Shown: positions 1 to 55,064 of the stretch, piece by piece
Layout: each line of letters opens with the position of its first letter
Numbering within the stretch: the stretch's first letter is position 1
Virus record (IMG/VR): IMGVR_UViG_3300031251_000961
Coordinates: 1-55,064 of that record
Source of the DNA: a virus
Direction: 5' to 3' (one strand)
DNA length: 55,064 nt
Position numbers and translations under genes: made by a program
Notes under the pieces: generated by a model
The model's input: the letters and a program-made list of their open reading frames with translations, nothing else
Databases searched by the model: none
Told to the model about the DNA's origin: nothing

Positions 1-1233
1 ATGATTACATTATTCAACGGCTGCTCACGCAGCGAATTCTCTGTTCATCCAAAAAACTGGAAAGAAACAGGTGTATCTATCAATGATGACTGGTATATCC
101 ATTACCGCTTCTACGATCCAACTATCGCAAAGGAAGATGGTAACATCAAACCTAAGCTTTGTGCCATCAAAGGCATGAACAAATACAAGACCCTTGCCAA
201 GCGAAGGGAGATAACACAGAAGCTTATTAGTGATGAAATTGATGAGTTGGAAACATATGGCTGGAATCCGATTACCAAAACTTATATGGCACCTGGTGCT
301 GAGCAGGTAGAACAAACAGAGATTAATGAAAACACTCCATGCATTAAAGCATTTAGATCTGCACTTGAAAATCTTATTGTAACACCGAAGGTAAAAAAAG
401 GCATAAGACTTATTATTGATGGTGTTGAGGCTGCTGCAATTCAGTTAAGATATACCGGTATTCCTATTTCCCAATTAACCCGTAAGCGTATTAAAGCACT
501 CCTTAAACAATGCGGAGCAAATTCTACCCAATGGAGCAATAACCGGTTTAATTGTTATCGTGGTTACCTGATGATGCTTTTTAAAGAGTTAGTTGAACTT
601 GAAGCTGCGCCATCTAATCCAATGCGTGATATCTCAAAGCTTGGAGTTACCAAGCGTATAAAAAAGGTATTGTCTGCAGCTGAAAGGAAACTGATCAATG
701 AACACCTGGAGAAAGTATTTCCCGACTTTCATAAATTCGTTCACCTGTTCTTTCATTGTGGTGGCCGCAAAACAGAACTGATGCAACTTAAGCCAGGTAG
801 TGTTGATCTGGTTAATCAAACGTACCGGTGTGTTATTAAGAAACGCAAAACTTACGAAGAGGTTGATCGAACTATAAAAACAATTGCTATACCTTTTTGG
901 GAACACTTTTTAAAAGACTGCCCAGCTGATCATTTTATTTTCGGACCAAAATTACAGCACGGATTAAAACCTTTCGGCCAGGATATGCCCACTCTTTACT
1001 GGAATAAATTTGTTAAGAAACAGCCAGCTGAGGGAGGCCTTGGAATTCAAATTGATTTCTACGCATTAAAACATCTGAATCTTACTGAAATTTCTGATCA
1101 GCATGGCAACGCAGTAGCTGGTGATCAGGCCGGCCATAAAGATGAAGCTATGGTTGTTCAGATATATGATGTAAAGCAATTGCCACGTAATCATGAAAAG
1201 CTAAAAGCAATGAATAATGCTTTTGCTAACTAG
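1..1233 (+). CDS. int: Tyrosine recombinase / phage integrase (Bacteroidota type)
   Basis: Site-specific recombinase expected to integrate and excise the prophage. At 410 aa it has the usual length for the family. An N-terminal arm-binding and SAM-like core-binding part (to about residue 215) precedes a catalytic domain. Visible catalytic positions are Arg256 in GGRKTEL, His379 in AGHKDE and the Tyr389 nucleophile in QIYD. The usual HxxR box is replaced by Y-A-L-K (residues 354-357), a Tyr/Lys variant I recall from other Bacteroidota integrases. It is transcribed rightwards, convergent with the lysis operon. The frame is open at the window edge, so an upstream start cannot be excluded. Confidence 0.87.
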   Translation: MITLFNGCSRSEFSVHPKNWKETGVSINDDWYIHYRFYDPTIAKEDGNIKPKLCAIKGMNKYKTLAKRREITQKLISDEIDELETYGWNPITKTYMAPGAEQVEQTEINENTPCIKAFRSALENLIVTPKVKKGIRLIIDGVEAAAIQLRYTGIPISQLTRKRIKALLKQCGANSTQWSNNRFNCYRGYLMMLFKELVELEAAPSNPMRDISKLGVTKRIKKVLSAAERKLINEHLEKVFPDFHKFVHLFFHCGGRKTELMQLKPGSVDLVNQTYRCVIKKRKTYEEVDRTIKTIAIPFWEHFLKDCPADHFIFGPKLQHGLKPFGQDMPTLYWNKFVKKQPAEGGLGIQIDFYALKHLNLTEISDQHGNAVAGDQAGHKDEAMVVQIYDVKQLPRNHEKLKAMNNAFAN

Positions 1234-1259
1234 ATGCTGCGGCTGCATAACTTTGCAGA

Positions 1260-1379
1260 ATGAAAATACCGATCACTTTTGAAATAAGGGGTAAGCAGTA
1301 CAATGGCGAACTATCAGAACATCGAAAACATGATAGCATTTGTACTTGCTTTATTTGCGAGAATAAAAAAGCCCTGTAG
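1260..1379 (+). CDS. Possible 39-aa small protein, perhaps a remnant
   Basis: A short ATG frame begins 27 bp after the integrase stop and ends inside the terminator hairpin at 1371-1388. The product starts MKIPITFEIRGKQY and ends with a Cys-rich CTCFICENK tail. The N-terminus resembles small Bacteroidota proteins that begin MKxPxTFEyxGK, but the second half does not, so it may be a frameshifted relic. Coding status is uncertain. Confidence 0.3.
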   Translation: MKIPITFEIRGKQYNGELSEHRKHDSICTCFICENKKAL

Positions 1380-1388
1380 AAACAGGGC
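1365..1388 (-). terminator. Rho-independent terminator, distal, of the lysis/late operon
   Basis: A perfect 7-bp stem (1371-1377 with 1382-1388, loop AGAA) is followed on the minus strand by a run of six T (plus-strand A at 1365-1370). It lies downstream of the M15 peptidase gene and is the second of two tandem terminators that separate the leftward operon from the convergent integrase. Confidence 0.8.
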
Positions 1389-1411
1389 TCGGTTAAAACA
1401 ATATGCATGAG

Positions 1412-1441
1412 AAAAATTGCCGGCGCCTCTGCAAGCACCGG
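1412..1441 (-). terminator. Rho-independent terminator, proximal, of the lysis/late operon
   Basis: A GC-rich hairpin (CCGG arms at both ends of 1420-1441, one internal C/A mismatch) is followed on the minus strand by CAATTTTT. It begins just 9 bases after the stop of the M15 peptidase gene at 1450, so it is probably the main end of the late transcript. Confidence 0.65.
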
Positions 1442-1449
1442 TAATTTTA

Positions 1450-1923
1450 TTATCCATTATAAAGCGAAAAATGCATTGGATCAAAGCGGGTGCTGTAATA
1501 ACCTCCCCAAAACAATCCGCATTCAATTGCGATATCGATAAATTCTTTTGTAAAAGTTGTGTGAGCGAACGGATCTGGCTCATGATGAAACTTCATTGCA
1601 TTACGTAAAGCATCCCAATCCATGGCCGCCGCCCAACTATGTAATGAAAGATTGCTACTTCCACGAGTATTTCTGTATTCCAGGCACCCGTCAAATGTAG
1701 TGAGCTGACCTAACAATCCTTTTTGCCTAAGCTTTAAAAGGAAAATAATGAATATGGCCTTTAAGTCAATGTTAATTGTGATGTGCTTTAAAGGCAATCC
1801 ATTAACTGTACAATGTGCCAGTTCCGGAAAATCAACAACGATTGGCCACAACACTGTGTATTTTTTATAATAAGCCGCATCTGGCAGCCCGTACTTTGCG
1901 ATCATTTGTTGTTGTGCATTCAT
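1450..1923 (-). CDS. M15-family peptidase, likely endolysin (peptidoglycan L,D- or D,D-peptidase)
   Basis: Zinc peptidase of the VanY/L-alanyl-D-glutamate peptidase type, expected to cut peptide stems of peptidoglycan at lysis. The zinc motif is visible as SLHSWAAAMD (His95 and Asp102) with the second histidine in DPMHF (His151). At 157 aa it is a minimal phage endolysin with no wall-binding domain or signal peptide. A longer frame with a TTG start at 1947 exists, but I chose the ATG at 1923, which forms a TGATG overlap with the stop of the upstream protease gene. It is the last gene of the leftward operon, before tandem terminators. Confidence 0.85.
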   Translation of the reverse strand: MNAQQQMIAKYGLPDAAYYKKYTVLWPIVVDFPELAHCTVNGLPLKHITINIDLKAIFIIFLLKLRQKGLLGQLTTFDGCLEYRNTRGSSNLSLHSWAAAMDWDALRNAMKFHHEPDPFAHTTFTKEFIDIAIECGLFWGGYYSTRFDPMHFSLYNG

Positions 1924-2675
1924 CAGCTTATTAAATTTATCGTCCAAAAATCATCTGCGAGGTTTGCGTCTGTGATGTATGCATAAGGCATGTAGAAATA
2001 ACCTTTATCGCCCCAGCTGGTGCCCCAGCTATTTCTTACAATGAAAACCTTTTTAGTATCATCATAACCAACGCAACAAACTGCATGGCCACCGAGCATT
2101 TTTTCTTTCTTGGCCGGCATAGGCATCTTGCCATTTTTAGCAACCTTAGCACTTTCAAAACTTTCATAAACAGAAAACCCAAAAACGAAAGGCAAACCAT
2201 TAGCCAAACAATTTTTTAGTTCATTGATGGCTGAATTGTTGAGCCTGGTATAAGTTAAAGCCTTGTGCTTTTCTGCCTCAGCAAAAGCTTCCTTACCTGG
2301 CTGTAATGTGAATTTTGAAACATCGTAAGGCCAAAGCATTTCGCTACATACACCTGTTTTATTTAAGGTCTTTATTCCGTCACGTATCATTGCACCGGCA
2401 TCCTGATCAACTGTATTCTCCATAACACGTTCATTATAGTAAATGAACAGCCTTGAAGGAGGAAAAGCAATTTCTCTTTGCTTAAGCATTCCATAATGGA
2501 ATGCGCCCGCTATTGAATTACCTGTGCAGGACCCGAGCTGGCCCTGGTCAACCACTGGCGGAAACTGTGGCCTGAGGTCCACATATTTTGGAAGACTAAC
2601 CTTAGGAGCTAGTAGCTTATAAGCGAAATCTCTTACATCCGGAATATCAGGCTTCCAACCATATTTTCTTTTCAT
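1923..2675 (-). CDS. Papain-like (C1A) cysteine protease
   Basis: A 250-aa C1A peptidase with the full catalytic set: oxyanion Gln44 and nucleophile Cys50 in DQGQLGSCTG, His197 in GGHAV, and Asn215 in VRNSWG. There is no signal peptide or long propeptide. It starts 3 bp after a secreted-protein gene and overlaps the endolysin gene (TGATG), so it is co-translated with the lysis cassette. It might process virion or lysis proteins or degrade host protein. Its substrate cannot be read from sequence. Confidence 0.88.
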   Translation of the reverse strand: MKRKYGWKPDIPDVRDFAYKLLAPKVSLPKYVDLRPQFPPVVDQGQLGSCTGNSIAGAFHYGMLKQREIAFPPSRLFIYYNERVMENTVDQDAGAMIRDGIKTLNKTGVCSEMLWPYDVSKFTLQPGKEAFAEAEKHKALTYTRLNNSAINELKNCLANGLPFVFGFSVYESFESAKVAKNGKMPMPAKKEKMLGGHAVCCVGYDDTKKVFIVRNSWGTSWGDKGYFYMPYAYITDANLADDFWTINLIS

Positions 2676-2677
2676 GA

Positions 2678-3136
2678 TTAGTTGTTTAAGTTAATGCCAA
2701 TAGATACCACGGCCTGCGCCTTTCCTCCATTAATGGCCGGCCCAACCATTATGAGGTTATTGAATGCACCAAACAATACACCAAATGAAACCGCTTCACT
2801 TGGATTTTTCGGAGCCAAACTTCCACCGGCCCACATCATTCCGGAAACGGACCATTTACAGGTGTATTTCTGCGTTGCAAAATTGTAATCCAAATGCTGA
2901 TAAGAAAGGCCTGCGCCTGCCATCGCAATATTACCAGGGTAAGCATAGGCCGCTATGTTTGTAACAAACCTGAAAGCATTAAAAACGCTGTCTGTTGCGG
3001 ATACGGTAGCGCCGTACTTTAGATTTTTTGCACTTACTGCAGCAGCTGCAGGTTTAGGCAATCTTTTAAAAGCAGATTGCGAAAATGAAACGCTTACTAT
3101 GAGCGCCATAGAAATAAATAAGGTTAACTTTTTCAT
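2678..3136 (-). CDS. Secreted small protein of unknown function
   Basis: A 152-aa product with a clear Sec signal peptide (MKKLTLFISMALIVSVSFSQ, cleavage near SFS-QS). The mature part is Gly/Ala-rich with alternating hydrophobic strands (YAYPGNIAMAGAGLSY, VSFGVLFGAF), compatible with a small beta-barrel or outer-membrane-associated protein. It lies 2 bp upstream of the C1 protease gene in the lysis operon, so a role at the envelope during lysis or in the lysogen is plausible. I do not recognise a family. Confidence 0.7.
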   Translation of the reverse strand: MKKLTLFISMALIVSVSFSQSAFKRLPKPAAAAVSAKNLKYGATVSATDSVFNAFRFVTNIAAYAYPGNIAMAGAGLSYQHLDYNFATQKYTCKWSVSGMMWAGGSLAPKNPSEAVSFGVLFGAFNNLIMVGPAINGGKAQAVVSIGINLNN

Positions 3137-3158
3137 TGTAAATATTTTTAAAAAATGA

Positions 3159-3287
3159 TTAATGTGCTGTGGCCATGAGGTATATCAGCGTCACCAACGC
3201 AATTACAGAAACAACTATTAATTTTTTCCGGTCATTGTTTGGAGGCTTTGGGCTATTCTTATAGTATATTGGAAAGTCTTTTACCAT
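3159..3287 (-). CDS. 42-aa single-pass membrane protein, possible inner-membrane spanin-like partner
   Basis: A 42-codon ATG frame encoding a charged N-terminus (MVKDFPIYYKNSPKPPNNDRKK) followed by one hydrophobic helix (LIVVSVIALVTLIYLMA). It starts 4 bp after the stop of a tiny lipoprotein gene and lies between holin-like genes and the proteases. Pairing of a small membrane protein with a small lipoprotein in a lysis cassette recalls Rz/Rz1 spanins, but this protein lacks the periplasmic coiled coil of a classical i-spanin. Confidence 0.6.
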   Translation of the reverse strand: MVKDFPIYYKNSPKPPNNDRKKLIVVSVIALVTLIYLMATAH

Positions 3288-3291
3288 TGCG

Positions 3292-3459
3292 TTATTTTTT
3301 CTGAATTTTCTCAACGGTAATACTGTCAACTGGAACTTTTACAGTATCAGTATTCGGTTTTACTAAATGATCCTCACCAGGATTCTCACCTCCATTATTA
3401 CAACCAGCAACGGCAATGGATACTATAAATACCAAGAAAATAATTTTTAAAAGTTTCAT
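3292..3459 (-). CDS. 55-aa small lipoprotein, possible outer-membrane spanin-like protein
   Basis: A 55-codon ATG frame with a textbook lipoprotein signal: MKLLKIIFLVFIVSIAVAGC, with lipobox V-A-G-C and lipidated Cys20. The 35-residue mature tail is polar with several prolines (NNGGENPGEDH, VKVPVDS), as in o-spanins such as lambda Rz1. It sits between a holin-like gene and a 42-aa membrane protein in the lysis operon. The lipoprotein call is secure; the spanin role is inferred from context. Confidence 0.7.
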   Translation of the reverse strand: MKLLKIIFLVFIVSIAVAGCNNGGENPGEDHLVKPNTDTVKVPVDSITVEKIQKK

Positions 3460-3484
3460 GTTTTTTGTTTTTTGAAATGATGAA

Positions 3485-3862
3485 TTATATTTTCGAAACG
3501 GTTTGATTCGTTGGCCAAATCTGTTTTGATAAAAGGTTAAGTGTGGACAGTACTGTTGTAATTATCCAGCGTAAAATTTGAGATACATCTTCCGAAAACC
3601 TGATAGATCCTATCAGATCATTCAGGCCTCCAACTATCGCAATCATGGCGACAATAATAGTTGGCCATAAAGCTTTATTATTGATCTCTTCTGAAAGAAC
3701 CTGCTTCCATGCTGTTAAACCTGTAACAACAAAAACCATAATTCCACTCACCAAAGTAAGTGTTGCCGGATTTTTAAAAGGTGCAGTTAATAACCCTGTT
3801 TGGAATACTCCTAGTACCATTACAAGGACAGTTAGAATGTTGACTGTTTTTGCTGATTTCAT
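3485..3862 (-). CDS. Holin-like multi-pass membrane protein
   Basis: A 125-aa protein with about three hydrophobic segments (residues 8-27, 36-52 and 65-87) and a weakly hydrophobic C-terminus. Size, topology and position between the coiled-coil membrane protein and the lysis enzymes suggest a holin. Segment wording such as WPTIIVAMIAIVGGLNDLIG resembles phage holins of mixed families, but no diagnostic motif is visible. Confidence 0.6.
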   Translation of the reverse strand: MKSAKTVNILTVLVMVLGVFQTGLLTAPFKNPATLTLVSGIMVFVVTGLTAWKQVLSEEINNKALWPTIIVAMIAIVGGLNDLIGSIRFSEDVSQILRWIITTVLSTLNLLSKQIWPTNQTVSKI

Positions 3863-3896
3863 GATTGAAAGTTTTACTATTTAAAAAATTATTTTA

Positions 3897-4190
3897 TTAG
3901 AGGTTAAATTTTTTCATGAGCGCTGCCGCTATTACCGAAAGAATAAGGCTGCCAAGTCCTCCTAAAAGCCCCCATATCCATTTGTCTTTTACCTGCATGC
4001 TTCTTTTTTTATCACCACTCATTTGATTTTGGATGTCAATAATGTCGCTCTCTGCATTTGTTACACGCCCGTTTGTTTTTGTAGCCTGCATCAAAGTCGC
4101 ATTAATGGCGCCTTCCATTTTATCCAATCTAATGGTAGTATATTGCTGAAATTCCTGCAATGCTCCTAATATCATTTGGGTATTATCCAT
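3897..4190 (-). CDS. Coiled-coil, tail-anchored small membrane protein (XhlA-like)
   Basis: A 97-aa protein with a helical, heptad-like N-terminal two thirds (residues 1-60), a basic stretch (KKRSMQVKDK) and a C-terminal transmembrane helix (WIWGLLGGLGSLILSVIAAALM). This matches the layout of haemolysin XhlA-like phage lysis proteins. It lies directly upstream of the holin-like gene. Assignment is by architecture only. Confidence 0.6.
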   Translation of the reverse strand: MDNTQMILGALQEFQQYTTIRLDKMEGAINATLMQATKTNGRVTNAESDIIDIQNQMSGDKKRSMQVKDKWIWGLLGGLGSLILSVIAAALMKKFNL

Positions 4191-4216
4191 TGGTGTTATT
4201 TTCTTGTGGTTAATGA

Positions 4217-6145
4217 TTACCTCCTTTTAAATAAGTAAAAACGAAATGGCTTTTTTAATGATGGCATTGGGTTTACGACAAGTGTCATGTGATCCGTGCC
4301 TATATTTCCATTACTATCAGTTACGGTTAAGGTAATATCGTAAGTGCCGGCTGTTGTAAAATTCAAGTTGGTTGTAGCTGATGTTGAGGCGCTGAAAGAT
4401 GTTCCGGATGGACCGCTTGCTTTTGCCCATAAATAACCGGTAATGGTTGCGCCGCCGTATGCTGTACCGCTTCCTGTAAGGCTTACTGATGTAGTGGGTA
4501 GTGTTGCGGTCTTGTCTACTCCAGCGTCTGCAGTTGGGGTTGTAAATGTGCCATACTGGTATTTCCCAATATCGGTACCTAAGCCTAAACTAATGCCGCT
4601 GTTTCTGGCAGGACTTCCGGATTGTAAATTAAAATCGCTGGTGCTAACAAATAACGGATTGCCTATTTTGCTATTACTTGCAAGTTTTACCGTTGGAGCA
4701 TTACCGGTAATTTTAGCACTATCACTATTGCCATTTTGATAACGTAGGTTATTTCTTAAGATCAAAGTGTCCCAAGTCGCCACCGTTTGATTGGCGAAAA
4801 AATAGCTGTCAGGAAATCCCCAAAAGATATTATTTTGTACTGCTACGGATTGTATATGGCCGATTGCGTCTGTCAGGTTGATGTACACCCCAACGTAAGG
4901 AGCGCCACCACCAGCTTGGGTGTAGGTTTTTAAAGTATTATTATATATACTTAATTTTTTTAGCGTGAACGTATCAGAACTACTACCGCCGAGCACATTT
5001 ATGCAGGCTTGATTACTGCCACCAATACTTGAAAACAAATTATTTCTTATCGTATCATTTTCGATTATGTTTACGGATTCCCAACCTGCTATTGGAGGCC
5101 AAACTTCAGCCTGAATAATTATCGCTTGTTGCAGGTTGTTAAAGATATTATTCTCCACTATAGCAGCTTCAGCGCCTATTTCAAAATCAATACCCATTTC
5201 AAAACTACCTGTAGGAGTAGGTGAAGAAAATGTATTGTCGTGAATTTTTGCACCAAAAGAATATGCTCTTTTCCTTACCTGTACCAAATCTATTGACCCT
5301 TGAAAAGTATTATTATAAATTTCCATACCCCCTTCGCAATGCCACATTTCTAAACAAAAAGTCCATCCATTATCGCCGTCATAAGCACCAGTGAATGGTA
5401 TTTTAGTAAGGGTATTATTATAAATTTTCAAGCCTTTGTTATAGCCCCACAAATCGTATTTTATGCAATAGCCGTTATAGCCTACTGGTCTTTCTGTTTG
5501 GGTAATAATGTTATTGTAAACTAACATTCCTTGCTGCCCTCCTATACGTAAAGCACCACGTCCATAAGTACCTGTAGATAAGTTATAAGCGGCGCAATTG
5601 TGCATTATATTATCGTGAAAGCTGTTGCCTGTAGAATATACTGAAGGTGGATTATCGGTATTGTCGGTACGCCCATTGAAGAAAATGCCATCTGATTTAA
5701 AGTTTATAAAAGTACAATGATATACTTCAACATTGCTTCTTCCTGTAATATAGACAGCCCAATAAGTTGCTAAACTTCTGCCATCAAATTTCAAGTTATA
5801 TAAATGCTGGTTACCATTAGTGCCTTCGCTTGCAGAAAACATCTTTATTATCTCTGTAAAGTCGGCGGTTGAGGTAGACTGAATAACCGTGTTGCTGCTA
5901 TCCTGTCCTTCTATACTAACCCCTACGGATAATTGAGATTGCAATGTTTCAAGATAAGTGCCACTATTAACGAATATAATACTGCCTGCAGCGGTCACAG
6001 TAGAAGTCGCCTTATACAATGTTTTCCATGGATTGCCTATGGAGCCATCTCCGCTACCATCATTGCCTGTTGTAGCAATGTAATAAGTAGTTGCGTTGCT
6101 TTTAAAAGACAATAAAATCAGCAATATGGTTATTAATTTTCTCAT
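4217..6145 (-). CDS. Secreted right-handed beta-helix protein with C-terminal PKD/Ig-like domain, candidate tail spike
   Basis: A 642-aa protein with a Sec-type signal (MRKLITILLILLSFKSNAT). A long parallel beta-helix region follows (about residues 20-530) with repeated N-x-[FI]-x-N turns (YNNIITQ, YNNTLTK, ENNIFNN, RNNLFSS), as in pectate lyase-like and tail spike folds. A PKD or related Ig-like domain follows near residues 535-625 (ADAGVDKTATLP, AGTYDITLTVTDSNGN). It ends in the basic tail KKPFRFYLFKRR. It lies among tail-fibre genes and overlaps the next gene upstream by ATGA. It could bind or cut surface glycans. The signal peptide is unusual for a virion protein. Confidence 0.7.
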   Translation of the reverse strand: MRKLITILLILLSFKSNATTYYIATTGNDGSGDGSIGNPWKTLYKATSTVTAAGSIIFVNSGTYLETLQSQLSVGVSIEGQDSSNTVIQSTSTADFTEIIKMFSASEGTNGNQHLYNLKFDGRSLATYWAVYITGRSNVEVYHCTFINFKSDGIFFNGRTDNTDNPPSVYSTGNSFHDNIMHNCAAYNLSTGTYGRGALRIGGQQGMLVYNNIITQTERPVGYNGYCIKYDLWGYNKGLKIYNNTLTKIPFTGAYDGDNGWTFCLEMWHCEGGMEIYNNTFQGSIDLVQVRKRAYSFGAKIHDNTFSSPTPTGSFEMGIDFEIGAEAAIVENNIFNNLQQAIIIQAEVWPPIAGWESVNIIENDTIRNNLFSSIGGSNQACINVLGGSSSDTFTLKKLSIYNNTLKTYTQAGGGAPYVGVYINLTDAIGHIQSVAVQNNIFWGFPDSYFFANQTVATWDTLILRNNLRYQNGNSDSAKITGNAPTVKLASNSKIGNPLFVSTSDFNLQSGSPARNSGISLGLGTDIGKYQYGTFTTPTADAGVDKTATLPTTSVSLTGSGTAYGGATITGYLWAKASGPSGTSFSASTSATTNLNFTTAGTYDITLTVTDSNGNIGTDHMTLVVNPMPSLKKPFRFYLFKRR

Positions 6146-6765
6146 GGAACTATAGTTGTTGTGGTTGCGACGTACGGCGCTCCCACTGTTGTGTATAATT
6201 GAACTCTATCGAAATAAAATGTACCTGCAACTGGGCTGCTATTTGAAGACAGCGCAAAGAATACCTGGTTACCTGTGGCAACAAATGAATAAGTAAGCCT
6301 TTGGGTTGTTGCTGACGTTGACGAATAATAACTTGTTGTATTAGGGTAGTAATCTGTGAAATGTTGAAAATCAAAAAGCCACAGTTTTATATCCGTCGAG
6401 GTTCCTCTTTTAGCATCGAATGATACGTAATAAGTTGTTCCAAGCGTTGTGTTACCTACACAGTAAAAGTTATTAGAAAATGATTGCAGATCGACTTTAA
6501 ACATTGTTGTCGCTCCTGTCAGGTCATTTAACCCGCTATTATTTGTTATGGTTAGATTATCACCTGCAAAAGAACCGCCAGCCTGCCAACCGATAGGACT
6601 ACTAAAATTACCATTGCCACTACCATCATTAGGTGTAGCACTGTAAAGAAAAAGATTTTGTGGCGCTATTATATTACCTCCTTTTTTAGGGGAAGAAAAC
6701 ATTCCTGCCTGTGAATACCCGTCAGCTACAATAAATAAAATAAGTATGGTTATAAAAATCTTCAT
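6142..6765 (-). CDS. Secreted carbohydrate-binding-module-like protein, tail-associated
   Basis: I set the start at MKIFITILILFIV (ATG at 6765); a longer non-conserved frame exists upstream. The 207-aa product has a signal peptide ending near YSQ-AG and a beta-rich domain of about 150 residues. Its pattern (GWQAGGSF, YYVSFDAKRGTS, LTYSFVATGNQ, FYFDRVQLY) is typical of jelly-roll CBM-like modules that end with a FxxDxVxL strand. It sits 1 bp from a fibre-like gene, so it may recognise host glycans as part of the adsorption apparatus. Confidence 0.6.
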   Translation of the reverse strand: MKIFITILILFIVADGYSQAGMFSSPKKGGNIIAPQNLFLYSATPNDGSGNGNFSSPIGWQAGGSFAGDNLTITNNSGLNDLTGATTMFKVDLQSFSNNFYCVGNTTLGTTYYVSFDAKRGTSTDIKLWLFDFQHFTDYYPNTTSYYSSTSATTQRLTYSFVATGNQVFFALSSNSSPVAGTFYFDRVQLYTTVGAPYVATTTTIVP

Positions 6766-6766
6766 G

Positions 6767-8881
6767 TTATAATCCTGTTGCTTTAGTGTAAAACATTCTT
6801 GTTCCTGCATAAATAGTAGCTACATTGCTGGTAACAGTAGCCGCTTGTAATGTTATCGTTCCGGCAGTTGTACTATTCTGTACTAAAAAAGTTTCTCTAA
6901 ATGTTACCTGTACACCTGTGCCTGTTGCGAAGGTTGTGCCCAGTGTATTTATGGCGGAAATTAATGACGGTACTTGTGTTGCAGCAAGTGTTGCGCCTCC
7001 TAAGTAAGCCTCTCCAACTACTGTGCATCCTGTAGGAGCTCCAACAGCTAATTTTAACCCTGTTGAACTTGTAGCTTTGCTTGCAGTTCCTTCAATAGTT
7101 ACGTAATACTTCTCGTTTGGCGCAATAGCAAATGATAAGTTTGTCGAAACTGCGGTAGTTGATGAAGTTGTGAAATTACTTGTCAGAAAAACAGGATTAT
7201 TTGCCTGCAAAGGACTTCGCCATTCATAAGCGTTATTCCTGTAAAAAGCCGTTAATGTGGTACTATCATTTGCAGCACTACTTATAATGGCAGCGCTACC
7301 ACCTGGTAAAGAAAGTGTACGACCCCCTGTTCCATCCTGCACAATTGTGATAGTATAATAATCTCCAGCTTGAGGGTTTGTAATTATAAGGGTATCAATT
7401 CCTGTTATAGTTAATCTGGCATTATATCCGTTGGCTACATTCCATGTTGAGTTTACCCCAGATAAAGAAAGTGATTGCACAACTTTATTTGCTGAAAGAG
7501 TAGTACCACTTATTACAAATTGATTATCTGTAGTTATGGTTTTTGAAACTGATATGGCGCTATCCTTTGATTTTTTTAATGCCAATTTTGTGGCAAATGA
7601 ATTTACAGTATCGAGATAATTATTTGTAACCGCAGTAATTAATCCCTTTCCATTTACTGTAATTGTATTTGTAGATGTGTTGCTTCCAAATGTGCCAACG
7701 TTGCTGTTTACAGTTGCAAGCGTTCCAGCTACGCTACCTGTACCACTTGCAGTTAAATCGCCTGTTATTGCTGTAATACCACCACCGCCGCCTACATAAC
7801 TTGCAAGCATCTGCTTTACTGTTTTGGTTGTTGCAGCCTTATTAGATGAATCAGCAGAAGATGGCGATAAATGATAAGCATAACCTGTGGAATTAATCTC
7901 TCCTGTTACATCAAGTGGAAATACAGGATTAGGTTGGTCTATACCTACATTACCGGCATCAGTCCACGTCATAATTGTAGCAGTATCTTGGGTATAAGGT
8001 AATGATGTAATAGGCGATGCGAGCAAACCTAAATGCATTTTCCAGCCAGTTCCGTCACCAAAACCAATTCTTGTTGAAACTGGGGATGTTTGTCTGGTAA
8101 TTGCAAAGTTATTTATTTGAAAATCGGGTGAAACTGTAATAGCTGATACTGCACCTATACGTATCTTATCCCTAAAATTTTTCATACCATATATATCCTG
8201 GTATACATTAGTAATAGTTCCTGATGTAATACCAGAACCTGCTGCTGGAATATTTAGTGTATGCGTTCCGGTTACTGTACTCCAGTTTGGGGCAGTGCCA
8301 GAAGAACCGTTTGCAAAAGTTTGTGTATAAGATGTAGAACCATTCAATGTTCCTATAAAACCACCTAACTGTGTAAATGTTGGCCAGTTACCCTTCCTTG
8401 CAACTCCAGCACCATCAACTAATCCTAATTTATAAGTAGTGGTATCTAATGGTATTGTTGCAGCAAAATTCTTTCGTGTGTAAGGTGAAAGCATTGAAGC
8501 GCTATCACCGTACTTCATATAATTGGCGTTTATAGCAGCAATAAGGCTATCAAAACGGGCTATACGCAGATAATTAAAAAGCATTGTGGCGGTATCCGAA
8601 AGTAATAACCTGTTCAAAACAGTATTCCAGTTTGGGGAATTATCGGTAACGCTTGTTGTCCACGCTGAACCTGTTGATTTAGCAATGCCAGCGCCTGGAT
8701 AAACCATACCACCACCAGCTGCTACAGTAGCACTATCAGCAACTACATGCCATACGCCAGAATCATCCAGCCACTGCAGGCTACCACCCTTCATTGAAAC
8801 CCTATTGGTAATAGCGGTACGGTTTACCTGCGCTTGCAGGATGCATGGTAATAGTAACAGTATAAAAAAAAGCTTCTTCAT
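6767..8881 (-). CDS. Tail-fibre-like protein with N-terminal signal peptide
   Basis: A 704-aa protein starting with a strong signal sequence (MKKLFFILLLLPCILQAQ). The body is low-complexity and rich in Gly, Thr, Ser and Asn, with fibre-like strands such as ITGDLTASGTGSVAGTLA and TVNGKGLITAVTN, a wording common in phage tail fibres and collars. The C-terminus has a compact beta domain (about residues 560-704). It is flanked by the SGNH hydrolase and CBM-like genes. Function is inferred from composition and position. Confidence 0.65.
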   Translation of the reverse strand: MKKLFFILLLLPCILQAQVNRTAITNRVSMKGGSLQWLDDSGVWHVVADSATVAAGGGMVYPGAGIAKSTGSAWTTSVTDNSPNWNTVLNRLLLSDTATMLFNYLRIARFDSLIAAINANYMKYGDSASMLSPYTRKNFAATIPLDTTTYKLGLVDGAGVARKGNWPTFTQLGGFIGTLNGSTSYTQTFANGSSGTAPNWSTVTGTHTLNIPAAGSGITSGTITNVYQDIYGMKNFRDKIRIGAVSAITVSPDFQINNFAITRQTSPVSTRIGFGDGTGWKMHLGLLASPITSLPYTQDTATIMTWTDAGNVGIDQPNPVFPLDVTGEINSTGYAYHLSPSSADSSNKAATTKTVKQMLASYVGGGGGITAITGDLTASGTGSVAGTLATVNSNVGTFGSNTSTNTITVNGKGLITAVTNNYLDTVNSFATKLALKKSKDSAISVSKTITTDNQFVISGTTLSANKVVQSLSLSGVNSTWNVANGYNARLTITGIDTLIITNPQAGDYYTITIVQDGTGGRTLSLPGGSAAIISSAANDSTTLTAFYRNNAYEWRSPLQANNPVFLTSNFTTSSTTAVSTNLSFAIAPNEKYYVTIEGTASKATSSTGLKLAVGAPTGCTVVGEAYLGGATLAATQVPSLISAINTLGTTFATGTGVQVTFRETFLVQNSTTAGTITLQAATVTSNVATIYAGTRMFYTKATGL

Positions 8882-8885
8882 ATAA

Positions 8886-11018
8886 TTAATTTATGAGCAC
8901 CCAGTTGGTACCGTTAGATTTTAAAGTATACGTTTGATATTGAATTGCGCCAACTAGTGTAGTGGCGCCATTAATAGTTTCAGATCCTGCAGGATCAATT
9001 GTTAGAGTGCCCGTACCACTGTTGATAATATTATAAATTGTTCCTGCAATACCCGAAGCGGTAGGGAGTGATAAAGTAAAAGTTCCGGTGCAGCTTATTG
9101 TATAATCCGTTGTTGTTGCAGTGTATGTTGATGATACAGCGGTATAAGGTGTTGAAATGCCACCAGCAAATTTTGCAGAGCCGTCGCCGTATATAGTAAA
9201 TTTATCAACTTCAGCATTATCAACTTTAAATATAGCAGCACTATTAGAAAGCGGCTTCATTATATTGGCATGTAAATCTGCAGAATCCCAGTTAGCAACA
9301 TTGAACATATAACCATTACCAACGTCCCTGCACCATGCGTCAAACTGCAGGCCTGCAAACACATCATTGCTCCATGAATATATCCGGGGCCTTACTACAC
9401 CTGTCGAAGGCGTAAACATTACAATTGCAATCCCGTTTTTACCTACGGCATTTGAAACACCTCCGGAAAATAAATCACCATTTTCGTTATTATTTAATTT
9501 CGTTTTTATAAGCGATAAAGCAGCATTTCTTTGTGGATTATAAACTTCGTTTATACCTGTCATGTTATGCCAATTAGGTAATGTATCAGCATCACCGATA
9601 ATAACCTGCGTGGTTTTATTCGTATCCTCCAGCGATTTAAACGCAGTTTTAAGCCATAATTCATAATTGGTTGCTCCCAAATCAATGGTTGTATTGCGTA
9701 ACAAAGTTCCTTCAAGACTTATCGTTTGTCCAGATTTTGTTAATCCGTTATTTGCATATTCAACACCTGTTAAATTTAAATTACCTGTTAAATACCCATA
9801 AATATCACGTGCAATAAATTTGTAACCGCTATCGCTTGCATGGATATTATCAGGATCCATGATTGCAGCACTGGTATCATTAATCATTTGATCCTGGAAT
9901 ATATTCAGGTAGAGCGTACCATTATGCCTTGCAACCGTATCACAAGCTGCGACAAAATCCAGATGCCTTTGACGAGTTAGTGCAGGATTGCCGGTTGAAA
10001 TATCTGTAGCGGTATAGCCTGCTTGTCCATTCCACCATGGAGTTACAACCAGAATATTAGAAGCTGGCCACTTTTTAACTGTAGTTATATATTTTATACA
10101 ACTATCATAATCAGTGATAAAATTAGCAGGCGTATAAGTACCGCCGTTATACCTAAAATCGTTTAGCCCAAAAGCAAGTACCAGTAATTTATTTTTTGTA
10201 TTCTTTACTGGTACATTAGGTAAATTATCTACCAAATTCTGGCCACCTCCCCAGTTTAAGGGGCTTCTTTTTTCTAACGTTGCGCCATCAGAGTGATGAT
10301 TATTTTGAACGGTACCGGTGAGATTGGCAAGATAAAGTGGCCACTGGTTTGATTGCCCGTAACTATCCGTAAAATAAGTTATAGAATCTCCAGGGTTAAA
10401 TATAAATCCGGCATGTGGCACCTGGTTTATATTTCTTAGCTGTTGCCATTTAAAACGAAATGCGGCTACTGAATCGTTAGAATGCGCAGTATCTTTTTCC
10501 AGCCCATCGCCATAATAGAGGCTTTTTATAACGATATCGGAATCATTCAAAGGGTCATGAGGCTTGGCAACTAAAGTATCATGTGAGTTTACTGGATCAC
10601 CGTTTACAATTGCAGTATTTAATGATGCAATCAAGGCATTGATAGAATCGGAAATTATTCTCCTTATTAAAGCTGTGTCTGTTGGACCGCCGCCTGATCC
10701 AGCTACACCAATATGAATACTATCCCAACTGTGTCTTTTGGGATCATAAATAAATAAGCGATGGTTGCAACTATCAACAACCATTGCAGCTTTATGAATA
10801 TCTATGCTTCTAAGAGAAGTCGGTGAGCCGCAAAACGTAGGCAAAAAAGATGCGCTATCGACGTTTTGGCGCATTTGTGTAACGCCATACAAAGTTGGTT
10901 TTTGGAATGTCCCTTGTGCATTACTAAAATTTGCATAAAGCAAAAAGAAGAGGGCAATTACTGCAGGCCGGTAGTTATCTAGCAATGCGATGCCCTCTTT
11001 TGGCATCTTAAATTTCAT
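8886..11018 (-). CDS. SGNH/GDSL-type hydrolase with fibre-like flanks, candidate tail-spike esterase
   Basis: A 710-aa protein with an N-terminal hydrophobic export-like segment (residues 18-35, ending NFSNAQ). The catalytic domain spans about residues 205-410: block I FTDSYGQSNQWP (Ser219 likely nucleophile, Thr in place of the usual Gly), block III GLND (284-287), and block V DPDNIHASDSGY (Asp390, His393). A nearby PGDSIT also looks GDS-like but is not followed by the WPxxLA helix. The C-terminus carries a beta-rich fibre domain. Deacetylation or de-esterification of surface polysaccharide is the likely role. Confidence 0.78.
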   Translation of the reverse strand: MKFKMPKEGIALLDNYRPAVIALFFLLYANFSNAQGTFQKPTLYGVTQMRQNVDSASFLPTFCGSPTSLRSIDIHKAAMVVDSCNHRLFIYDPKRHSWDSIHIGVAGSGGGPTDTALIRRIISDSINALIASLNTAIVNGDPVNSHDTLVAKPHDPLNDSDIVIKSLYYGDGLEKDTAHSNDSVAAFRFKWQQLRNINQVPHAGFIFNPGDSITYFTDSYGQSNQWPLYLANLTGTVQNNHHSDGATLEKRSPLNWGGGQNLVDNLPNVPVKNTKNKLLVLAFGLNDFRYNGGTYTPANFITDYDSCIKYITTVKKWPASNILVVTPWWNGQAGYTATDISTGNPALTRQRHLDFVAACDTVARHNGTLYLNIFQDQMINDTSAAIMDPDNIHASDSGYKFIARDIYGYLTGNLNLTGVEYANNGLTKSGQTISLEGTLLRNTTIDLGATNYELWLKTAFKSLEDTNKTTQVIIGDADTLPNWHNMTGINEVYNPQRNAALSLIKTKLNNNENGDLFSGGVSNAVGKNGIAIVMFTPSTGVVRPRIYSWSNDVFAGLQFDAWCRDVGNGYMFNVANWDSADLHANIMKPLSNSAAIFKVDNAEVDKFTIYGDGSAKFAGGISTPYTAVSSTYTATTTDYTISCTGTFTLSLPTASGIAGTIYNIINSGTGTLTIDPAGSETINGATTLVGAIQYQTYTLKSNGTNWVLIN

Positions 11019-11067
11019 ATTTCAAATTTATATTTTAAATATTGAATAATTAAATTAAATATTTCCA

Positions 11068-12261
11068 CTATTGCACAATCATCCATGCAATGGCAACATT
11101 TTGGGCAACTCCAACCAACTCTGCAGCTGCCAGATAAAAATTATTTGGCTTATCAACAGGATCATGCCACCAGGCAGTACTTACTTTTACATCTTTACTG
11201 TGATCAAGGGTATTATTGCTTTGTGTACTTAAGAAAATAAAGTAATCATCCACTATATTTTTGTTGTGAGTAATTTTCCACCCAGTTATTGCAGATGGTA
11301 CATCGCCAATATTAAAATATCCTGTTGCCAAGATCTTAGGCAACGCAGTTGGTACAGCTTCACCGATGTTTACAATTGTTTTATTCCAGCTGGTGCCATC
11401 AAAAGAAAATTCGCAGATTGTACCAAATGGTAAATCAAAAGAAGCAACTGCTGCATTACCACTGATCAATGTCGCATTATCGAAATAAACTTTCGGCACA
11501 TCAGTCAATGCGGCATAAGCTCCTACATTTGTAAACCTGAAAACATACCCAATTGGTGGATCTGCTCTAAAATGAAAAGCAGCTGCATTACCCGCCATTC
11601 TAATCAACTTTCTTAAATGAATTGTTGAATCGTAATCAACAGATGCAGTAATATCTACAAACATATTTGCGTTCCCTGCAGTTGGCCCAAACTGCTTTCC
11701 TACAACGCTGTCATTAACAGGATTAGAAACTACTATTGAATTTTTTTCTATTACCCATTCTTCATTTTCACTAAATAGATCTCCAGTTTGAATTAAATCA
11801 AAGCCATCGCCATTGTCTGCAATTTGTACTCCTTCGAAAACAAAGCCATATCCATTTCTATATGCCTTATATTCTGTTGGTAAAAGTCCTGTGAGTAAAG
11901 GATGATGAAACGAAGTATCACCAGCTGCAGGTGTATTTGCCTGGCCGTCACCAATTCTAAATCTTATAGGGTCAAAGACTGTAACTACGTTTTCTTTAGG
12001 TTGTTCATGATACCAGTGTAATAGCCCTCCCGAAGCGGTATAAAGCCTTATTTCATGTACAAGTCTATCAAGGCCGCTAAATGAAACAGCATACGGAACC
12101 TGATGGCCAGCCCCAACTGTCGGGATACCGCTACTATTTCGTTCAGGTATTATCAAGCGATCAACCTCAGTAACGGCACCACTGTTCAGTATTTCATAAA
12201 CAATGGCAACAAGATTTTCATGCAGCGTTGGATACGGACTTAAGGTGTAATTTATTTCCAT
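11068..12261 (-). CDS. Phage tail or baseplate-associated structural protein, unknown
   Basis: A 397-aa beta-rich protein with no signal peptide. The middle part has strand patterns such as TVFDPIRFRIGDGQ and PLLTGLLPTEYKAYRNG, similar to fibre-hinge or head-binding regions of tail fibres. It follows the tail-tip genes and precedes the secreted fibre-like genes by 49 bp, so it may link fibres to the tail tip. Family not recognised. Confidence 0.55.
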   Translation of the reverse strand: MEINYTLSPYPTLHENLVAIVYEILNSGAVTEVDRLIIPERNSSGIPTVGAGHQVPYAVSFSGLDRLVHEIRLYTASGGLLHWYHEQPKENVVTVFDPIRFRIGDGQANTPAAGDTSFHHPLLTGLLPTEYKAYRNGYGFVFEGVQIADNGDGFDLIQTGDLFSENEEWVIEKNSIVVSNPVNDSVVGKQFGPTAGNANMFVDITASVDYDSTIHLRKLIRMAGNAAAFHFRADPPIGYVFRFTNVGAYAALTDVPKVYFDNATLISGNAAVASFDLPFGTICEFSFDGTSWNKTIVNIGEAVPTALPKILATGYFNIGDVPSAITGWKITHNKNIVDDYFIFLSTQSNNTLDHSKDVKVSTAWWHDPVDKPNNFYLAAAELVGVAQNVAIAWMIVQ

Positions 12262-12265
12262 ATAA

Positions 12266-13189
12266 TTAAATTGATTCTATTTCTTGAATTGGCACAATGT
12301 TGCCGGGGCCAAAAAATCCCGTATCAATATTGTACCCCGTTATTATACCCGGTGCCAGCTCAGTTAAATCATTTTGTTGCACACTGTATGAATTAATTGA
12401 TTCCACTAATTCAAGTGTGGCCCATCGAAGAGGATAGTTTTTTATCTTTTGCGTATCAATGTCCGAGCCATCCTTCATTGCGAATTGTTTTCCTTTCAGA
12501 TTCACATAATCACAGCAAAAAATCCTGTTGATGATATCAAATATGTAAGGCGACGCTCCCTTAGCCGGCGCTACCTGCATGTAAAAAATTCTATAAGGCA
12601 CACCATTAACAAGTACAGTATCGCGGGTTTGATTTATGCTGTTAATTCTGTCAGCTTTAAAATCCGGATCCAGTAATTCGTATTCGACACAAAATGTCAT
12701 TTTTAATCTTGTTGGCCCGGATAGCCAAATAGTATCAAAATCATTTACTGAGTGTGAATATGTAATTGGCTTGACATACTTATGAGTGTCTTTAGAATAA
12801 ATGCATTCGCTTATATATGGCGCCTGGTAACTGAGTAAACCAAAGTTTTGGTATAGCCAGTAATAATCTTCTGGTTTACCGCTAATGTCAAAATCTAATT
12901 CATAAACATTCAATTGCCCTGCCCCAAGTGGGAACATTGCTGTCCATGGTATAGAATGAACAATTTGCTGCAGTGAGTTGTATATTTTCAAATCATCAGG
13001 GGCTACGGTGCTCATACATTGAAGCCTGGTTACAGTGCCGCGTAACCATTTTTGCGTATAGAAAACACTTTTTTGAAAATCCTTTAATTGAAAGGAAGTA
13101 AGATCATCATCAAAGTGAATACCTGGCGTTGCTGTAGCCGGTACAAATTTGAAAGGACAATGCTTCGATATTTGTGAGTAATTAGGCAT
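12266..13189 (-). CDS. Tail-tip associated protein, unknown
   Basis: A 307-aa protein rich in aromatic residues and beta-strand patterns, with no membrane segment or signal. It overlaps the stop region of the preceding 772-aa tail gene by 8 bp and ends 4 bp before the next structural gene, which indicates translational coupling in the tail module. Position after the tape measure and the large tail-tip protein suggests a distal tail component. Confidence 0.55.
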   Translation of the reverse strand: MPNYSQISKHCPFKFVPATATPGIHFDDDLTSFQLKDFQKSVFYTQKWLRGTVTRLQCMSTVAPDDLKIYNSLQQIVHSIPWTAMFPLGAGQLNVYELDFDISGKPEDYYWLYQNFGLLSYQAPYISECIYSKDTHKYVKPITYSHSVNDFDTIWLSGPTRLKMTFCVEYELLDPDFKADRINSINQTRDTVLVNGVPYRIFYMQVAPAKGASPYIFDIINRIFCCDYVNLKGKQFAMKDGSDIDTQKIKNYPLRWATLELVESINSYSVQQNDLTELAPGIITGYNIDTGFFGPGNIVPIQEIESI

Positions 13190-15500
13190 TTTCTATTAAT
13201 TTTGACATATCATTATTTGCCGCGGCAAGTAACTTCCATTGTTGCACATCATTTGTTCCTGGCTTAATACCTCCATCCCACATATAACCATAGTAATTCA
13301 CTCCTTTTATTGGAAATTGAACCAGGCTATACCTGTTGGCTTCCATTTTCTTTAAAAGGTCAAAAGGAACGTTTGTAGTAATAGTAAAATAATAAGGCAG
13401 AAATAGCTTTGGACCTAAAGCGCCAATAGGAATATCTGCATCTTCGGTTATTGTCACACCATTATAAGTTCTGCTGAAGGAACTATTTTTATCACCGCTC
13501 TGGAAAACAACAGACTTTAAATCCTGGTAATCTAAAATAGAATGGATATAAGGACCATTATTTAATACACTAATTTTTGGAGACAGATCGTAATTGTATC
13601 CGAGATCAGGGTGAAGGACACCACTTGTTGAAGTGTATGCAAGACGCTTAAGTTTATACCAATCCGCGTTACTGCCGGTAAGTGCTCCATTTAATGTTGC
13701 GTTAGTTAGCACCTCGGCAACTTGTATATAGGTGTAGCCAACTATAAGATAACTTGTATTTAAAATTGTGTAAGTGCCGTTATTGCTTGCTGCGCCGGCT
13801 ATAATAATTTTTGTACCGTTGGCTAATGTTGGCCATGTCCCGCTGATCTTAATAAAATAACCTCCGCTAACTACTGTTTCAAAGTCTCCGGAATAATAAA
13901 TATAATCAGCGCCTTTTGTAGTACTGATCATAAACACATCATTATCGGCGGTATTATCAGTGGTATCTTGTCCTGTAAGATCATTTCTGGTTGCTTCAAT
14001 ACCGTACATGTCTGCCCGGTAGTCACTGACAAGATCCAGCTCTGTTACTATCCTGGTTAACGGCGTTGTATATTGCTGAGTGACATTTACTTCATCACGT
14101 CCATTTATTTTATCGATCTCCTGGTTGGGATAGCCTGCTTTAATTGTATTTATTATTAAATCTTCAGCGGCAACAACTTCATAATTATTTATTGTAGGAA
14201 GAGTTATCACTACATCTTTTCGAAAAAAATAATCATGCTTTTCTATTACTATAAAATCACCTTCTATACCCAAACCAATTCCGTATCGTTGCAGTGACTT
14301 GAAAAAGCTTTTAATACTGCTTTTTATTGAACTTACGGATTGATACTTTCTTAACGCTGGCCCACTTGTCAGCAATAAATCGTCTTTTAAACTTTCTAGG
14401 AAGGAAGATTTTAAATTATATTTTCCATCTGTGAGTTTACTTACTATTTCCTGGCCTAAAGTAAAAGGTGTAAGGCATTCGGCAAAAGTTGGAGCGAAAG
14501 TAACATCGTACTGCAACGTAAAGCTTCCATCTAAAATTGTATACCAATTTGTAGCACTTGAAACAAAATTGGGAAATGCTCTCAATGTTAAAAACTCATT
14601 GGGATTTATCGGGATACTTAGGTCGAAAGGAATTGTGATAATTTCCCCTGCTGTATGCACTTGATTATGAAAACTAAAATCCACTACGGTTGTAGGTATG
14701 GACTGAAACGGCGAACATCTTTTAAATAAAAGCTGTGTACTGCCGGTAACATTTATTTTAATTCTTAACTGCCCTTTTATTTTTGCAACTACATTTTTAG
14801 TAATACTTCTAAAAAGCCAATTATCGCCTGCATTTGTTGTATAACTATAAAGTGATGCCTGGCTATCTACCCCCTGAGTTGTGCCTTCTGTAGCAGTAAT
14901 ACCTGCACCTATATAATAAAATTCACCGGTTATGTCCTGATTTTCATAAATAGTATAAGTTACAGTATTAGTAAATGGCACGCCATCCAGATAAACAACT
15001 TTTTTATTCGGATTTGTTGAAATAGGAATTTCGTAAACAGTAGTTTCAAAAGCTTTTAAATATTTACCAGGACCGCCTTCCATGGCATTAACCGTAAAAT
15101 CATTATTAGTTTGTTTAAACTTACTAAAATCAATTTCGCACGAATACCAACTTTCATAATTGTATGGAAAATTCAGCCTGTCTAATTTATGGATAGCTAG
15201 ATAACACAAGCATTCTATTCCAAATAACCACATTCTATTGCGTAAAACCTTTGCTGCGTTTTTTGTAAACTTCATCGGCACGGTCATATCCCGAAATACA
15301 CCAAGGTATTTATTATTGCGTGCATATTTTACCAAAGTATCTTTCCATCCAGTCGGATCATCTTTTAAATATGCAGGTTGATTATCTGGCTTTTTAAAGG
15401 TCGCACCGTCGGCCTCCAATACATGGCCCGTTGCATCATCTACATACAACGGCTTCTTATCAGCGCTCAGTAACCAAAATAAAAATGTTTTCCTGGCCAT
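13182..15500 (-). CDS. Large tail-tip (hub or distal tail) structural protein
   Basis: A 772-aa protein directly downstream of the tape measure gene; its ATG overlaps the tape measure stop (TAATG). This position is typical for distal tail or hub proteins of siphoviruses. The N-terminal part (1-150) is alpha/beta. The middle (about 400-560) contains a helix with repeated SSIKSSIKSFFKSL and a domain (INNYEVVAAEDLIINTIKAGYP) that looks like a hub fold. No peptidase or lysozyme motif is visible. Confidence 0.6.
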   Translation of the reverse strand: MARKTFLFWLLSADKKPLYVDDATGHVLEADGATFKKPDNQPAYLKDDPTGWKDTLVKYARNNKYLGVFRDMTVPMKFTKNAAKVLRNRMWLFGIECLCYLAIHKLDRLNFPYNYESWYSCEIDFSKFKQTNNDFTVNAMEGGPGKYLKAFETTVYEIPISTNPNKKVVYLDGVPFTNTVTYTIYENQDITGEFYYIGAGITATEGTTQGVDSQASLYSYTTNAGDNWLFRSITKNVVAKIKGQLRIKINVTGSTQLLFKRCSPFQSIPTTVVDFSFHNQVHTAGEIITIPFDLSIPINPNEFLTLRAFPNFVSSATNWYTILDGSFTLQYDVTFAPTFAECLTPFTLGQEIVSKLTDGKYNLKSSFLESLKDDLLLTSGPALRKYQSVSSIKSSIKSFFKSLQRYGIGLGIEGDFIVIEKHDYFFRKDVVITLPTINNYEVVAAEDLIINTIKAGYPNQEIDKINGRDEVNVTQQYTTPLTRIVTELDLVSDYRADMYGIEATRNDLTGQDTTDNTADNDVFMISTTKGADYIYYSGDFETVVSGGYFIKISGTWPTLANGTKIIIAGAASNNGTYTILNTSYLIVGYTYIQVAEVLTNATLNGALTGSNADWYKLKRLAYTSTSGVLHPDLGYNYDLSPKISVLNNGPYIHSILDYQDLKSVVFQSGDKNSSFSRTYNGVTITEDADIPIGALGPKLFLPYYFTITTNVPFDLLKKMEANRYSLVQFPIKGVNYYGYMWDGGIKPGTNDVQQWKLLAAANNDMSKLIENA

Positions 15501-18500
15501 TACCTTTTCATATTGTTTAGATAATATGCTGTTGTTTCAATCGGCATATGATTATGAATAATAATCCCTGTCTTGTCTTTAATTTCACCAAGCTTACCTA
15601 GTATTTTTTTCTGTATTTCCTGGTTAAGGCTCTCTGTTTCAGAAACACCGCTACCAAGTGAACTTCTTAACGCCATCGATTGTTGAAAGCCTATTAAGTT
15701 TAATATATCCTGAGTAATGTTGGAAGGGATAATTCTTTCACCTCCCTTAAGTTTAATTAATGATTCACTGGGTGGTGTAAGCGACATTTTTTTATTTCTA
15801 TCAATCATCAACTCAGGACCATCTTCGGAAACAACGGCCAAGCCCGCTGGAGCATTATCAGTACCGTACCTGAATTGAGGAATAGGAGTTGCTATTGCCA
15901 CTGCTAATTGAGCTGCACCCATAACACTATCAAAAGCAATATTGAAAATTTTTGATGGCCCGCCCTTAGCAATATCATTTCCAATCGCTCTTGCGGTATT
16001 AAGGATTATTTCAAAAATCGCCAAAGCTTTTTTAGCTTCAGCATCTTTTCTATCAATTTCCTTTTGCTTTTTTGCCAGCTGGTCTTTTTGAAATTGTGCT
16101 CTGTTATTTATGATAGCAATGTTAGCCGCTTTCTGCTCTGCAGATTGCACCACCGCATCATTGGCAGCGAGTTCTTTAGCAGTACGTGCGTCTATTGCAT
16201 CAATCTCATCCTGTATTTGGTTTTTACGTGCTGTTGCGGATGCATCCAAGGCCCCTTCAATAACAGTTCTGATTTGTTCGTAATAATTTTTTATTTTATC
16301 AATAAAATCAGTTACGTTTTTTGCTAATGCGCTATTTTGCTGATCTATTGCACCGGTTAATTGAATTTTTAAATCGGCTATTTTTTGAAGCTGTGCAGTA
16401 ACATCAACACCTTGTTGCTCTAAAATCAGTAATGTGTTTTGCGCAAATTGTAAATCTTCCTTCAGTTGCTTGATATGACTATCTACCTGGATCTTCTGCT
16501 TTTTCTTTTCGTAATCATCAGTACTAATTAAACCTGCAGCATATTGCTGCTGTAGTTCAGTTAATTCATTTGCTGTATCCTCAGAATTGCGTGCGGTTTT
16601 TGTAGCATGGGATTTTGTAAGAAGATCAATCTGTTTTTTATTTTCTGCTCCAATCAATTTTGTTTGGGCATCATAACTTTCTTTAGAAATAGCATTAAAT
16701 TTTGTTTCAAATTCCTTCTCTGCAGTCAAATCCTTATCTCTTGCATCAGCTTTGATATTAGCAATTTCTTTGGCTGTATTTTTTGCAATGATTGCTTGAT
16801 TTGTAGATAACCGGTCAATCTGTGCAGATATACCGGTTGCTTTACCTTGTAGATTATCTTTTTCAGACTGTGTTGTAGCCGCTTTTAAATTATCATTGAC
16901 AATTTTTAATTCATCAGCTTTATTTTTTTTCTCTTCTTCTAAATGTTGAATAGATCTCGCTGATTCTTCTTTTTTAGTCTTTATATCTTCAGCAGCTTGT
17001 TTATCATTCAACTCTTTAACGGCATTGGTATAATTCTGCAATGCTTTGATACGTTCATCATATGTTAATTCCGTTAATCTGCCGGATTCTTTAATTCCAT
17101 TGGCCTGGTCCTCGTAAGATTTTATAACACGTAATTGCTGCCTTTTGTATGCTGCAAATTGGAAGTCAAGATTTTTAACCAGTTCTTGTAAAGTTTGTTG
17201 CCCTGATTTTTCAGCAGATTCTTTTTTAGTTTTATCGCCTTTTACTGTTTCATCTGCTCCAGCCTTTATATAATTTATGTAGAAATCTAAATCTTTTTGA
17301 AGGTCGTTTTTTTCTTTTTCCCGCGCTACTTCTCTTTGCTTAAAAAAAGCTAAAACCTTTTGCTGCGCTTGTTCTTTTGTTTCATTAGCACCGCCACCTC
17401 CGCCGCCAGTGCCACCACCAAATGACACACCCGATTGATCCTTTTGTTTTGCTAACAAATCTGCAGTTTCCTGTGAATCTTGCGCCGCTTTCAAATCAAT
17501 TGCTAACTGTTTTCCTGATAGTTCAGCTATTTTTGCGCTTGCAGCTTCTGCCTTCGCCTTCCTTATAATCGCCTCTGCCGCCTTGTCGTATGCATCCGCA
17601 ACGTCGCCGGTTAATATTTTTTCATCTTTTAAAGCAGCAAAATAAGAAGGGAATTCATCTTTTACATTCTTTATATTTGCTAACCTAGTTTTCATTGATA
17701 TATTAACATCCTCTATAATCGCTTTGCTTTCTTTCAGGGCGCCCAATTCTTTACCTGCATCCTCTGCAGCATTGCTTTGAAGCTCAGATAATATTTTTCT
17801 TTGATGATTAGCTTCTTTTACTGATTCTGTATATTGATAAATAGCATAAACCAATCCGGCAATTAAAGCAATGGCCGCTCCAATACCTGTTCCTATCAAG
17901 GCAACCTTAAATGCTTTTTGAGCTGCTGTAGCTCCAATGGTTGATGCTGCCAAAATATTATTAGCCGTAATCTGTGCGTCTGTAGTAACAATATTAGCTA
18001 TAGCCGCCGCAGATTGTTCGCCTTGCGCAACGGCCTCAGCTTCGAATGCTGCAGCTACTTCAGCTTCTGCAAGAATCAACGCTTCTTTTTCTGTTATTAA
18101 ACCTGCAGTAGCAAGTACAAGTTCATCAATAATGATAGCTTCCTGCTGTATAGCGGCAGTCTCTGCTTCTACAGATGCAATACTTGCAAGCCTATCTTCC
18201 TCTACCAATTGCATTGTTGCCAGATAATCAAGCTGTGCAGCATTATTGGTCAACATTTCTTCGGTATGAACCTCCAGCGCTTCGTTTTGCAATAGCTGCG
18301 CACCTGTTTCTGCTTCCATGGCACTTGCAAGAGCTGTACTGTGCGAAGCTCCTTCTTCCTTTGCCCTGAAATAAGCGGCTATTCCCTGTAGCGAGTGCTC
18401 GATTACAATACGGAATTGATCAGCCTCCTGTGCTCCTATGCCTAAGGCTTCTCCTAAAAGTTTGGTTGGGCCTCTTAAGCCACGCAATGTATTTGCGTAC

Positions 18501-19075
18501 CCAGTAAAAGCAGAAGCGTAATTACCTACATTATCTGTGTAAATCCGGGTATCCCGGTTTAATTCAATTTGCACATTTTTTAGGGCAGTACTTTCTGCTA
18601 AAGCCTCTTTTGCTATTGCGCTATTACGGCCTTGTGTAAGCGCCAAGTTGTAGTATCTCTGTTCTGATTCTTTTACAGCCTTCCCAAGAAGTTTGTATTC
18701 ATTGGTAAGATCAGCCGTAACTTTTTGATTTGTGGTATTAGCTGTTATCTCTCTTTTTGAAGCTGCGTCTTTAAGTGCTTTATTTTTGAGTTGCTCGTTT
18801 TCAAGTTGAATTTCTATCTGCCTGGATCTGTTTAATGCATCCTGGCTAACCTTAACCGAATCAAGTTGCGTTTTTACTGCCTGTTGTGATTTTACAAACT
18901 CTACGTTTGCTTTGGCCAGGTCACGTACATTAGTAGCACCCTCCAGCGAAATTCTTACACTGGCGAACTCTTTCAGCTTAGCTAAAGAACTGTCCAACCC
19001 ATCATTCAGGAACGCAAGCTCACGCTTGATCGACTCTTCGACAATGACGGAATCTACCCTTTCTTCATTCGGCAT
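15500..19075 (-). CDS. Tail tape measure protein
   Basis: A 1191-aa protein, mostly helical and rich in Lys, Glu, Ala and Gln, with long coiled-coil stretches (about 90-200 and 560-1000). Paired hydrophobic helices lie near residues 380-415 (ALIGTGIGAAIALIAGLVYAIY). Near 1090 is the segment FRYGTDNAPAGLAVVSEDGPELM, and the PxGLAxVxExGPE motif is a well-known hallmark near the C-terminus of tape measure proteins. Length implies a tail of roughly siphovirus size by the usual 1.5 angstrom per residue rule. Confidence 0.9.
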   Translation of the reverse strand: MPNEERVDSVIVEESIKRELAFLNDGLDSSLAKLKEFASVRISLEGATNVRDLAKANVEFVKSQQAVKTQLDSVKVSQDALNRSRQIEIQLENEQLKNKALKDAASKREITANTTNQKVTADLTNEYKLLGKAVKESEQRYYNLALTQGRNSAIAKEALAESTALKNVQIELNRDTRIYTDNVGNYASAFTGYANTLRGLRGPTKLLGEALGIGAQEADQFRIVIEHSLQGIAAYFRAKEEGASHSTALASAMEAETGAQLLQNEALEVHTEEMLTNNAAQLDYLATMQLVEEDRLASIASVEAETAAIQQEAIIIDELVLATAGLITEKEALILAEAEVAAAFEAEAVAQGEQSAAAIANIVTTDAQITANNILAASTIGATAAQKAFKVALIGTGIGAAIALIAGLVYAIYQYTESVKEANHQRKILSELQSNAAEDAGKELGALKESKAIIEDVNISMKTRLANIKNVKDEFPSYFAALKDEKILTGDVADAYDKAAEAIIRKAKAEAASAKIAELSGKQLAIDLKAAQDSQETADLLAKQKDQSGVSFGGGTGGGGGGANETKEQAQQKVLAFFKQREVAREKEKNDLQKDLDFYINYIKAGADETVKGDKTKKESAEKSGQQTLQELVKNLDFQFAAYKRQQLRVIKSYEDQANGIKESGRLTELTYDERIKALQNYTNAVKELNDKQAAEDIKTKKEESARSIQHLEEEKKNKADELKIVNDNLKAATTQSEKDNLQGKATGISAQIDRLSTNQAIIAKNTAKEIANIKADARDKDLTAEKEFETKFNAISKESYDAQTKLIGAENKKQIDLLTKSHATKTARNSEDTANELTELQQQYAAGLISTDDYEKKKQKIQVDSHIKQLKEDLQFAQNTLLILEQQGVDVTAQLQKIADLKIQLTGAIDQQNSALAKNVTDFIDKIKNYYEQIRTVIEGALDASATARKNQIQDEIDAIDARTAKELAANDAVVQSAEQKAANIAIINNRAQFQKDQLAKKQKEIDRKDAEAKKALAIFEIILNTARAIGNDIAKGGPSKIFNIAFDSVMGAAQLAVAIATPIPQFRYGTDNAPAGLAVVSEDGPELMIDRNKKMSLTPPSESLIKLKGGERIIPSNITQDILNLIGFQQSMALRSSLGSGVSETESLNQEIQKKILGKLGEIKDKTGIIIHNHMPIETTAYYLNNMKR

Positions 19076-19808
19076 CTGGCACTGTTTTTTTACTACTTAT
19101 GGTCATCTCACGTAGATAGTTATTAAAAATAATTGCGTACCTGTAAATGGTATCCTTCTCTTCATTAAGCGGATAATGCTGGTAGCGGCTAAGCATTAAA
19201 ATATTTGCATCAAAATCTTCTTCTGATTGCTTCTTGCCGGTTGCTGTATTGTTTAACCTGGAATACTCTGCTTTCAAATCTTCCAGTTCAAATAAATTGG
19301 TTTTACAGATAGATACCATTCTTTTTAACGAATCCAGATACGCCGGGCCATTTTCGGTATCACTGGTTACGTCATAGCCAAGAAAAGTAAGTTCATCAAC
19401 AACATCATCATTACTGGTACCATCAAACTCAAATTTTGCTGTCAAATATTTTTCTGCGTATTCTACAAAACTGATATGATGATCCATTAAATCAATTTTC
19501 TGTGAAAGTTCAAACAGGTATTGGCTATCCTTTGTCTTAAAGACCAATGCATAATCAAATAATATTTCATCCCAGGCGTCTTTCAATTCATCATGCGACG
19601 GTTCACCACTGATGATCAATGCGGTTAAATTATTATGGCAGAAAGCTTCTTTAAATGCACCTATAGTAACTGTCTTGCATGTCCTATGCAAAACTACTGG
19701 CGCCTTTTCAGGCTCCTGTATCTCTACATCAGTATTACCATTGTCTAATTCAAGGGTATGCTGCTGCATTTTTTTATCTGATACCTTTTTTATGCTCTGC
19801 TTTTTCAT
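19065..19808 (-). CDS. Tail assembly chaperone candidate
   Basis: A 247-aa acidic, helical protein overlapping the tape measure start by 11 bp. Its N-terminus is basic, and the body includes KDAWDEILFDYALVF. Genes immediately before the tape measure usually encode tail assembly chaperones, but no programmed frameshift site was evident and the family is not recognised. Confidence 0.45.
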   Translation of the reverse strand: MKKQSIKKVSDKKMQQHTLELDNGNTDVEIQEPEKAPVVLHRTCKTVTIGAFKEAFCHNNLTALIISGEPSHDELKDAWDEILFDYALVFKTKDSQYLFELSQKIDLMDHHISFVEYAEKYLTAKFEFDGTSNDDVVDELTFLGYDVTSDTENGPAYLDSLKRMVSICKTNLFELEDLKAEYSRLNNTATGKKQSEEDFDANILMLSRYQHYPLNEEKDTIYRYAIIFNNYLREMTISSKKTVPDAE

Positions 19809-19818
19809 TAATATGGTT

Positions 19819-20295
19819 TTATAAACCTGATTCGCTTTTGAAATTCTTTATAAATTCAGGAAACAGATCTATCTCTACGTAAAGCCTTTTATATTTCCCG
19901 TAGATCCCATCTAACTTTGGCCCGTATTTGATATCTATTGAACTTGCGAATTGAGCATCAGAATTGAATATTATTCTTTGGCCCTCAACGTCAATCTTTC
20001 TGGAGTCGTGATAAAATCCATTGATAAATAAATTCGGTGTATAGAAATTCCTTTTGGGATTGGGGGTTATTCTCCTCTTATATTTTGCATATCCTATTGC
20101 CTGCTGCTGAGTTTTAAAGTAAGGATCTTCCAGGTAATTTGGATGTATATCACTGCCGTCATTAAACTTACCATCATACAATTGAAGATTGTTTTGAAAC
20201 ATATAATACTGCTTGGTATTATCAACACTCTTACTAGCCATGTTAGCCACGTTAATCCCTTTTAATCTTCTTTGTAATGAGGCAATTGTTCCCAT
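19819..20295 (-). CDS. Tail-module protein, unknown (158 aa)
   Basis: A 158-aa basic, Tyr/Lys-rich protein with repeated Y-K-R-like segments (YAKYKRRI, GKYKRLYVEIDLF). It is the first gene after a strong terminator and lies 10 bp upstream of the chaperone candidate, so it opens the second tail transcript. Function unknown. Confidence 0.6.
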   Translation of the reverse strand: MGTIASLQRRLKGINVANMASKSVDNTKQYYMFQNNLQLYDGKFNDGSDIHPNYLEDPYFKTQQQAIGYAKYKRRITPNPKRNFYTPNLFINGFYHDSRKIDVEGQRIIFNSDAQFASSIDIKYGPKLDGIYGKYKRLYVEIDLFPEFIKNFKSESGL

Positions 20296-20306
20296 CTTAC
20301 CAGTTT

Positions 20307-20340
20307 TAAAAAGGGCCGCTACAAATGCAGCAGCCCTTTT
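20307..20340 (-). terminator. Terminator or attenuator within the structural cluster
   Basis: A ten-pair GC-rich stem (two G-U wobbles) flanked by A and T runs, reading on the minus strand AAAAGGGC and GCCCTTTTT around the loop. It sits between the 86-aa gene ending at 20346 and the gene starting at 20295, so it may reduce transcription from the head genes into the tail genes. Confidence 0.7.
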
Positions 20341-20345
20341 ATTAT

Positions 20346-20606
20346 TTACTTCGTTTCTTCCAACTTAGCAGCTTCTTTTGCTGCTTTAATAGTTGGCTTT
20401 GCTTTCTCAGCTGCAGGATGTGGAGGTGAATTTTCTGCAACAATTTTGGAATACGCATCTTTTAACCAGGCTTCGGTTTGTTCCGGAGTTTTTCCGTAAG
20501 TAATAGCCTCAGTATCTTTATGTGTTTCCACAAAATCAGTTTCTGTCATTTCGGCCATGGCTTTAACATCAAAGCCTACACCGTCAAGGATTAAATAAGG
20601 TTTCAT
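20346..20606 (-). CDS. Small structural-cluster protein, unknown (86 aa)
   Basis: An 86-aa protein with an ordered first half (MKPYLILDGVGFDV) and an Ala/Lys/Glu-rich helical tail. It lies between a tail-tube region gene and a terminator. No family recognised. Confidence 0.6.
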   Translation of the reverse strand: MKPYLILDGVGFDVKAMAEMTETDFVETHKDTEAITYGKTPEQTEAWLKDAYSKIVAENSPPHPAAEKAKPTIKAAKEAAKLEETK

Positions 20607-20665
20607 TATAAAAAATTTAAAAGTTGATCCAGTGAAAAAATATTGTTTGTGATTTTTAGAAATAA

Positions 20666-21184
20666 TTATAAAATATCAACCACTTCGTATATCACTCTTA
20701 CTTTTAATGTACCGTTACCTGCAGTTGGGTTTCCTGATCCTACAGCTAATACCAATGGTGCATTGATAAAATCGAAACCACCACCACTTGCGGCAACCGG
20801 TAAAGCAGCACCACGAGCAAAATAATCTGAGGCATTGGGCAGAACCAATGAATTAAGATATAATGTAGAGCTGCCAGCCTTAACCTGCAACTGTACATTG
20901 GTTGCGTATGCTACACTAACGAATACCAAACTCATTGAAATAAATAAAGGGAATACGGCTTTATTCGCGCCAGGGGCAGCTACCAATTGTTTAGGCGTAG
21001 TAAACAATGCCAATATTTCAGCGCTTGATAAAGAAATATCAGCATATTGAACAGTGGCACCCATATAAGCTTTCACCACATCAGGTGCAACTAAATCATT
21101 TGCCCCTGCCCGGATAATAGGGAAATAATCAGAACTCAAAAGTGGGTTTCTAGCTGTCCCGTCTGATAATTTTTGATCTGGCAT
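20666..21184 (-). CDS. Beta-rich structural protein, unknown (172 aa)
   Basis: A 172-aa protein of small residues and beta strands (TNVQLQVKAGSSTLYLNS, NGTLKVRVIYEVVDIL), with an N-terminal segment RNPLLSSDYFPIIRAGAND. It resembles minor head or tail decoration proteins in composition. It follows a hairpin (21200-21223) downstream of the tail-tube candidate. Confidence 0.55.
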   Translation of the reverse strand: MPDQKLSDGTARNPLLSSDYFPIIRAGANDLVAPDVVKAYMGATVQYADISLSSAEILALFTTPKQLVAAPGANKAVFPLFISMSLVFVSVAYATNVQLQVKAGSSTLYLNSLVLPNASDYFARGAALPVAASGGGFDFINAPLVLAVGSGNPTAGNGTLKVRVIYEVVDIL

Positions 21185-21199
21185 TTTTAAAAATTTATG

Positions 21200-21223
21200 G
21201 TAGCTGTAATAAATTACAGCTAC
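21200..21223 (-). terminator. Perfect 10-bp inverted repeat, possible attenuator
   Basis: The arms GTAGCTGTAA and TTACAGCTAC flank a TAAA loop without mismatch. On the minus strand T-rich sequence follows after a few bases. It lies between the tail-tube candidate (plus its in-frame extension) and the next structural gene. It could attenuate transcription or stabilise the 3' end of the abundant tail-tube mRNA. Confidence 0.55.
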
Positions 21224-21237
21224 CCGTTAATTGAATA

Positions 21238-21309
21238 TTATTCTACTAATAAATAACTGCCGGTCTCACTTAACAAGTAACCGCCGGCTTCGGCTAATAG
21301 TCTTGCGGG
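21238..21309 (-). other. In-frame C-terminal extension after the TGA of the tail-tube candidate
   Basis: Directly after the TGA stop at 21310-21312 the same frame continues for 23 codons (PARLLAEAGG, then YLLSETGSYLLVE) to a TAA at 21238. The repeated LLxExGxYLL pattern is a well-known C-terminal signature of phage structural proteins in this phylum (LLLEDGSYLLLED type), and there is no start codon of its own. Either the stop is read through or a C-terminal tail was cut off by mutation. Confidence 0.55.
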
Positions 21310-22266
21310 TCATGGTTTAGCAATGGTCACAGGACCAGTACTTTCCCAACCATCGATTGGTAGGCTTAATGCTGCCAAAGCTGCAGCGCTTACCAAATCA
21401 ACAGTAAATAAATCACCTGTTGAAGCACCTGTCCATGGTGTACCAGATAAGGTAAGATCCATTCTTTTAGTTGAGCTATTGAAAGCAGCACTAACAGTTG
21501 CGGTTGTACCACCTACTACTTTCTTAACTATATAGGCGCCTATCTGTGCAAGCTCAGTTGCATAATTGTCTGTAAGATTTTTGCCACCATCACCAGTAAG
21601 GCCCAAAGAAACTACGCTGCCTGCGACGGTTGCATCAAGTACAACGTTTCTTTTACCAGATACACCAACAATTCTTTTATCACATTGTACAAAACGTGCA
21701 TTTTCTTTGTACTCAGTTTGTGAAGCAAGAGTAATTGTAAAAGGATAATAGGATGCAGCACTGGTAGTACCAAATTTTGCAATACCACAATAAAATTCTG
21801 ACATTGAATAACCAGTAACATTTCCGCTACCATCATCTGTGCCATACAAAGCGTATTTCTTATCAATGATACACACAGTTCCACCAAAGCTTTCAAAAGC
21901 CTGCAGCAAACTGTGAAAAATTTCACCCTGGCGGTGTTGCAAATCAAAGGAAGGAATACCGTCACCGGTAGTGATTTCAGTATTGGTTAAATTACCTGCT
22001 GATGCCTTGGTTGGATCTTTGCTCTTATCATCGAAGTTTGAGCATTTCCAAAAAGGATAAATTGCCGAACCTCTCAAAGCTCTGGCCTTTGTCTTGCAGG
22101 CTGCAAGGAAAGTTGGATAATCAGCAAGATCTGCAGACGTAAAATGTACACCAGGATCCAATAGGATAAATCCTAAGAACTGATCACGTATTAAATCCAA
22201 AATTGGAATACCTATATTTTGTCTTCCGGCTGTACCTCCAGCGTTTGGTATTTGAACAATGGTCAT
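21310..22266 (-). CDS. Major tail (tube) protein candidate
   Basis: A 318-aa protein without membrane segments, placed after the neck/connector genes and before the tape measure, the normal place of the tail tube gene. The C-terminal region is beta-rich and small-residue-rich (TTATVSAAFNSSTKRMDLTLSG). The central part contains YPFWKCSN and SFGGTVCIIDKKYALYG. The frame continues after the TGA stop with a typical structural-protein tail (21238-21309). Tail tube identity is by synteny. Confidence 0.55.
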   Translation of the reverse strand: MTIVQIPNAGGTAGRQNIGIPILDLIRDQFLGFILLDPGVHFTSADLADYPTFLAACKTKARALRGSAIYPFWKCSNFDDKSKDPTKASAGNLTNTEITTGDGIPSFDLQHRQGEIFHSLLQAFESFGGTVCIIDKKYALYGTDDGSGNVTGYSMSEFYCGIAKFGTTSAASYYPFTITLASQTEYKENARFVQCDKRIVGVSGKRNVVLDATVAGSVVSLGLTGDGGKNLTDNYATELAQIGAYIVKKVVGGTTATVSAAFNSSTKRMDLTLSGTPWTGASTGDLFTVDLVSAAALAALSLPIDGWESTGPVTIAKP

Positions 22267-22276
22267 TGTATAAAAT

Positions 22277-22837
22277 TTAAAGGTTGTTTAAAAATAATGG
22301 CGTTAATCTTAAGATTTGTTTTCTGCTTCTGATGTTTGACAACTCAACCACATCATAACATTCTCCCCATATATTTGGCTGCCCTGGTGCTGAAACATCT
22401 CCACCACCCCAATAAGGCAGAAGTTTGTAAGTATGAATAATCTTTTCTGGCAAACACAATTTATCCTCGTCTTTCAGTTCTTCTATAAACCGGTTATATG
22501 CAGGAATAAGCTTTGGAATAAAATTGATATCCTGTCTTTGTTCCTGGGTATAATTAGCTTCAGTTTTAGAGGCTATCAGCAATTTCCAACCTACGTCAGA
22601 TTGATATCCAAGATGTTTGGCGTCTAATTCTTCAAAAGGCATCACCAACCAAAAAAATATGTCACCAAAATCTGCTGAATTTCCTCTGCTCCTGTCTACC
22701 CCTACCTGTTGGTATATTCCCTTATTGAAATCAATCGTAAAAGGATTTTCACTAAGATTTGCGAAGTAATCATTCACCCTTGTAACAACTTCTTCGATGA
22801 TATCGGGAAAATAATATTCTTCTGTTTGCTCTACCAT
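22277..22837 (-). CDS. Head-tail connector or tail terminator protein candidate
   Basis: A 186-aa protein located between the small connector gene (overlap of 7 bp) and the tail tube candidate. The helical N-terminus (FPDIIEEVVTRVNDYFA) followed by a mixed alpha/beta body is reminiscent of tail completion proteins. Family not recognised; role by position. Confidence 0.5.
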   Translation of the reverse strand: MVEQTEEYYFPDIIEEVVTRVNDYFANLSENPFTIDFNKGIYQQVGVDRSRGNSADFGDIFFWLVMPFEELDAKHLGYQSDVGWKLLIASKTEANYTQEQRQDINFIPKLIPAYNRFIEELKDEDKLCLPEKIIHTYKLLPYWGGGDVSAPGQPNIWGECYDVVELSNIRSRKQILRLTPLFLNNL

Positions 22838-23142
22838 ACCCTTACTCCTTTGATTGTCGGCGTTAAAGCGGATGTTATTCCTAATTCATCCTGCAAAGCC
22901 TTGATCCTTTTCAAAATTGAGCCTCTATCGTATTTAACCTGGAAACCGGTAGTTGTATTTTCAGTATCGGCTGTTGTAAGTAACAATTGCATCAATTCAA
23001 TCGCAATTGTTTTTAACTGATCTTTGTTACTTCCATCATAAAGACCTGTCTCCGAAATTCCAGCATCTAAAAGAGCGCCCTCGGCGGAATTAACCGGGGG
23101 CGCAAATCCTAAAAGCGATATAAGGCGTTCCTTATTTGTCAT
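22831..23142 (-). CDS. Small head-tail connector candidate
   Basis: A 103-aa protein, helical, with NKERLISLLGFAPP at the N-terminus and RGSILKRIKALQDELG near the C-terminus. It lies downstream of the capsid gene, where gp6-like or similar connector proteins are encoded, and overlaps the following gene by 7 bp. Confidence 0.5.
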   Translation of the reverse strand: MTNKERLISLLGFAPPVNSAEGALLDAGISETGLYDGSNKDQLKTIAIELMQLLLTTADTENTTTGFQVKYDRGSILKRIKALQDELGITSALTPTIKGVRVW

Positions 23143-23147
23143 TTCAA

Positions 23148-23552
23148 TTAAGCCTGCAGCTCAACAAGTTTTTTCTCCATCAAATTTTCTAAACGCTTAG
23201 CATCGAAATGACTTACGTCATGTCCTGGCTTATGCTCTTTAGAAAAATCATCGATATCACGGAAAGGCGCCACCACTATGTATGCGCCTTTCTTCTTTGC
23301 TTTTTTCTCCTTACCTAAATCCTTTTCATTGTCCTTATCTTTTTCTCCTTCATCAGCACCTGAGCCTGGATCACCTGAATTTTCACTTGCAGCAACAATA
23401 GCTGCATAAATTTCATTTACAGACTCCTGGTCAAAGGCTTTTGGGTCTTTATCGATCTCTTCCTTTACTTCTTCTTCAGTAGAGCCTGCCTGTAAAAAAG
23501 GCAAATAAGTTGCAACTGCTGATTTTAAAGTGGCGTGATGAATTTTAGACAT
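23148..23552 (-). CDS. Capsid-adjacent protein with acidic/lysine-rich linker, unknown
   Basis: A 134-aa protein: a helical N-terminal part (residues 1-52), a charged linker rich in Gly, Asp, Glu and Lys (about 55-88), and a C-terminal domain (YIVVAPFRDIDDFSKE) that resembles small head-associated modules which follow capsid genes. It sits 30 bp downstream of the major capsid gene. Confidence 0.5.
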   Translation of the reverse strand: MSKIHHATLKSAVATYLPFLQAGSTEEEVKEEIDKDPKAFDQESVNEIYAAIVAASENSGDPGSGADEGEKDKDNEKDLGKEKKAKKKGAYIVVAPFRDIDDFSKEHKPGHDVSHFDAKRLENLMEKKLVELQA

Positions 23553-23582
23553 AAAAACAAAGAATTATTTAAGTTGAAAAAA

Positions 23583-24665
23583 TTAGGCTTGAACTGTTTT
23601 TGAATCAATAAGGAAAATCTGATCCGTATTGGTTAATACCGGTACAACTCTCGCTTGAGAAGAAGTTACTTCACTCAATGATGGTTTATTTACCCTGTAC
23701 TTAGAAACCAATATGTATTGATCGGCAGTTTCGTAAGTGACATTTGCAACAGGATGATTGGCTTCTGCCAAAGTAGCCCATTGCAACAATCCAAGATTTT
23801 CACTTGTGATACCTACAACTGCACCATCTGACCAAGGTGTTTGTGTTGTTTGCACGCCATTCTTTTCGTAACGAACTGAACGGTCAATAATTTCAATCAC
23901 ATAAGCATACTTTGCTTGTAATGATTTATTAACCTGATCAAGATCAGGTGCAGGTATTGCACTACCGACAAAACCTAAAGAAAAGGCAACCATTTCCTTA
24001 ACCTGTGTAGTTTTTACCAAATTATTGAATGCAGTACGATCCATCAGGAACTTGGCAATTCTTACACCTGTATTTTTTGCCCTTGTCTGTGCTCTTTCCA
24101 GATCGTCTATTGGTGTAGACGCAGTATTGGACCATACAGTAGTAACGCCAAATTTATTTGCAGTTAAAAATCCGAAGTCGATACGAATACCGGTACCAAC
24201 ATTTTCAGAATCATCAACAATGCAAAGGCCCGTTGACAAAGCTTCTAAAAATATTGCCTCATTCCGTTCATAAACACCGCCAATAACTTTTGGAGTATCG
24301 GCGAATAATTTTGAAATAAGCTGAGTTTCGGTATTAGGGCGTAAAGCCAATGTGTCAAGATCAGTAAGCTGTTTTTCATTCAGCTTAAGTTCCATACCCA
24401 TCTTTGGAATATCGCCACTTGCTTTGCTGATAGAATCCCTCTTTTTCAATGGTAAGCTGGAATCCATAGCAACAACGTCAGCCATCACCATGGTGTTGGC
24501 AGCGCTGATACTTTCCCATTTACCATCAACAGAGAAATCAGGCTTTAAAAAACGCTTGTGGTAATATACCAATGGCGCTTTTGTATCATTCAATTTGGTA
24601 ACGATAGCGACAACGATACCAGTGAAGAACTTTTGAATGTATTTTAAAAATAATGACGTTTCCAT
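23583..24665 (-). CDS. Major capsid protein (lambda gpE-like family)
   Basis: A 360-aa protein in the expected place between the decoration protein and the connectors. Layout fits the phage capsid E family: an N-terminal arm, the MELKLNEKQLTDLDTLALRP region, and a C-terminal domain with strongly conserved-looking WSDGAVVGITSENLG and YETADQYILVSKYRVNKP segments. No protease domain is fused and no prohead protease gene is visible nearby. Confidence 0.8.
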   Translation of the reverse strand: METSLFLKYIQKFFTGIVVAIVTKLNDTKAPLVYYHKRFLKPDFSVDGKWESISAANTMVMADVVAMDSSLPLKKRDSISKASGDIPKMGMELKLNEKQLTDLDTLALRPNTETQLISKLFADTPKVIGGVYERNEAIFLEALSTGLCIVDDSENVGTGIRIDFGFLTANKFGVTTVWSNTASTPIDDLERAQTRAKNTGVRIAKFLMDRTAFNNLVKTTQVKEMVAFSLGFVGSAIPAPDLDQVNKSLQAKYAYVIEIIDRSVRYEKNGVQTTQTPWSDGAVVGITSENLGLLQWATLAEANHPVANVTYETADQYILVSKYRVNKPSLSEVTSSQARVVPVLTNTDQIFLIDSKTVQA

Positions 24666-24668
24666 ATT

Positions 24669-25337
24669 TTAGTCCTCCCTGAAGTCGATTAATGGCAACG
24701 CTGTTTTAACCGCAGACAAAATACTTGTCATTGGATAAGGCGCAGCTGCCGGGTTAACTGTTCCCCTTACTAATATTCCAGCGAAGGGTTTAGCTGTTAG
24801 AACTGATGCAATGTTTACACCTGCATAAGTGTGGCCTGCTGGCAATGCGCCGTAAGCGGCTGCAGTATCTGCAACGGTTGCCACAGTTACTGTTGATGCA
24901 GTTGTTTGTGTACCACCTGCATAAGCACCAGGTACAGAAAGAACATCACCTACGGTGTATCCATAACCAGGATAGGTAATTGTTACACCGGTAACAACTG
25001 TTCCGGCAACAACTACAGTACCACGGGCGCCTTTACCAGTTCCACCGGTAAGAGGTACATTTTCGTAAGTACCATTCGTGTAGCCTGTACCGGCAACCAG
25101 GGTATTAACTGTTGCAACGCCTGCAGCACTTAAATCAGTAGCAGGCATTGGCTTGTAATCCTTGGTGGCAGTTTCCATAATGATCATATGGCCCGCCTGA
25201 ATTACTTTAGGATCGAAGCCGGTGACATTAAGGGAACGGCCACCTCTTATTGACTGTAAATTGTCAACAATCACGATGGAATCATTACCCTGGATAATGT
25301 TTTCCGGCGTGTTATTTAAATTCGGGGTTGCGTTCAT
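24669..25337 (-). CDS. Head decoration/stabilisation protein candidate
   Basis: A 222-aa Gly/Thr/Val-rich beta protein 3 bp upstream of the major capsid gene, a position shared with gpD-like decoration proteins. An N-terminal part (NIIQGNDSIVIVDNLQSIRGG) precedes a repeat-like insert with VAGTGYTNGTYENVPL and YPGYGYTVGDVLSVPG motifs, which recur in phage surface and fibre proteins. The C-terminal part (PFAGILVRGTVNPAAAPY) looks like the decoration core. Confidence 0.65.
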   Translation of the reverse strand: MNATPNLNNTPENIIQGNDSIVIVDNLQSIRGGRSLNVTGFDPKVIQAGHMIIMETATKDYKPMPATDLSAAGVATVNTLVAGTGYTNGTYENVPLTGGTGKGARGTVVVAGTVVTGVTITYPGYGYTVGDVLSVPGAYAGGTQTTASTVTVATVADTAAAYGALPAGHTYAGVNIASVLTAKPFAGILVRGTVNPAAAPYPMTSILSAVKTALPLIDFRED

Positions 25338-25358
25338 AAAAGTTTTTTAAATACATTA

Positions 25359-26009
25359 TTAAATAATGTTGCCGATAACTGCATCAAGCTCTTCTTTTGT
25401 GGCTTTTTTTGCAGTATCTGCTGCTGTTTGCTTAGTCCCACCACCGCCGGGAATAGGAATTTCGGCCAGTCCTTTTTCGGTCAGTTCCTTGTTGTACTCT
25501 GATAAATCTGTATTCACATCTTCTATGAATGCATCTACATCTTCGTCCTTGGTTGGAAAAGCCCTTTTACTCCAGAACATCTTCGGCACATCCTTAAGCT
25601 TAGCTTCAATTTTAGAAGCGATGCTCTCAGCTTGGGTTTTGCCTTCGAGTTTGCTTATCTTTTCCAATAAAACTTCCTGATTCTTTATGAAAGTTTTCAT
25701 GTACTTTGGAACATCCTCGTCATCTGGAATTACTGTTGTTTCAACCGGAGTAGTTGTTTCATCGCCCGGTTTTTTTTCTGGAGCCGGTTTAAGTTTGCCT
25801 TCCAGTTCCCTGATTTTGTCGTCTTGCTTTGCAATCTCAACAAATGGGTTGAAGTCATTAAACTCGTCTACTGCAGCGTCTATCTTGGTTTCATCATCGA
25901 TGATCTTTTTTTCTATCTTATCCGCTATTGCGTTTAATCTAGCTTTTGAAAGATTGACCTTTGGAAATTTGGTTTTGATAGCCGCTACGATTTTTTCCTT
26001 AATCGTCAT
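25359..26009 (-). CDS. Scaffolding protein candidate
   Basis: Start set at MTIKEKIVAAIK (ATG at 26009); a longer frame upstream is not supported. The 216-aa product is charged and mostly helical, with a Pro/Thr/Glu linker (KPAPEKKPGDETTTPVE) and a central coiled coil (FIKNQEVLLEKISKLEGK). Position between portal and decoration/capsid genes and composition are typical of phage scaffolds. Confidence 0.7.
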   Translation of the reverse strand: MTIKEKIVAAIKTKFPKVNLSKARLNAIADKIEKKIIDDETKIDAAVDEFNDFNPFVEIAKQDDKIRELEGKLKPAPEKKPGDETTTPVETTVIPDDEDVPKYMKTFIKNQEVLLEKISKLEGKTQAESIASKIEAKLKDVPKMFWSKRAFPTKDEDVDAFIEDVNTDLSEYNKELTEKGLAEIPIPGGGGTKQTAADTAKKATKEELDAVIGNII

Positions 26010-26076
26010 GTGTGTAAGAACTTTTAATTGTGGTATAAAACTAATCACACTAAAAATCTATGCGGATAGAAATTTG

Positions 26077-26304
26077 TTAACGATTACGTTTGTTCACAAA
26101 TTTGTTGCTGAACCCGATGGTTTGACGTTCCTTACTTTCACAAACAAATTCGTTTTCGCATAACCATGCCTGTCTATACTCGCCGTTAAAGAAATAGGAG
26201 ACTTCATAAGTCACATATGTTCCTCGTATAGTAACAGCGGTTATAATGGCACTTATCTTTTATGAATTTATCTGGACCATGGTACCAGAATTAAATACTT
26301 CCAT
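26077..26304 (-). pseudogene. Small protein gene interrupted by an in-frame TAA
   Basis: Reading from the ATG at 26304 gives MEVFNSGTMVQINS, then TAA at 26260-26262. The same frame then runs on for 60 codons (KISAIITAVTIRGTYVTYEV, later YFFNGEYRQAWLCENEF) to the TAA at 26077. The two halves read as one protein of a type I recall from Bacteroidota phages (FxxGxxVxIxxxxIxaxItaVxIRG, YEVxy, aWLxExEF). The second half has only a GTG (26214) as possible start, giving 45 aa. So this is a nonsense-broken gene or a readthrough case. Confidence 0.55.
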
Positions 26305-26313
26305 GAATATTAT

Positions 26314-27735
26314 TTATTGTGCAGGGGTTGGTGGTGGTGGTGGCGCAGCATCAGCCTTCGCTTTTGCTTCAGCTTTTATTTTCTCCAACTCTGCAATAGC
26401 ATCTTCTACCAATGGATTTAAACTTAATGCTGTTTCGAGTGAAATAATTCCAGCAGTATAAGCGGACACAATATTTGCAACTTCTTCGGTTTCATTTTTT
26501 GGAAGAAAGTAAGTGAACTTGGGAGTAAGTTTCAGCTTTGTAGCTTTCTTGAAACTAGAATCCATTACCGCAATTGCGGCTTTTATATAATTAAAGAGGC
26601 GTTGGGCGCCTTCACCAAAAATTTCTTCGCTGTCATACGCTTTTAGATGAGCATCCAGGAATAATAGTTTAATTGCAGTACTAGAGAAATAACTAAGTGC
26701 GGCCATCTTAGATGCAGCAGTTACCGGTGTGTGGCTGAATTGTTCGATGTATTCCTTTAAATTGTCAATTTCCATTTTCATGGATTCTGGCAAGCTGTCA
26801 TAAGTTAGGTAACCTGCATCTGCGCCTTCATCCATTTCTAAAACTTTTCCTGAATCACCCTTGTTTGCGAAACCAGTTATTTTTCCTTTTGCCTTGACGA
26901 TAGGGCTATCGAAATAGTCGTTTGTGTCTGCATGGTTACTGGTTTTCTTTTCTAATCTATCAATCAGATGCTGTACGTCTTCATAATCTGTCATCGCTTG
27001 GCAAAAATAAATTACAGGAATTTTATTGATGAGGTTTTTAAAACTCTTCTTTTCCCACTGTCTGCCTGCCACCTTTGAATTGATGTAAATATTATCTGCA
27101 GTATAGAAATCAAAATGCTGCGTTTTAACTTCTGATCCACTGCTGGTATCACTTGTTTCATAAGCCCTACCAAATGCCACCATATCATCGCTATCATCGA
27201 ATACCGGATAGAGTTCATCTCCACGTTTACATGACAATAACTTCATTCGCAACCTTAAATTTGAACTTATCGGTTCATTATCCCAATAATCGCTACCAGC
27301 CTGTAATTTTTCAGTATATAGCAATATAGCAGCCTGCTTTTCACTCTTAGTTGTTTTAACAACAGTCATGAATTTATAATCTACCTTATTATCATCAAGA
27401 ACTTTTTTTATAACACTAAGCAGATCTTTTTCCTTTTGATCGCCAGGCGTTGCATTTATTTGAGGGGTGCCAAGAAAGGCTGAGGCAACTAAAACTATAT
27501 TTTTCTGATAGGGTAAAGGAATTCTGGAAACCTTTACTGTCGCTTCAATATTTCCGTCATCCCCTTTTATCATTTTATCACGGCGAATGGTTGGATCCAT
27601 TACCTCATGGTTCGCTATCTCGTAGTTCTTTAAAACTGCAGAGACAGATTCAACAACTTTAGAGGCTATAAAAGCCTGTTTTATTTTATCGATATCATCA
27701 GTCTTAATTAACATTGATACTTGTTCGCTGGTCAT
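26314..27735 (-). CDS. Phage portal protein (SPP1 gp6-like)
   Basis: A 473-aa protein following the terminase genes. Typical portal wording: LPYQKNIVLVASAFLGTP near the N-terminus, the DYEDVQHLIDRLEKKTSNHADTND helix (residues about 247-271), and PVTAASKMAALSYFSSTAIKLLFLDAHLKA, matching the long stem helix of the SPP1/PF05133 class. The C-terminus is helical and ends in a Pro-rich tail. It forms the DNA channel and the motor docking site. Confidence 0.85.
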   Translation of the reverse strand: MTSEQVSMLIKTDDIDKIKQAFIASKVVESVSAVLKNYEIANHEVMDPTIRRDKMIKGDDGNIEATVKVSRIPLPYQKNIVLVASAFLGTPQINATPGDQKEKDLLSVIKKVLDDNKVDYKFMTVVKTTKSEKQAAILLYTEKLQAGSDYWDNEPISSNLRLRMKLLSCKRGDELYPVFDDSDDMVAFGRAYETSDTSSGSEVKTQHFDFYTADNIYINSKVAGRQWEKKSFKNLINKIPVIYFCQAMTDYEDVQHLIDRLEKKTSNHADTNDYFDSPIVKAKGKITGFANKGDSGKVLEMDEGADAGYLTYDSLPESMKMEIDNLKEYIEQFSHTPVTAASKMAALSYFSSTAIKLLFLDAHLKAYDSEEIFGEGAQRLFNYIKAAIAVMDSSFKKATKLKLTPKFTYFLPKNETEEVANIVSAYTAGIISLETALSLNPLVEDAIAELEKIKAEAKAKADAAPPPPPTPAQ

Positions 27736-28144
27736 TTTCTTTGCTTTTAATTTGTTGTAAAATATTTGTCACCTTTTCGGCAAACGATTTATCCTTATCA
27801 AATCGAACTTTTACTTCATCCATTATCCTGCTTACTGCCGGTGGCCTTTGCATCAGCACTTCGGAAATGGTTTTATTCAACTGGTACCGGTCTAAGTAAA
27901 GCGTAAGCATTGCTGATATAAAAACCTTCTGTATTTCGGTCATATGGGCCTTACGAACAGGCCCACGTACATTCGATGGATCTTCATTTATAAATGCGCA
28001 ATAAATTTCAAAATACTGGCCAAGCCTTTTAAGGTCTGTTTCCACAGGTATTTTTCTTTTATTGATAATTGCGGTAGCCAGGTCAGGATATGTTTCCAGT
28101 ACCTGCCGGCCCAGCTGCGCTAATATTTTATTTGAATAAATCAT
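27704..28144 (-). CDS. Conserved protein between terminase and portal, unknown
   Basis: A 146-aa mainly helical, basic protein. Its ATG is directly next to the terminase stop and its 3' end overlaps the portal start by 32 bp, so it is tightly coupled to packaging genes. Family not recognised; a head or packaging accessory role is inferred from position. Confidence 0.55.
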   Translation of the reverse strand: MIYSNKILAQLGRQVLETYPDLATAIINKRKIPVETDLKRLGQYFEIYCAFINEDPSNVRGPVRKAHMTEIQKVFISAMLTLYLDRYQLNKTISEVLMQRPPAVSRIMDEVKVRFDKDKSFAEKVTNILQQIKSKENDQRTSINVN

Positions 28145-29596
28145 TTATCTGAAATAGCCTTTTTTGTCATTTAATGGTGCTGTATCCAGTTTCTTGTACT
28201 CTTCCCATTCTTTTTTTAGAATCTGCGTAATGAAATACCGTTTAGTATCAGAAATATGCCCGGCAGGTTCATAGGTTACAAGTGTTTCCTTATCTTTTAT
28301 CTTTGGTTTCATCATCTTACCCTCAGCATCTTCCTTAACAACCATATAATCTTCAATGGACTGAAAACATTTAGCAGAAATTTCTATGCTCCATCCTCCT
28401 TCGTTGTGTTCATAGATCGCATTGATGAACGTAGCAGATAGTGCAACTTCCGGAGCCGACTTCCCTACCCTGCTGATTACCTTAAACCCTGCTTTCTTTA
28501 ATTCCTGAATGTATTTATCATAAAAGCTTGCACTATTTTCATCAACAACAGATTTGTTTTTACCCGATGGATCACCGTAAACAAAAACAACATCATTGTA
28601 ACCAATACTCCTTAACCAGGTGATGAACTGCTGCGCTGATTTAGGCGCATTGTTGTTCGGTGTTTCGCTCAATATCTCGTGCACCTGCCTTAGTACCCTG
28701 ATCGCTGGTAAAGCCTGCCAGATCGTTTGTGTTACATATGGGTTTACGTTTTGATCAAGAGATACATGAATGGTTGTTGGCGCAATGTTGAATTCCTTAA
28801 CATGCTTGGTATCATCAAAACATTTCCAGAATTCTTCACCTGTTCTTATCACTCCCCATTCACCGTTAGCTATTGCATTTAATGTAACTTCATTGCCGTT
28901 TGAAATTAATTTTAGCTTTCGGTAATATTTCTCCTGGTCTATAAAATGATTGTGATAATAATTTGCTTTTAATCTATAGCACAAATCTTTATACTCGCCA
29001 TCAAACAACACACGTCGGATCCAGTGGCTTTTATAAATCTTTTCTGTATTGAATGATCCATAGAACTGTGTAAAAGCTTTGCTCGTCCGCAACCTGGAAT
29101 AAAAGAAACCGAAATCTTCAAACGTAAATTGATCTAACTCATCACAAAAAAAGTGAGACGGATCCTTTATTGATTTCAGCGTTTCGGATTTGTTGGCACC
29201 AAAAGGAATAAACTTATTGTTATTCAATTTGCAGGTAATAACCATCGAACCATTTGGCTTATCCGAAAATTCAAAATATTTTCCAAGCTTCAACTCAACA
29301 ATTCGGTCAATTATCGTCTGAAAAATTGAGCCCCTAACATTTTCAAGGATCTTTCTTCCGTAGTAACACCGGAAATATTCGTCATACAAACACTTCGCTA
29401 TTAATTCATCTACTATATCAACACTTTTGCCTGAACCATAAGAACCGTAATACAGGTTTATCTCATTTCTATTGCCCCAATTTGGTAAGAAGATATCATT
29501 AACCGGCACAACGTGTGAGGCCAGTAAATCTTCCTGCATGAGCTTATCAAGCGTGACGAAGATTGAGGCTTCAAGTGGCTTTAGTTTTACCTTCAC
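28145..29596 (-). CDS. terL: Terminase large subunit
   Basis: ATP-driven DNA packaging motor. Walker A is GSYGSGKS (residues 51-58), and Walker B is FFCDELDQF (149-157) followed by a coupling-like FYSRLR. The C-terminal RNase H-like nuclease has acidic motifs in HVSLDQNVNP and YGDPSG. At 483 aa it has a normal length. The first codon here is GTG and overlaps terS by 26 bp. An ATG at 29539 would remove the first 19 residues and the overlap, so the exact start is uncertain. Confidence 0.92.
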   Translation of the reverse strand: MKVKLKPLEASIFVTLDKLMQEDLLASHVVPVNDIFLPNWGNRNEINLYYGSYGSGKSVDIVDELIAKCLYDEYFRCYYGRKILENVRGSIFQTIIDRIVELKLGKYFEFSDKPNGSMVITCKLNNNKFIPFGANKSETLKSIKDPSHFFCDELDQFTFEDFGFFYSRLRTSKAFTQFYGSFNTEKIYKSHWIRRVLFDGEYKDLCYRLKANYYHNHFIDQEKYYRKLKLISNGNEVTLNAIANGEWGVIRTGEEFWKCFDDTKHVKEFNIAPTTIHVSLDQNVNPYVTQTIWQALPAIRVLRQVHEILSETPNNNAPKSAQQFITWLRSIGYNDVVFVYGDPSGKNKSVVDENSASFYDKYIQELKKAGFKVISRVGKSAPEVALSATFINAIYEHNEGGWSIEISAKCFQSIEDYMVVKEDAEGKMMKPKIKDKETLVTYEPAGHISDTKRYFITQILKKEWEEYKKLDTAPLNDKKGYFR

Positions 29597-30338
29597 GTAA
29601 TACTTTGATTAATTTATCAACCTGGTTATCGCTATACGGCTGTGCAATAGCCCTGGATTGTGCATTATCCTTTTCAAACAAGCCATGCATTTTTGCCAGG
29701 TTTATTGCCGCGGCATCAGCTCCATACATTTCCACTTTTATACCGTACTGGTTATGCGATATTGATTTTACACGGCCACGCTCCTTATCGTTCTTGATGG
29801 CCACCATATCAATCTCAACTGTTTCAACCATAACCGTTTCACCTTCTACGATGCATATTTTTTTAGGGTTGTGCTGATATTCCATTTCTTTGCGGATCAC
29901 ATCACGCTCCATGGCTTTTATCTTATCGATAAATGCTGCTTTTTCTGTATCGTCAGCATCTGTTAACTTGGCGAAATAGCGTTTTTCAAAATCAATTTGG
30001 GATTTCAATTTTTGAATTACTGTACGTAGTGGTGTTTCTACCAAAGGTGTATGCGGCACTTTTTTTACAACGAAATAATCTGCAAGGTTTCCGGTTGCGA
30101 TATCGTTTATAAGTTTGGTAGTCTCATCAGCATTAAGGCAACGCTCTGCAAGTTTTTCATTGATAAACTGACGTATGTAAGGTTTTCTTAAGTTTTCATA
30201 ACCTATGACAGCTGCCGTCTTTTTGGAATAACCGGATTCTTCCGCAGCTCTAGTGGCATTAAAATGAATTAAGTAGCGACTGGCAAATAATTTTTGCCTG
30301 TCATTTAAACCTTCTTCTTTTTTTACTTTCGTTGCCAT
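29571..30338 (-). CDS. terS: Terminase small subunit
   Basis: DNA-recognition subunit of the packaging motor. Start placed at MATKVKKEEG (ATG at 30338). The N-terminal segment LNDRQKLFASRYLIHFNATRAAEESGYSKK carries the classic Terminase_2 helix-turn-helix motif (FxxxYLxxxNATxAAxxAGYS). A helical body and C-terminal oligomerisation region follow, for 255 aa in total. It is the first gene of the leftward late operon, with a promoter-like box upstream at 30440. Confidence 0.88.
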   Translation of the reverse strand: MATKVKKEEGLNDRQKLFASRYLIHFNATRAAEESGYSKKTAAVIGYENLRKPYIRQFINEKLAERCLNADETTKLINDIATGNLADYFVVKKVPHTPLVETPLRTVIQKLKSQIDFEKRYFAKLTDADDTEKAAFIDKIKAMERDVIRKEMEYQHNPKKICIVEGETVMVETVEIDMVAIKNDKERGRVKSISHNQYGIKVEMYGADAAAINLAKMHGLFEKDNAQSRAIAQPYSDNQVDKLIKVLREGKTKAT

Positions 30339-30346
30339 AACGCAAA

Positions 30347-30447
30347 AAGCCCATTGCATACGCAACAGGCTTAACTTAATAAGTTTTTGGGTTGTTAATC
30401 ATGATTTTTGCTGGAAGGTATTTTCCTTCAAAGCTTTTCCAAATATA
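30347..30447 (-). promoter_or_regulatory. Candidate late-operon promoter and leader hairpin
   Basis: On the minus strand TATATTTG (plus 30440-30447) matches the Bacteroidota -7 consensus TAnnTTTG; no clear TTTG -33 box was found at the usual distance. About 70 bases downstream, just before the terS start, is an interrupted hairpin (30347-30372: arms AAGCC/GGCTT and TTGC/GCAA). The remaining bases to 30540 are very AT-rich and hold no gene. Confidence 0.4.
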
Positions 30448-30540
30448 TAATTTATTTACTTATTCTTTATTTTAAATATTTTTTTGTTGTTTACTTTTTA
30501 TATATTTAATATGTAATTTACATACTTAAAACTTATCATC

Positions 30541-30822
30541 ATGAAAAGATTTCTCTTTGTTGCAGTGTTGCTTTTTGCATCTACTGCCGTGGTGGTAGCA
30601 GCTCCCAGTCAGGAGGTTTCCAAACACAAGGGTGACTATAAAGCGAATGATGCACTGCATTACAAGCCTTATATCCTTACTTCAATTGATGCAGCTTGCA
30701 TCGATCATGCGTTGGTAGAAATACCTTTATGTGTGGTTAAAGCGGTTGAAGTTAATGCCACACTTGCCAATGGACACACTCCAAAAGTAACGGCGAAAGC
30801 CAGGGCGCCTACTACCAATTAA
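30541..30822 (+). CDS. Secreted small protein on the opposite strand, moron-like
   Basis: A 93-aa product with a signal peptide (MKRFLFVAVLLFASTAVVVAA, cleavage AAA-PS or nearby) and a short mature part with two Cys (AACIDHAL, EIPLCVV). It is a single rightward gene inside a leftward gene array, with its own AT-rich upstream region and its own terminator. That layout is typical of a moron expressed in the lysogen, for example for superinfection exclusion. Function is unknown. Confidence 0.65.
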   Translation: MKRFLFVAVLLFASTAVVVAAPSQEVSKHKGDYKANDALHYKPYILTSIDAACIDHALVEIPLCVVKAVEVNATLANGHTPKVTAKARAPTTN

Positions 30823-30844
30823 ATGTTTAAGCGTTAAAGATTAA

Positions 30845-30873
30845 AAAAGCCAGCATTGAAGCTGGTTTTTTTA
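30845..30873. terminator. Bidirectional terminator between convergent genes
   Basis: Arms GCCAGC and GCTGGT around ATTGAA, with A-run before and T-run after, so it can end transcripts from both sides. It lies between the rightward 93-aa gene and the leftward gene that stops at 30888. Confidence 0.8.
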
Positions 30874-30887
30874 TTTCTATTTTAAAA

Positions 30888-31124
30888 TCAAATTTTCGGA
30901 TGCTGCCTGTTTCTCTGTATCCTTTCCCACACTTTTAATTCGGCTGTGATTACCTTTAGAATAAACTGCATGCTTTCAACATCAGGAATGGAATTAGTAT
31001 TGATTCTACCAATAATAATAGCTTTAATATCATTAAAAACATCTTCAAATTTCTGTGGATCTACAGTCATGCTCAGCTCTGCCTTTATATCAGCCCACCC
31101 CATTTGAGATAACTTTTTTGCCAT
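30888..31124 (-). CDS. Small helical protein, unknown (78 aa)
   Basis: A 78-aa protein of helices (MAKKLSQMGWADIKAEL, MQFILKVITAELKVWERIQ). It is the last gene of the leftward early block, 14 bp downstream of the HTH gene. No family recognised. Confidence 0.6.
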   Translation of the reverse strand: MAKKLSQMGWADIKAELSMTVDPQKFEDVFNDIKAIIIGRINTNSIPDVESMQFILKVITAELKVWERIQRNRQHPKI

Positions 31125-31137
31125 TGATTAAACTAAT

Positions 31138-31635
31138 TTACAGTTTTGCCATAACATCCTTCAATTCATATTCCTTGAACTTGAAATAGAAATAAAACAT
31201 AGCCTTCATGCTTTGCGATAATGGCCTCTGGCCTGTAACCAAAGCGCTGAGCCTGGTATAATCGATACCTGTATCACTGCTGATAGATTTCAGCCGCATG
31301 CCAGTGTCAAGCATTTTCTGATTCACCCATTTGTCGTCAACAATATTGGCTGGGCTTTGCATAAAAGGTATTGCATGCACAAATACCTTCATTCCTGGAA
31401 AGAACCTGTCGTAAGTCTCATGCACTATTTCAATCAACCGTTTTTGGTTATGATATACGCCAGCGGCATTCTTATCTTGCGTAATTCGGATTATCACACT
31501 TTCGGTAGTATATTCGATAAGCTTGAAAGAAATGTTATTATGGCGTTTGTGCTCCTTTGCAGCATACTCCATTTTGTTTATCACGCTAGCTGGCCAATCT
31601 TCTGGCAGCACATGAATGTTTTTAAACTGGTTCAT
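31138..31635 (-). CDS. Protein with C-terminal Cro/CI-like HTH, unknown N-terminus
   Basis: A 165-aa protein. The C-terminal 50 residues (MRLKSISSDTGIDYTRLSAL, VTGQRPLSQSMKAMFYFYF) match an XRE-type helix-turn-helix with the recognition helix around DYTRLSALVTG. The N-terminal 110 residues are alpha/beta with a segment SVIIRITQDKNAAG and no recognised fold. A late-gene regulator is possible since it lies near the terminase promoter region. Confidence 0.55.
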   Translation of the reverse strand: MNQFKNIHVLPEDWPASVINKMEYAAKEHKRHNNISFKLIEYTTESVIIRITQDKNAAGVYHNQKRLIEIVHETYDRFFPGMKVFVHAIPFMQSPANIVDDKWVNQKMLDTGMRLKSISSDTGIDYTRLSALVTGQRPLSQSMKAMFYFYFKFKEYELKDVMAKL

Positions 31636-31638
31636 ATT

Positions 31639-32064
31639 TTATAATCTTATTTTAAGTTCTTGGCCAGTGAAGGCAAAGTAAAAATTTTGCAATTGGTGTA
31701 AATATTTAACAGGTTCGAGATAAATAGTATTTACCTGATTATTCCTTAATTGCTTTATAGTAACAAAATCCAGTAACAGAGTTTTAGGATGATCATCAAC
31801 ATCAACTGGAATTTCTAATTCACCACACTTGTAAACTATATCGTCGGCGTATCTTTCCAGGTATTTAAATCCACTCTTTTCTAATACCTCTGGAGTTAAT
31901 GGAATACCAATAGGTCCAGGGAAAGTGCAATAGTAATTGTCAGTGCCGGTGAATTTATCATAAAGGCTTCTGTTGATGCCAGTCCAGTCTATTGAAGTTA
32001 TCTCAACATAATCACCAACATTAAAGACATAATTACCTAGTCTTAATTCATTTTGTTGTACCAT
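31639..32064 (-). CDS. NELRxGN-family phage protein (paralogue 1)
   Basis: A 141-aa protein starting MVQQNELRLGNYV and ending VKYLHQLQNFYFAFTGQELKIRL. This start/end signature is shared with the gene at 33692-34027 and, from memory, with many Bacteroidota phage and conjugative-element proteins of unknown function. The middle has IPLTPEVLEKSGFKYL. It lies 3 bp upstream of the HTH gene. Confidence 0.6.
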   Translation of the reverse strand: MVQQNELRLGNYVFNVGDYVEITSIDWTGINRSLYDKFTGTDNYYCTFPGPIGIPLTPEVLEKSGFKYLERYADDIVYKCGELEIPVDVDDHPKTLLLDFVTIKQLRNNQVNTIYLEPVKYLHQLQNFYFAFTGQELKIRL

Positions 32065-32107
32065 AAAAAATATTTAAAAGTAGGGGGAATTTCACCCCCT
32101 TACTTTG

Positions 32108-32437
32108 TTAGCTAATCCATTTCAAACGTCCAGTTTCAATCTGGTAGATTGCCATCTGTTCGTTTTTGATTCCTGCTTTGGTGGCTTCATCTTCATTAGT
32201 GAAGATTTCGCACACATCCCACAGTTCAGCTTTTCCTGCTTTCCAACCTGAAATTGTTTTGGTTGTGTTTTTAGCAAGGAAGAAAGCTTTGTGCATTCCA
32301 TCCCTACCTTCGAAATGCTGCTGTCCTTTAATCTTGACAACCCAACCTTTTTTTACAATTTCGAAATCAACGATTCCGATTGTTGCATCAGGAAACTCAA
32401 TTGAGATTTCATGAATTCTTAAAAATGCACTTTCCAT
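32108..32437 (-). CDS. Small early-region protein, unknown (109 aa)
   Basis: A 109-aa alpha/beta protein with strand-rich start (ISIEFPDATIGIVDFEIVKKGWVVKI) and C-terminal helix then AIYQIETGRLKWIS. The ATG is preceded by a long AT-rich region containing a perfect inverted repeat. No family recognised. Confidence 0.55.
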   Translation of the reverse strand: MESAFLRIHEISIEFPDATIGIVDFEIVKKGWVVKIKGQQHFEGRDGMHKAFFLAKNTTKTISGWKAGKAELWDVCEIFTNEDEATKAGIKNEQMAIYQIETGRLKWIS

Positions 32438-32509
32438 GTTTTTAAGTGTCTGTTTTTATTGCGGCGACTACCGCTTTTTTCAATGAACTAATGAGACATA
32501 AAGATACAC

Positions 32510-32534
32510 AAATATTTGCTATTAGCAAATATTT
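32510..32534. promoter_or_regulatory. Perfect 10-bp dyad in a divergent intergenic region, operator-like
   Basis: Arms AAATATTTGC and GCAAATATTT are separated by TATTA. It lies in the 231-bp region between divergent starts (leftward gene at 32437, rightward gene at 32669), where a regulator could control both. The rest of this intergenic stretch is AT-rich, with a short GCGG/CCGC hairpin plus T-run near 32461-32480. Confidence 0.45.
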
Positions 32535-32668
32535 ATACGATTATTTTTAAAATTTTTATAAAATTAATAACCTCTAACGTTTGTCAATTGGATAAATAAC
32601 CATTGCGGTTTTTACGCTTGCATTATTCAATAATATTGCTTTCCTTGTGCTAACCTAAAACCTTAACC

Positions 32669-32989
32669 ATGAATTATTATATTTCAGGCGTATGGAAATC
32701 GAATGGTGCAATTACGCATGTACTTTTGCATGTCGCCGCTGGCACATCACTTAACGCAGGTACCAAAGCAACTGAAGCCTTTGTGATTAGCCTTTTAGAT
32801 TCGACAATCCCTAAAAACACGATTGAAACAATTACCTGGAATTATATCTCAGGAAGTTGGCACAGAGGGGCTGTTGTTGGTTATGAGACTGTATATCAAA
32901 GAAAGATTTTAAGAACTTGGTTAGATGGGAGAGTTTCAAATAACCTTGACAATCTGATAGGGTTCACAGACTACATAGCTGGATTTTAA
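32669..32989 (+). CDS. DUF3892-like small protein on the opposite strand
   Basis: A 106-aa protein, MNYYISGVWKSNGAITHVLL, with later WNYISGSWHRGAVVGYE. The pattern (ysxsGVWxxnGxIThvxxH, then a helix with xEAFVISLLxs) fits DUF3892-like small proteins. It is a single rightward gene inside the leftward early block, directly convergent with the gene ending at 32998, so it may be an independently controlled cargo gene. Confidence 0.5.
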   Translation: MNYYISGVWKSNGAITHVLLHVAAGTSLNAGTKATEAFVISLLDSTIPKNTIETITWNYISGSWHRGAVVGYETVYQRKILRTWLDGRVSNNLDNLIGFTDYIAGF

Positions 32990-32997
32990 CCCTTTAT

Positions 32998-33498
32998 TTA
33001 TTTGCTGCGCGTTATTATTTCTTCGCCAATAGGTCTAAAACTAACTCTAAATGAGTTAACAAAAGGTTCATTTGTATAGTTACCACCAGGCGTTGTTTGT
33101 GAACCACGATCAAACTTAGGTATAGGTGTCGCCTGAATGATTTTAATTTTGGTGAACGTTTCCATCAAACCAAATTTCATACGCCAATGTATCGCCTTTG
33201 CTAAACTTTTGTTTATTGGTATCTTGCATCTGTGAATTGCAAACGGGTTGCCTTTCTTTGGCAACATCTCTGCCAGGTTCACAATATCTGTGCATAAATT
33301 AGTAACCTCTTCAAAAATCCTTACCTGCTTACCTAGCCTGCTTTCCATGTTGCCATAAGTCTTTAGGGCCTTAACGAATTCTTGCGCCTTATCACTGTCA
33401 CCTATAAAGAAACCATGGCTTGTACCTTTGACCTGTGCGCTACATTCTGCAACTTCATTATTAGCATCATTAGAGCCGCCAGTCTGTTTTATTTCCAT
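32998..33498 (-). CDS. Early-region protein, unknown (166 aa)
   Basis: A 166-aa protein with a polar N-terminus, a helical middle (FEEVTNLCTDIVNLAEMLP) and a beta C-terminus (NSFRVSFRPIGEEIITRSK). It ends 8 bp from the convergent DUF3892-like gene. No family recognised. Confidence 0.55.
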   Translation of the reverse strand: MEIKQTGGSNDANNEVAECSAQVKGTSHGFFIGDSDKAQEFVKALKTYGNMESRLGKQVRIFEEVTNLCTDIVNLAEMLPKKGNPFAIHRCKIPINKSLAKAIHWRMKFGLMETFTKIKIIQATPIPKFDRGSQTTPGGNYTNEPFVNSFRVSFRPIGEEIITRSK

Positions 33499-33509
33499 GG
33501 TTTATGAAT

Positions 33510-33692
33510 TTATTTAGTCTCTCTTTTTACCTGTATTTCCAAACAGTTGTTTGTAAGGTGAAAATTACGCCTCACAACTTTGTAAGTATTTTCTTGTTTA
33601 TCAAAAACAATATCGCCTACAACCAAATTAACAAAGCTGTTGAATTTACTTAGCTGGAGATAAGGCTCAGCTTGCCATATTATTGTTGTCAT
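33510..33692 (-). CDS. Small beta-rich protein, unknown (60 aa)
   Basis: A 60-aa protein (FVNLVVGDIVFDKQENTYKV, then RRNFHLTNNCLEIQVKRE) that looks like a small SH3-like barrel. Its ATG overlaps the stop of the upstream NELRxGN paralogue by one base, so it is translationally coupled. Confidence 0.55.
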   Translation of the reverse strand: MTTIIWQAEPYLQLSKFNSFVNLVVGDIVFDKQENTYKVVRRNFHLTNNCLEIQVKRETK

Positions 33693-34027
33693 TATAATTT
33701 TATTTGAAGTTCATCACCCGTCATAAAATAAAACAGATTTTGCAATTCATGTACATACTTAAACCAACGCCCTACAATCAATTCGTAACTACCAACAACA
33801 AGAGCAAAAGTACCATCGCTTTTACAGTAGTTTATTTCCTCTGGAAAGTCATCACTTCTGTAACTAACAAAACCATCAAACTTAAAACCAAAACCTTCCA
33901 TCATATCCTGTTTTAACAAAACAGGATCGTAGTTGTGGGCCATTTGTATTGTTATAAAGTCAGCAAGATAAAATTTGCCATCCTTTTGAACATAGTTACC
34001 AACTCTTAATTCATTTTGTTGTATCAT
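33692..34027 (-). CDS. NELRxGN-family phage protein (paralogue 2)
   Basis: Start set at MIQQNELRVGNYV (ATG 34027), equivalent to the start of the 31639-32064 paralogue; a longer frame upstream is not family-like. The 111-aa product ends FKYVHELQNLFYFMTGDELQIKL. It lacks the central insertion of paralogue 1. Function unknown. It follows a truncated ASCH gene stub. Confidence 0.6.
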   Translation of the reverse strand: MIQQNELRVGNYVQKDGKFYLADFITIQMAHNYDPVLLKQDMMEGFGFKFDGFVSYRSDDFPEEINYCKSDGTFALVVGSYELIVGRWFKYVHELQNLFYFMTGDELQIKL

Positions 34028-34052
34028 GAATGTAAATTTAAGATTCTTCTTT

Positions 34053-34130
34053 TTATTTAGCCGCCCGCATTTGCTTTGCACCAATAACCACCAGCTGGGC
34101 CCATGGTTGCATAAGACTAATTACTTTCAT
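34053..34130 (-). pseudogene. Truncated ASCH-domain gene (5' stub)
   Basis: Twenty-five codons, MKVISLMQPWAQLVVIGAKQ then MRAAK and TAA. The first 20 residues match the strongly conserved start of ASCH-domain proteins (MKaISLxQPWAtLVxxGxK), but the family continues with a conserved ETRSW segment that is absent here. The remainder seems deleted. It sits 6 bp after the upstream gene, so it was part of the operon. Confidence 0.65.
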
Positions 34131-34136
34131 TGGAAA

Positions 34137-34493
34137 TTATTTTACAAAATCAATCAAATCTTGTTTTGTTATTGTAAATGATTTATCAGTAGGGTAATAA
34201 AGTTCTGGTATCAGTTCATTCAACTTATCAAGTAATTCCTGATTCTTTTTTAGTTTTTCATAGAGCCGGTCAACTTCATCGCCATCTTCCGAACTTCTAT
34301 CATCTGGCATATTTTCTATAATCCAATCCGGCGTAATTTTAAACATTGGTTCCAAAATCGTGTCCATAACTTCAATAGCCCAATCGTCAGGAAGTTTTTC
34401 AATATCACTTGTGTCTTCTTCCGTTAGGTCGAGTTCATAAAGCAACTCTGTTAAGTCGCTGATAAACTTATCTTCGTAAAAGAAATTTTCCAT
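34137..34493 (-). CDS. Acidic early-region protein, unknown (118 aa)
   Basis: A 118-aa, strongly acidic, helical protein (DLTELLYELDLTEEDTSDIE, EDGDEVDRLYEKLKKNQELL). High acidity and small size recall DNA-mimic or inhibitor proteins of phages, but no family is recognised, so that is only a possibility. Preceded by a 258-bp gene-free region. Confidence 0.55.
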   Translation of the reverse strand: MENFFYEDKFISDLTELLYELDLTEEDTSDIEKLPDDWAIEVMDTILEPMFKITPDWIIENMPDDRSSEDGDEVDRLYEKLKKNQELLDKLNELIPELYYPTDKSFTITKQDLIDFVK

Positions 34494-34751
34494 CTATGTA
34501 TTTTTATTTGTTTTAAAATTGAGCGCATGATAAATGGCAGGATTTTTACCTGCATGGTTGCCATCTACTTGATATTGGTTAACATTGATACTTTAGTCAG
34601 AAACATAAGTTTTGCAGACTTCGTTCCTTGGTTCCCTTCACTTTCGAATCTTCCCTAAATACTTGACTTGTACTTCATCTTTCTTTTAGCGTCTCCGGTT
34701 CTACGGTGCCCTTGTGGTTTTCCGCCACACCTACCAATGCACTCAAATAAG
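34494..34751 (-). other. Gene-free 258-bp stretch with a GC-rich, structured patch; candidate ncRNA
   Basis: No convincing gene is present. At 34680-34740 the composition changes to GC-rich. On the minus strand GGTG and GTGG pair with downstream CCAC and CACC to form a nested hairpin, followed by a purine-rich tract. A second hairpin (GCAGG with CCTGC, 7-nt loop) is near 34541-34557. A GTG frame of 35 codons across the patch (CIGRCGGKPQGHRRTG) exists but has no support. Confidence 0.3.
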
Positions 34752-35033
34752 TTAATCTTCACTTTTCTCTTCTTCGGTTAGTAAAGAATCGGAATACAAA
34801 ATAGGTGTACCTTTCGTGAGTGCTACCTCATAAGGATCTTCTCCTTCTTCATATTCCTGCACCGATACTGGTTCCATACACTCATCAGTTTGTACATAAT
34901 CTTCTTCAAGCGTAACAGCGTTTATGATTTCGCCACCTTCTTCTTCACCCCACCATCTAACCGGTTCCGATAACTGTTGTTCATCTAATTTGTTAGCAAA
35001 CTCTTTTATGTCTGCCCATGTAAATTTTTCCAT
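34752..35033 (-). CDS. Acidic early-region protein, unknown (93 aa)
   Basis: A 93-aa acidic protein starting MEKFTWADIKEFANKLDEQQL and continuing VRWWGEEEGGEI, then a run of Asp/Glu-rich sequence. The start resembles small Bacteroidota phage proteins (xxxTWxDxxxfxnxLxexQL), function unknown. Last gene before the gene-free stretch. Confidence 0.55.
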   Translation of the reverse strand: MEKFTWADIKEFANKLDEQQLSEPVRWWGEEEGGEIINAVTLEEDYVQTDECMEPVSVQEYEEGEDPYEVALTKGTPILYSDSLLTEEEKSED

Positions 35034-35043
35034 TATAATATTA

Positions 35044-35637
35044 TTATTGGTTAGCTAAAATTATTTGCCTTCTATTTATAGTACAAACGTTTGGTTGCTC
35101 ACCTACTCCATACCAACTTAACAAAAGCACTTTGGATGTGTCAATAGCAAGCCACATTTTTCCTTCGTAAACACCGGAAGGATTGGAGGTTGAATATTCT
35201 GATAATTTTTTAATATCCGATTGATTTTTAAACAGTGCGAAATTGTCGGAAATAAGTATCCCATCAAGATTAGGTTGCTCCCAATGCTTACCCAACTCAT
35301 GTGTAATAGGCGGGATTATCTCACTTGCATTCTTATAATTATCGTGATTATTGTACTTAGATTTAAGTCTATCCATCGCGCTGACGCCTGTTGCTTTTTC
35401 ATTCATTATTTCCACCAATCGGCTAAACGATATCTCCTTGCTTTCATATCTTTTCAACAAGGCCCTAAATTCATCTAGATAAAAAACAATTGGTGGAATA
35501 CCTAAAGAGCTGCTTACACCTGGTTTAAATTGATTAGCGTATTCTTCTACAGCTGCTAATAATGCTTTTTCTGAATCACCGCCAAACATCCAATGGGGTT
35601 TAATATGCTCTTTTAGTATTACAATTGCTGATTTCAT
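35044..35637 (-). CDS. Early-region protein, unknown (197 aa)
   Basis: A 197-aa alpha/beta protein (MKSAIVILKEHIKPHWMFGG; later FYLDEFRALLKRYESKEISF). No motif recognised. It is in the leftward early operon with gaps of 10 and 17 bp to its neighbours. Confidence 0.55.
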   Translation of the reverse strand: MKSAIVILKEHIKPHWMFGGDSEKALLAAVEEYANQFKPGVSSSLGIPPIVFYLDEFRALLKRYESKEISFSRLVEIMNEKATGVSAMDRLKSKYNNHDNYKNASEIIPPITHELGKHWEQPNLDGILISDNFALFKNQSDIKKLSEYSTSNPSGVYEGKMWLAIDTSKVLLLSWYGVGEQPNVCTINRRQIILANQ

Positions 35638-35654
35638 TTAACTATGTTTTTATT

Positions 35655-35924
35655 TTAACATTCATAACTGATAACAAAATATTTGAAGTTTCTTAGTGGT
35701 ATGGCCAGATAACCACTGAAACTATCCCCTTCCGTTCCCGTACTCCACTGACATATAAAAACATGGTTCACGCCGGTACCTCTTTTTTCTTCTGTCTGCC
35801 TATTCATTTCAATATATTTTAAAGAAGGGTGATCGAATTTTGCATGAGGCATCATCCTGCTATAGTATCCGTTTTCTTTATTAAATATTTGTGGGCTAAA
35901 AACTCCAATTGCTTCCCAGTGCAT
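35655..35924 (-). CDS. Early-region protein, unknown (89 aa)
   Basis: An 89-aa protein beginning MHWEAIGVFSPQIF and ending YLAIPLRNFKYFVISYEC. It lies in the same frame as the preceding 49-aa gene, separated only by TGA and six codons, so both could once have been one protein. It has its own ATG and no recognised family. Confidence 0.5.
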   Translation of the reverse strand: MHWEAIGVFSPQIFNKENGYYSRMMPHAKFDHPSLKYIEMNRQTEEKRGTGVNHVFICQWSTGTEGDSFSGYLAIPLRNFKYFVISYEC

Positions 35925-35942
35925 ATCATAGTTAAGCCACTT

Positions 35943-36092
35943 TCAAACAGCTTTAACATTAACCAGGTGTTTTAATTCCCGGTAATACCTGTCTTTCTCA
36001 TTATCAATTTCTTTTTCATAAGCTGCCAGGTCAGAAAAGGCTGCATCCCAATCTTTTTGTTCCTGCTCCGTCATTATCCATTCTTCATCCAT
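35943..36092 (-). CDS. 49-aa acidic helical protein
   Basis: A short ATG frame (MDEEWIMTEQEQKDWDAAFS, ending LKHLVNVKAV) filling the gap between two genes, 3 bp after the stop of the upstream gene. The helical acidic profile and tight spacing support coding. The TGA is followed in frame by the 35655-35924 gene. Confidence 0.5.
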   Translation of the reverse strand: MDEEWIMTEQEQKDWDAAFSDLAAYEKEIDNEKDRYYRELKHLVNVKAV

Positions 36093-36095
36093 CGC

Positions 36096-36560
36096 TTAAT
36101 TTTTAAAAAGTGAATTCATGAAATCTTTTTTTACCTCACGCATTGGAGTTGTTTCACCTGCTTTTACTTTTGATGGAATGATAAAGCCTGTTTCCTGATA
36201 CTCGTTCCTAATGCTATAAGTTTTTCCCGGTTCATCATCTTGGGCACTCTCTTCAAATATTTCACAAAGCTGTTCCATAAAATGAAAGGATATTGGAACA
36301 TGATAGAACCATTGATTTTCGTGTACTTGCAGACTACCATCATAAAGCCTTAGAAATATTTGATTGCTGCCAAAAGCGCCGCTTTCCATTCTTACCTGCA
36401 CTAACTTGCCTATCATTAATTTTATAGGAGCACCAGGTAAAAAACCAACAACAATAAAACTGTTGAAATCATGATCAGTGAAGTCTCTTACTGGTGGATG
36501 TTGTAGGTTATATACTTCATCAACTATTTTTTTAAGTTGGTCTTCTTTATTTTGCTGCAT
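36096..36560 (-). CDS. Early-region protein, unknown (154 aa)
   Basis: Start set at MQQNKEDQLKKIVDEV (ATG 36560), overlapping the upstream gene by 14 bp. The 154-aa product is alpha/beta, with FIVVGFLPGAPIKLMIGK and QVRMESGAFGSNQIFLRLYD. No family recognised. Confidence 0.55.
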   Translation of the reverse strand: MQQNKEDQLKKIVDEVYNLQHPPVRDFTDHDFNSFIVVGFLPGAPIKLMIGKLVQVRMESGAFGSNQIFLRLYDGSLQVHENQWFYHVPISFHFMEQLCEIFEESAQDDEPGKTYSIRNEYQETGFIIPSKVKAGETTPMREVKKDFMNSLFKN

Positions 36561-36885
36561 GTTGCAATTCTTTTTTAAGATGATCAATAAAACATCTAAC
36601 TAATATTTTTAAATTGGTTTCAGTATGAGCTTTCATTTTTTTACCGGCCACCTCTCTATAATTAATACCAAATTTGCCAACTAAATAATCCGGATTAGTT
36701 TGGGAAAGGAATTGCTTAAACTCTTCGGGGCCGTAGTGCCGCCAAGAATAACCAAAGAAGCCCCAATCCGAATTAATAAATAAGTCGCCTATACTGTTAT
36801 AGCAGAATGTACCCCAACTTGCAGTAACATGATTAATATATACTGTTTCAGCAGTTGCATGATTTACTCTTACTTCTGTTTCCAT
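36547..36885 (-). CDS. Conserved phage protein with GxxWRHYGPE-type motif, unknown
   Basis: A 112-aa protein, METEVRVNHATAETVYINHV, with WGFFGYSWRHYGPEEFKQFL and NPDYLVGKFG. These segments look like a conserved phage family I have seen in Bacteroidota and other phages, with unassigned function. Its start codon shares one base with the stop of the upstream gene. Confidence 0.55.
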   Translation of the reverse strand: METEVRVNHATAETVYINHVTASWGTFCYNSIGDLFINSDWGFFGYSWRHYGPEEFKQFLSQTNPDYLVGKFGINYREVAGKKMKAHTETNLKILVRCFIDHLKKELQHAAK

Positions 36886-37202
36886 TATCTGTCTTTTTTG
36901 ATTTTATTGTAATAGTCTTCTACCGGGCCATGTTCTTTATAAGGCTCCTGCAAAAATTCCGGTGGCGTTTCTGTAATGATTATTATTTCTCCATCCTCCA
37001 AAAAGTATTCTTCTTTAACACGTATTTCAATTATTACTTGCACACCGCTGCCGGGATGGGGATCAAAGGATCCTGTTGCAGCTTGTGTTTTATATGCGAT
37101 CTGCTGGCCAGGGTTTTCTTCTACTTCGATCGCTTCCATCAGTATGTCAATTTTATTTTTGACAACTTCAAGCAATTCATTTGTTACTACAGATGGTTTC
37201 AT
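36885..37202 (-). CDS. Early-region protein, unknown (105 aa)
   Basis: A 105-aa protein with an N-terminal helix (TNELLEVVKNKIDILMEAIE) and a beta segment (VQVIIEIRVKEEYFLEDGEI). Single-base overlap with the downstream gene indicates operon coupling. No family recognised. Confidence 0.55.
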   Translation of the reverse strand: MKPSVVTNELLEVVKNKIDILMEAIEVEENPGQQIAYKTQAATGSFDPHPGSGVQVIIEIRVKEEYFLEDGEIIIITETPPEFLQEPYKEHGPVEDYYNKIKKDR

Positions 37203-37211
37203 GATTCAATT

Positions 37212-37586
37212 TTATTCGTTAAAAAACATTTTGCATTTATTGCACTTCGCCCAAATGTGCCCATTTGTTTTTGCTCTGGTAAAAGAAATCTGGCCCCCAC
37301 ATTCACAATCCACTTTACCAGATTGTAATTTTGATTTTTGTATTTCTATATAGGCTTTAGCCATACGATTTACTATTTCAGCCATCTCAGATTCTTCTTT
37401 TTGAATTTCTTCATCGGTTTTGTATTCACGACATGCACAATGCAAGGAAGGGTCAATACAAGGCAGCTTAACTATTTGCCCAGGTATATTCACTTTAACC
37501 TGATCATAATGAACAGAAGCTTTGCAAACCTTATTCATTAGGCCATTAAAGTGCTTACACTTTGTTTTCGCATTTACATTACTCAT
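37212..37586 (-). CDS. Zinc-binding phage protein, CxHFNG family-like
   Basis: A 124-aa protein with two metal-binding-like parts. The N-terminus KCKHFNGLMNKVCKASVHYD with LPCIDPSLHCACREY matches a common phage protein class (CxHFxGxxxxxCkAGVxY). The C-terminus has DCECGGQ and CNKCKMFFNE as a CxC...CxxC zinc ribbon. Function unknown; nucleic-acid binding is possible. Confidence 0.6.
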   Translation of the reverse strand: MSNVNAKTKCKHFNGLMNKVCKASVHYDQVKVNIPGQIVKLPCIDPSLHCACREYKTDEEIQKEESEMAEIVNRMAKAYIEIQKSKLQSGKVDCECGGQISFTRAKTNGHIWAKCNKCKMFFNE

Positions 37587-37802
37587 TTATTTTACATAGT
37601 TTTTTAAAACATCGATATGGTTCTGAATATGCTTTAAGGTTTGAGAAAGTTTAACAGGATCCAGTTTTGCATCATCATTATTTATGGCCCACTCCAAATG
37701 ACTGTTGCAGTTTTTTAAATACTCTAAAGTTTTTTTGTATTTCAAATACTCCTCCAGGGATAACTGGATGGTGTAGTTTGTTTGTAATGGTTTCTTTTTC
37801 AT
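37587..37802 (-). CDS. Small helical protein, unknown (71 aa)
   Basis: A 71-aa basic helical protein (LSLEEYLKYKKTLEYLKNCN). Its TAA is immediately followed by the next ATG. Unknown function. Confidence 0.55.
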   Translation of the reverse strand: MKKKPLQTNYTIQLSLEEYLKYKKTLEYLKNCNSHLEWAINNDDAKLDPVKLSQTLKHIQNHIDVLKNYVK

Positions 37803-37810
37803 AAGCGTAA

Positions 37811-38089
37811 TTAGTTTAATCTATTGTTGACTTTTTTTGGCGGGCAATAGATATGGCCATAAGTAACACTCATGTAATTGGTGTGAGATATCGTACAGAA
37901 AACCAACTCTTCTGTTGTTTCGCAAAAGCTTGCTATCTCGTTAAAAACATCACATACCCTAACAACGTGGCCGAGTAGCCTTTTACTCATAAGATTCATT
38001 TGATAGGCCAGTTCGTCTGCTCTTTCCTGTGTAATACCAAACTGCTTTATAAATTCGTTCGCGTTTGGATCTGAAATGTGTAGTTGCAT
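37811..38089 (-). CDS. Early-region protein, unknown (92 aa)
   Basis: A 92-aa protein (ITQERADELAYQMNLMSKRL, later FNEIASFCETTEELVFCTIS), helical with a C-terminal strand region. It follows the DUF4373 gene by 6 bp. No family recognised. Confidence 0.55.
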   Translation of the reverse strand: MQLHISDPNANEFIKQFGITQERADELAYQMNLMSKRLLGHVVRVCDVFNEIASFCETTEELVFCTISHTNYMSVTYGHIYCPPKKVNNRLN

Positions 38090-38095
38090 ATTTTT

Positions 38096-39334
38096 TTATT
38101 TGTTTTCTTCAAAAATTAATTTATCGCCAGAGGTCTCTAACTTTTTAAACATCTCCAGCACACCCATTCGTTTTTTTAAATTGAGAAGTATTTTATCGTC
38201 ATACTCCACGTTTTTAGCTTTGTAGTGCTGCACAGCTTTTTCATGAATCTGTGTCTTCTCTTCTTCACTCAGGTTGATTTTGCCGGCCCGGTTCATTTCA
38301 TCGTACATCATGTAATCCACGCTGATCACAGTAACTGAATTATTATCTACCAAAAACTGTTCGAACAAAAAATTTATTCCTCTTTGCGTCGCATTCAATG
38401 TGGTTGTTGGTGCGAATGTTTTATTTGCCGGCGGTGGTAATACAACTGGTTGCTGATAAGTTGGCGCACTTGGTTGATTAAATCCGCCTTTCTTTGCCTT
38501 ACTGATCCACTTTTCCGCTGCTGAAACCCAATCATACAATGGCCGGCCCGGTGATCCCTGTTGCCATCCGTTTCCCTTGTAATGCAGGTAAAATTCTCTT
38601 GCTTCAAAATCACATTTATCCGGAAACCACGTAGCAGGATTTTTTGGATTATACAACTTTGCGAAATATTCTTTCACCTCTTCAAGCTTTGGTGGATTAT
38701 CGGCAACTTTTTTTCGCCGGGCATCCTGGACCTTCGCTTTGTTTTCTTCTAAATCAGAATTAGAATTTTGCAAGGGCGGCGCCAACGGCGCTTCTCCTTC
38801 AATCTTTTTAGTTTCGTTTTGTTTAAGTGTCTGTTTCCGTTTAAGTTTCTGTTTTGTTTGTGAACTTTTCACGGGAAGATTACCTATTTTCCCGTGAACA
38901 ATTAAAATGTTCTCGGGAATTTTCTTCATTTTCATAAGATCATAGAGTAACCATTCTTTGTTGATTTCAAATTCACTACCTTTTCTGCGACGCTCTGCTG
39001 TGGCATAAATAAATACCTCTTGCATTTTTTCGTTCGTAAGTACTTTGGACATCTCCGCAACGGCATTATCAAATAAGCCACGTCGAAGGCACCCGGTGAT
39101 TACTTCACGTACTAAGGTTGTTTTCATTTTTAAATCATCTGCGAATAGCTCAAACTCCTCTTCATTATTCATATCGAAATAATAACCCCACTCCTCATGC
39201 CCCTTATCTATAAGAGCACTGTAAATAAAATATCCGTCATTTCCATACTCGTTACGCAATAACCTGATTTTCGGATCACGTATGTGTCCACTATCAGTTC
39301 TGTAGAACGATATGCCTGGTCTTATATTAGCCAT
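38096..39334 (-). CDS. DUF4373 / Lin1244-like replication-associated protein
   Basis: A 412-aa protein. The N-terminal domain (residues 1-100: ISFYRTDSGHIRDPKIRLLR, GNDGYFIYSALIDKGHEEWG) is the DUF4373 winged-helix domain seen in phage replication initiators of Firmicutes and Bacteroidota. A Lys/Gln-rich linker follows, then a DnaD/helicase-loader-like C-terminal module with CDFEAREFYLHYKGNGWQQG and YDWVSAAEKWISKAKKG. Likely recruits or loads the replicative helicase at the phage origin. It heads the lower part of the early operon. Confidence 0.8.
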   Translation of the reverse strand: MANIRPGISFYRTDSGHIRDPKIRLLRNEYGNDGYFIYSALIDKGHEEWGYYFDMNNEEEFELFADDLKMKTTLVREVITGCLRRGLFDNAVAEMSKVLTNEKMQEVFIYATAERRRKGSEFEINKEWLLYDLMKMKKIPENILIVHGKIGNLPVKSSQTKQKLKRKQTLKQNETKKIEGEAPLAPPLQNSNSDLEENKAKVQDARRKKVADNPPKLEEVKEYFAKLYNPKNPATWFPDKCDFEAREFYLHYKGNGWQQGSPGRPLYDWVSAAEKWISKAKKGGFNQPSAPTYQQPVVLPPPANKTFAPTTTLNATQRGINFLFEQFLVDNNSVTVISVDYMMYDEMNRAGKINLSEEEKTQIHEKAVQHYKAKNVEYDDKILLNLKKRMGVLEMFKKLETSGDKLIFEENK

Positions 39335-39338
39335 TGGG

Positions 39339-39716
39339 TTAGTTAAAAAGTCCTCTTTGTTCTACTGATTTTGTTTCCTTTGGTTCTTCTTTCTTTTTCC
39401 AGCGATCGGTATTATAACCGCTTTTATGCAGAAAGATTATTACTTCATCTATTTTCATCGCCTGGTTTGCGCACTTACCTTTGTTATATTTATTACCCTG
39501 CTTGATATCAATTTGCGTTTCACGATATTCCTCAACATAATGCAAGAACCTCTCAAACTGATTGCGCATCATTATAAGCTGCTCTGTCAAATCCTTGCGG
39601 CTATCATTGATTATAGCCATCAAATGACTTTCAAGCAAGCGTACTTCATCATAGGTGCCGTCCATCGTCAGGGCAACAGCTTTTTTTATTTCCGCTATGA
39701 TATCTTCTTCATTCAT
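39339..39716 (-). CDS. Helical protein next to replication gene, unknown
   Basis: A 125-aa helical protein (DEVRLLESHLMAIINDSRKD, QLIMMRNQFERFLHYVEEYR), ending EQRGLFN. It lies 4 bp upstream of the DUF4373 gene and overlaps the following upstream gene by 8 bp. Function unknown; a replication accessory is plausible. Confidence 0.55.
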   Translation of the reverse strand: MNEEDIIAEIKKAVALTMDGTYDEVRLLESHLMAIINDSRKDLTEQLIMMRNQFERFLHYVEEYRETQIDIKQGNKYNKGKCANQAMKIDEVIIFLHKSGYNTDRWKKKEEPKETKSVEQRGLFN

Positions 39717-40113
39717 TTTCTACTGCAGCTGTAATTAAAGACCAGTAATGAGTTTTAGTTTCTGCCTCAACTTCCGGTTCGCTTCCAATTCTTACAAGGA
39801 AACTTTTCCCTCTAAACTTTATTGATTTAGCAACCGCCTGTGCTGTGGTGGCATTGTTGAAAATTAAACCACGGCCACGCTCCTTGCCTATTACACGCAA
39901 TACAAAACCGCCCTCTTTAACTTTATATACAAACCAGTCATTCATTCTTTCATCAAATCCCAGGTTAACCATATCTCCTGCCTGTAAATCCAGTATCTCC
40001 GTAGCCGTCATATTAAAAGTGAAAGTGCCGATCGGAATATTGATCCGTACTGCAGGCTCGTCAAGCCTGCGTTCCTTATGTTTTTCAGCGCTGAATATTT
40101 TTAGATCCCTCAT
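39709..40113 (-). CDS. Beta-rich phage protein, unknown (134 aa)
   Basis: A 134-aa protein with a beta-barrel-like middle (IPIGTFTFNMTATEILDLQA, GDMVNLGFDERMNDWFVYKV) and a basic ERGRGLIFNNA segment. Looks like a conserved early-phage protein, possibly nucleic-acid binding. Family not recognised. Confidence 0.55.
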   Translation of the reverse strand: MRDLKIFSAEKHKERRLDEPAVRINIPIGTFTFNMTATEILDLQAGDMVNLGFDERMNDWFVYKVKEGGFVLRVIGKERGRGLIFNNATTAQAVAKSIKFRGKSFLVRIGSEPEVEAETKTHYWSLITAAVENE

Positions 40114-40114
40114 T

Positions 40115-40618
40115 TTAATCGTTTACGGGTTTATAATTTAATAGAAATCTTGCTCTTACTTCTTCCGGATCTTCACCATCCTTCACGTAGATAATTGTCT
40201 TACGATCAATACGCAAGGACCGCATTTCAGTGTAATCAACTTTTTTGGTCACAAACTTTGATCTGTTCGATTCCTGGTTTACACGCCGTCGTTCATCCTG
40301 TTGGCTAATGATAGCCAGCTTCCTTTCACGCTCTTGTTTTTTTCTTACTAAAACAGGATCTATCAATTTTTCCTTTCCCACCGATGCGGGCCTTGGTTTA
40401 ATAACTTTTATTTTCTTTGGCATTGCAGCCCTCACCGCATTTCTCTTATCTACCTTATCCTGGTACGTCTGTAAATTATCAATGCCTTTAAAAGTCCTTT
40501 CTATCACATCCGCAATTTCATTTACAGGTTTTTCCAAAAGGTCAGCGATCTGTTTATAGGTATGGGTCAGTCCCATATTTTTTATAAGCGTCAAATCACT
40601 AAAAGAAAACTCTTCCAT
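40115..40618 (-). CDS. Basic HTH-like DNA-binding protein candidate
   Basis: A 167-aa, highly basic protein. Residues 5-42 (SFSDLTLIKNMGLTHTYKQI, ADLLEKPVNEIADVIERT) look like a helix-turn-helix of the resolvase/GcrA-like type, followed by Lys/Arg-rich regions (KKIKVIKPRPASVGKEK). It lies 12 bp downstream of the ParB-like gene. Confidence 0.55.
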   Translation of the reverse strand: MEEFSFSDLTLIKNMGLTHTYKQIADLLEKPVNEIADVIERTFKGIDNLQTYQDKVDKRNAVRAAMPKKIKVIKPRPASVGKEKLIDPVLVRKKQERERKLAIISQQDERRRVNQESNRSKFVTKKVDYTEMRSLRIDRKTIIYVKDGEDPEEVRARFLLNYKPVND

Positions 40619-40630
40619 TGGTTTGGATAT

Positions 40631-41389
40631 TTAGATGATTGCAATTCTGTTATGCTTTTTATTATTTACAATCTGTTCAAGATTGTAGACGTAATTTTTA
40701 TACGAGAGATTTTTAACCAGCATTTCAGGATACTTTTTATAGGCATCAACCACATCACTTACAGCAATTTTGCCAGCCTTCATTATCCTGTAAATAGCAA
40801 CTACAAAAGAGCGATCTTTCCAATAAGGAAAGGCACTGAATAACTGGCAATTGTCGGCTATTAAAACAGCTTCATCCCATTTTGAAACCTCAAACCTTCC
40901 CTTTTGGAATTTTTCATATAGTGTTGCGTTGCTACCTTCTACGCCAGGTGTACCGGTTTCAAGCAAACGCAAACAAGTGCCAACGTTAATTTTATAGATA
41001 TCTAAAAAATCTTTCAGTTTTATGTAGTGTTCATTACCTTGATTTACATAACAGTTCACAAAATTTTCAGAGGTCCATTTTTCAACATTGCTATTTACCC
41101 CTGCGATATCAACCATACTTTTATCTTCGGTCACCAGTATATAATATACAGGGCGCTTCAATTTTTTACAGATGAAAAAGCGGTGCTGGCCATCCAGAAT
41201 TACCAGGCTATCATTTTCCACCTTTACCTGAATGGGATAATATTTAAGCATATCATTGCCGGTTTCTATTTCTTTGATGATACGCTTAATCTTCTGTTCA
41301 TTTAAAGGCCGGTTACCTTTTATAAACTCAAAGATTTTATAGTTGTCAGTTTGAAAAACAGTTATGGTTGATACCAGGTGAGTAATCAT
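40631..41389 (-). CDS. ParB-like nuclease-domain protein (PRTRC-associated)
   Basis: A 252-aa protein. The N-terminal ParB/Srx-like domain has NRPLNEQKIKRIIKEIETGN and the signature ILDGQHRFFICKKLKRPVYY (GxHRxxA-like motif as DGQHRF). The C-terminal half is helical. Placed 1 bp after the ThiF-like gene, it completes the PRTRC block, where a ParB-like protein is a defining member. Its role may be DNA binding or nucleotide-dependent regulation rather than partition. Confidence 0.78.
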   Translation of the reverse strand: MITHLVSTITVFQTDNYKIFEFIKGNRPLNEQKIKRIIKEIETGNDMLKYYPIQVKVENDSLVILDGQHRFFICKKLKRPVYYILVTEDKSMVDIAGVNSNVEKWTSENFVNCYVNQGNEHYIKLKDFLDIYKINVGTCLRLLETGTPGVEGSNATLYEKFQKGRFEVSKWDEAVLIADNCQLFSAFPYWKDRSFVVAIYRIMKAGKIAVSDVVDAYKKYPEMLVKNLSYKNYVYNLEQIVNNKKHNRIAII

Positions 41390-41390
41390 T

Positions 41391-42164
41391 TTATTGTATT
41401 TTAATTGGGTTAGTTACAAATGTTTCCAGGTTTACAAAACAACCATGGTGCTTTATCTTGTGATCACGAAGCAGCTGCCATAAAAGGCTTGTGCCGAATT
41501 CCGCTAAAACTGTATTGATGCATAGATCCTGTTTTTCCAATGCCTCTGCAATAGAGCAGCTCGGACCGCTCTTATCATCCTTATCGATCATTTTTTTAAT
41601 CTGCGGAAACTTCTTAATGACGTTTGGTAATTCAGCTTTAGTTTTAAATTCACTTGTCGGCTGCTCTATTTTTTGGAATGTACCTAGTACGCATTGGCCA
41701 GCCTTTTGAGTGTTACCGAGATCCAGCCAGTAGTATTGAATATTTGGAGGCGCTGCATTTTTTTGATTGCGGTCAGATAATTTTAAATCAAGCATTACCC
41801 GTGATTTTGCAGTATCAACACAAGTGATCAGAATGTTACTCGTTCCTTTCTGACCGCCATAATATTCCGGCACTGCTTCCCACTCGTAGCCAAAAAACCG
41901 GTTAATCCTTGTAGTGAGCACTATAGCTTTATTCAATCCCAAATCCGCATCACTAAAAAGTTGCCGACCCTTATTTGCTGCAGTAACAATATCATCATCC
42001 CAGCTGCGAACATGCAGACCAGGGTGGCCAAGCCCTACAAGGCCTTCATTTATTCTTGCCAGATTGGTAAGCATCCTGCAACCGGTACCGCCAACGCCTA
42101 CCAGGTCAACCGTGATCTTATGGCCTGGCTGAATTAAATAGCTATGGGTATAGTGAATCTTCAT
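41391..42164 (-). CDS. PRTRC system ThiF/E1-like protein
   Basis: A 257-aa protein of the ThiF/MoeB superfamily. The nucleotide-binding glycine motif is DLVGVGGTGCRMLTNLAR (residues 20-37), with a Rossmann acidic residue in VRSWDDDIV. The stretch SGPSCSIAEALEKQDLCINT is the PRTRC-specific motif I recall (PSCSxAEALxkQDLxIN). It overlaps the PRTRC B gene by 4 bp. Predicted to adenylate a C-terminal carboxylate; the substrate in PRTRC systems is unknown. Confidence 0.85.
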   Translation of the reverse strand: MKIHYTHSYLIQPGHKITVDLVGVGGTGCRMLTNLARINEGLVGLGHPGLHVRSWDDDIVTAANKGRQLFSDADLGLNKAIVLTTRINRFFGYEWEAVPEYYGGQKGTSNILITCVDTAKSRVMLDLKLSDRNQKNAAPPNIQYYWLDLGNTQKAGQCVLGTFQKIEQPTSEFKTKAELPNVIKKFPQIKKMIDKDDKSGPSCSIAEALEKQDLCINTVLAEFGTSLLWQLLRDHKIKHHGCFVNLETFVTNPIKIQ

Positions 42165-42892
42165 TTTAAAATATTTATAAGAGTTTTGCGTTGGGTTTCT
42201 TTTAATTCATTGGGCAGTGAAGACCATTTTAAGCGGCCTTTGCTTTTCACCAAACGTGTCCATAGTTTTGCAAGACTTGAAGTGGTAGGATTAAGTGAAC
42301 CGTTTAAGTGGGCAAATTCTGATAGCCAAAACATATCTTCCCAGTATTTAATCACATTGGTGAAAGTTTTATCAGTGGGTTTCTTAACTTTTGCATTACC
42401 TAAGCATACCTCTCCGGGATTATTTATGTTATGAAAAGGAGCACGATATATTTTTGTTTTTTCTGTTGGGCGATCGTCCGACTTTAATGCAAAAACTGAA
42501 AGCTCATTTCTCTCTACCAAATAAACTAGCGCCGGTACTGAAGCCTTTCCGGATGGAATTTTCAGAACTTTGGCAAAATGCATGTACCTTGTTTCAGCCG
42601 GATGGTACCACACCAGCCTGTAATTACCACCCGTAAGCGGCATGTAAAATAAAACCTGCTCTGAAATGAAACCAGATATCTGCGAACGCTCTTTTTTTTC
42701 TTCATAAAACAACTCAACTATTTCAGCAAGTGTTTCCTGCATCAAGGGCTTTCCTTCAAGCAGCTGGCCATTTTCATTAACATGGTGGCTTTCCAGATAA
42801 TATTCGTTGACTCCTGCATTATCTGATTTGTAAACAACAATTGATAATGCAGGTTTTAAATTTGTTTGAAATGCTTCGGTTAAATCGTTCAT
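42161..42892 (-). CDS. PRTRC system protein B
   Basis: A 243-aa protein matching PRTRC B in pattern: SIVVYKSDNAGVNEYYLESH near the start, LVWYHPAETRYMHFAKVLKI in the middle, and APFHNINNPGEVCLGNAKVK near residue 180. It overlaps both neighbours by ATGA-type junctions (upstream F-like gene and downstream ThiF). Biochemical function is unknown. Confidence 0.8.
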   Translation of the reverse strand: MNDLTEAFQTNLKPALSIVVYKSDNAGVNEYYLESHHVNENGQLLEGKPLMQETLAEIVELFYEEKKERSQISGFISEQVLFYMPLTGGNYRLVWYHPAETRYMHFAKVLKIPSGKASVPALVYLVERNELSVFALKSDDRPTEKTKIYRAPFHNINNPGEVCLGNAKVKKPTDKTFTNVIKYWEDMFWLSEFAHLNGSLNPTTSSLAKLWTRLVKSKGRLKWSSLPNELKETQRKTLINILK

Positions 42893-44121
42893 AGCAAATC
42901 TCTTTTATTGTAATCAGTATATTTTTCAGTGATCTTTTGGAACTGCGCCTGCAGTAAGGAAAGCTCTTTTGGAAAATCAAGATTGTCTGTTAAATTTTCC
43001 ATCTTTAAACCGTGTACCCCGGATGGTAAGAATAAACCGGCAAGGGTTGGTGGTGTGACACCAATCTGACGGGCCAGATCTATAAGGTGATTGCCGTGCG
43101 TAGCTGAGTAATGATCGGACCAATCCCAGCATATTGTTAGCTGTTGATCAAAACCCATTTCTCCTTCATCATGTCCATCAGCAATAGTGTAACAGAAGTC
43201 GCCAATGTTACAAGGCCTTTTCATTAGTCCGCATGCATTTTTCATGAACTGCACCAAAGGATTTTGATATGGGAAAAGTTTTAGGGATTTTAATAACGAT
43301 GCAGCTGTTCTTACCGGAGCCTGTTTAATTTTTACCATAAACTTTGACGCCGCACCAGTTGCGTATTCTTTCATCGTAGTGCTTATATCAGCAATACGCT
43401 TTTCCATATCAGCCCTGGTGTAACCAAGTTTTTCAAATTGCTCTTGCGGAATATTTTGCTTCATTACTCCTTTCAATTCATCGAGATAACTCGAAAGCTC
43501 ATACTGGGATCCTTCCATTTGGTAATCCCACCAGGTTGGTATCTTGCATCTTTCGATAAATGACTTTAAGAAAATAACAAAGAAATCATGAAGCTTCCTG
43601 TTACGCTTTTGAAGATCTTCCACCAAATTTTTGATATCAAAAAAATGCCAGTAGTTCGTAGGGAATTTACATTCCTTATAAACTGTGAAATGATGGCCAA
43701 GCCTTTTTGATTTTTTATTTTGGTGCGAATCAATATTTACACTGAATCCTGCAGGGCAGATATTTTTCTTGAAGCTTTCCAGTAATTCAGATACTGCAGA
43801 TCGTGAAGTATCTGAACGTTTGTAAACAATCCTCTTGCACTTAACAAGATCTGCGCCATGGTTATAACATTTTACCAAATCAGAATAGATTTCATACAAC
43901 GCCTGCATTTCTTTATCAGAATCCTTGGTCGGTTGTAAATCACTCCACCTTTTTGGTTTAATGTTTAAGGCAAAAAGGGAATCTGCAACGATCTTGGAAG
44001 CTGGCGCCTCATTCTTTGGTCCATGCAAAGACGTGCGTCCAATTCCCTTTTTGTTTTTTCTTCTCTTAAGATTAACCCGAGACCTCTGTGCAATTGCTGT
44101 ATGCTTAGTTTGCGCTGGCAT
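42889..44121 (-). CDS. PRTRC-cluster protein, F-like
   Basis: A 410-aa protein with a basic N-terminal tail (RVNLKRRKNKKGIGR), a helical core and a C-terminal GLFLPSGVHGLKMENLTDN. It lies exactly between PRTRC C and B, where protein F is found in other clusters, and overlaps B by 4 bp. Sequence identity with PRTRC F is not clear to me, so the label rests on position. Confidence 0.5.
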   Translation of the reverse strand: MPAQTKHTAIAQRSRVNLKRRKNKKGIGRTSLHGPKNEAPASKIVADSLFALNIKPKRWSDLQPTKDSDKEMQALYEIYSDLVKCYNHGADLVKCKRIVYKRSDTSRSAVSELLESFKKNICPAGFSVNIDSHQNKKSKRLGHHFTVYKECKFPTNYWHFFDIKNLVEDLQKRNRKLHDFFVIFLKSFIERCKIPTWWDYQMEGSQYELSSYLDELKGVMKQNIPQEQFEKLGYTRADMEKRIADISTTMKEYATGAASKFMVKIKQAPVRTAASLLKSLKLFPYQNPLVQFMKNACGLMKRPCNIGDFCYTIADGHDEGEMGFDQQLTICWDWSDHYSATHGNHLIDLARQIGVTPPTLAGLFLPSGVHGLKMENLTDNLDFPKELSLLQAQFQKITEKYTDYNKRDLL

Positions 44122-44143
44122 GTAATTGATTTTTTCATAATGA

Positions 44144-44353
44144 TTAAGCTTTTGTACCTACCGTAGTTCTTGCCTTGTAGGTGGTAGTATTACCCGTTAC
44201 AACAGGTTCATCTACACTGGCAGTAGTTAACTCGGGGTATTGCCCACTATAAAAATTTAAAACTTCCTGAACTGAAAAATCAGGATTTGGATCTTCGAGA
44301 GTAACCTTGGTACCGTTTTTATTGAAAGTGAATTGCCTTTTAGTTTCTGACAT
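44144..44353 (-). CDS. PRTRC system protein C
   Basis: A 69-aa protein that fits PRTRC C closely: RQFTFNKNGTKVTLEDPNPD at the start, SVQEVLNFYSGQYPELTTAS, and the typical ending TTTYKARTTVGTKA. A small beta-grasp-like fold (ubiquitin-like) has been suggested for this family, which would make it a natural substrate of the ThiF partner. That link is inference. Confidence 0.85.
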   Translation of the reverse strand: MSETKRQFTFNKNGTKVTLEDPNPDFSVQEVLNFYSGQYPELTTASVDEPVVTGNTTTYKARTTVGTKA

Positions 44354-44379
44354 GGTTAGTATATTTTAAAAGTTATTGT

Positions 44380-45579
44380 TTAATCTTTATCCGGTACGCC
44401 TGCAAACAGATCCACAGGCGGTAATCTTTTTGCTGCTTGCTTTTTCTCAACACCTTTATGTTTTTGCACTGGTTTTTTAATAGCCTTCTTTACAACAGGC
44501 GTCTTTTTTGCTATTGGTTTCTTTGCTATTTTTTTAGATAAAGTTTTTTTAACGGATTTGCTGTTGCTTCTTTTTTGTTTAAAATGTTTAGCTACTTCAT
44601 TTGGTTGAAGATCTTCACTAATTTCAGTTTTTTCAGGTTCAACAAAAGAAGCAATTGCATTTTTTATTTTTTCTGCAAACCCATTGAAGAAATCCTTATC
44701 AATTTGCTCAGGGGAATCTGTCAGCAGTATAGGAGGGAAACCTATTGAAACTGCACCAGGTATAAAATTTATAGTGAGCTTACCATTCTTATCGTATACA
44801 CGTATAGTGCAATCCTTATAACCTGCAGCGCTCAGCTGCTGAAAGAAATTAGTAAGCACTTCCGGTTGATCAGTTGAAGTAACACTGGTAGTTGGTTCCT
44901 TTATTTCAACACACGCTGAGCAAAGATCATCTTCGATCCATGTGCATGGCTCTCCAGTCTTTTCAATGCATTGCCTGCAGTTATGTTCAGTGCACTGGCA
45001 AACACGGCAACGCTTTAATGCATTAACCCACTGCTTTGCTGCCTCAATATTTTGATTGATGGATGCAGCGTTATTGATTTCAAAGTAAATGGTATGTACC
45101 GGTATCAGCGGAGTGGTGTCAACCAAAGCAATATCTGGGTAAATAAACAATTGCGTTAATCCTGTTTTTTCATAAAGCCCCCCTTCATAAAAAACATAAC
45201 CATTGTATTTGCGAAGGAAATTTTCTTTAGGTTTTGCAACATCAACTTTTACTTCCGGAGCTACAGTCACCAAAGGATTTTCTTCCAGTATCTTTTTATC
45301 AATGAGTTTACCGGTTACTGCGCATACACCATAGCTGCCATCCTTAATCCTGTCCAAAGCCTTGTTAAGATTGATCCTCTGTTCCTTGTATGAATCACGG
45401 GACTCCTCTAAATCTGATATGTCATGCTTCTCCGCTTTATTAATTATACGTTCCAGTTTATCAATCTCCAGTTGCGCCTTTTCGAATTTAGCATTGATGA
45501 TAATTTCAAATTCCTGCAGATCCTCTTCACTATATCTTTCCAATGGAATGGAAGTTTGGGTTAATTCTTTTTTCTTCAT
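44380..45579 (-). CDS. PRTRC protein E fused to DksA-like and Cys-rich domains
   Basis: Start set at the ATG 45579 (an in-frame GTG precedes it). Domains in order for 399 aa: a DksA/TraR-like coiled coil (about 14-106), ending in LDRIKDGSYGVCAVTGKLID with only one of the usual Cys pair; a linker with FLRKYNGYVFYEGGLYEKTG; a Cys cluster (191-223: CRVCQCTEHNCRQC, then CTWIEDDLCSACV) as in zinc-binding phage proteins; the PRTRC E-like part (242-314: FFQQLSAAGYKDCTIRVYDK, DSPEQIDKDF); and a Lys-rich tail ending DLFAGVPDKD. Confidence 0.72.
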   Translation of the reverse strand: MKKKELTQTSIPLERYSEEDLQEFEIIINAKFEKAQLEIDKLERIINKAEKHDISDLEESRDSYKEQRINLNKALDRIKDGSYGVCAVTGKLIDKKILEENPLVTVAPEVKVDVAKPKENFLRKYNGYVFYEGGLYEKTGLTQLFIYPDIALVDTTPLIPVHTIYFEINNAASINQNIEAAKQWVNALKRCRVCQCTEHNCRQCIEKTGEPCTWIEDDLCSACVEIKEPTTSVTSTDQPEVLTNFFQQLSAAGYKDCTIRVYDKNGKLTINFIPGAVSIGFPPILLTDSPEQIDKDFFNGFAEKIKNAIASFVEPEKTEISEDLQPNEVAKHFKQKRSNSKSVKKTLSKKIAKKPIAKKTPVVKKAIKKPVQKHKGVEKKQAAKRLPPVDLFAGVPDKD

Positions 45580-45600
45580 CACAAGTATTTTTAAAAGAGT

Positions 45601-46710
45601 TTAATCAACTTTTTGCAACGGCATCAAAAGGCCGAGATAACAAGGGTTATCAGGGGACCTGAATACAATTGCTTTTTCATTTCCTTTTTCATCAAGGTGT
45701 GAAGCGATCTCTACATTTTCAAAATCAATCTGCTTCATCAGTTTAAGCATCAGTGAAAAACTAAAACTGATAGAATTTACTTCGCCGGTGTAATCACCTT
45801 CCACTTCGTAATTGATATTTATACCACTACCCGGATCCTTTGCAATAAATACTATCTGGCCTTTTTGTTTTTTGAAATAGATCCTTGCTTCATTCATTGG
45901 ATCATTACTGATGCTGCAGTTTTCTAAAGCCCTTACTATTTCTTTATGGCTTACGGTTAGGTTTGAAGGATAGTCAGGAGGAAATATTGCACGGAAATTT
46001 TTAAATTTTAAATCAGGCCTGGTAACAATGATGGTCACTTCCTTAGATTCGAATGCATACACTTTTGCATTCCAGTAAAGGTTCATGTCTTCTATACCGG
46101 AAAGCGCTTTAATTACTTTTGGGGAAATAACAATATCTTCTTTTGCTGGTGCAGGTACCGCCATAGTGTAACTGAAAACACAGAAAGAGCCATCAGTGCT
46201 TGCTATAGTAGTTTCCTTATCGGTCAGCTCCAGTAATACTTTCATACACTCAGGCCTTTGTTCATCGGTACCAACAGTAGCTAAAGCGGTAGTAAGGAAA
46301 TAAACAAACTCAGCAGGTATTGGCATACTGATTTTTTTGGGTACCAGCTGCAGTTTTGGAAAATCTTCAATTTTGAAAGAACTCTTCAATTCATAAACCC
46401 CTTTTTCACTTGTGATCTTTATTCCTTTCTTTTCCAGGCTAAAGGATAATGGGCAATTCATATTCAATGCAACTATCTTCTGGATAAGATCAAAGGGCAT
46501 AAAGAATTCAAACCCCTCGCCGGTCGTTTCGCATGGCTGTCGGTAAAAAATAGTTACTTCCAGATCACTTACTATAAGTTCAATTGAGCCCTCAGTAACT
46601 TTGCACCATACATTTGCAAGAACAGGTAGAACAGGCTTTGCAAGAATTGCATTGCTAAGTTTATGCAGCATCTTTTTTAAAACAGCAGAAGAGATAATAA
46701 ATTTTTTCAT
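45601..46710 (-). CDS. dnaN: Phage-encoded DNA polymerase III sliding clamp (beta subunit)
   Basis: Start set at MKKFIISSAVLKKMLHKLSN (ATG 46710), which overlaps the upstream DUF1737-like gene by ATGA. The 369-aa product has the three-domain clamp layout: NAILAKPVLPVLANVWCKVT in domain 1 (clamp hallmark NxxLPxLxN), ATVGTDEQRPECMKVLLELT and ASTDGSFCVFSY in domain 2, and a C-terminus ending CYLGLLMPLQKVD (usual end xxYLxMPMRL). It tethers a polymerase to DNA and may serve the phage replisome or the repair/DGR steps. Confidence 0.87.
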   Translation of the reverse strand: MKKFIISSAVLKKMLHKLSNAILAKPVLPVLANVWCKVTEGSIELIVSDLEVTIFYRQPCETTGEGFEFFMPFDLIQKIVALNMNCPLSFSLEKKGIKITSEKGVYELKSSFKIEDFPKLQLVPKKISMPIPAEFVYFLTTALATVGTDEQRPECMKVLLELTDKETTIASTDGSFCVFSYTMAVPAPAKEDIVISPKVIKALSGIEDMNLYWNAKVYAFESKEVTIIVTRPDLKFKNFRAIFPPDYPSNLTVSHKEIVRALENCSISNDPMNEARIYFKKQKGQIVFIAKDPGSGININYEVEGDYTGEVNSISFSFSLMLKLMKQIDFENVEIASHLDEKGNEKAIVFRSPDNPCYLGLLMPLQKVD

Positions 46711-46952
46711 GATTGCTTTATTGTTTTGCTTTTTGAATTCGTGGACTTTTTTTTTATTTCTCCGTACTTCACCATCACCTGGTGCACAAATATTTCTTCT
46801 CCCTGTTGACGCTGGTACAATCCCTCCCATGGCTGCCACCCGTTTTGTATCTGCTCATTAACCATCACAGCTAAATCTTGATGGCAATGGGCGCTTAAGA
46901 TGCCATATTCGTTTACAGTTGACTTATCTGCTGACACAGCTTTCAATATCAT
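46707..46952 (-). CDS. DUF1737-like small protein
   Basis: An 81-aa protein: ILSAHCHQDLAVMVNEQIQN, GWQPWEGLYQRQQGEEIFVH, QVMVKYG. The pattern Vn..i..GWqP.GGl....g....QaMVk is that of DUF1737 proteins. A Lys/Ser tail follows. It overlaps the clamp gene by 4 bp and the upstream gene by 29 bp. Confidence 0.65.
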   Translation of the reverse strand: MILKAVSADKSTVNEYGILSAHCHQDLAVMVNEQIQNGWQPWEGLYQRQQGEEIFVHQVMVKYGEIKKKSTNSKSKTIKQS

Positions 46953-47154
46953 TTAACTGTCTTTTCAATGAATTAAGCTGACCACTCAATAAAAGGTATT
47001 CATCAAATCCCTTTTCATAAGAAAGGTTTATAGAAAACAGAGCCTTACTTAAATTCTTTATTTCACTGCGTAATTCGTCTGCTGTTTTCATAACTGCTTT
47101 TTCAAATACCATTACCTGGTTTACAACATCGTATAGCTGAGTATCTTTAATCAT
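46924..47154 (-). CDS. Small helical protein next to the DGR reverse transcriptase, possible accessory factor
   Basis: Start set at the ATG 47154 (MIKDTQLYDVVNQVMVFEKA); the frame also opens at a TTG three codons upstream. The 76-aa product is almost entirely helical with heptad-like spacing (ELRSEIKNLSKALFSINLSY, LSGQLNSLKRQLNDIE). DGR accessory proteins (Avd) are small helical bundles, but usually longer (about 110-130 aa). A link is only suggested by adjacency. Confidence 0.5.
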   Translation of the reverse strand: MIKDTQLYDVVNQVMVFEKAVMKTADELRSEIKNLSKALFSINLSYEKGFDEYLLLSGQLNSLKRQLNDIESCVSR

Positions 47155-47443
47155 AGAATTCAAAATGTTTGTTTACCCTTTTTATCTTCGCTTTAAAAGG
47201 AAAATCTTCGTCTTTTAATTGCCTTAGTGGGGCCATTAAAAAAGTAGAGCTGGTGAAAATCACACGATCCTTTCCTTCAAATTTTATCTGGATGTAAAGA
47301 CAATCCTGATCAATCACTTTTTTTGATGGTTTTATTTCAAAGAATTCAACAATAATTTCTTTATCTAAAATTTCCTCAATTGAAATACTGTCACCAACAA
47401 ACGACCTTTTTGCCACCACTCCCAATTCGCTAAATTTCCTCAT
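47147..47443 (-). CDS. Small OB/SSB-like protein coupled to the DGR reverse transcriptase
   Basis: A 98-aa beta-rich protein (IVEFFEIKPSKKVIDQDCLY, IQIKFEGKDRVIFTSSTFLM) overlapping the RT stop by ATGA and the next gene by 8 bp. The pattern (IkpSKk, cLxIQxxxxGxxxVxFTsSxxLm, dxdFPFxakI) matches a small protein class I recall in Bacteroidota phages, with an OB-like fold plausible. Coupling to RT suggests it helps handle single-stranded nucleic acid, which is inference. Confidence 0.6.
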   Translation of the reverse strand: MRKFSELGVVAKRSFVGDSISIEEILDKEIIVEFFEIKPSKKVIDQDCLYIQIKFEGKDRVIFTSSTFLMAPLRQLKDEDFPFKAKIKRVNKHFEFYD

Positions 47444-48390
47444 GCCCGTAATTTTTTTAATAGATTTTTACAATCGGCCCATTTGCACCACCCTTCATAA
47501 GAAGCTGCGGAGGCCTGGTTAATTCCTTTGGCTACTTTTCGTGCAAAATTTTGTTTTATACTTTTCCGAATAAGCGTGAAATAATGATAGAAGACATAAC
47601 CTATAAAATCTATCCCCCTTGCTTCAACCGGAAACACCTGCCAGTTATCTTTAACCTGCAGTTTTAAATTATTCCACAGATACTCTTTAAAATCAACTAA
47701 AAGTTGGTGAAGGAATTCTTTACTTCCGGATAGAACAACGATATCATCTGCATACCTGAAATAATATTTTACTCCTTTTATTTCTTTAACCCAGTGATCA
47801 AAATAAGTGAGATAGAAATTTGCAAAATATTGGCTAAGATAATTTCCGATGGGAACACCAGGCGCACTGTCAATGATGCCATCAAGCAACCAAATAAGAT
47901 CCTGATCTTTTATTTTGCGCCTCAGCTGCTTCTTAAGAATTCTGTGATCAATATTTGGATAAAACTTTTTTATATCAAGCTTCAAACAATAGGTAGTTCC
48001 CGGTACATCTTTCAGCGATTCCTTTAATGCATCAGCAGCAGCCTTAATACCTTTACCCTTTATGCAGCTGTATGTATCTGTTGTAAAACAAGCTACAAAA
48101 ATCGGTTCCATTATCAGCATAATTGCATGATGGACGATCCTGTCCGGATAATAGGGAAGCCTTGAAATTTCACGCTCCTTCTTCTCCATTATCGTGAATG
48201 TGCTATAGGCAGAAGTTTGGTAGGTTTTATTTGCCAGGCTTTCATGCAGGCTTAAAATATTTACTTCTTTATTTCTATCATGCAACACTATTCCATATTG
48301 CTTACCCTTGCCTTTTCTGGCAATCGCATCTGCAACCATAAGGTTTTCGATGCTGCATATTTCCTGGTATAAATTGTTTTTCCTTTTCAA
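47440..48390 (-). CDS. Diversity-generating retroelement reverse transcriptase
   Basis: A 316-aa RT of the DGR type. Motifs: RT1 region SRLPYYPDRIVHHAI (77-90), first catalytic Asp139 in CLKLDIKKFYPNID, domain 4 IGNYLSQ (181-187), which is the DGR-specific [ILV]GxxxSQ in place of the group II intron QGxxxSP, and the YADD box (213-216). The conserved N-terminus (NLYQEICSIENL, ARKGKGKQYG) shows the true start is TTG at 48390, since a TAG lies ten codons upstream and the first ATG (48339) would delete conserved residues. AAAGGA precedes the TTG. It copies TR RNA into adenine-mutagenised cDNA for retrohoming into the two VR. Confidence 0.95.
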   Translation of the reverse strand: MKRKNNLYQEICSIENLMVADAIARKGKGKQYGIVLHDRNKEVNILSLHESLANKTYQTSAYSTFTIMEKKEREISRLPYYPDRIVHHAIMLIMEPIFVACFTTDTYSCIKGKGIKAAADALKESLKDVPGTTYCLKLDIKKFYPNIDHRILKKQLRRKIKDQDLIWLLDGIIDSAPGVPIGNYLSQYFANFYLTYFDHWVKEIKGVKYYFRYADDIVVLSGSKEFLHQLLVDFKEYLWNNLKLQVKDNWQVFPVEARGIDFIGYVFYHYFTLIRKSIKQNFARKVAKGINQASAASYEGWCKWADCKNLLKKLRA

Positions 48391-48496
48391 TGTTTCCTTT
48401 GCTTTTAAAAGATCGCCTTCCTACATTCAGCAGTACCAACGCTCTTTTTAAATAAGTCATTTTTTGGCAAGAGCCACGGCCTATATCGCTAAAATA

Positions 48497-48572
48497 TTTG
48501 CATAGTCGGGGGCTGCAATTCGTATTCGTATTCCAGTTATCGTAGTTGTTGTACTGGAGCCTGAGACCTGAA
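48497..48572 (-). repeat. DGR template repeat (TR)
   Basis: A 76-bp non-coding template between the target genes and the RT gene, same strand as both, with its lower end 107 bp upstream of the RT start codon. On the minus strand it contains five AAY (Asn) codons plus other A-bearing codons spaced through the read-through frame (Y-N-N-Y-D-N-W-N-T-N-T-N-C-S-P-R). VR1 aligns to 48506-48572 and VR2 to 48497-48570. All 34 differences fall on TR adenines. Confidence 0.95.
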
Positions 48573-48608
48573 CAACCGTCAGCCAATGCGATACACAACC
48601 ATATTTAT

Positions 48609-48995
48609 TTACGTCAACAAATCAATCATGTCCTGCAAAAAGTATTTTGCAATATGTTTTGCAACTGCTATTGAAACAAAGGCAAAGCGGGGGCCGCAAA
48701 ACGTAAACGTACCCCAGAAACCGTAGTAGTAGTACCGGAGCCCGAGACCCGAAGGCTGGCTTTCGTCTACTACCACATCCCACCATATTTCATACTTGAT
48801 TTCATTACGATCGGCATAGTTTAGTTTCTTTCCGTTGCAATATGGAATTACAAGATTCATTTTGAAATTTGATATTGCCTGGCGCTTATCTTTTTCTTCA
48901 TAAACAGAAGTATCTGGTAAACGCAGCGGATCTCTTCCAGTAGCTTCACAGAATTCTTCCCATGTTTCTGGTAGCTTAATTTTTGCAGTTGCCAT
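48609..48995 (-). CDS. DGR variable (target) protein 1
   Basis: A 128-aa soluble protein with no signal peptide. The N-terminal part (ETWEEFCEATGRDPLRLPDT) and middle (YADRNEIKYEIWWDV) match a very common Bacteroidota phage protein class (LN.GW.PDW.N.NQxKYyPWF) that ends in a variable C-terminal patch, which I recall as DGR targets. The variable patch covers residues about 82-103 (GLGLRYYYYGFWGTFTFCGP). Relative to TR it shows R-to-G, Q-to-R, N-to-Y twice, D-to-G, N-to-F three times, N-to-G and S-to-G. It probably presents a ligand-binding surface. It lies 2 bp downstream of target 2. Confidence 0.88.
   Translation of the reverse strand: MATAKIKLPETWEEFCEATGRDPLRLPDTSVYEEKDKRQAISNFKMNLVIPYCNGKKLNYADRNEIKYEIWWDVVVDESQPSGLGLRYYYYGFWGTFTFCGPRFAFVSIAVAKHIAKYFLQDMIDLLT
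48687..48753 (-). repeat. DGR variable repeat VR1
   Basis: A 67-bp block aligned without gaps to TR 48506-48572. By my alignment 16 of the 22 TR adenines differ (to G, T or C) and none of the 45 other bases do. Alignment breaks just after the CCCCCG stretch at the 3' end, which marks the likely initiation-of-mutagenic-homology side. Confidence 0.93.
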
Positions 48996-48997
48996 TG

Positions 48998-49465
48998 TTA
49001 TAGTTTTGAGTTTAAATATGTGATGTAATAAGGTTCAAGAATCTTCACACCATGAACCATGGTATCATAAGAAAGATAGCAAAGGCGGGGGCCGCAACCC
49101 GTAGCCGTAAGCCAGTAATCGCAGTAGTAGTACCGGAGCCCGAGACCCGCTTTATAGATAAACCTAGGTTCGTATTTATCTTGGTTCGAATCACTATGAT
49201 CAACTACTTTACCATCCAGCAAAACATCAATGGTGTGTTCTATAATCCTTTTAGCAGTTTCATAGGGTGCATCATCTGGACGGGTAAGGCCTTCTATTGT
49301 TTTTCCTGCAATAGCCAGCGCTGCTTCAACAGTTGGCGTCCGGTCAATGATGTTTCCAAGTGAAAGACCTTCCGGAAAAATCTGCTCTAACTTTGCCTTG
49401 AAAGCAGGATCGGCGGTAGAGTACATCGCCCTTAAAGTCTTTTCGTCAAATTTTAATTCGCTCAT
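48998..49465 (-). CDS. DGR variable (target) protein 2
   Basis: A 155-aa protein. The N-terminal 95 residues (helical, FDEKTLRAMYSTADPAFKAK, TVEAALAIAGKTIEGLTRPD) are unrelated in sequence to target 1, while the C-terminal part (DKYEPRF then AGLGLRYYYCDYWLTATGCG, PRLCYLSYDT) is homologous. The variable patch spans about residues 106-130. Relative to TR: N-to-Y three times, Y-to-C, N-to-L, N-to-A, N-to-G, R-to-G, Q-to-R and S-to-G. A second diversified receptor under the same template. Confidence 0.88.
   Translation of the reverse strand: MSELKFDEKTLRAMYSTADPAFKAKLEQIFPEGLSLGNIIDRTPTVEAALAIAGKTIEGLTRPDDAPYETAKRIIEHTIDVLLDGKVVDHSDSNQDKYEPRFIYKAGLGLRYYYCDYWLTATGCGPRLCYLSYDTMVHGVKILEPYYITYLNSKL
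49076..49149 (-). repeat. DGR variable repeat VR2
   Basis: A 74-bp block aligned without gaps to TR 48497-48570. By my alignment 18 of 26 TR adenines differ and none of the 48 other bases do. The homology extends 9 bases further 3' than in VR1. Three substitutions near the 5' end (A to G) are identical in VR1 and VR2, so they may be under selection. Confidence 0.93.
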
Positions 49466-49483
49466 GGTATTTTATTAAAATTG

Positions 49484-50014
49484 TTAAATTGAAATAGGTT
49501 CTACTTCCTGTAATAAAACCAGTGGTATATTTTTCCTTTCGTTCTGTGCAATAAAAGGATATATTCTTTTAAATTTTTCTACAGCGATCGGCCAACAAAC
49601 CATTTTCACTACATCTTCACCGCTGTTATCGTACTTGTGATGGCAACCGTTTTTGGCACATAATTCGAGAGCTGCATCCGGATGGGTTGCTACGCTTGGG
49701 CAACCGTAATCTTCTCTTTTTGGAAGCACATGAGCTACTGTCATTCTCGCATACACGTACTCTGTGCAAACTGTTGAGCCGCCGCATTCCATACAAACAC
49801 CAGTTTGCTCATTGATTCTTTCTACAAACCAATCCCCTTGCGAAATCCTGATAGGCCTTTGTTCTTTTAGTTCTTGCTTTTTCTTCTCACTTTGTTGTGG
49901 GATAGCCTTTTTCTCTTTTGGTGGTTTTGCACCGGCGAAATATTTTGCATGATTTACACAATAGCCGCCACGGTCTTCGTGACTATTGCAACCAGGGAAT
50001 GAACATTTAGACAT
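49484..50014 (-). CDS. Zinc-finger / HNH-like protein
   Basis: A 176-aa protein: an N-terminal zinc finger (MSKCSFPGCNSHEDRGGYCV, NHAKYF; Cys4, Cys9, Cys19, His22), a basic linker, then an HNH-like region with CMECGG and AHVLPKREDYGCPSVATHPD followed by LELCAKNGCHHKYDNSG. The AHxLPK...C..C-H-H arrangement is that of HNH nucleases of phage recombination or replication regions. It lies 18 bp upstream of the DGR target genes and might be co-expressed. Confidence 0.6.
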   Translation of the reverse strand: MSKCSFPGCNSHEDRGGYCVNHAKYFAGAKPPKEKKAIPQQSEKKKQELKEQRPIRISQGDWFVERINEQTGVCMECGGSTVCTEYVYARMTVAHVLPKREDYGCPSVATHPDAALELCAKNGCHHKYDNSGEDVVKMVCWPIAVEKFKRIYPFIAQNERKNIPLVLLQEVEPISI

Positions 50015-50045
50015 GATAAAATAATTTTGGTTTTAGGTTTTAGGA

Positions 50046-50085
50046 TAAAGGGCCGAGGGGAGCCAACGAAACATTCTCGGCCCTT
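50046..50085. terminator. Strong terminator hairpin
   Basis: A perfect 11-bp stem (50046-50056 with 50075-50085, AAAGGGCCGAG/CTCGGCCCTTT) with an 18-nt loop, T-rich on both outer sides. It follows the leftward gene ending at 50103 and precedes the HNH-like gene start at 50014, so the DGR segment probably begins a separate transcript or depends on readthrough. Confidence 0.75.
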
Positions 50086-50102
50086 TAATTTTTTTGGGAA
50101 GA

Positions 50103-50381
50103 TTAATCTTCGGATTCACCACCGTTGCCTTCATCCGTAGATGTGTCAGCAGTAGCAGTATCATCCTTAGTTTCTTCTGCTGTATCAGCAGCCGGTGTAC
50201 CAGGATCTAACCTTGGTAAATCATCGGGAACAAAGTGTCTCTTTTTCATGATGCTTGTTTTATTGTTTAAAAATTGGTTACCTTCTAAAAGCGCATCTTT
50301 GCGCCTGGCACGCTTTATCAGATCATTAAAATTTCTTTCATCACTTCGTGCTTCTTTTTTTTCTTCAACAGTTAATTTCAT
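50103..50381 (-). CDS. Charged small protein, unknown (92 aa)
   Basis: Start set at the ATG 50381 (MKLTVEEKKEARSDERNFND). The N-terminal half is helical and highly charged (LIKRARRKDALLEGNQFL); the C-terminal part is Asp/Thr/Glu-rich. Flanked by terminators on both sides. Function unknown. Confidence 0.5.
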   Translation of the reverse strand: MKLTVEEKKEARSDERNFNDLIKRARRKDALLEGNQFLNNKTSIMKKRHFVPDDLPRLDPGTPAADTAEETKDDTATADTSTDEGNGGESED

Positions 50382-50400
50382 CAGCAATAATTAAAAGTTT

Positions 50401-50431
50401 AAAAAGCCGGCCGTGGTAGAAACCATACCGG
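50401..50431 (-). terminator. Terminator-like hairpin
   Basis: Arms TGGT/ACCA with loop AGAA, extended by CCG/CGG across a small bulge, followed on the minus strand by GCCGGC and five T. It lies between the genes ending at 50474 and starting at 50381. Similar GC-rich hairpins stand in most intergenic gaps from 50.0 to 52.2 kb. Confidence 0.5.
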
Positions 50432-50473
50432 GGTGATACTTGTTTATAGGTCTCCCGGTGAAGGAGTTATTTT

Positions 50474-50821
50474 TTAGGATATATAAAATCCTACTTTGTT
50501 GCCACTTCGTTTAACCCAAAGCTTATGCTCCTTTGCTATGTGAGCCAGCTTGATGAATTCATCGAAACCCAGCGCAACTCCCTTTATCAAAGCGCTAACC
50601 TTGTTTGTTTGCGGTTCAACGTGAATGCTGAAATCTTTATGAAGATCTTTCAGTTCCTTCTCGATCTTCTCTGCTGCAATTTTACTTAGTGCCATATATC
50701 TAAAAGCTACACTTCCCAGTAGCCGGTTTACTTTTTTAAATTTCCCCAACCTGTAGAAACAGGTCGGGGAATTGGATTGCTTGCTATTATGAAAAAACAT
50801 TGATTCACTTATATATTTCAT
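50474..50821 (-). CDS. Small basic protein, unknown (115 aa)
   Basis: A 115-aa protein with an N-terminal FYRLGKFKKVNRLLGSVAFR and an alpha/beta C-terminus (FDEFIKLAHIAKEHKLWVKR, SGNKVGFYIS). Its start overlaps the end of an interrupted gene by 14 bp. No family recognised. Confidence 0.5.
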   Translation of the reverse strand: MKYISESMFFHNSKQSNSPTCFYRLGKFKKVNRLLGSVAFRYMALSKIAAEKIEKELKDLHKDFSIHVEPQTNKVSALIKGVALGFDEFIKLAHIAKEHKLWVKRSGNKVGFYIS

Positions 50822-51080
50822 AACTTCTTAAATACTCAAAAACTATTTTTTCGCATTCTTCTTTTGAGGTTTTAGAAATGTAATCGGCATTAATTATATC
50901 GGTTAGCAGTATTGGGTAATCACTGTCATAAATGTCACATTAATTTTCTGCTGAAAAATCCGGAGGATAACAGATACGAACTGCTTCGCCTTTCCAAAGA
51001 ATTTCAAAAGCTTCTTCAACTGATAATGGCTCTCTATCATCATGCACCACCATCGTATCACTTTCATAAACCTTATTCAT
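50808..51080 (-). pseudogene. Small gene interrupted by an in-frame TAA
   Basis: From the ATG 51080 the frame gives MNKVYESDTMVVHDDREPLS and ends PPDFSAEN at TAA 50940-50942. It then continues in frame for 43 codons (CDIYDSDYPILLTDIINADY, SKTSKEECEKIVFEYLRSYE) to TAA at 50808. The second part has no start codon and overlaps the next gene by 14 bp, as real operon genes do here. Best read as one gene of about 90 codons carrying a nonsense codon. Confidence 0.5.
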
Positions 51081-51178
51081 AATAGAATTTTTATAATGCC
51101 GGTCTTACCCGGCTGTAGCAATTGCCACCAATTGCAGCACATTTAAAGGATCACTTGCCATAACATTGCTTGATCTTG

Positions 51179-51250
51179 GTGCGAGGAAGGGAATCGAACC
51201 CTTACGTCTCAGGTTATGAGCCTAAGCTTCTACCGTTAAATTACCTCACG
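51179..51250 (-). tRNA. tRNA-Met (anticodon CAT)
   Basis: A cloverleaf can be drawn on the minus strand: acceptor CGTGAGG/CCTCGCA (first pair C/A mismatched), a short D arm (three pairs), anticodon stem TTAGG/CCTGA with loop CTCATAA, variable loop of 5 nt, and T arm AAGGG/CCCTT with loop TTCGATT. CCA is not encoded. Anticodon CAT reads Met, or AUA-Ile if modified to lysidine. It is isolated among prophage genes, about 110 bases downstream of a terminator. The mismatch and weak D stem may mean a divergent phage tRNA. Confidence 0.82.
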
Positions 51251-51358
51251 TGTGGCCCTATATCCCTGGGCCCGGTATCAAAGCTTACCTTCGAAGCACT
51301 GTTGTTATCGCACACCAGCAACCGTATATGAACCATACACTGCTTGAACAGTAATTTT

Positions 51359-51386
51359 AAAAAGGAGCCCCAAAACCAAGGGCTCC
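51359..51386 (-). terminator. Rho-independent terminator
   Basis: A perfect 7-bp stem GGAGCCC/GGGCTCC (51364-51370 with 51380-51386) followed on the minus strand by five T. It ends the leftward transcript of the gene that stops at 51489; a second GC-rich hairpin (around 51447-51474) precedes it. The rest of 51251-51488 holds no gene I can support. Confidence 0.75.
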
Positions 51387-51488
51387 CTACCCTAATAAAA
51401 CCCTAAACCGTCTTTAATATCTTTATTCAATGTTTTTCTAAAATAGCCGGCCCGGGTAAAAACCCAGCCGGGTTCTCATTTTATTAAC

Positions 51489-51776
51489 TCATAAATCTGA
51501 AACCAGATCCACCACCCTCAGTGATGAAGCCGTCTTTTTATTACCACTACGGTAAAATATTTCTATTGCTATTATCACAGGCAGGGTAAGACAAACTGCC
51601 ATGATGAATAAATAACTTAGTTCAAGGATGCCACCCAGTATTCGTAATGCGCTATAGCATACTTCTGCTCCTTTATGGTAGTAAAAGGCAAATGATTTTC
51701 CTTTGCGTACATTCTTACAATCCTGTAATAAGGTACCGCTGGTATTTTCTGCGATATAGTTACTTGCATAGCTCAT
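51489..51776 (-). CDS. Small membrane protein, unknown (95 aa)
   Basis: Start set at MSYASNYIAENTSGTLLQDC (ATG 51776), overlapping the upstream stop by ATGA; the longer frame is a shadow. One or two hydrophobic helices (YSALRILGGILELSYLFIMA, VCLTLPVIIAIEIFY) follow a polar N-terminus. Early leftward operon; function unknown. Confidence 0.6.
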   Translation of the reverse strand: MSYASNYIAENTSGTLLQDCKNVRKGKSFAFYYHKGAEVCYSALRILGGILELSYLFIMAVCLTLPVIIAIEIFYRSGNKKTASSLRVVDLVSDL

Positions 51777-52171
51777 TGGTTTATTGCAATTCTTTTGGTT
51801 AGTTCCTGAATGATGAAGCTTGCCTGCGCGGCATGTTGCACACCTTGTTTTAAAGAATTCTGCAGGTACTCTCCATAAGTCACAATGCCCATGATGTTCA
51901 TCAGCGTTATAAAGCCATAAAAATCTAGTTTGGAAATGCCTGCGTGCTTGCCCTGGAACTGCCACTGGCTATCCATTACTGTGGCAGTCTTTTTAAAAAA
52001 ATCAATAGTATCATCCTGGATAAATACATCATGTGATTCAGGTTTGTAAAAACGCAGATTGCCCTTTTTTGACATGGATGTTTTAAAGCCGTTCATGATA
52101 AGGTACTCGGCATGTACCAATGGCAAATTGCTGTTGGTGTATTCGATACCGTTGCTTAATTTTGTACTCAT
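51773..52171 (-). CDS. Early-region protein, unknown (132 aa)
   Basis: A 132-aa protein, MSTKLSNGIEYTNSNLPLVH, with a beta-rich first half (LRFYKPESHDVFIQDDTIDF) and helical second half. It overlaps the membrane protein gene by 4 bp. No family recognised. Confidence 0.55.
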   Translation of the reverse strand: MSTKLSNGIEYTNSNLPLVHAEYLIMNGFKTSMSKKGNLRFYKPESHDVFIQDDTIDFFKKTATVMDSQWQFQGKHAGISKLDFYGFITLMNIMGIVTYGEYLQNSLKQGVQHAAQASFIIQELTKRIAINQ

Positions 52172-52217
52172 TCGATTTTAATTTTTTGCGGTATGGCCTG
52201 GTACGCCTGCCGCTTTT

Positions 52218-52439
52218 TTATTTAATGGGGTTGATCGTAACTTTGGAACTGTCAGTCGTGTGATGAATGTAAATTGTTTTCTTAGCCCCTGCCGGCACAC
52301 TGTAACCATGTTTCTGTAACCACTTTGTTTTGTACTAGCCGTCATGCAGTTTTGGTGGCGTAGTAAATGAACAAAACAATACTGCAGCTGCGAACCAAAT
52401 AATAAATTCTAAAACCGTTAGTTGTTTTTTCTGTTTCAT
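52218..52439 (-). pseudogene. Signal-anchored small protein gene interrupted by an in-frame TAG
   Basis: From the ATG 52439: MKQKKQLTVLEFIIWFAAAV, then LFCSFTTPPKLHDG and TAG at 52335-52337. The frame continues for 38 codons (YKTKWLQKHGYSVPAGAKKT, IYIHHTTDSSKVTINPIK) to TAA at 52218. The second part has no suitable start. The product would be a membrane-anchored or secreted protein of about 72 residues, so this is a nonsense-interrupted gene. Confidence 0.55.
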
Positions 52440-52440
52440 A

Positions 52441-52659
52441 TCATGCAATTTTTTGTGGACGATTTTTTTTTCTTCTATTCAAAACATGCATTATTTCCTG
52501 TCGTGAAAGTTTCGTATCCCCCGAAGGAGCTGGAGCAGAGACCTGCCCCAGTTTCTTTCTTAAGCGCGTGGCTATAATCTTTATCTTTTCAGCATATTCT
52601 TCCATGCTGTTGATTTGGTTTAATATTTGCAATTCATTTTTAGGCATTTTCCAATTCAT
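52441..52659 (-). CDS. Small early protein, unknown (72 aa)
   Basis: A 72-aa basic protein with a helical N-terminus (LQILNQINSMEEYAEKIKII, ATRLRKKLG), a Pro/Ala linker, and a basic C-terminus (SRQEIMHVLNRRKKNRPQKI). The start overlaps the Cro-like gene by 20 bp; an in-frame ATG four codons later (52647) is an alternative. It may be an early regulator. Confidence 0.5.
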   Translation of the reverse strand: MNWKMPKNELQILNQINSMEEYAEKIKIIATRLRKKLGQVSAPAPSGDTKLSRQEIMHVLNRRKKNRPQKIA

Positions 52660-52873
52660 TTTTTTGGATCAAAATTTCGTCTCTAGTTAATCCTGTTGTT
52701 TTAGAAATTGCTTCAACCCCTGTAGGTGTGGTAAGTAGCTGGTTTTTGTTTTTTAACCAGTTTTCAATTGCCCTGTTTGAGCGATTAAAAACTATCATCA
52801 ATTCACCCATTGCAATATTGCTCGCCTTGATTGCACTAATCGCTTTATCTGATATATCTACTGCGCCTTTCAT
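52640..52873 (-). CDS. Cro-like HTH regulator, first gene of the leftward early operon
   Basis: A 77-aa protein, divergent from the CI-like repressor. The central part (MGELMIVFNRSNRAIENWLK, NKNQLLTTPTGVEAISKTTG) fits a small helix-turn-helix fold with recognition helix around SNRAIENWL. It should be transcribed from a promoter overlapping the operators at 52911-53004 and act as the lytic switch partner. Confidence 0.6.
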   Translation of the reverse strand: MKGAVDISDKAISAIKASNIAMGELMIVFNRSNRAIENWLKNKNQLLTTPTGVEAISKTTGLTRDEILIQKNELENA

Positions 52874-52910
52874 TATTTTGAAGTTTTACCGCTTTGTGGT
52901 ATTTTAGTTC

Positions 52911-53004
52911 CGAAATATGTTTCGTACTTTTGTGGGTATAAATGTACGACGATATTTTCGTCATTGCCAAATTTTTCATCAAATATTTCGTCAAATATTT
53001 TTGT
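52911..53004. promoter_or_regulatory. Lysogeny switch: operators and divergent promoters
   Basis: Two dyads: CGAAA-TATG-TTTCG (52911-52924) and GACGA-TATTT-TCGTC (52948-52962). Three near-tandem 12-bp units (AAATTTTTCATC, AAATATTTCGTC, AAATATTTTTGT at 52969-53004) follow. On the minus strand TTTG (52968-52971) and TACATTTA (52939-52946), 21 bp apart, fit a Bacteroidota promoter and bracket the second dyad. On the plus strand TACTTTTG (52925-52932) fits a -7 box. Repressor binding here should silence the leftward early operon. Confidence 0.6.
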
Positions 53005-53008
53005 ATCA

Positions 53009-53530
53009 ATGTTGCAAATTCACCAAAAGATAGCACAGGCAAGGATTGCAGCAGGTTATACGCAAGATCAATTTGCCGAAATTTTGGGCATAAAACGATC
53101 AACCTACCAGTATTGGGAAGAAAAAACACCAGGTGTAGATAAGATTGCAAAGATTGCAAAAGCCCTAAAATTGCCTTTAGAACACTTTCTCAATGCTGAG
53201 TCAACCAGCAAAAAGGCAAAGCGTGATGAACCCGAAACAGACGACCTGGCAATTGAAACAATCCGGGACCTGGCGCGTAGCAGTGTAATACTTGCAGAAT
53301 CAAACAAAGTCCTTGCGGATAATAATAAGGAGCTGATAGTTATGTTTAAGGCTACTGCTGATGTTCGTCTAAAAAATCAGTCAACCGAAACAGTGGGTGA
53401 AATGCTGGCCCCCTACCTATATAAGATGGCGAACGCCGGTATAGGACAGAAATTTTGGAAGAGTGTTGATGAAGGTTTGATAGCTTTGGGCAAATTACTT
53501 GTAGAAGATGTTCCGGCAATGCAGAAATAG
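53009..53530 (+). CDS. CI-like phage repressor with XRE helix-turn-helix
   Basis: Start set at MLQIHQKIAQARIAAGYTQD (ATG 53009) so that the operator repeats stay non-coding; a longer frame runs through them. The N-terminal XRE HTH is clear (QARIAAGYTQDQFAEILGIK, RSTYQYWEEKTPGVDKIAKI). A charged linker and a C-terminal helical oligomerisation region (about 85-170) follow. There is no LexA/CI-type serine-lysine peptidase, so induction would not use RecA-promoted self-cleavage of the classical kind. Confidence 0.78.
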   Translation: MLQIHQKIAQARIAAGYTQDQFAEILGIKRSTYQYWEEKTPGVDKIAKIAKALKLPLEHFLNAESTSKKAKRDEPETDDLAIETIRDLARSSVILAESNKVLADNNKELIVMFKATADVRLKNQSTETVGEMLAPYLYKMANAGIGQKFWKSVDEGLIALGKLLVEDVPAMQK

Positions 53531-53686
53531 GGCACGATTGATGGCTTGCACACTTGGTGCATTTGTTAGGGCTTGGCATGGTTAGGTTCGGTGTTTAATT
53601 AAATAGGACAATAAACCTAATAATATTACACAAGATTTACAAGTATTTTTTTCATAATAAATTCTTAAACCTTAAAACGATTGCTG

Positions 53687-53908
53687 ATGTGTCTTCTTGA
53701 AACAATGACCGGCGAGGAATTCTTTATTTATATTGTATGTGCGCTTGTTAGCCTGCTTATTTTGGGCGGTGTAATTGCAACGGCTGTACAAGTGAACAGA
53801 AGAAATAGGCTTCAACGGCTTACCATTCGGGTACTTTTAAGGATTGCTGAAATGCAAGGTCTTCCTAAAGAGGAAATAATGACAATATTAGAAGAATCAA
53901 AAAAATAA
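53687..53908 (+). CDS. Small single-pass membrane protein
   Basis: A 73-aa product from the ATG 53687 (an ATG at 53705 is an alternative). A transmembrane helix (FFIYIVCALVSLLILGGVIA) is followed by a basic, helical cytoplasmic tail (RLTIRVLLRIAEMQGLPKEE). It begins a rightward group of three genes with a 156-bp AT-rich upstream region. Could be cargo or host gene. Confidence 0.55.
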   Translation: MCLLETMTGEEFFIYIVCALVSLLILGGVIATAVQVNRRNRLQRLTIRVLLRIAEMQGLPKEEIMTILEESKK

Positions 53909-53912
53909 TAAA

Positions 53913-54476
53913 ATGAAATTATTACTAAGTTGCTTAATTTTTTTTGTAAAAATTGGCTTTGCTCAAAAGATAGATAAGGATTCTATTTTCCCATCCAAAG
54001 ATGGGCAGGTAATTTACTCAGAGGTTATAAATGTGGACAGCACTTTAACTAAAGACAAACTTTACCTCAACGCAAAAACATGGTTCGTTACTACATATAA
54101 ATCTGCAAAGGACGTCATTCAGTTGGATAGCAAAGAAGATGGCCAAATAATAGGTAAGGGTATTTTTCATGAAATATGGAAAGTAAGCGGGATATTAGGT
54201 GTGGTTTATGATGTAAGTGTTTCACATACTGTAAAAATTACCGTAAAAGACGGTAAATACAAATATGAAATTAGCGACCTATCAGGAGAGTACTATAGCC
54301 CGTCGGATAAGTATTCGTCTGGCGGATTTCAAACCATGGTAATAAATAATACTCCATTATCCGGCGTAAGAAAGAGCAGTGACAAATTTAAAGAAGCTTG
54401 TAATGTGCATATCCAGTCAATTGTAGGGGGCTTAAAAAAAGCTATGTCACAATCACCAAAAAAAGATGATTTTTAA
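53913..54476 (+). CDS. Secreted DUF4468-like protein
   Basis: A 187-aa product with signal peptide MKLLLSCLIFFVKIGFAQ. The mature part fits the DUF4468 (TBP-like fold) pattern of Bacteroidota: VIYSEVINVDSTLTKDKLYL, NAKTWFVTTYKSAKDVIQLD, GQIIGKG, YKYEISDLSGEYY. It is 4 bp after the membrane protein gene. DUF4468 proteins are common host genes, so this may lie at or beyond the prophage edge. Confidence 0.7.
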   Translation: MKLLLSCLIFFVKIGFAQKIDKDSIFPSKDGQVIYSEVINVDSTLTKDKLYLNAKTWFVTTYKSAKDVIQLDSKEDGQIIGKGIFHEIWKVSGILGVVYDVSVSHTVKITVKDGKYKYEISDLSGEYYSPSDKYSSGGFQTMVINNTPLSGVRKSSDKFKEACNVHIQSIVGGLKKAMSQSPKKDDF

Positions 54477-54479
54477 TTT

Positions 54480-55064
54480 ATGGCAACTAAGAAGAAAATG
54501 CCAATTTCTAAGCGATTTGTATTGTTGTTTAAAAAAACTCCAATGACTTTTAAATTGATGCTTAGAATTACAGGTTTTATATTATCAGCAGTATGTCTAT
54601 TTAGTTGTAATCAGCCATCTACAAAATCAGAATATAAAAGTGTTGCCGATTCCTTGATTTTCGCCGAGAAAGTTCACGATAAAGTAAACAGCTCAGTTAA
54701 AGATTATATCCTTAAAGACACCAATAAATTAAGCGATGCGCCGGTCAAAGTAATTTCAGCAAAACCAGTAACTAAAGAATATTCCAGCTATAAGGACATA
54801 AGTCTTTCATATAAAAACATTTCAGGTAAAACTATCACCGCAATTCGGTTTAGCTGGTATGGTTTAAACGCTTTTAATGAACCTGCAGATATGGGTGTTT
54901 TGGATGGTTATGGCAAAGGTTCAACTGATGTTGCATTAAAAAATGGGAAAATAGGTTATGGTACCTGGAATGTATTAAGTAGGGATTTAAAAAAAGTTGT
55001 TAAGGCCTGGCCTACGGAGGTTGTTTTTGAAGACGGTACAACCTGGAAAATAAAAGGAGAGTAA
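54480..55064 (+). CDS. Lipoprotein of unknown function
   Basis: A 194-aa frame, 3 bp after the DUF4468-like gene. A hydrophobic segment ends in the lipobox SAVCLFSC (Cys43), so the real start is likely an internal ATG at 54543 or 54555, giving a signal of normal length. The mature part has an Ig-like or beta-sandwich look (YKDISLSYKNISGKTITAIR, FSWYGLNAFNEPADMGVLDG, GYGTWNVLSRDLKKVVKAWP), similar to host DUF-type lipoproteins. It ends exactly at the window edge. Confidence 0.62.
   Translation: MATKKKMPISKRFVLLFKKTPMTFKLMLRITGFILSAVCLFSCNQPSTKSEYKSVADSLIFAEKVHDKVNSSVKDYILKDTNKLSDAPVKVISAKPVTKEYSSYKDISLSYKNISGKTITAIRFSWYGLNAFNEPADMGVLDGYGKGSTDVALKNGKIGYGTWNVLSRDLKKVVKAWPTEVVFEDGTTWKIKGE

Follow-up and report, generated by a model that had tools for sequence, protein, structure and literature searches.

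A diversity-generating retroelement of a variant type, with a short template repeat and two small tandem targets, in a predicted temperate phage

Described retroelements and the locus in the window

The diversity-generating retroelement (DGR) of the Bordetella phage BPP-1 (bRT-Avd-Mtd) comprises a template repeat (TR) located beside the reverse transcriptase (RT) gene, adenine mutagenesis, a structured spacer, and a zone of 3' differences between TR and the variable repeat (VR), termed IMH/IMH*, where a 21-bp IMH element, mismatched between TR and VR at five positions, sets the direction (PMC3240598). According to surveys, phage DGRs are mainly tail-directed, with lectin-fold VRs (PMC8144416), and they are mostly read as host-range switches; an Avd-like neighbour accompanies ~62% of DGR RTs (PMC8934634). 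In Quimbyvirus one of the two targets is non-structural and lies in a defence-like island (Benler 2021, PMC8008677), with the tail fibre targeted as well. In LoVEphage a member of the target family described below is found in a defence-like region and shares its TR with a tail fibre that is also a target; from gene content, we infer that Quimbyvirus and LoVEphage share the target-family gene.

The locus analysed here is located in IMGVR_UViG_3300031251_000961, a 55,064-bp IMG/VR contig that was considered over its full length (hereafter "the window"). Its integrase and repressor genes support the prediction of a temperate phage, one of Bacteroidota; the earlier note spoke of a prophage, of which the temperate character is backed by these genes, but not the prophage state of the record. 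A tRNA-Met gene (51178-51250, minus strand) is found close to the lysogeny region. The window element resembles that of BPP-1 in the RT type, the position of TR beside the RT gene, the adenine mutagenesis, the 3' difference zone and the structured spacer, but differs from it in the lack of Avd, the short TR, VRs that end ~26 codons ahead of the stop codon, two small non-tail targets, adenine edge marks on both sides, and no detected VR hairpin. Unlike in Quimbyvirus and LoVEphage, only small paralogues are targeted. With a probability of roughly 80%, we consider it a genuine DGR, though a variant one, in which a short TR (~75 nt) serves two tandem paralogues with likely intracellular-binding products, with an RT-coupled protein, a structured spacer and no Avd found. 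While the general DGR type is known, the combination of a short TR with edge marks, an RT-coupled protein where Avd would be expected, a spacer resembling RT-17 and exclusively small early targets appears to be novel. The features, all on the minus strand, are:

47147..47443, minus: RT-coupled accessory protein, 98 aa (phrog_19665), its start overlapping the RT stop (ATGA)
47440..48390, minus: reverse transcriptase of the DGR type, 316 aa, starting at TTG (motifs, profile and structure matches, tree)
48390..48481, minus: structured TR-RT spacer RNA (Rfam RT-17 match, E 7.5e-5, 37.6 bits; covariation)
48497..48572, minus: template repeat TR (repeat scan)
48503..48514, minus: 3' edge marks (both VRs have G for A48514, C for A48506 and T for A48503)
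48519..48552, minus: hypermutable core of TR (17 adenines; 21/34 altered across the two VRs)
48555..48569, minus: 5' edge marks (A48569, A48562 and A48555 are G in both VRs)
48609..48995, minus: target gene B, 128 aa, paralogue of A, contains VR1
48687..48753, minus: VR1 (16/22 A altered, 0/45 non-A)
48998..49465, minus: target gene A, 155 aa, contains VR2 (N-terminal family profile, E 5e-11)
49076..49149, minus: VR2 (18/26 A altered, 0/48 non-A)

The RT reveals the motifs IGNYLSQ (GxxxSQ) and YADD (YxDD), and matches phrog_1423 with an E-value of 3.5e-120. Its best match in the PDB is 8ub7 (E 1.8e-41; next match 1.2e-14), which we take to be the BPP-1 DGR RT. In the phylogeny, an analysis that the earlier note had proposed, the window RT is grouped with BPP-1 and other DGR RTs, across a 97/97 branch from four non-DGR RTs (L199, L200, L201 and L211, the entire outgroup, as the other presumed non-DGR rows turned out to be DGR-like); the deep joins have long branches. 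Judged by these motifs, matches and placement, it is a DGR RT, as had been claimed, and it lies next to a TR and two VRs. The start codon is TTG in the window and ATG in most relatives.

The spacer between TR and the RT gene is matched end to end by the Rfam family RT-17 (RF03020), which likewise lies directly before the RT gene; the score of 37.6 bits is just below the cut-off of 40.4, whereas the nearest relative (L002) passes it with 41.0. The spacer is about 113-139 nt long in nearly all loci, and its covariation score is 0.652 vs. 0.228 +/- 0.017 for shuffled and at most 0.133 for slid alignments. On these grounds it is a conserved structured RNA related to RT-17, which suggests a likely role for this Rfam RNA of unstated function.

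Repeats, edge marks and activity in related loci

The repeat scan, in which TR candidates from 46.5-50.5 kb were compared with the whole window on all diagonals and both strands, returned exactly two alignments, VR1 (67 nt) and VR2 (74 nt). Realignment of 48497-48572 with 48687-48753 and 49076-49149 reproduced the coordinates and counts of the earlier note exactly (16/67 for VR1, 18/74 for VR2): all 34 differences fall on TR adenines and none on the 93 non-adenine positions. The probability that all differences fall on A by chance is 6.6e-11 and 2.1e-11 for the two VRs, jointly 1.4e-21. In VR1/VR2, the positions of the six AAY codons of TR encode Tyr/Tyr, Tyr/Tyr, Phe/Tyr, Gly/Leu, Phe/Ala and Phe/Gly, in agreement with the AAY-rich template described before. 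The scan revealed neither a third VR nor one in a tail gene in the 55-kb window, the next best site matching 53% of the non-A positions. A hairpin or cruciform 3' of the VR, as in BPP-1-type elements, did not rise above the shuffled background at 209 sites of relatives, and the 6-7 bp stems near the window VRs are of the same order as that background.

The adenine changes are of two kinds, as became apparent when 147 TR/VR pairs of related loci were aligned by position. At the VR counterparts of interior TR adenines all four bases are found, while the edge sites are nearly always one fixed base: the three 5' edge sites have G in 49/49, 37/37 and 69/72 position-aligned pairs, and the 3' edge has G in 142/147, then either G in 130/131 or, one site further, C in 16/16, and lastly T in 90/95. 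We therefore read the edge sites as fixed marks that distinguish TR from VR rather than as products of mutagenesis. In the window, 21/34 changes fall in the core (48519-48552) and 13/34 at or beyond TR-edge adenines (for VR1, A48503 lies beyond the cleanly aligned stretch), so that not all 34 record mutagenesis. The past mutagenic retrohoming asserted in the earlier note is thus supported by the DGR-type RT, by the adenine-only core changes and by the population variation in close relatives, but not by these 13 changes. The 3' edge marks flank a GCCCCCG run, together with which they may be IMH/IMH*-like. The edge marks are likely the counterpart of the BPP-1 IMH, yet they are placed at adenines and on both sides.

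Searches with the RT, through which the relatives of the window element were reached, yielded 80 loci from IMG/VR and 69 from genomes. Flavobacterium, Chryseobacterium, Sphingobacterium and other Bacteroidota are the sources of the closer loci. Short TR/VR repeats are present in 70/80 IMG/VR loci, with at least 2 VRs in 64, the VRs lying typically ~190 and 560-630 bp before TR; non-A difference counts in the relatives are biased low, as the repeat scan penalises such differences. Two pairs of near-identical relatives are informative: L028 and L033 differ at 12/38 VR-A sites, 0/117 VR non-A sites, 0/77 TR sites and 1/4358 sites outside, and L047 and L048 at 11/48 VR-A sites vs. 14/10864 outside. 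The VR-A changes of these population pairs are all in the core, with 0 at edge sites. Differences between near-identical relatives are thus almost confined to core adenines of the VRs, which shows natural activity of the lineage. An exact TR search found no sister strain or second copy of the window phage, hence activity is established for its cousins, and for the window phage itself past activity only.

Target genes and the RT-coupled protein

The targets A and B are tandem paralogues (33% identity across 94 aa). Direct searches found no relatives of either, because the window targets are divergent, and in a direct PHROG scan these two alone fall short of phrog_11581 (function unknown), which is matched by 70/73 members of the target family. 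However, an N-terminal profile of the family, from which the window proteins and the VR had been left out, recovers both targets at an E-value of about 5e-11, and there is therefore homology to the phrog_11581 family outside the VR. The targets are 120-160 aa long, without an obvious signal or tail domain, and the VR ends ~26 codons ahead of the stop codon. In the AlphaFold model of target A (mean pLDDT 84), the VR forms a loop of low confidence and the remainder is helical; the model has no fold match in the PDB, and BFVD gives only uncharacterised phage proteins. Altogether, the sequences point to two small non-tail proteins, of a family without a name, encoded in the early/replication region, an arrangement that recurs in about 70 related phage loci. 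The family may already form an unnamed cluster in an earlier DGR catalogue, with which the IMG/VR contigs may overlap. L237 and L238 carry target-family members, with no RT in the short stretch examined, one of them having a degenerate VR-like segment.

The lectin-type ends of tail fibres match the small targets over 27 VR columns only (E 3.6e-5). In LoVEphage and Versailles a single TR diversifies a tail fibre together with a distant target-family member, annotated in Versailles as a "tail protein", which fits a VR module shared by two scaffolds.

Analysis of the genomic neighborhood places the window DGR in the early/replication region, near a sliding clamp gene and a PRTRC cassette, far from the structural genes at about 12-30 kb. 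The cassette (40631-45582) includes a ThiF-like member, and its B and C members match NCBIfam. In a relative (G012) the DGR is found beside a recombination exonuclease, the tail genes being encoded on the other strand. No coding tail VR was found in twelve contigs searched whole; three further distal VRs (in G006, G015 and G018) all lie within additional small paralogues, and a distal VR-like site in G013 was rejected as it has no sensible reading frame.

The accessory family is represented by ~100-aa proteins that follow the RT or are fused to it in 73/73 loci checked (one cut at a contig end), with fusions in L061, L088, L108, L109, L224 and L228; the profile was built by position, as fused genes otherwise pull it into RTs. 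It is found in 2/249 Flavobacteriaceae genomes, the same 2 that carry the targets, and has 6 credible matches in 395 Bacteroidia, each adjoining or fused to an RT. A match in L229, with no RT nearby and lipoprotein-like frames, was judged a chance hit. The family was not found in the sister tail-directed DGRs, nor in the LoVEphage stretches searched. Two distant DGRs (L250 and L251), however, have this ~100-aa domain fused to the RT, and their targets are the ends of giant tail adhesins. The model of the accessory protein (pLDDT 93.5) is a beta-barrel whose strands are ordered as in OB barrels, and the fold search gave many weak OB-type matches, none significant (best E 0.09); that the barrel binds nucleic acids is our guess.

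The bAvd profile (PF22296) found no match in the window and was above its cut-off in 0/22 relatives, while the BPP-1 control was positive, and phmmer and Pfam searches likewise detected no Avd. Given its ~62% co-occurrence with DGR RTs, the absence of Avd alone is not strange. The element had been described as a complete DGR, which holds for the DGR-type RT and the adenine-only core changes, but canonical Avd is absent and the RT-coupled protein stands in its place, making this ~100-aa protein a candidate replacement for Avd.

Proposed mechanism and competing readings

The repeats show an adenine-specific transfer from one TR to two VRs. By analogy with BPP-1 (PMC12875486, PMC3240598), the RT and its partner would bind the spacer RNA, which would recruit the RT complex; cDNA synthesis would begin close to the TR 3' edge, and the core of the cDNA would replace that of the VR, with misincorporation opposite A presumably occurring during cDNA synthesis. 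The edge marks (A in TR; G, C or T in VR) would set the limits of the core that is exchanged and prevent overwriting of TR, and would thus be natural marks that define this core. More tentatively, the targets could be early cytosolic proteins with a variable loop for binding an intracellular partner that itself varies; as this partner, a host defence factor or a protein of a competing phage would be more plausible than a cell-surface receptor.

An RT derived from a group II intron, a retron or an antiphage RT system, with coincidental repeats, could be imagined from weak cross-matches to group II and DRT models, yet these are far under the curated cut-off where one exists, and the adenine-only repeats (P 1e-21) together with the GxxxSQ motif, the BPP-1 structure as best match and the RT placement in the tree rule it out. 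We find it improbable that the DGR has decayed, i.e. that mutation has ceased in the window phage after past activity: the TTG start of the RT, the missing Avd and the divergence of the window targets from the rest of the family would agree with it, but the RT, the accessory protein and both targets are intact open frames, the spacer RNA is kept and the relatives are active.

Unlikely, if somewhat less so, is an ordinary tropism-switching DGR, with the two small proteins serving as virion-attached receptor binders. The targets of known phage DGRs are mostly tail proteins (PMC8144416), the VR is homologous to the C-type lectin end of tail fibres, and LoVEphage and Versailles use one TR for a tail fibre and a small paralogue; however, the homology to tail fibres is confined to the VR, and the size and early location of the targets, their lack of an obvious signal or tail domain and the strand of the G012 DGR argue against it. 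For the targets of the variant DGR, an intracellular role is probably the best reading, although it is the part that we propose most cautiously. It is conceivable, at somewhat less than even odds, that the window represents a distinct DGR lineage without tail diversification, with an OB-like partner replacing Avd, an RT-17-like guide RNA, and tandem small intracellular early targets on a helical non-lectin scaffold that act as a counter-defence or inhibitor repertoire. For a widespread Bacteroidota phage lineage in which all detected targets are small early proteins, targeted hypermutation would also work in the infected cell, where defence acts; hypermutation by phages thus probably extends to proteins with a function within the host cell.

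Two reference records deserve comment. The LoVEphage RT (L155, 6293-7108) is annotated as a short 272-aa frame, which agrees with the report of a frameshifted RT in Quimbyvirus; yet the LoVEphage VRs reveal adenine-only changes. In the BPP-1 record (L156, 33229-33558) a "variable region 2" is annotated in the early gene bbp36; the protein consists of GTATAGYR-type repeats, and this region looks unrelated to a DGR VR.
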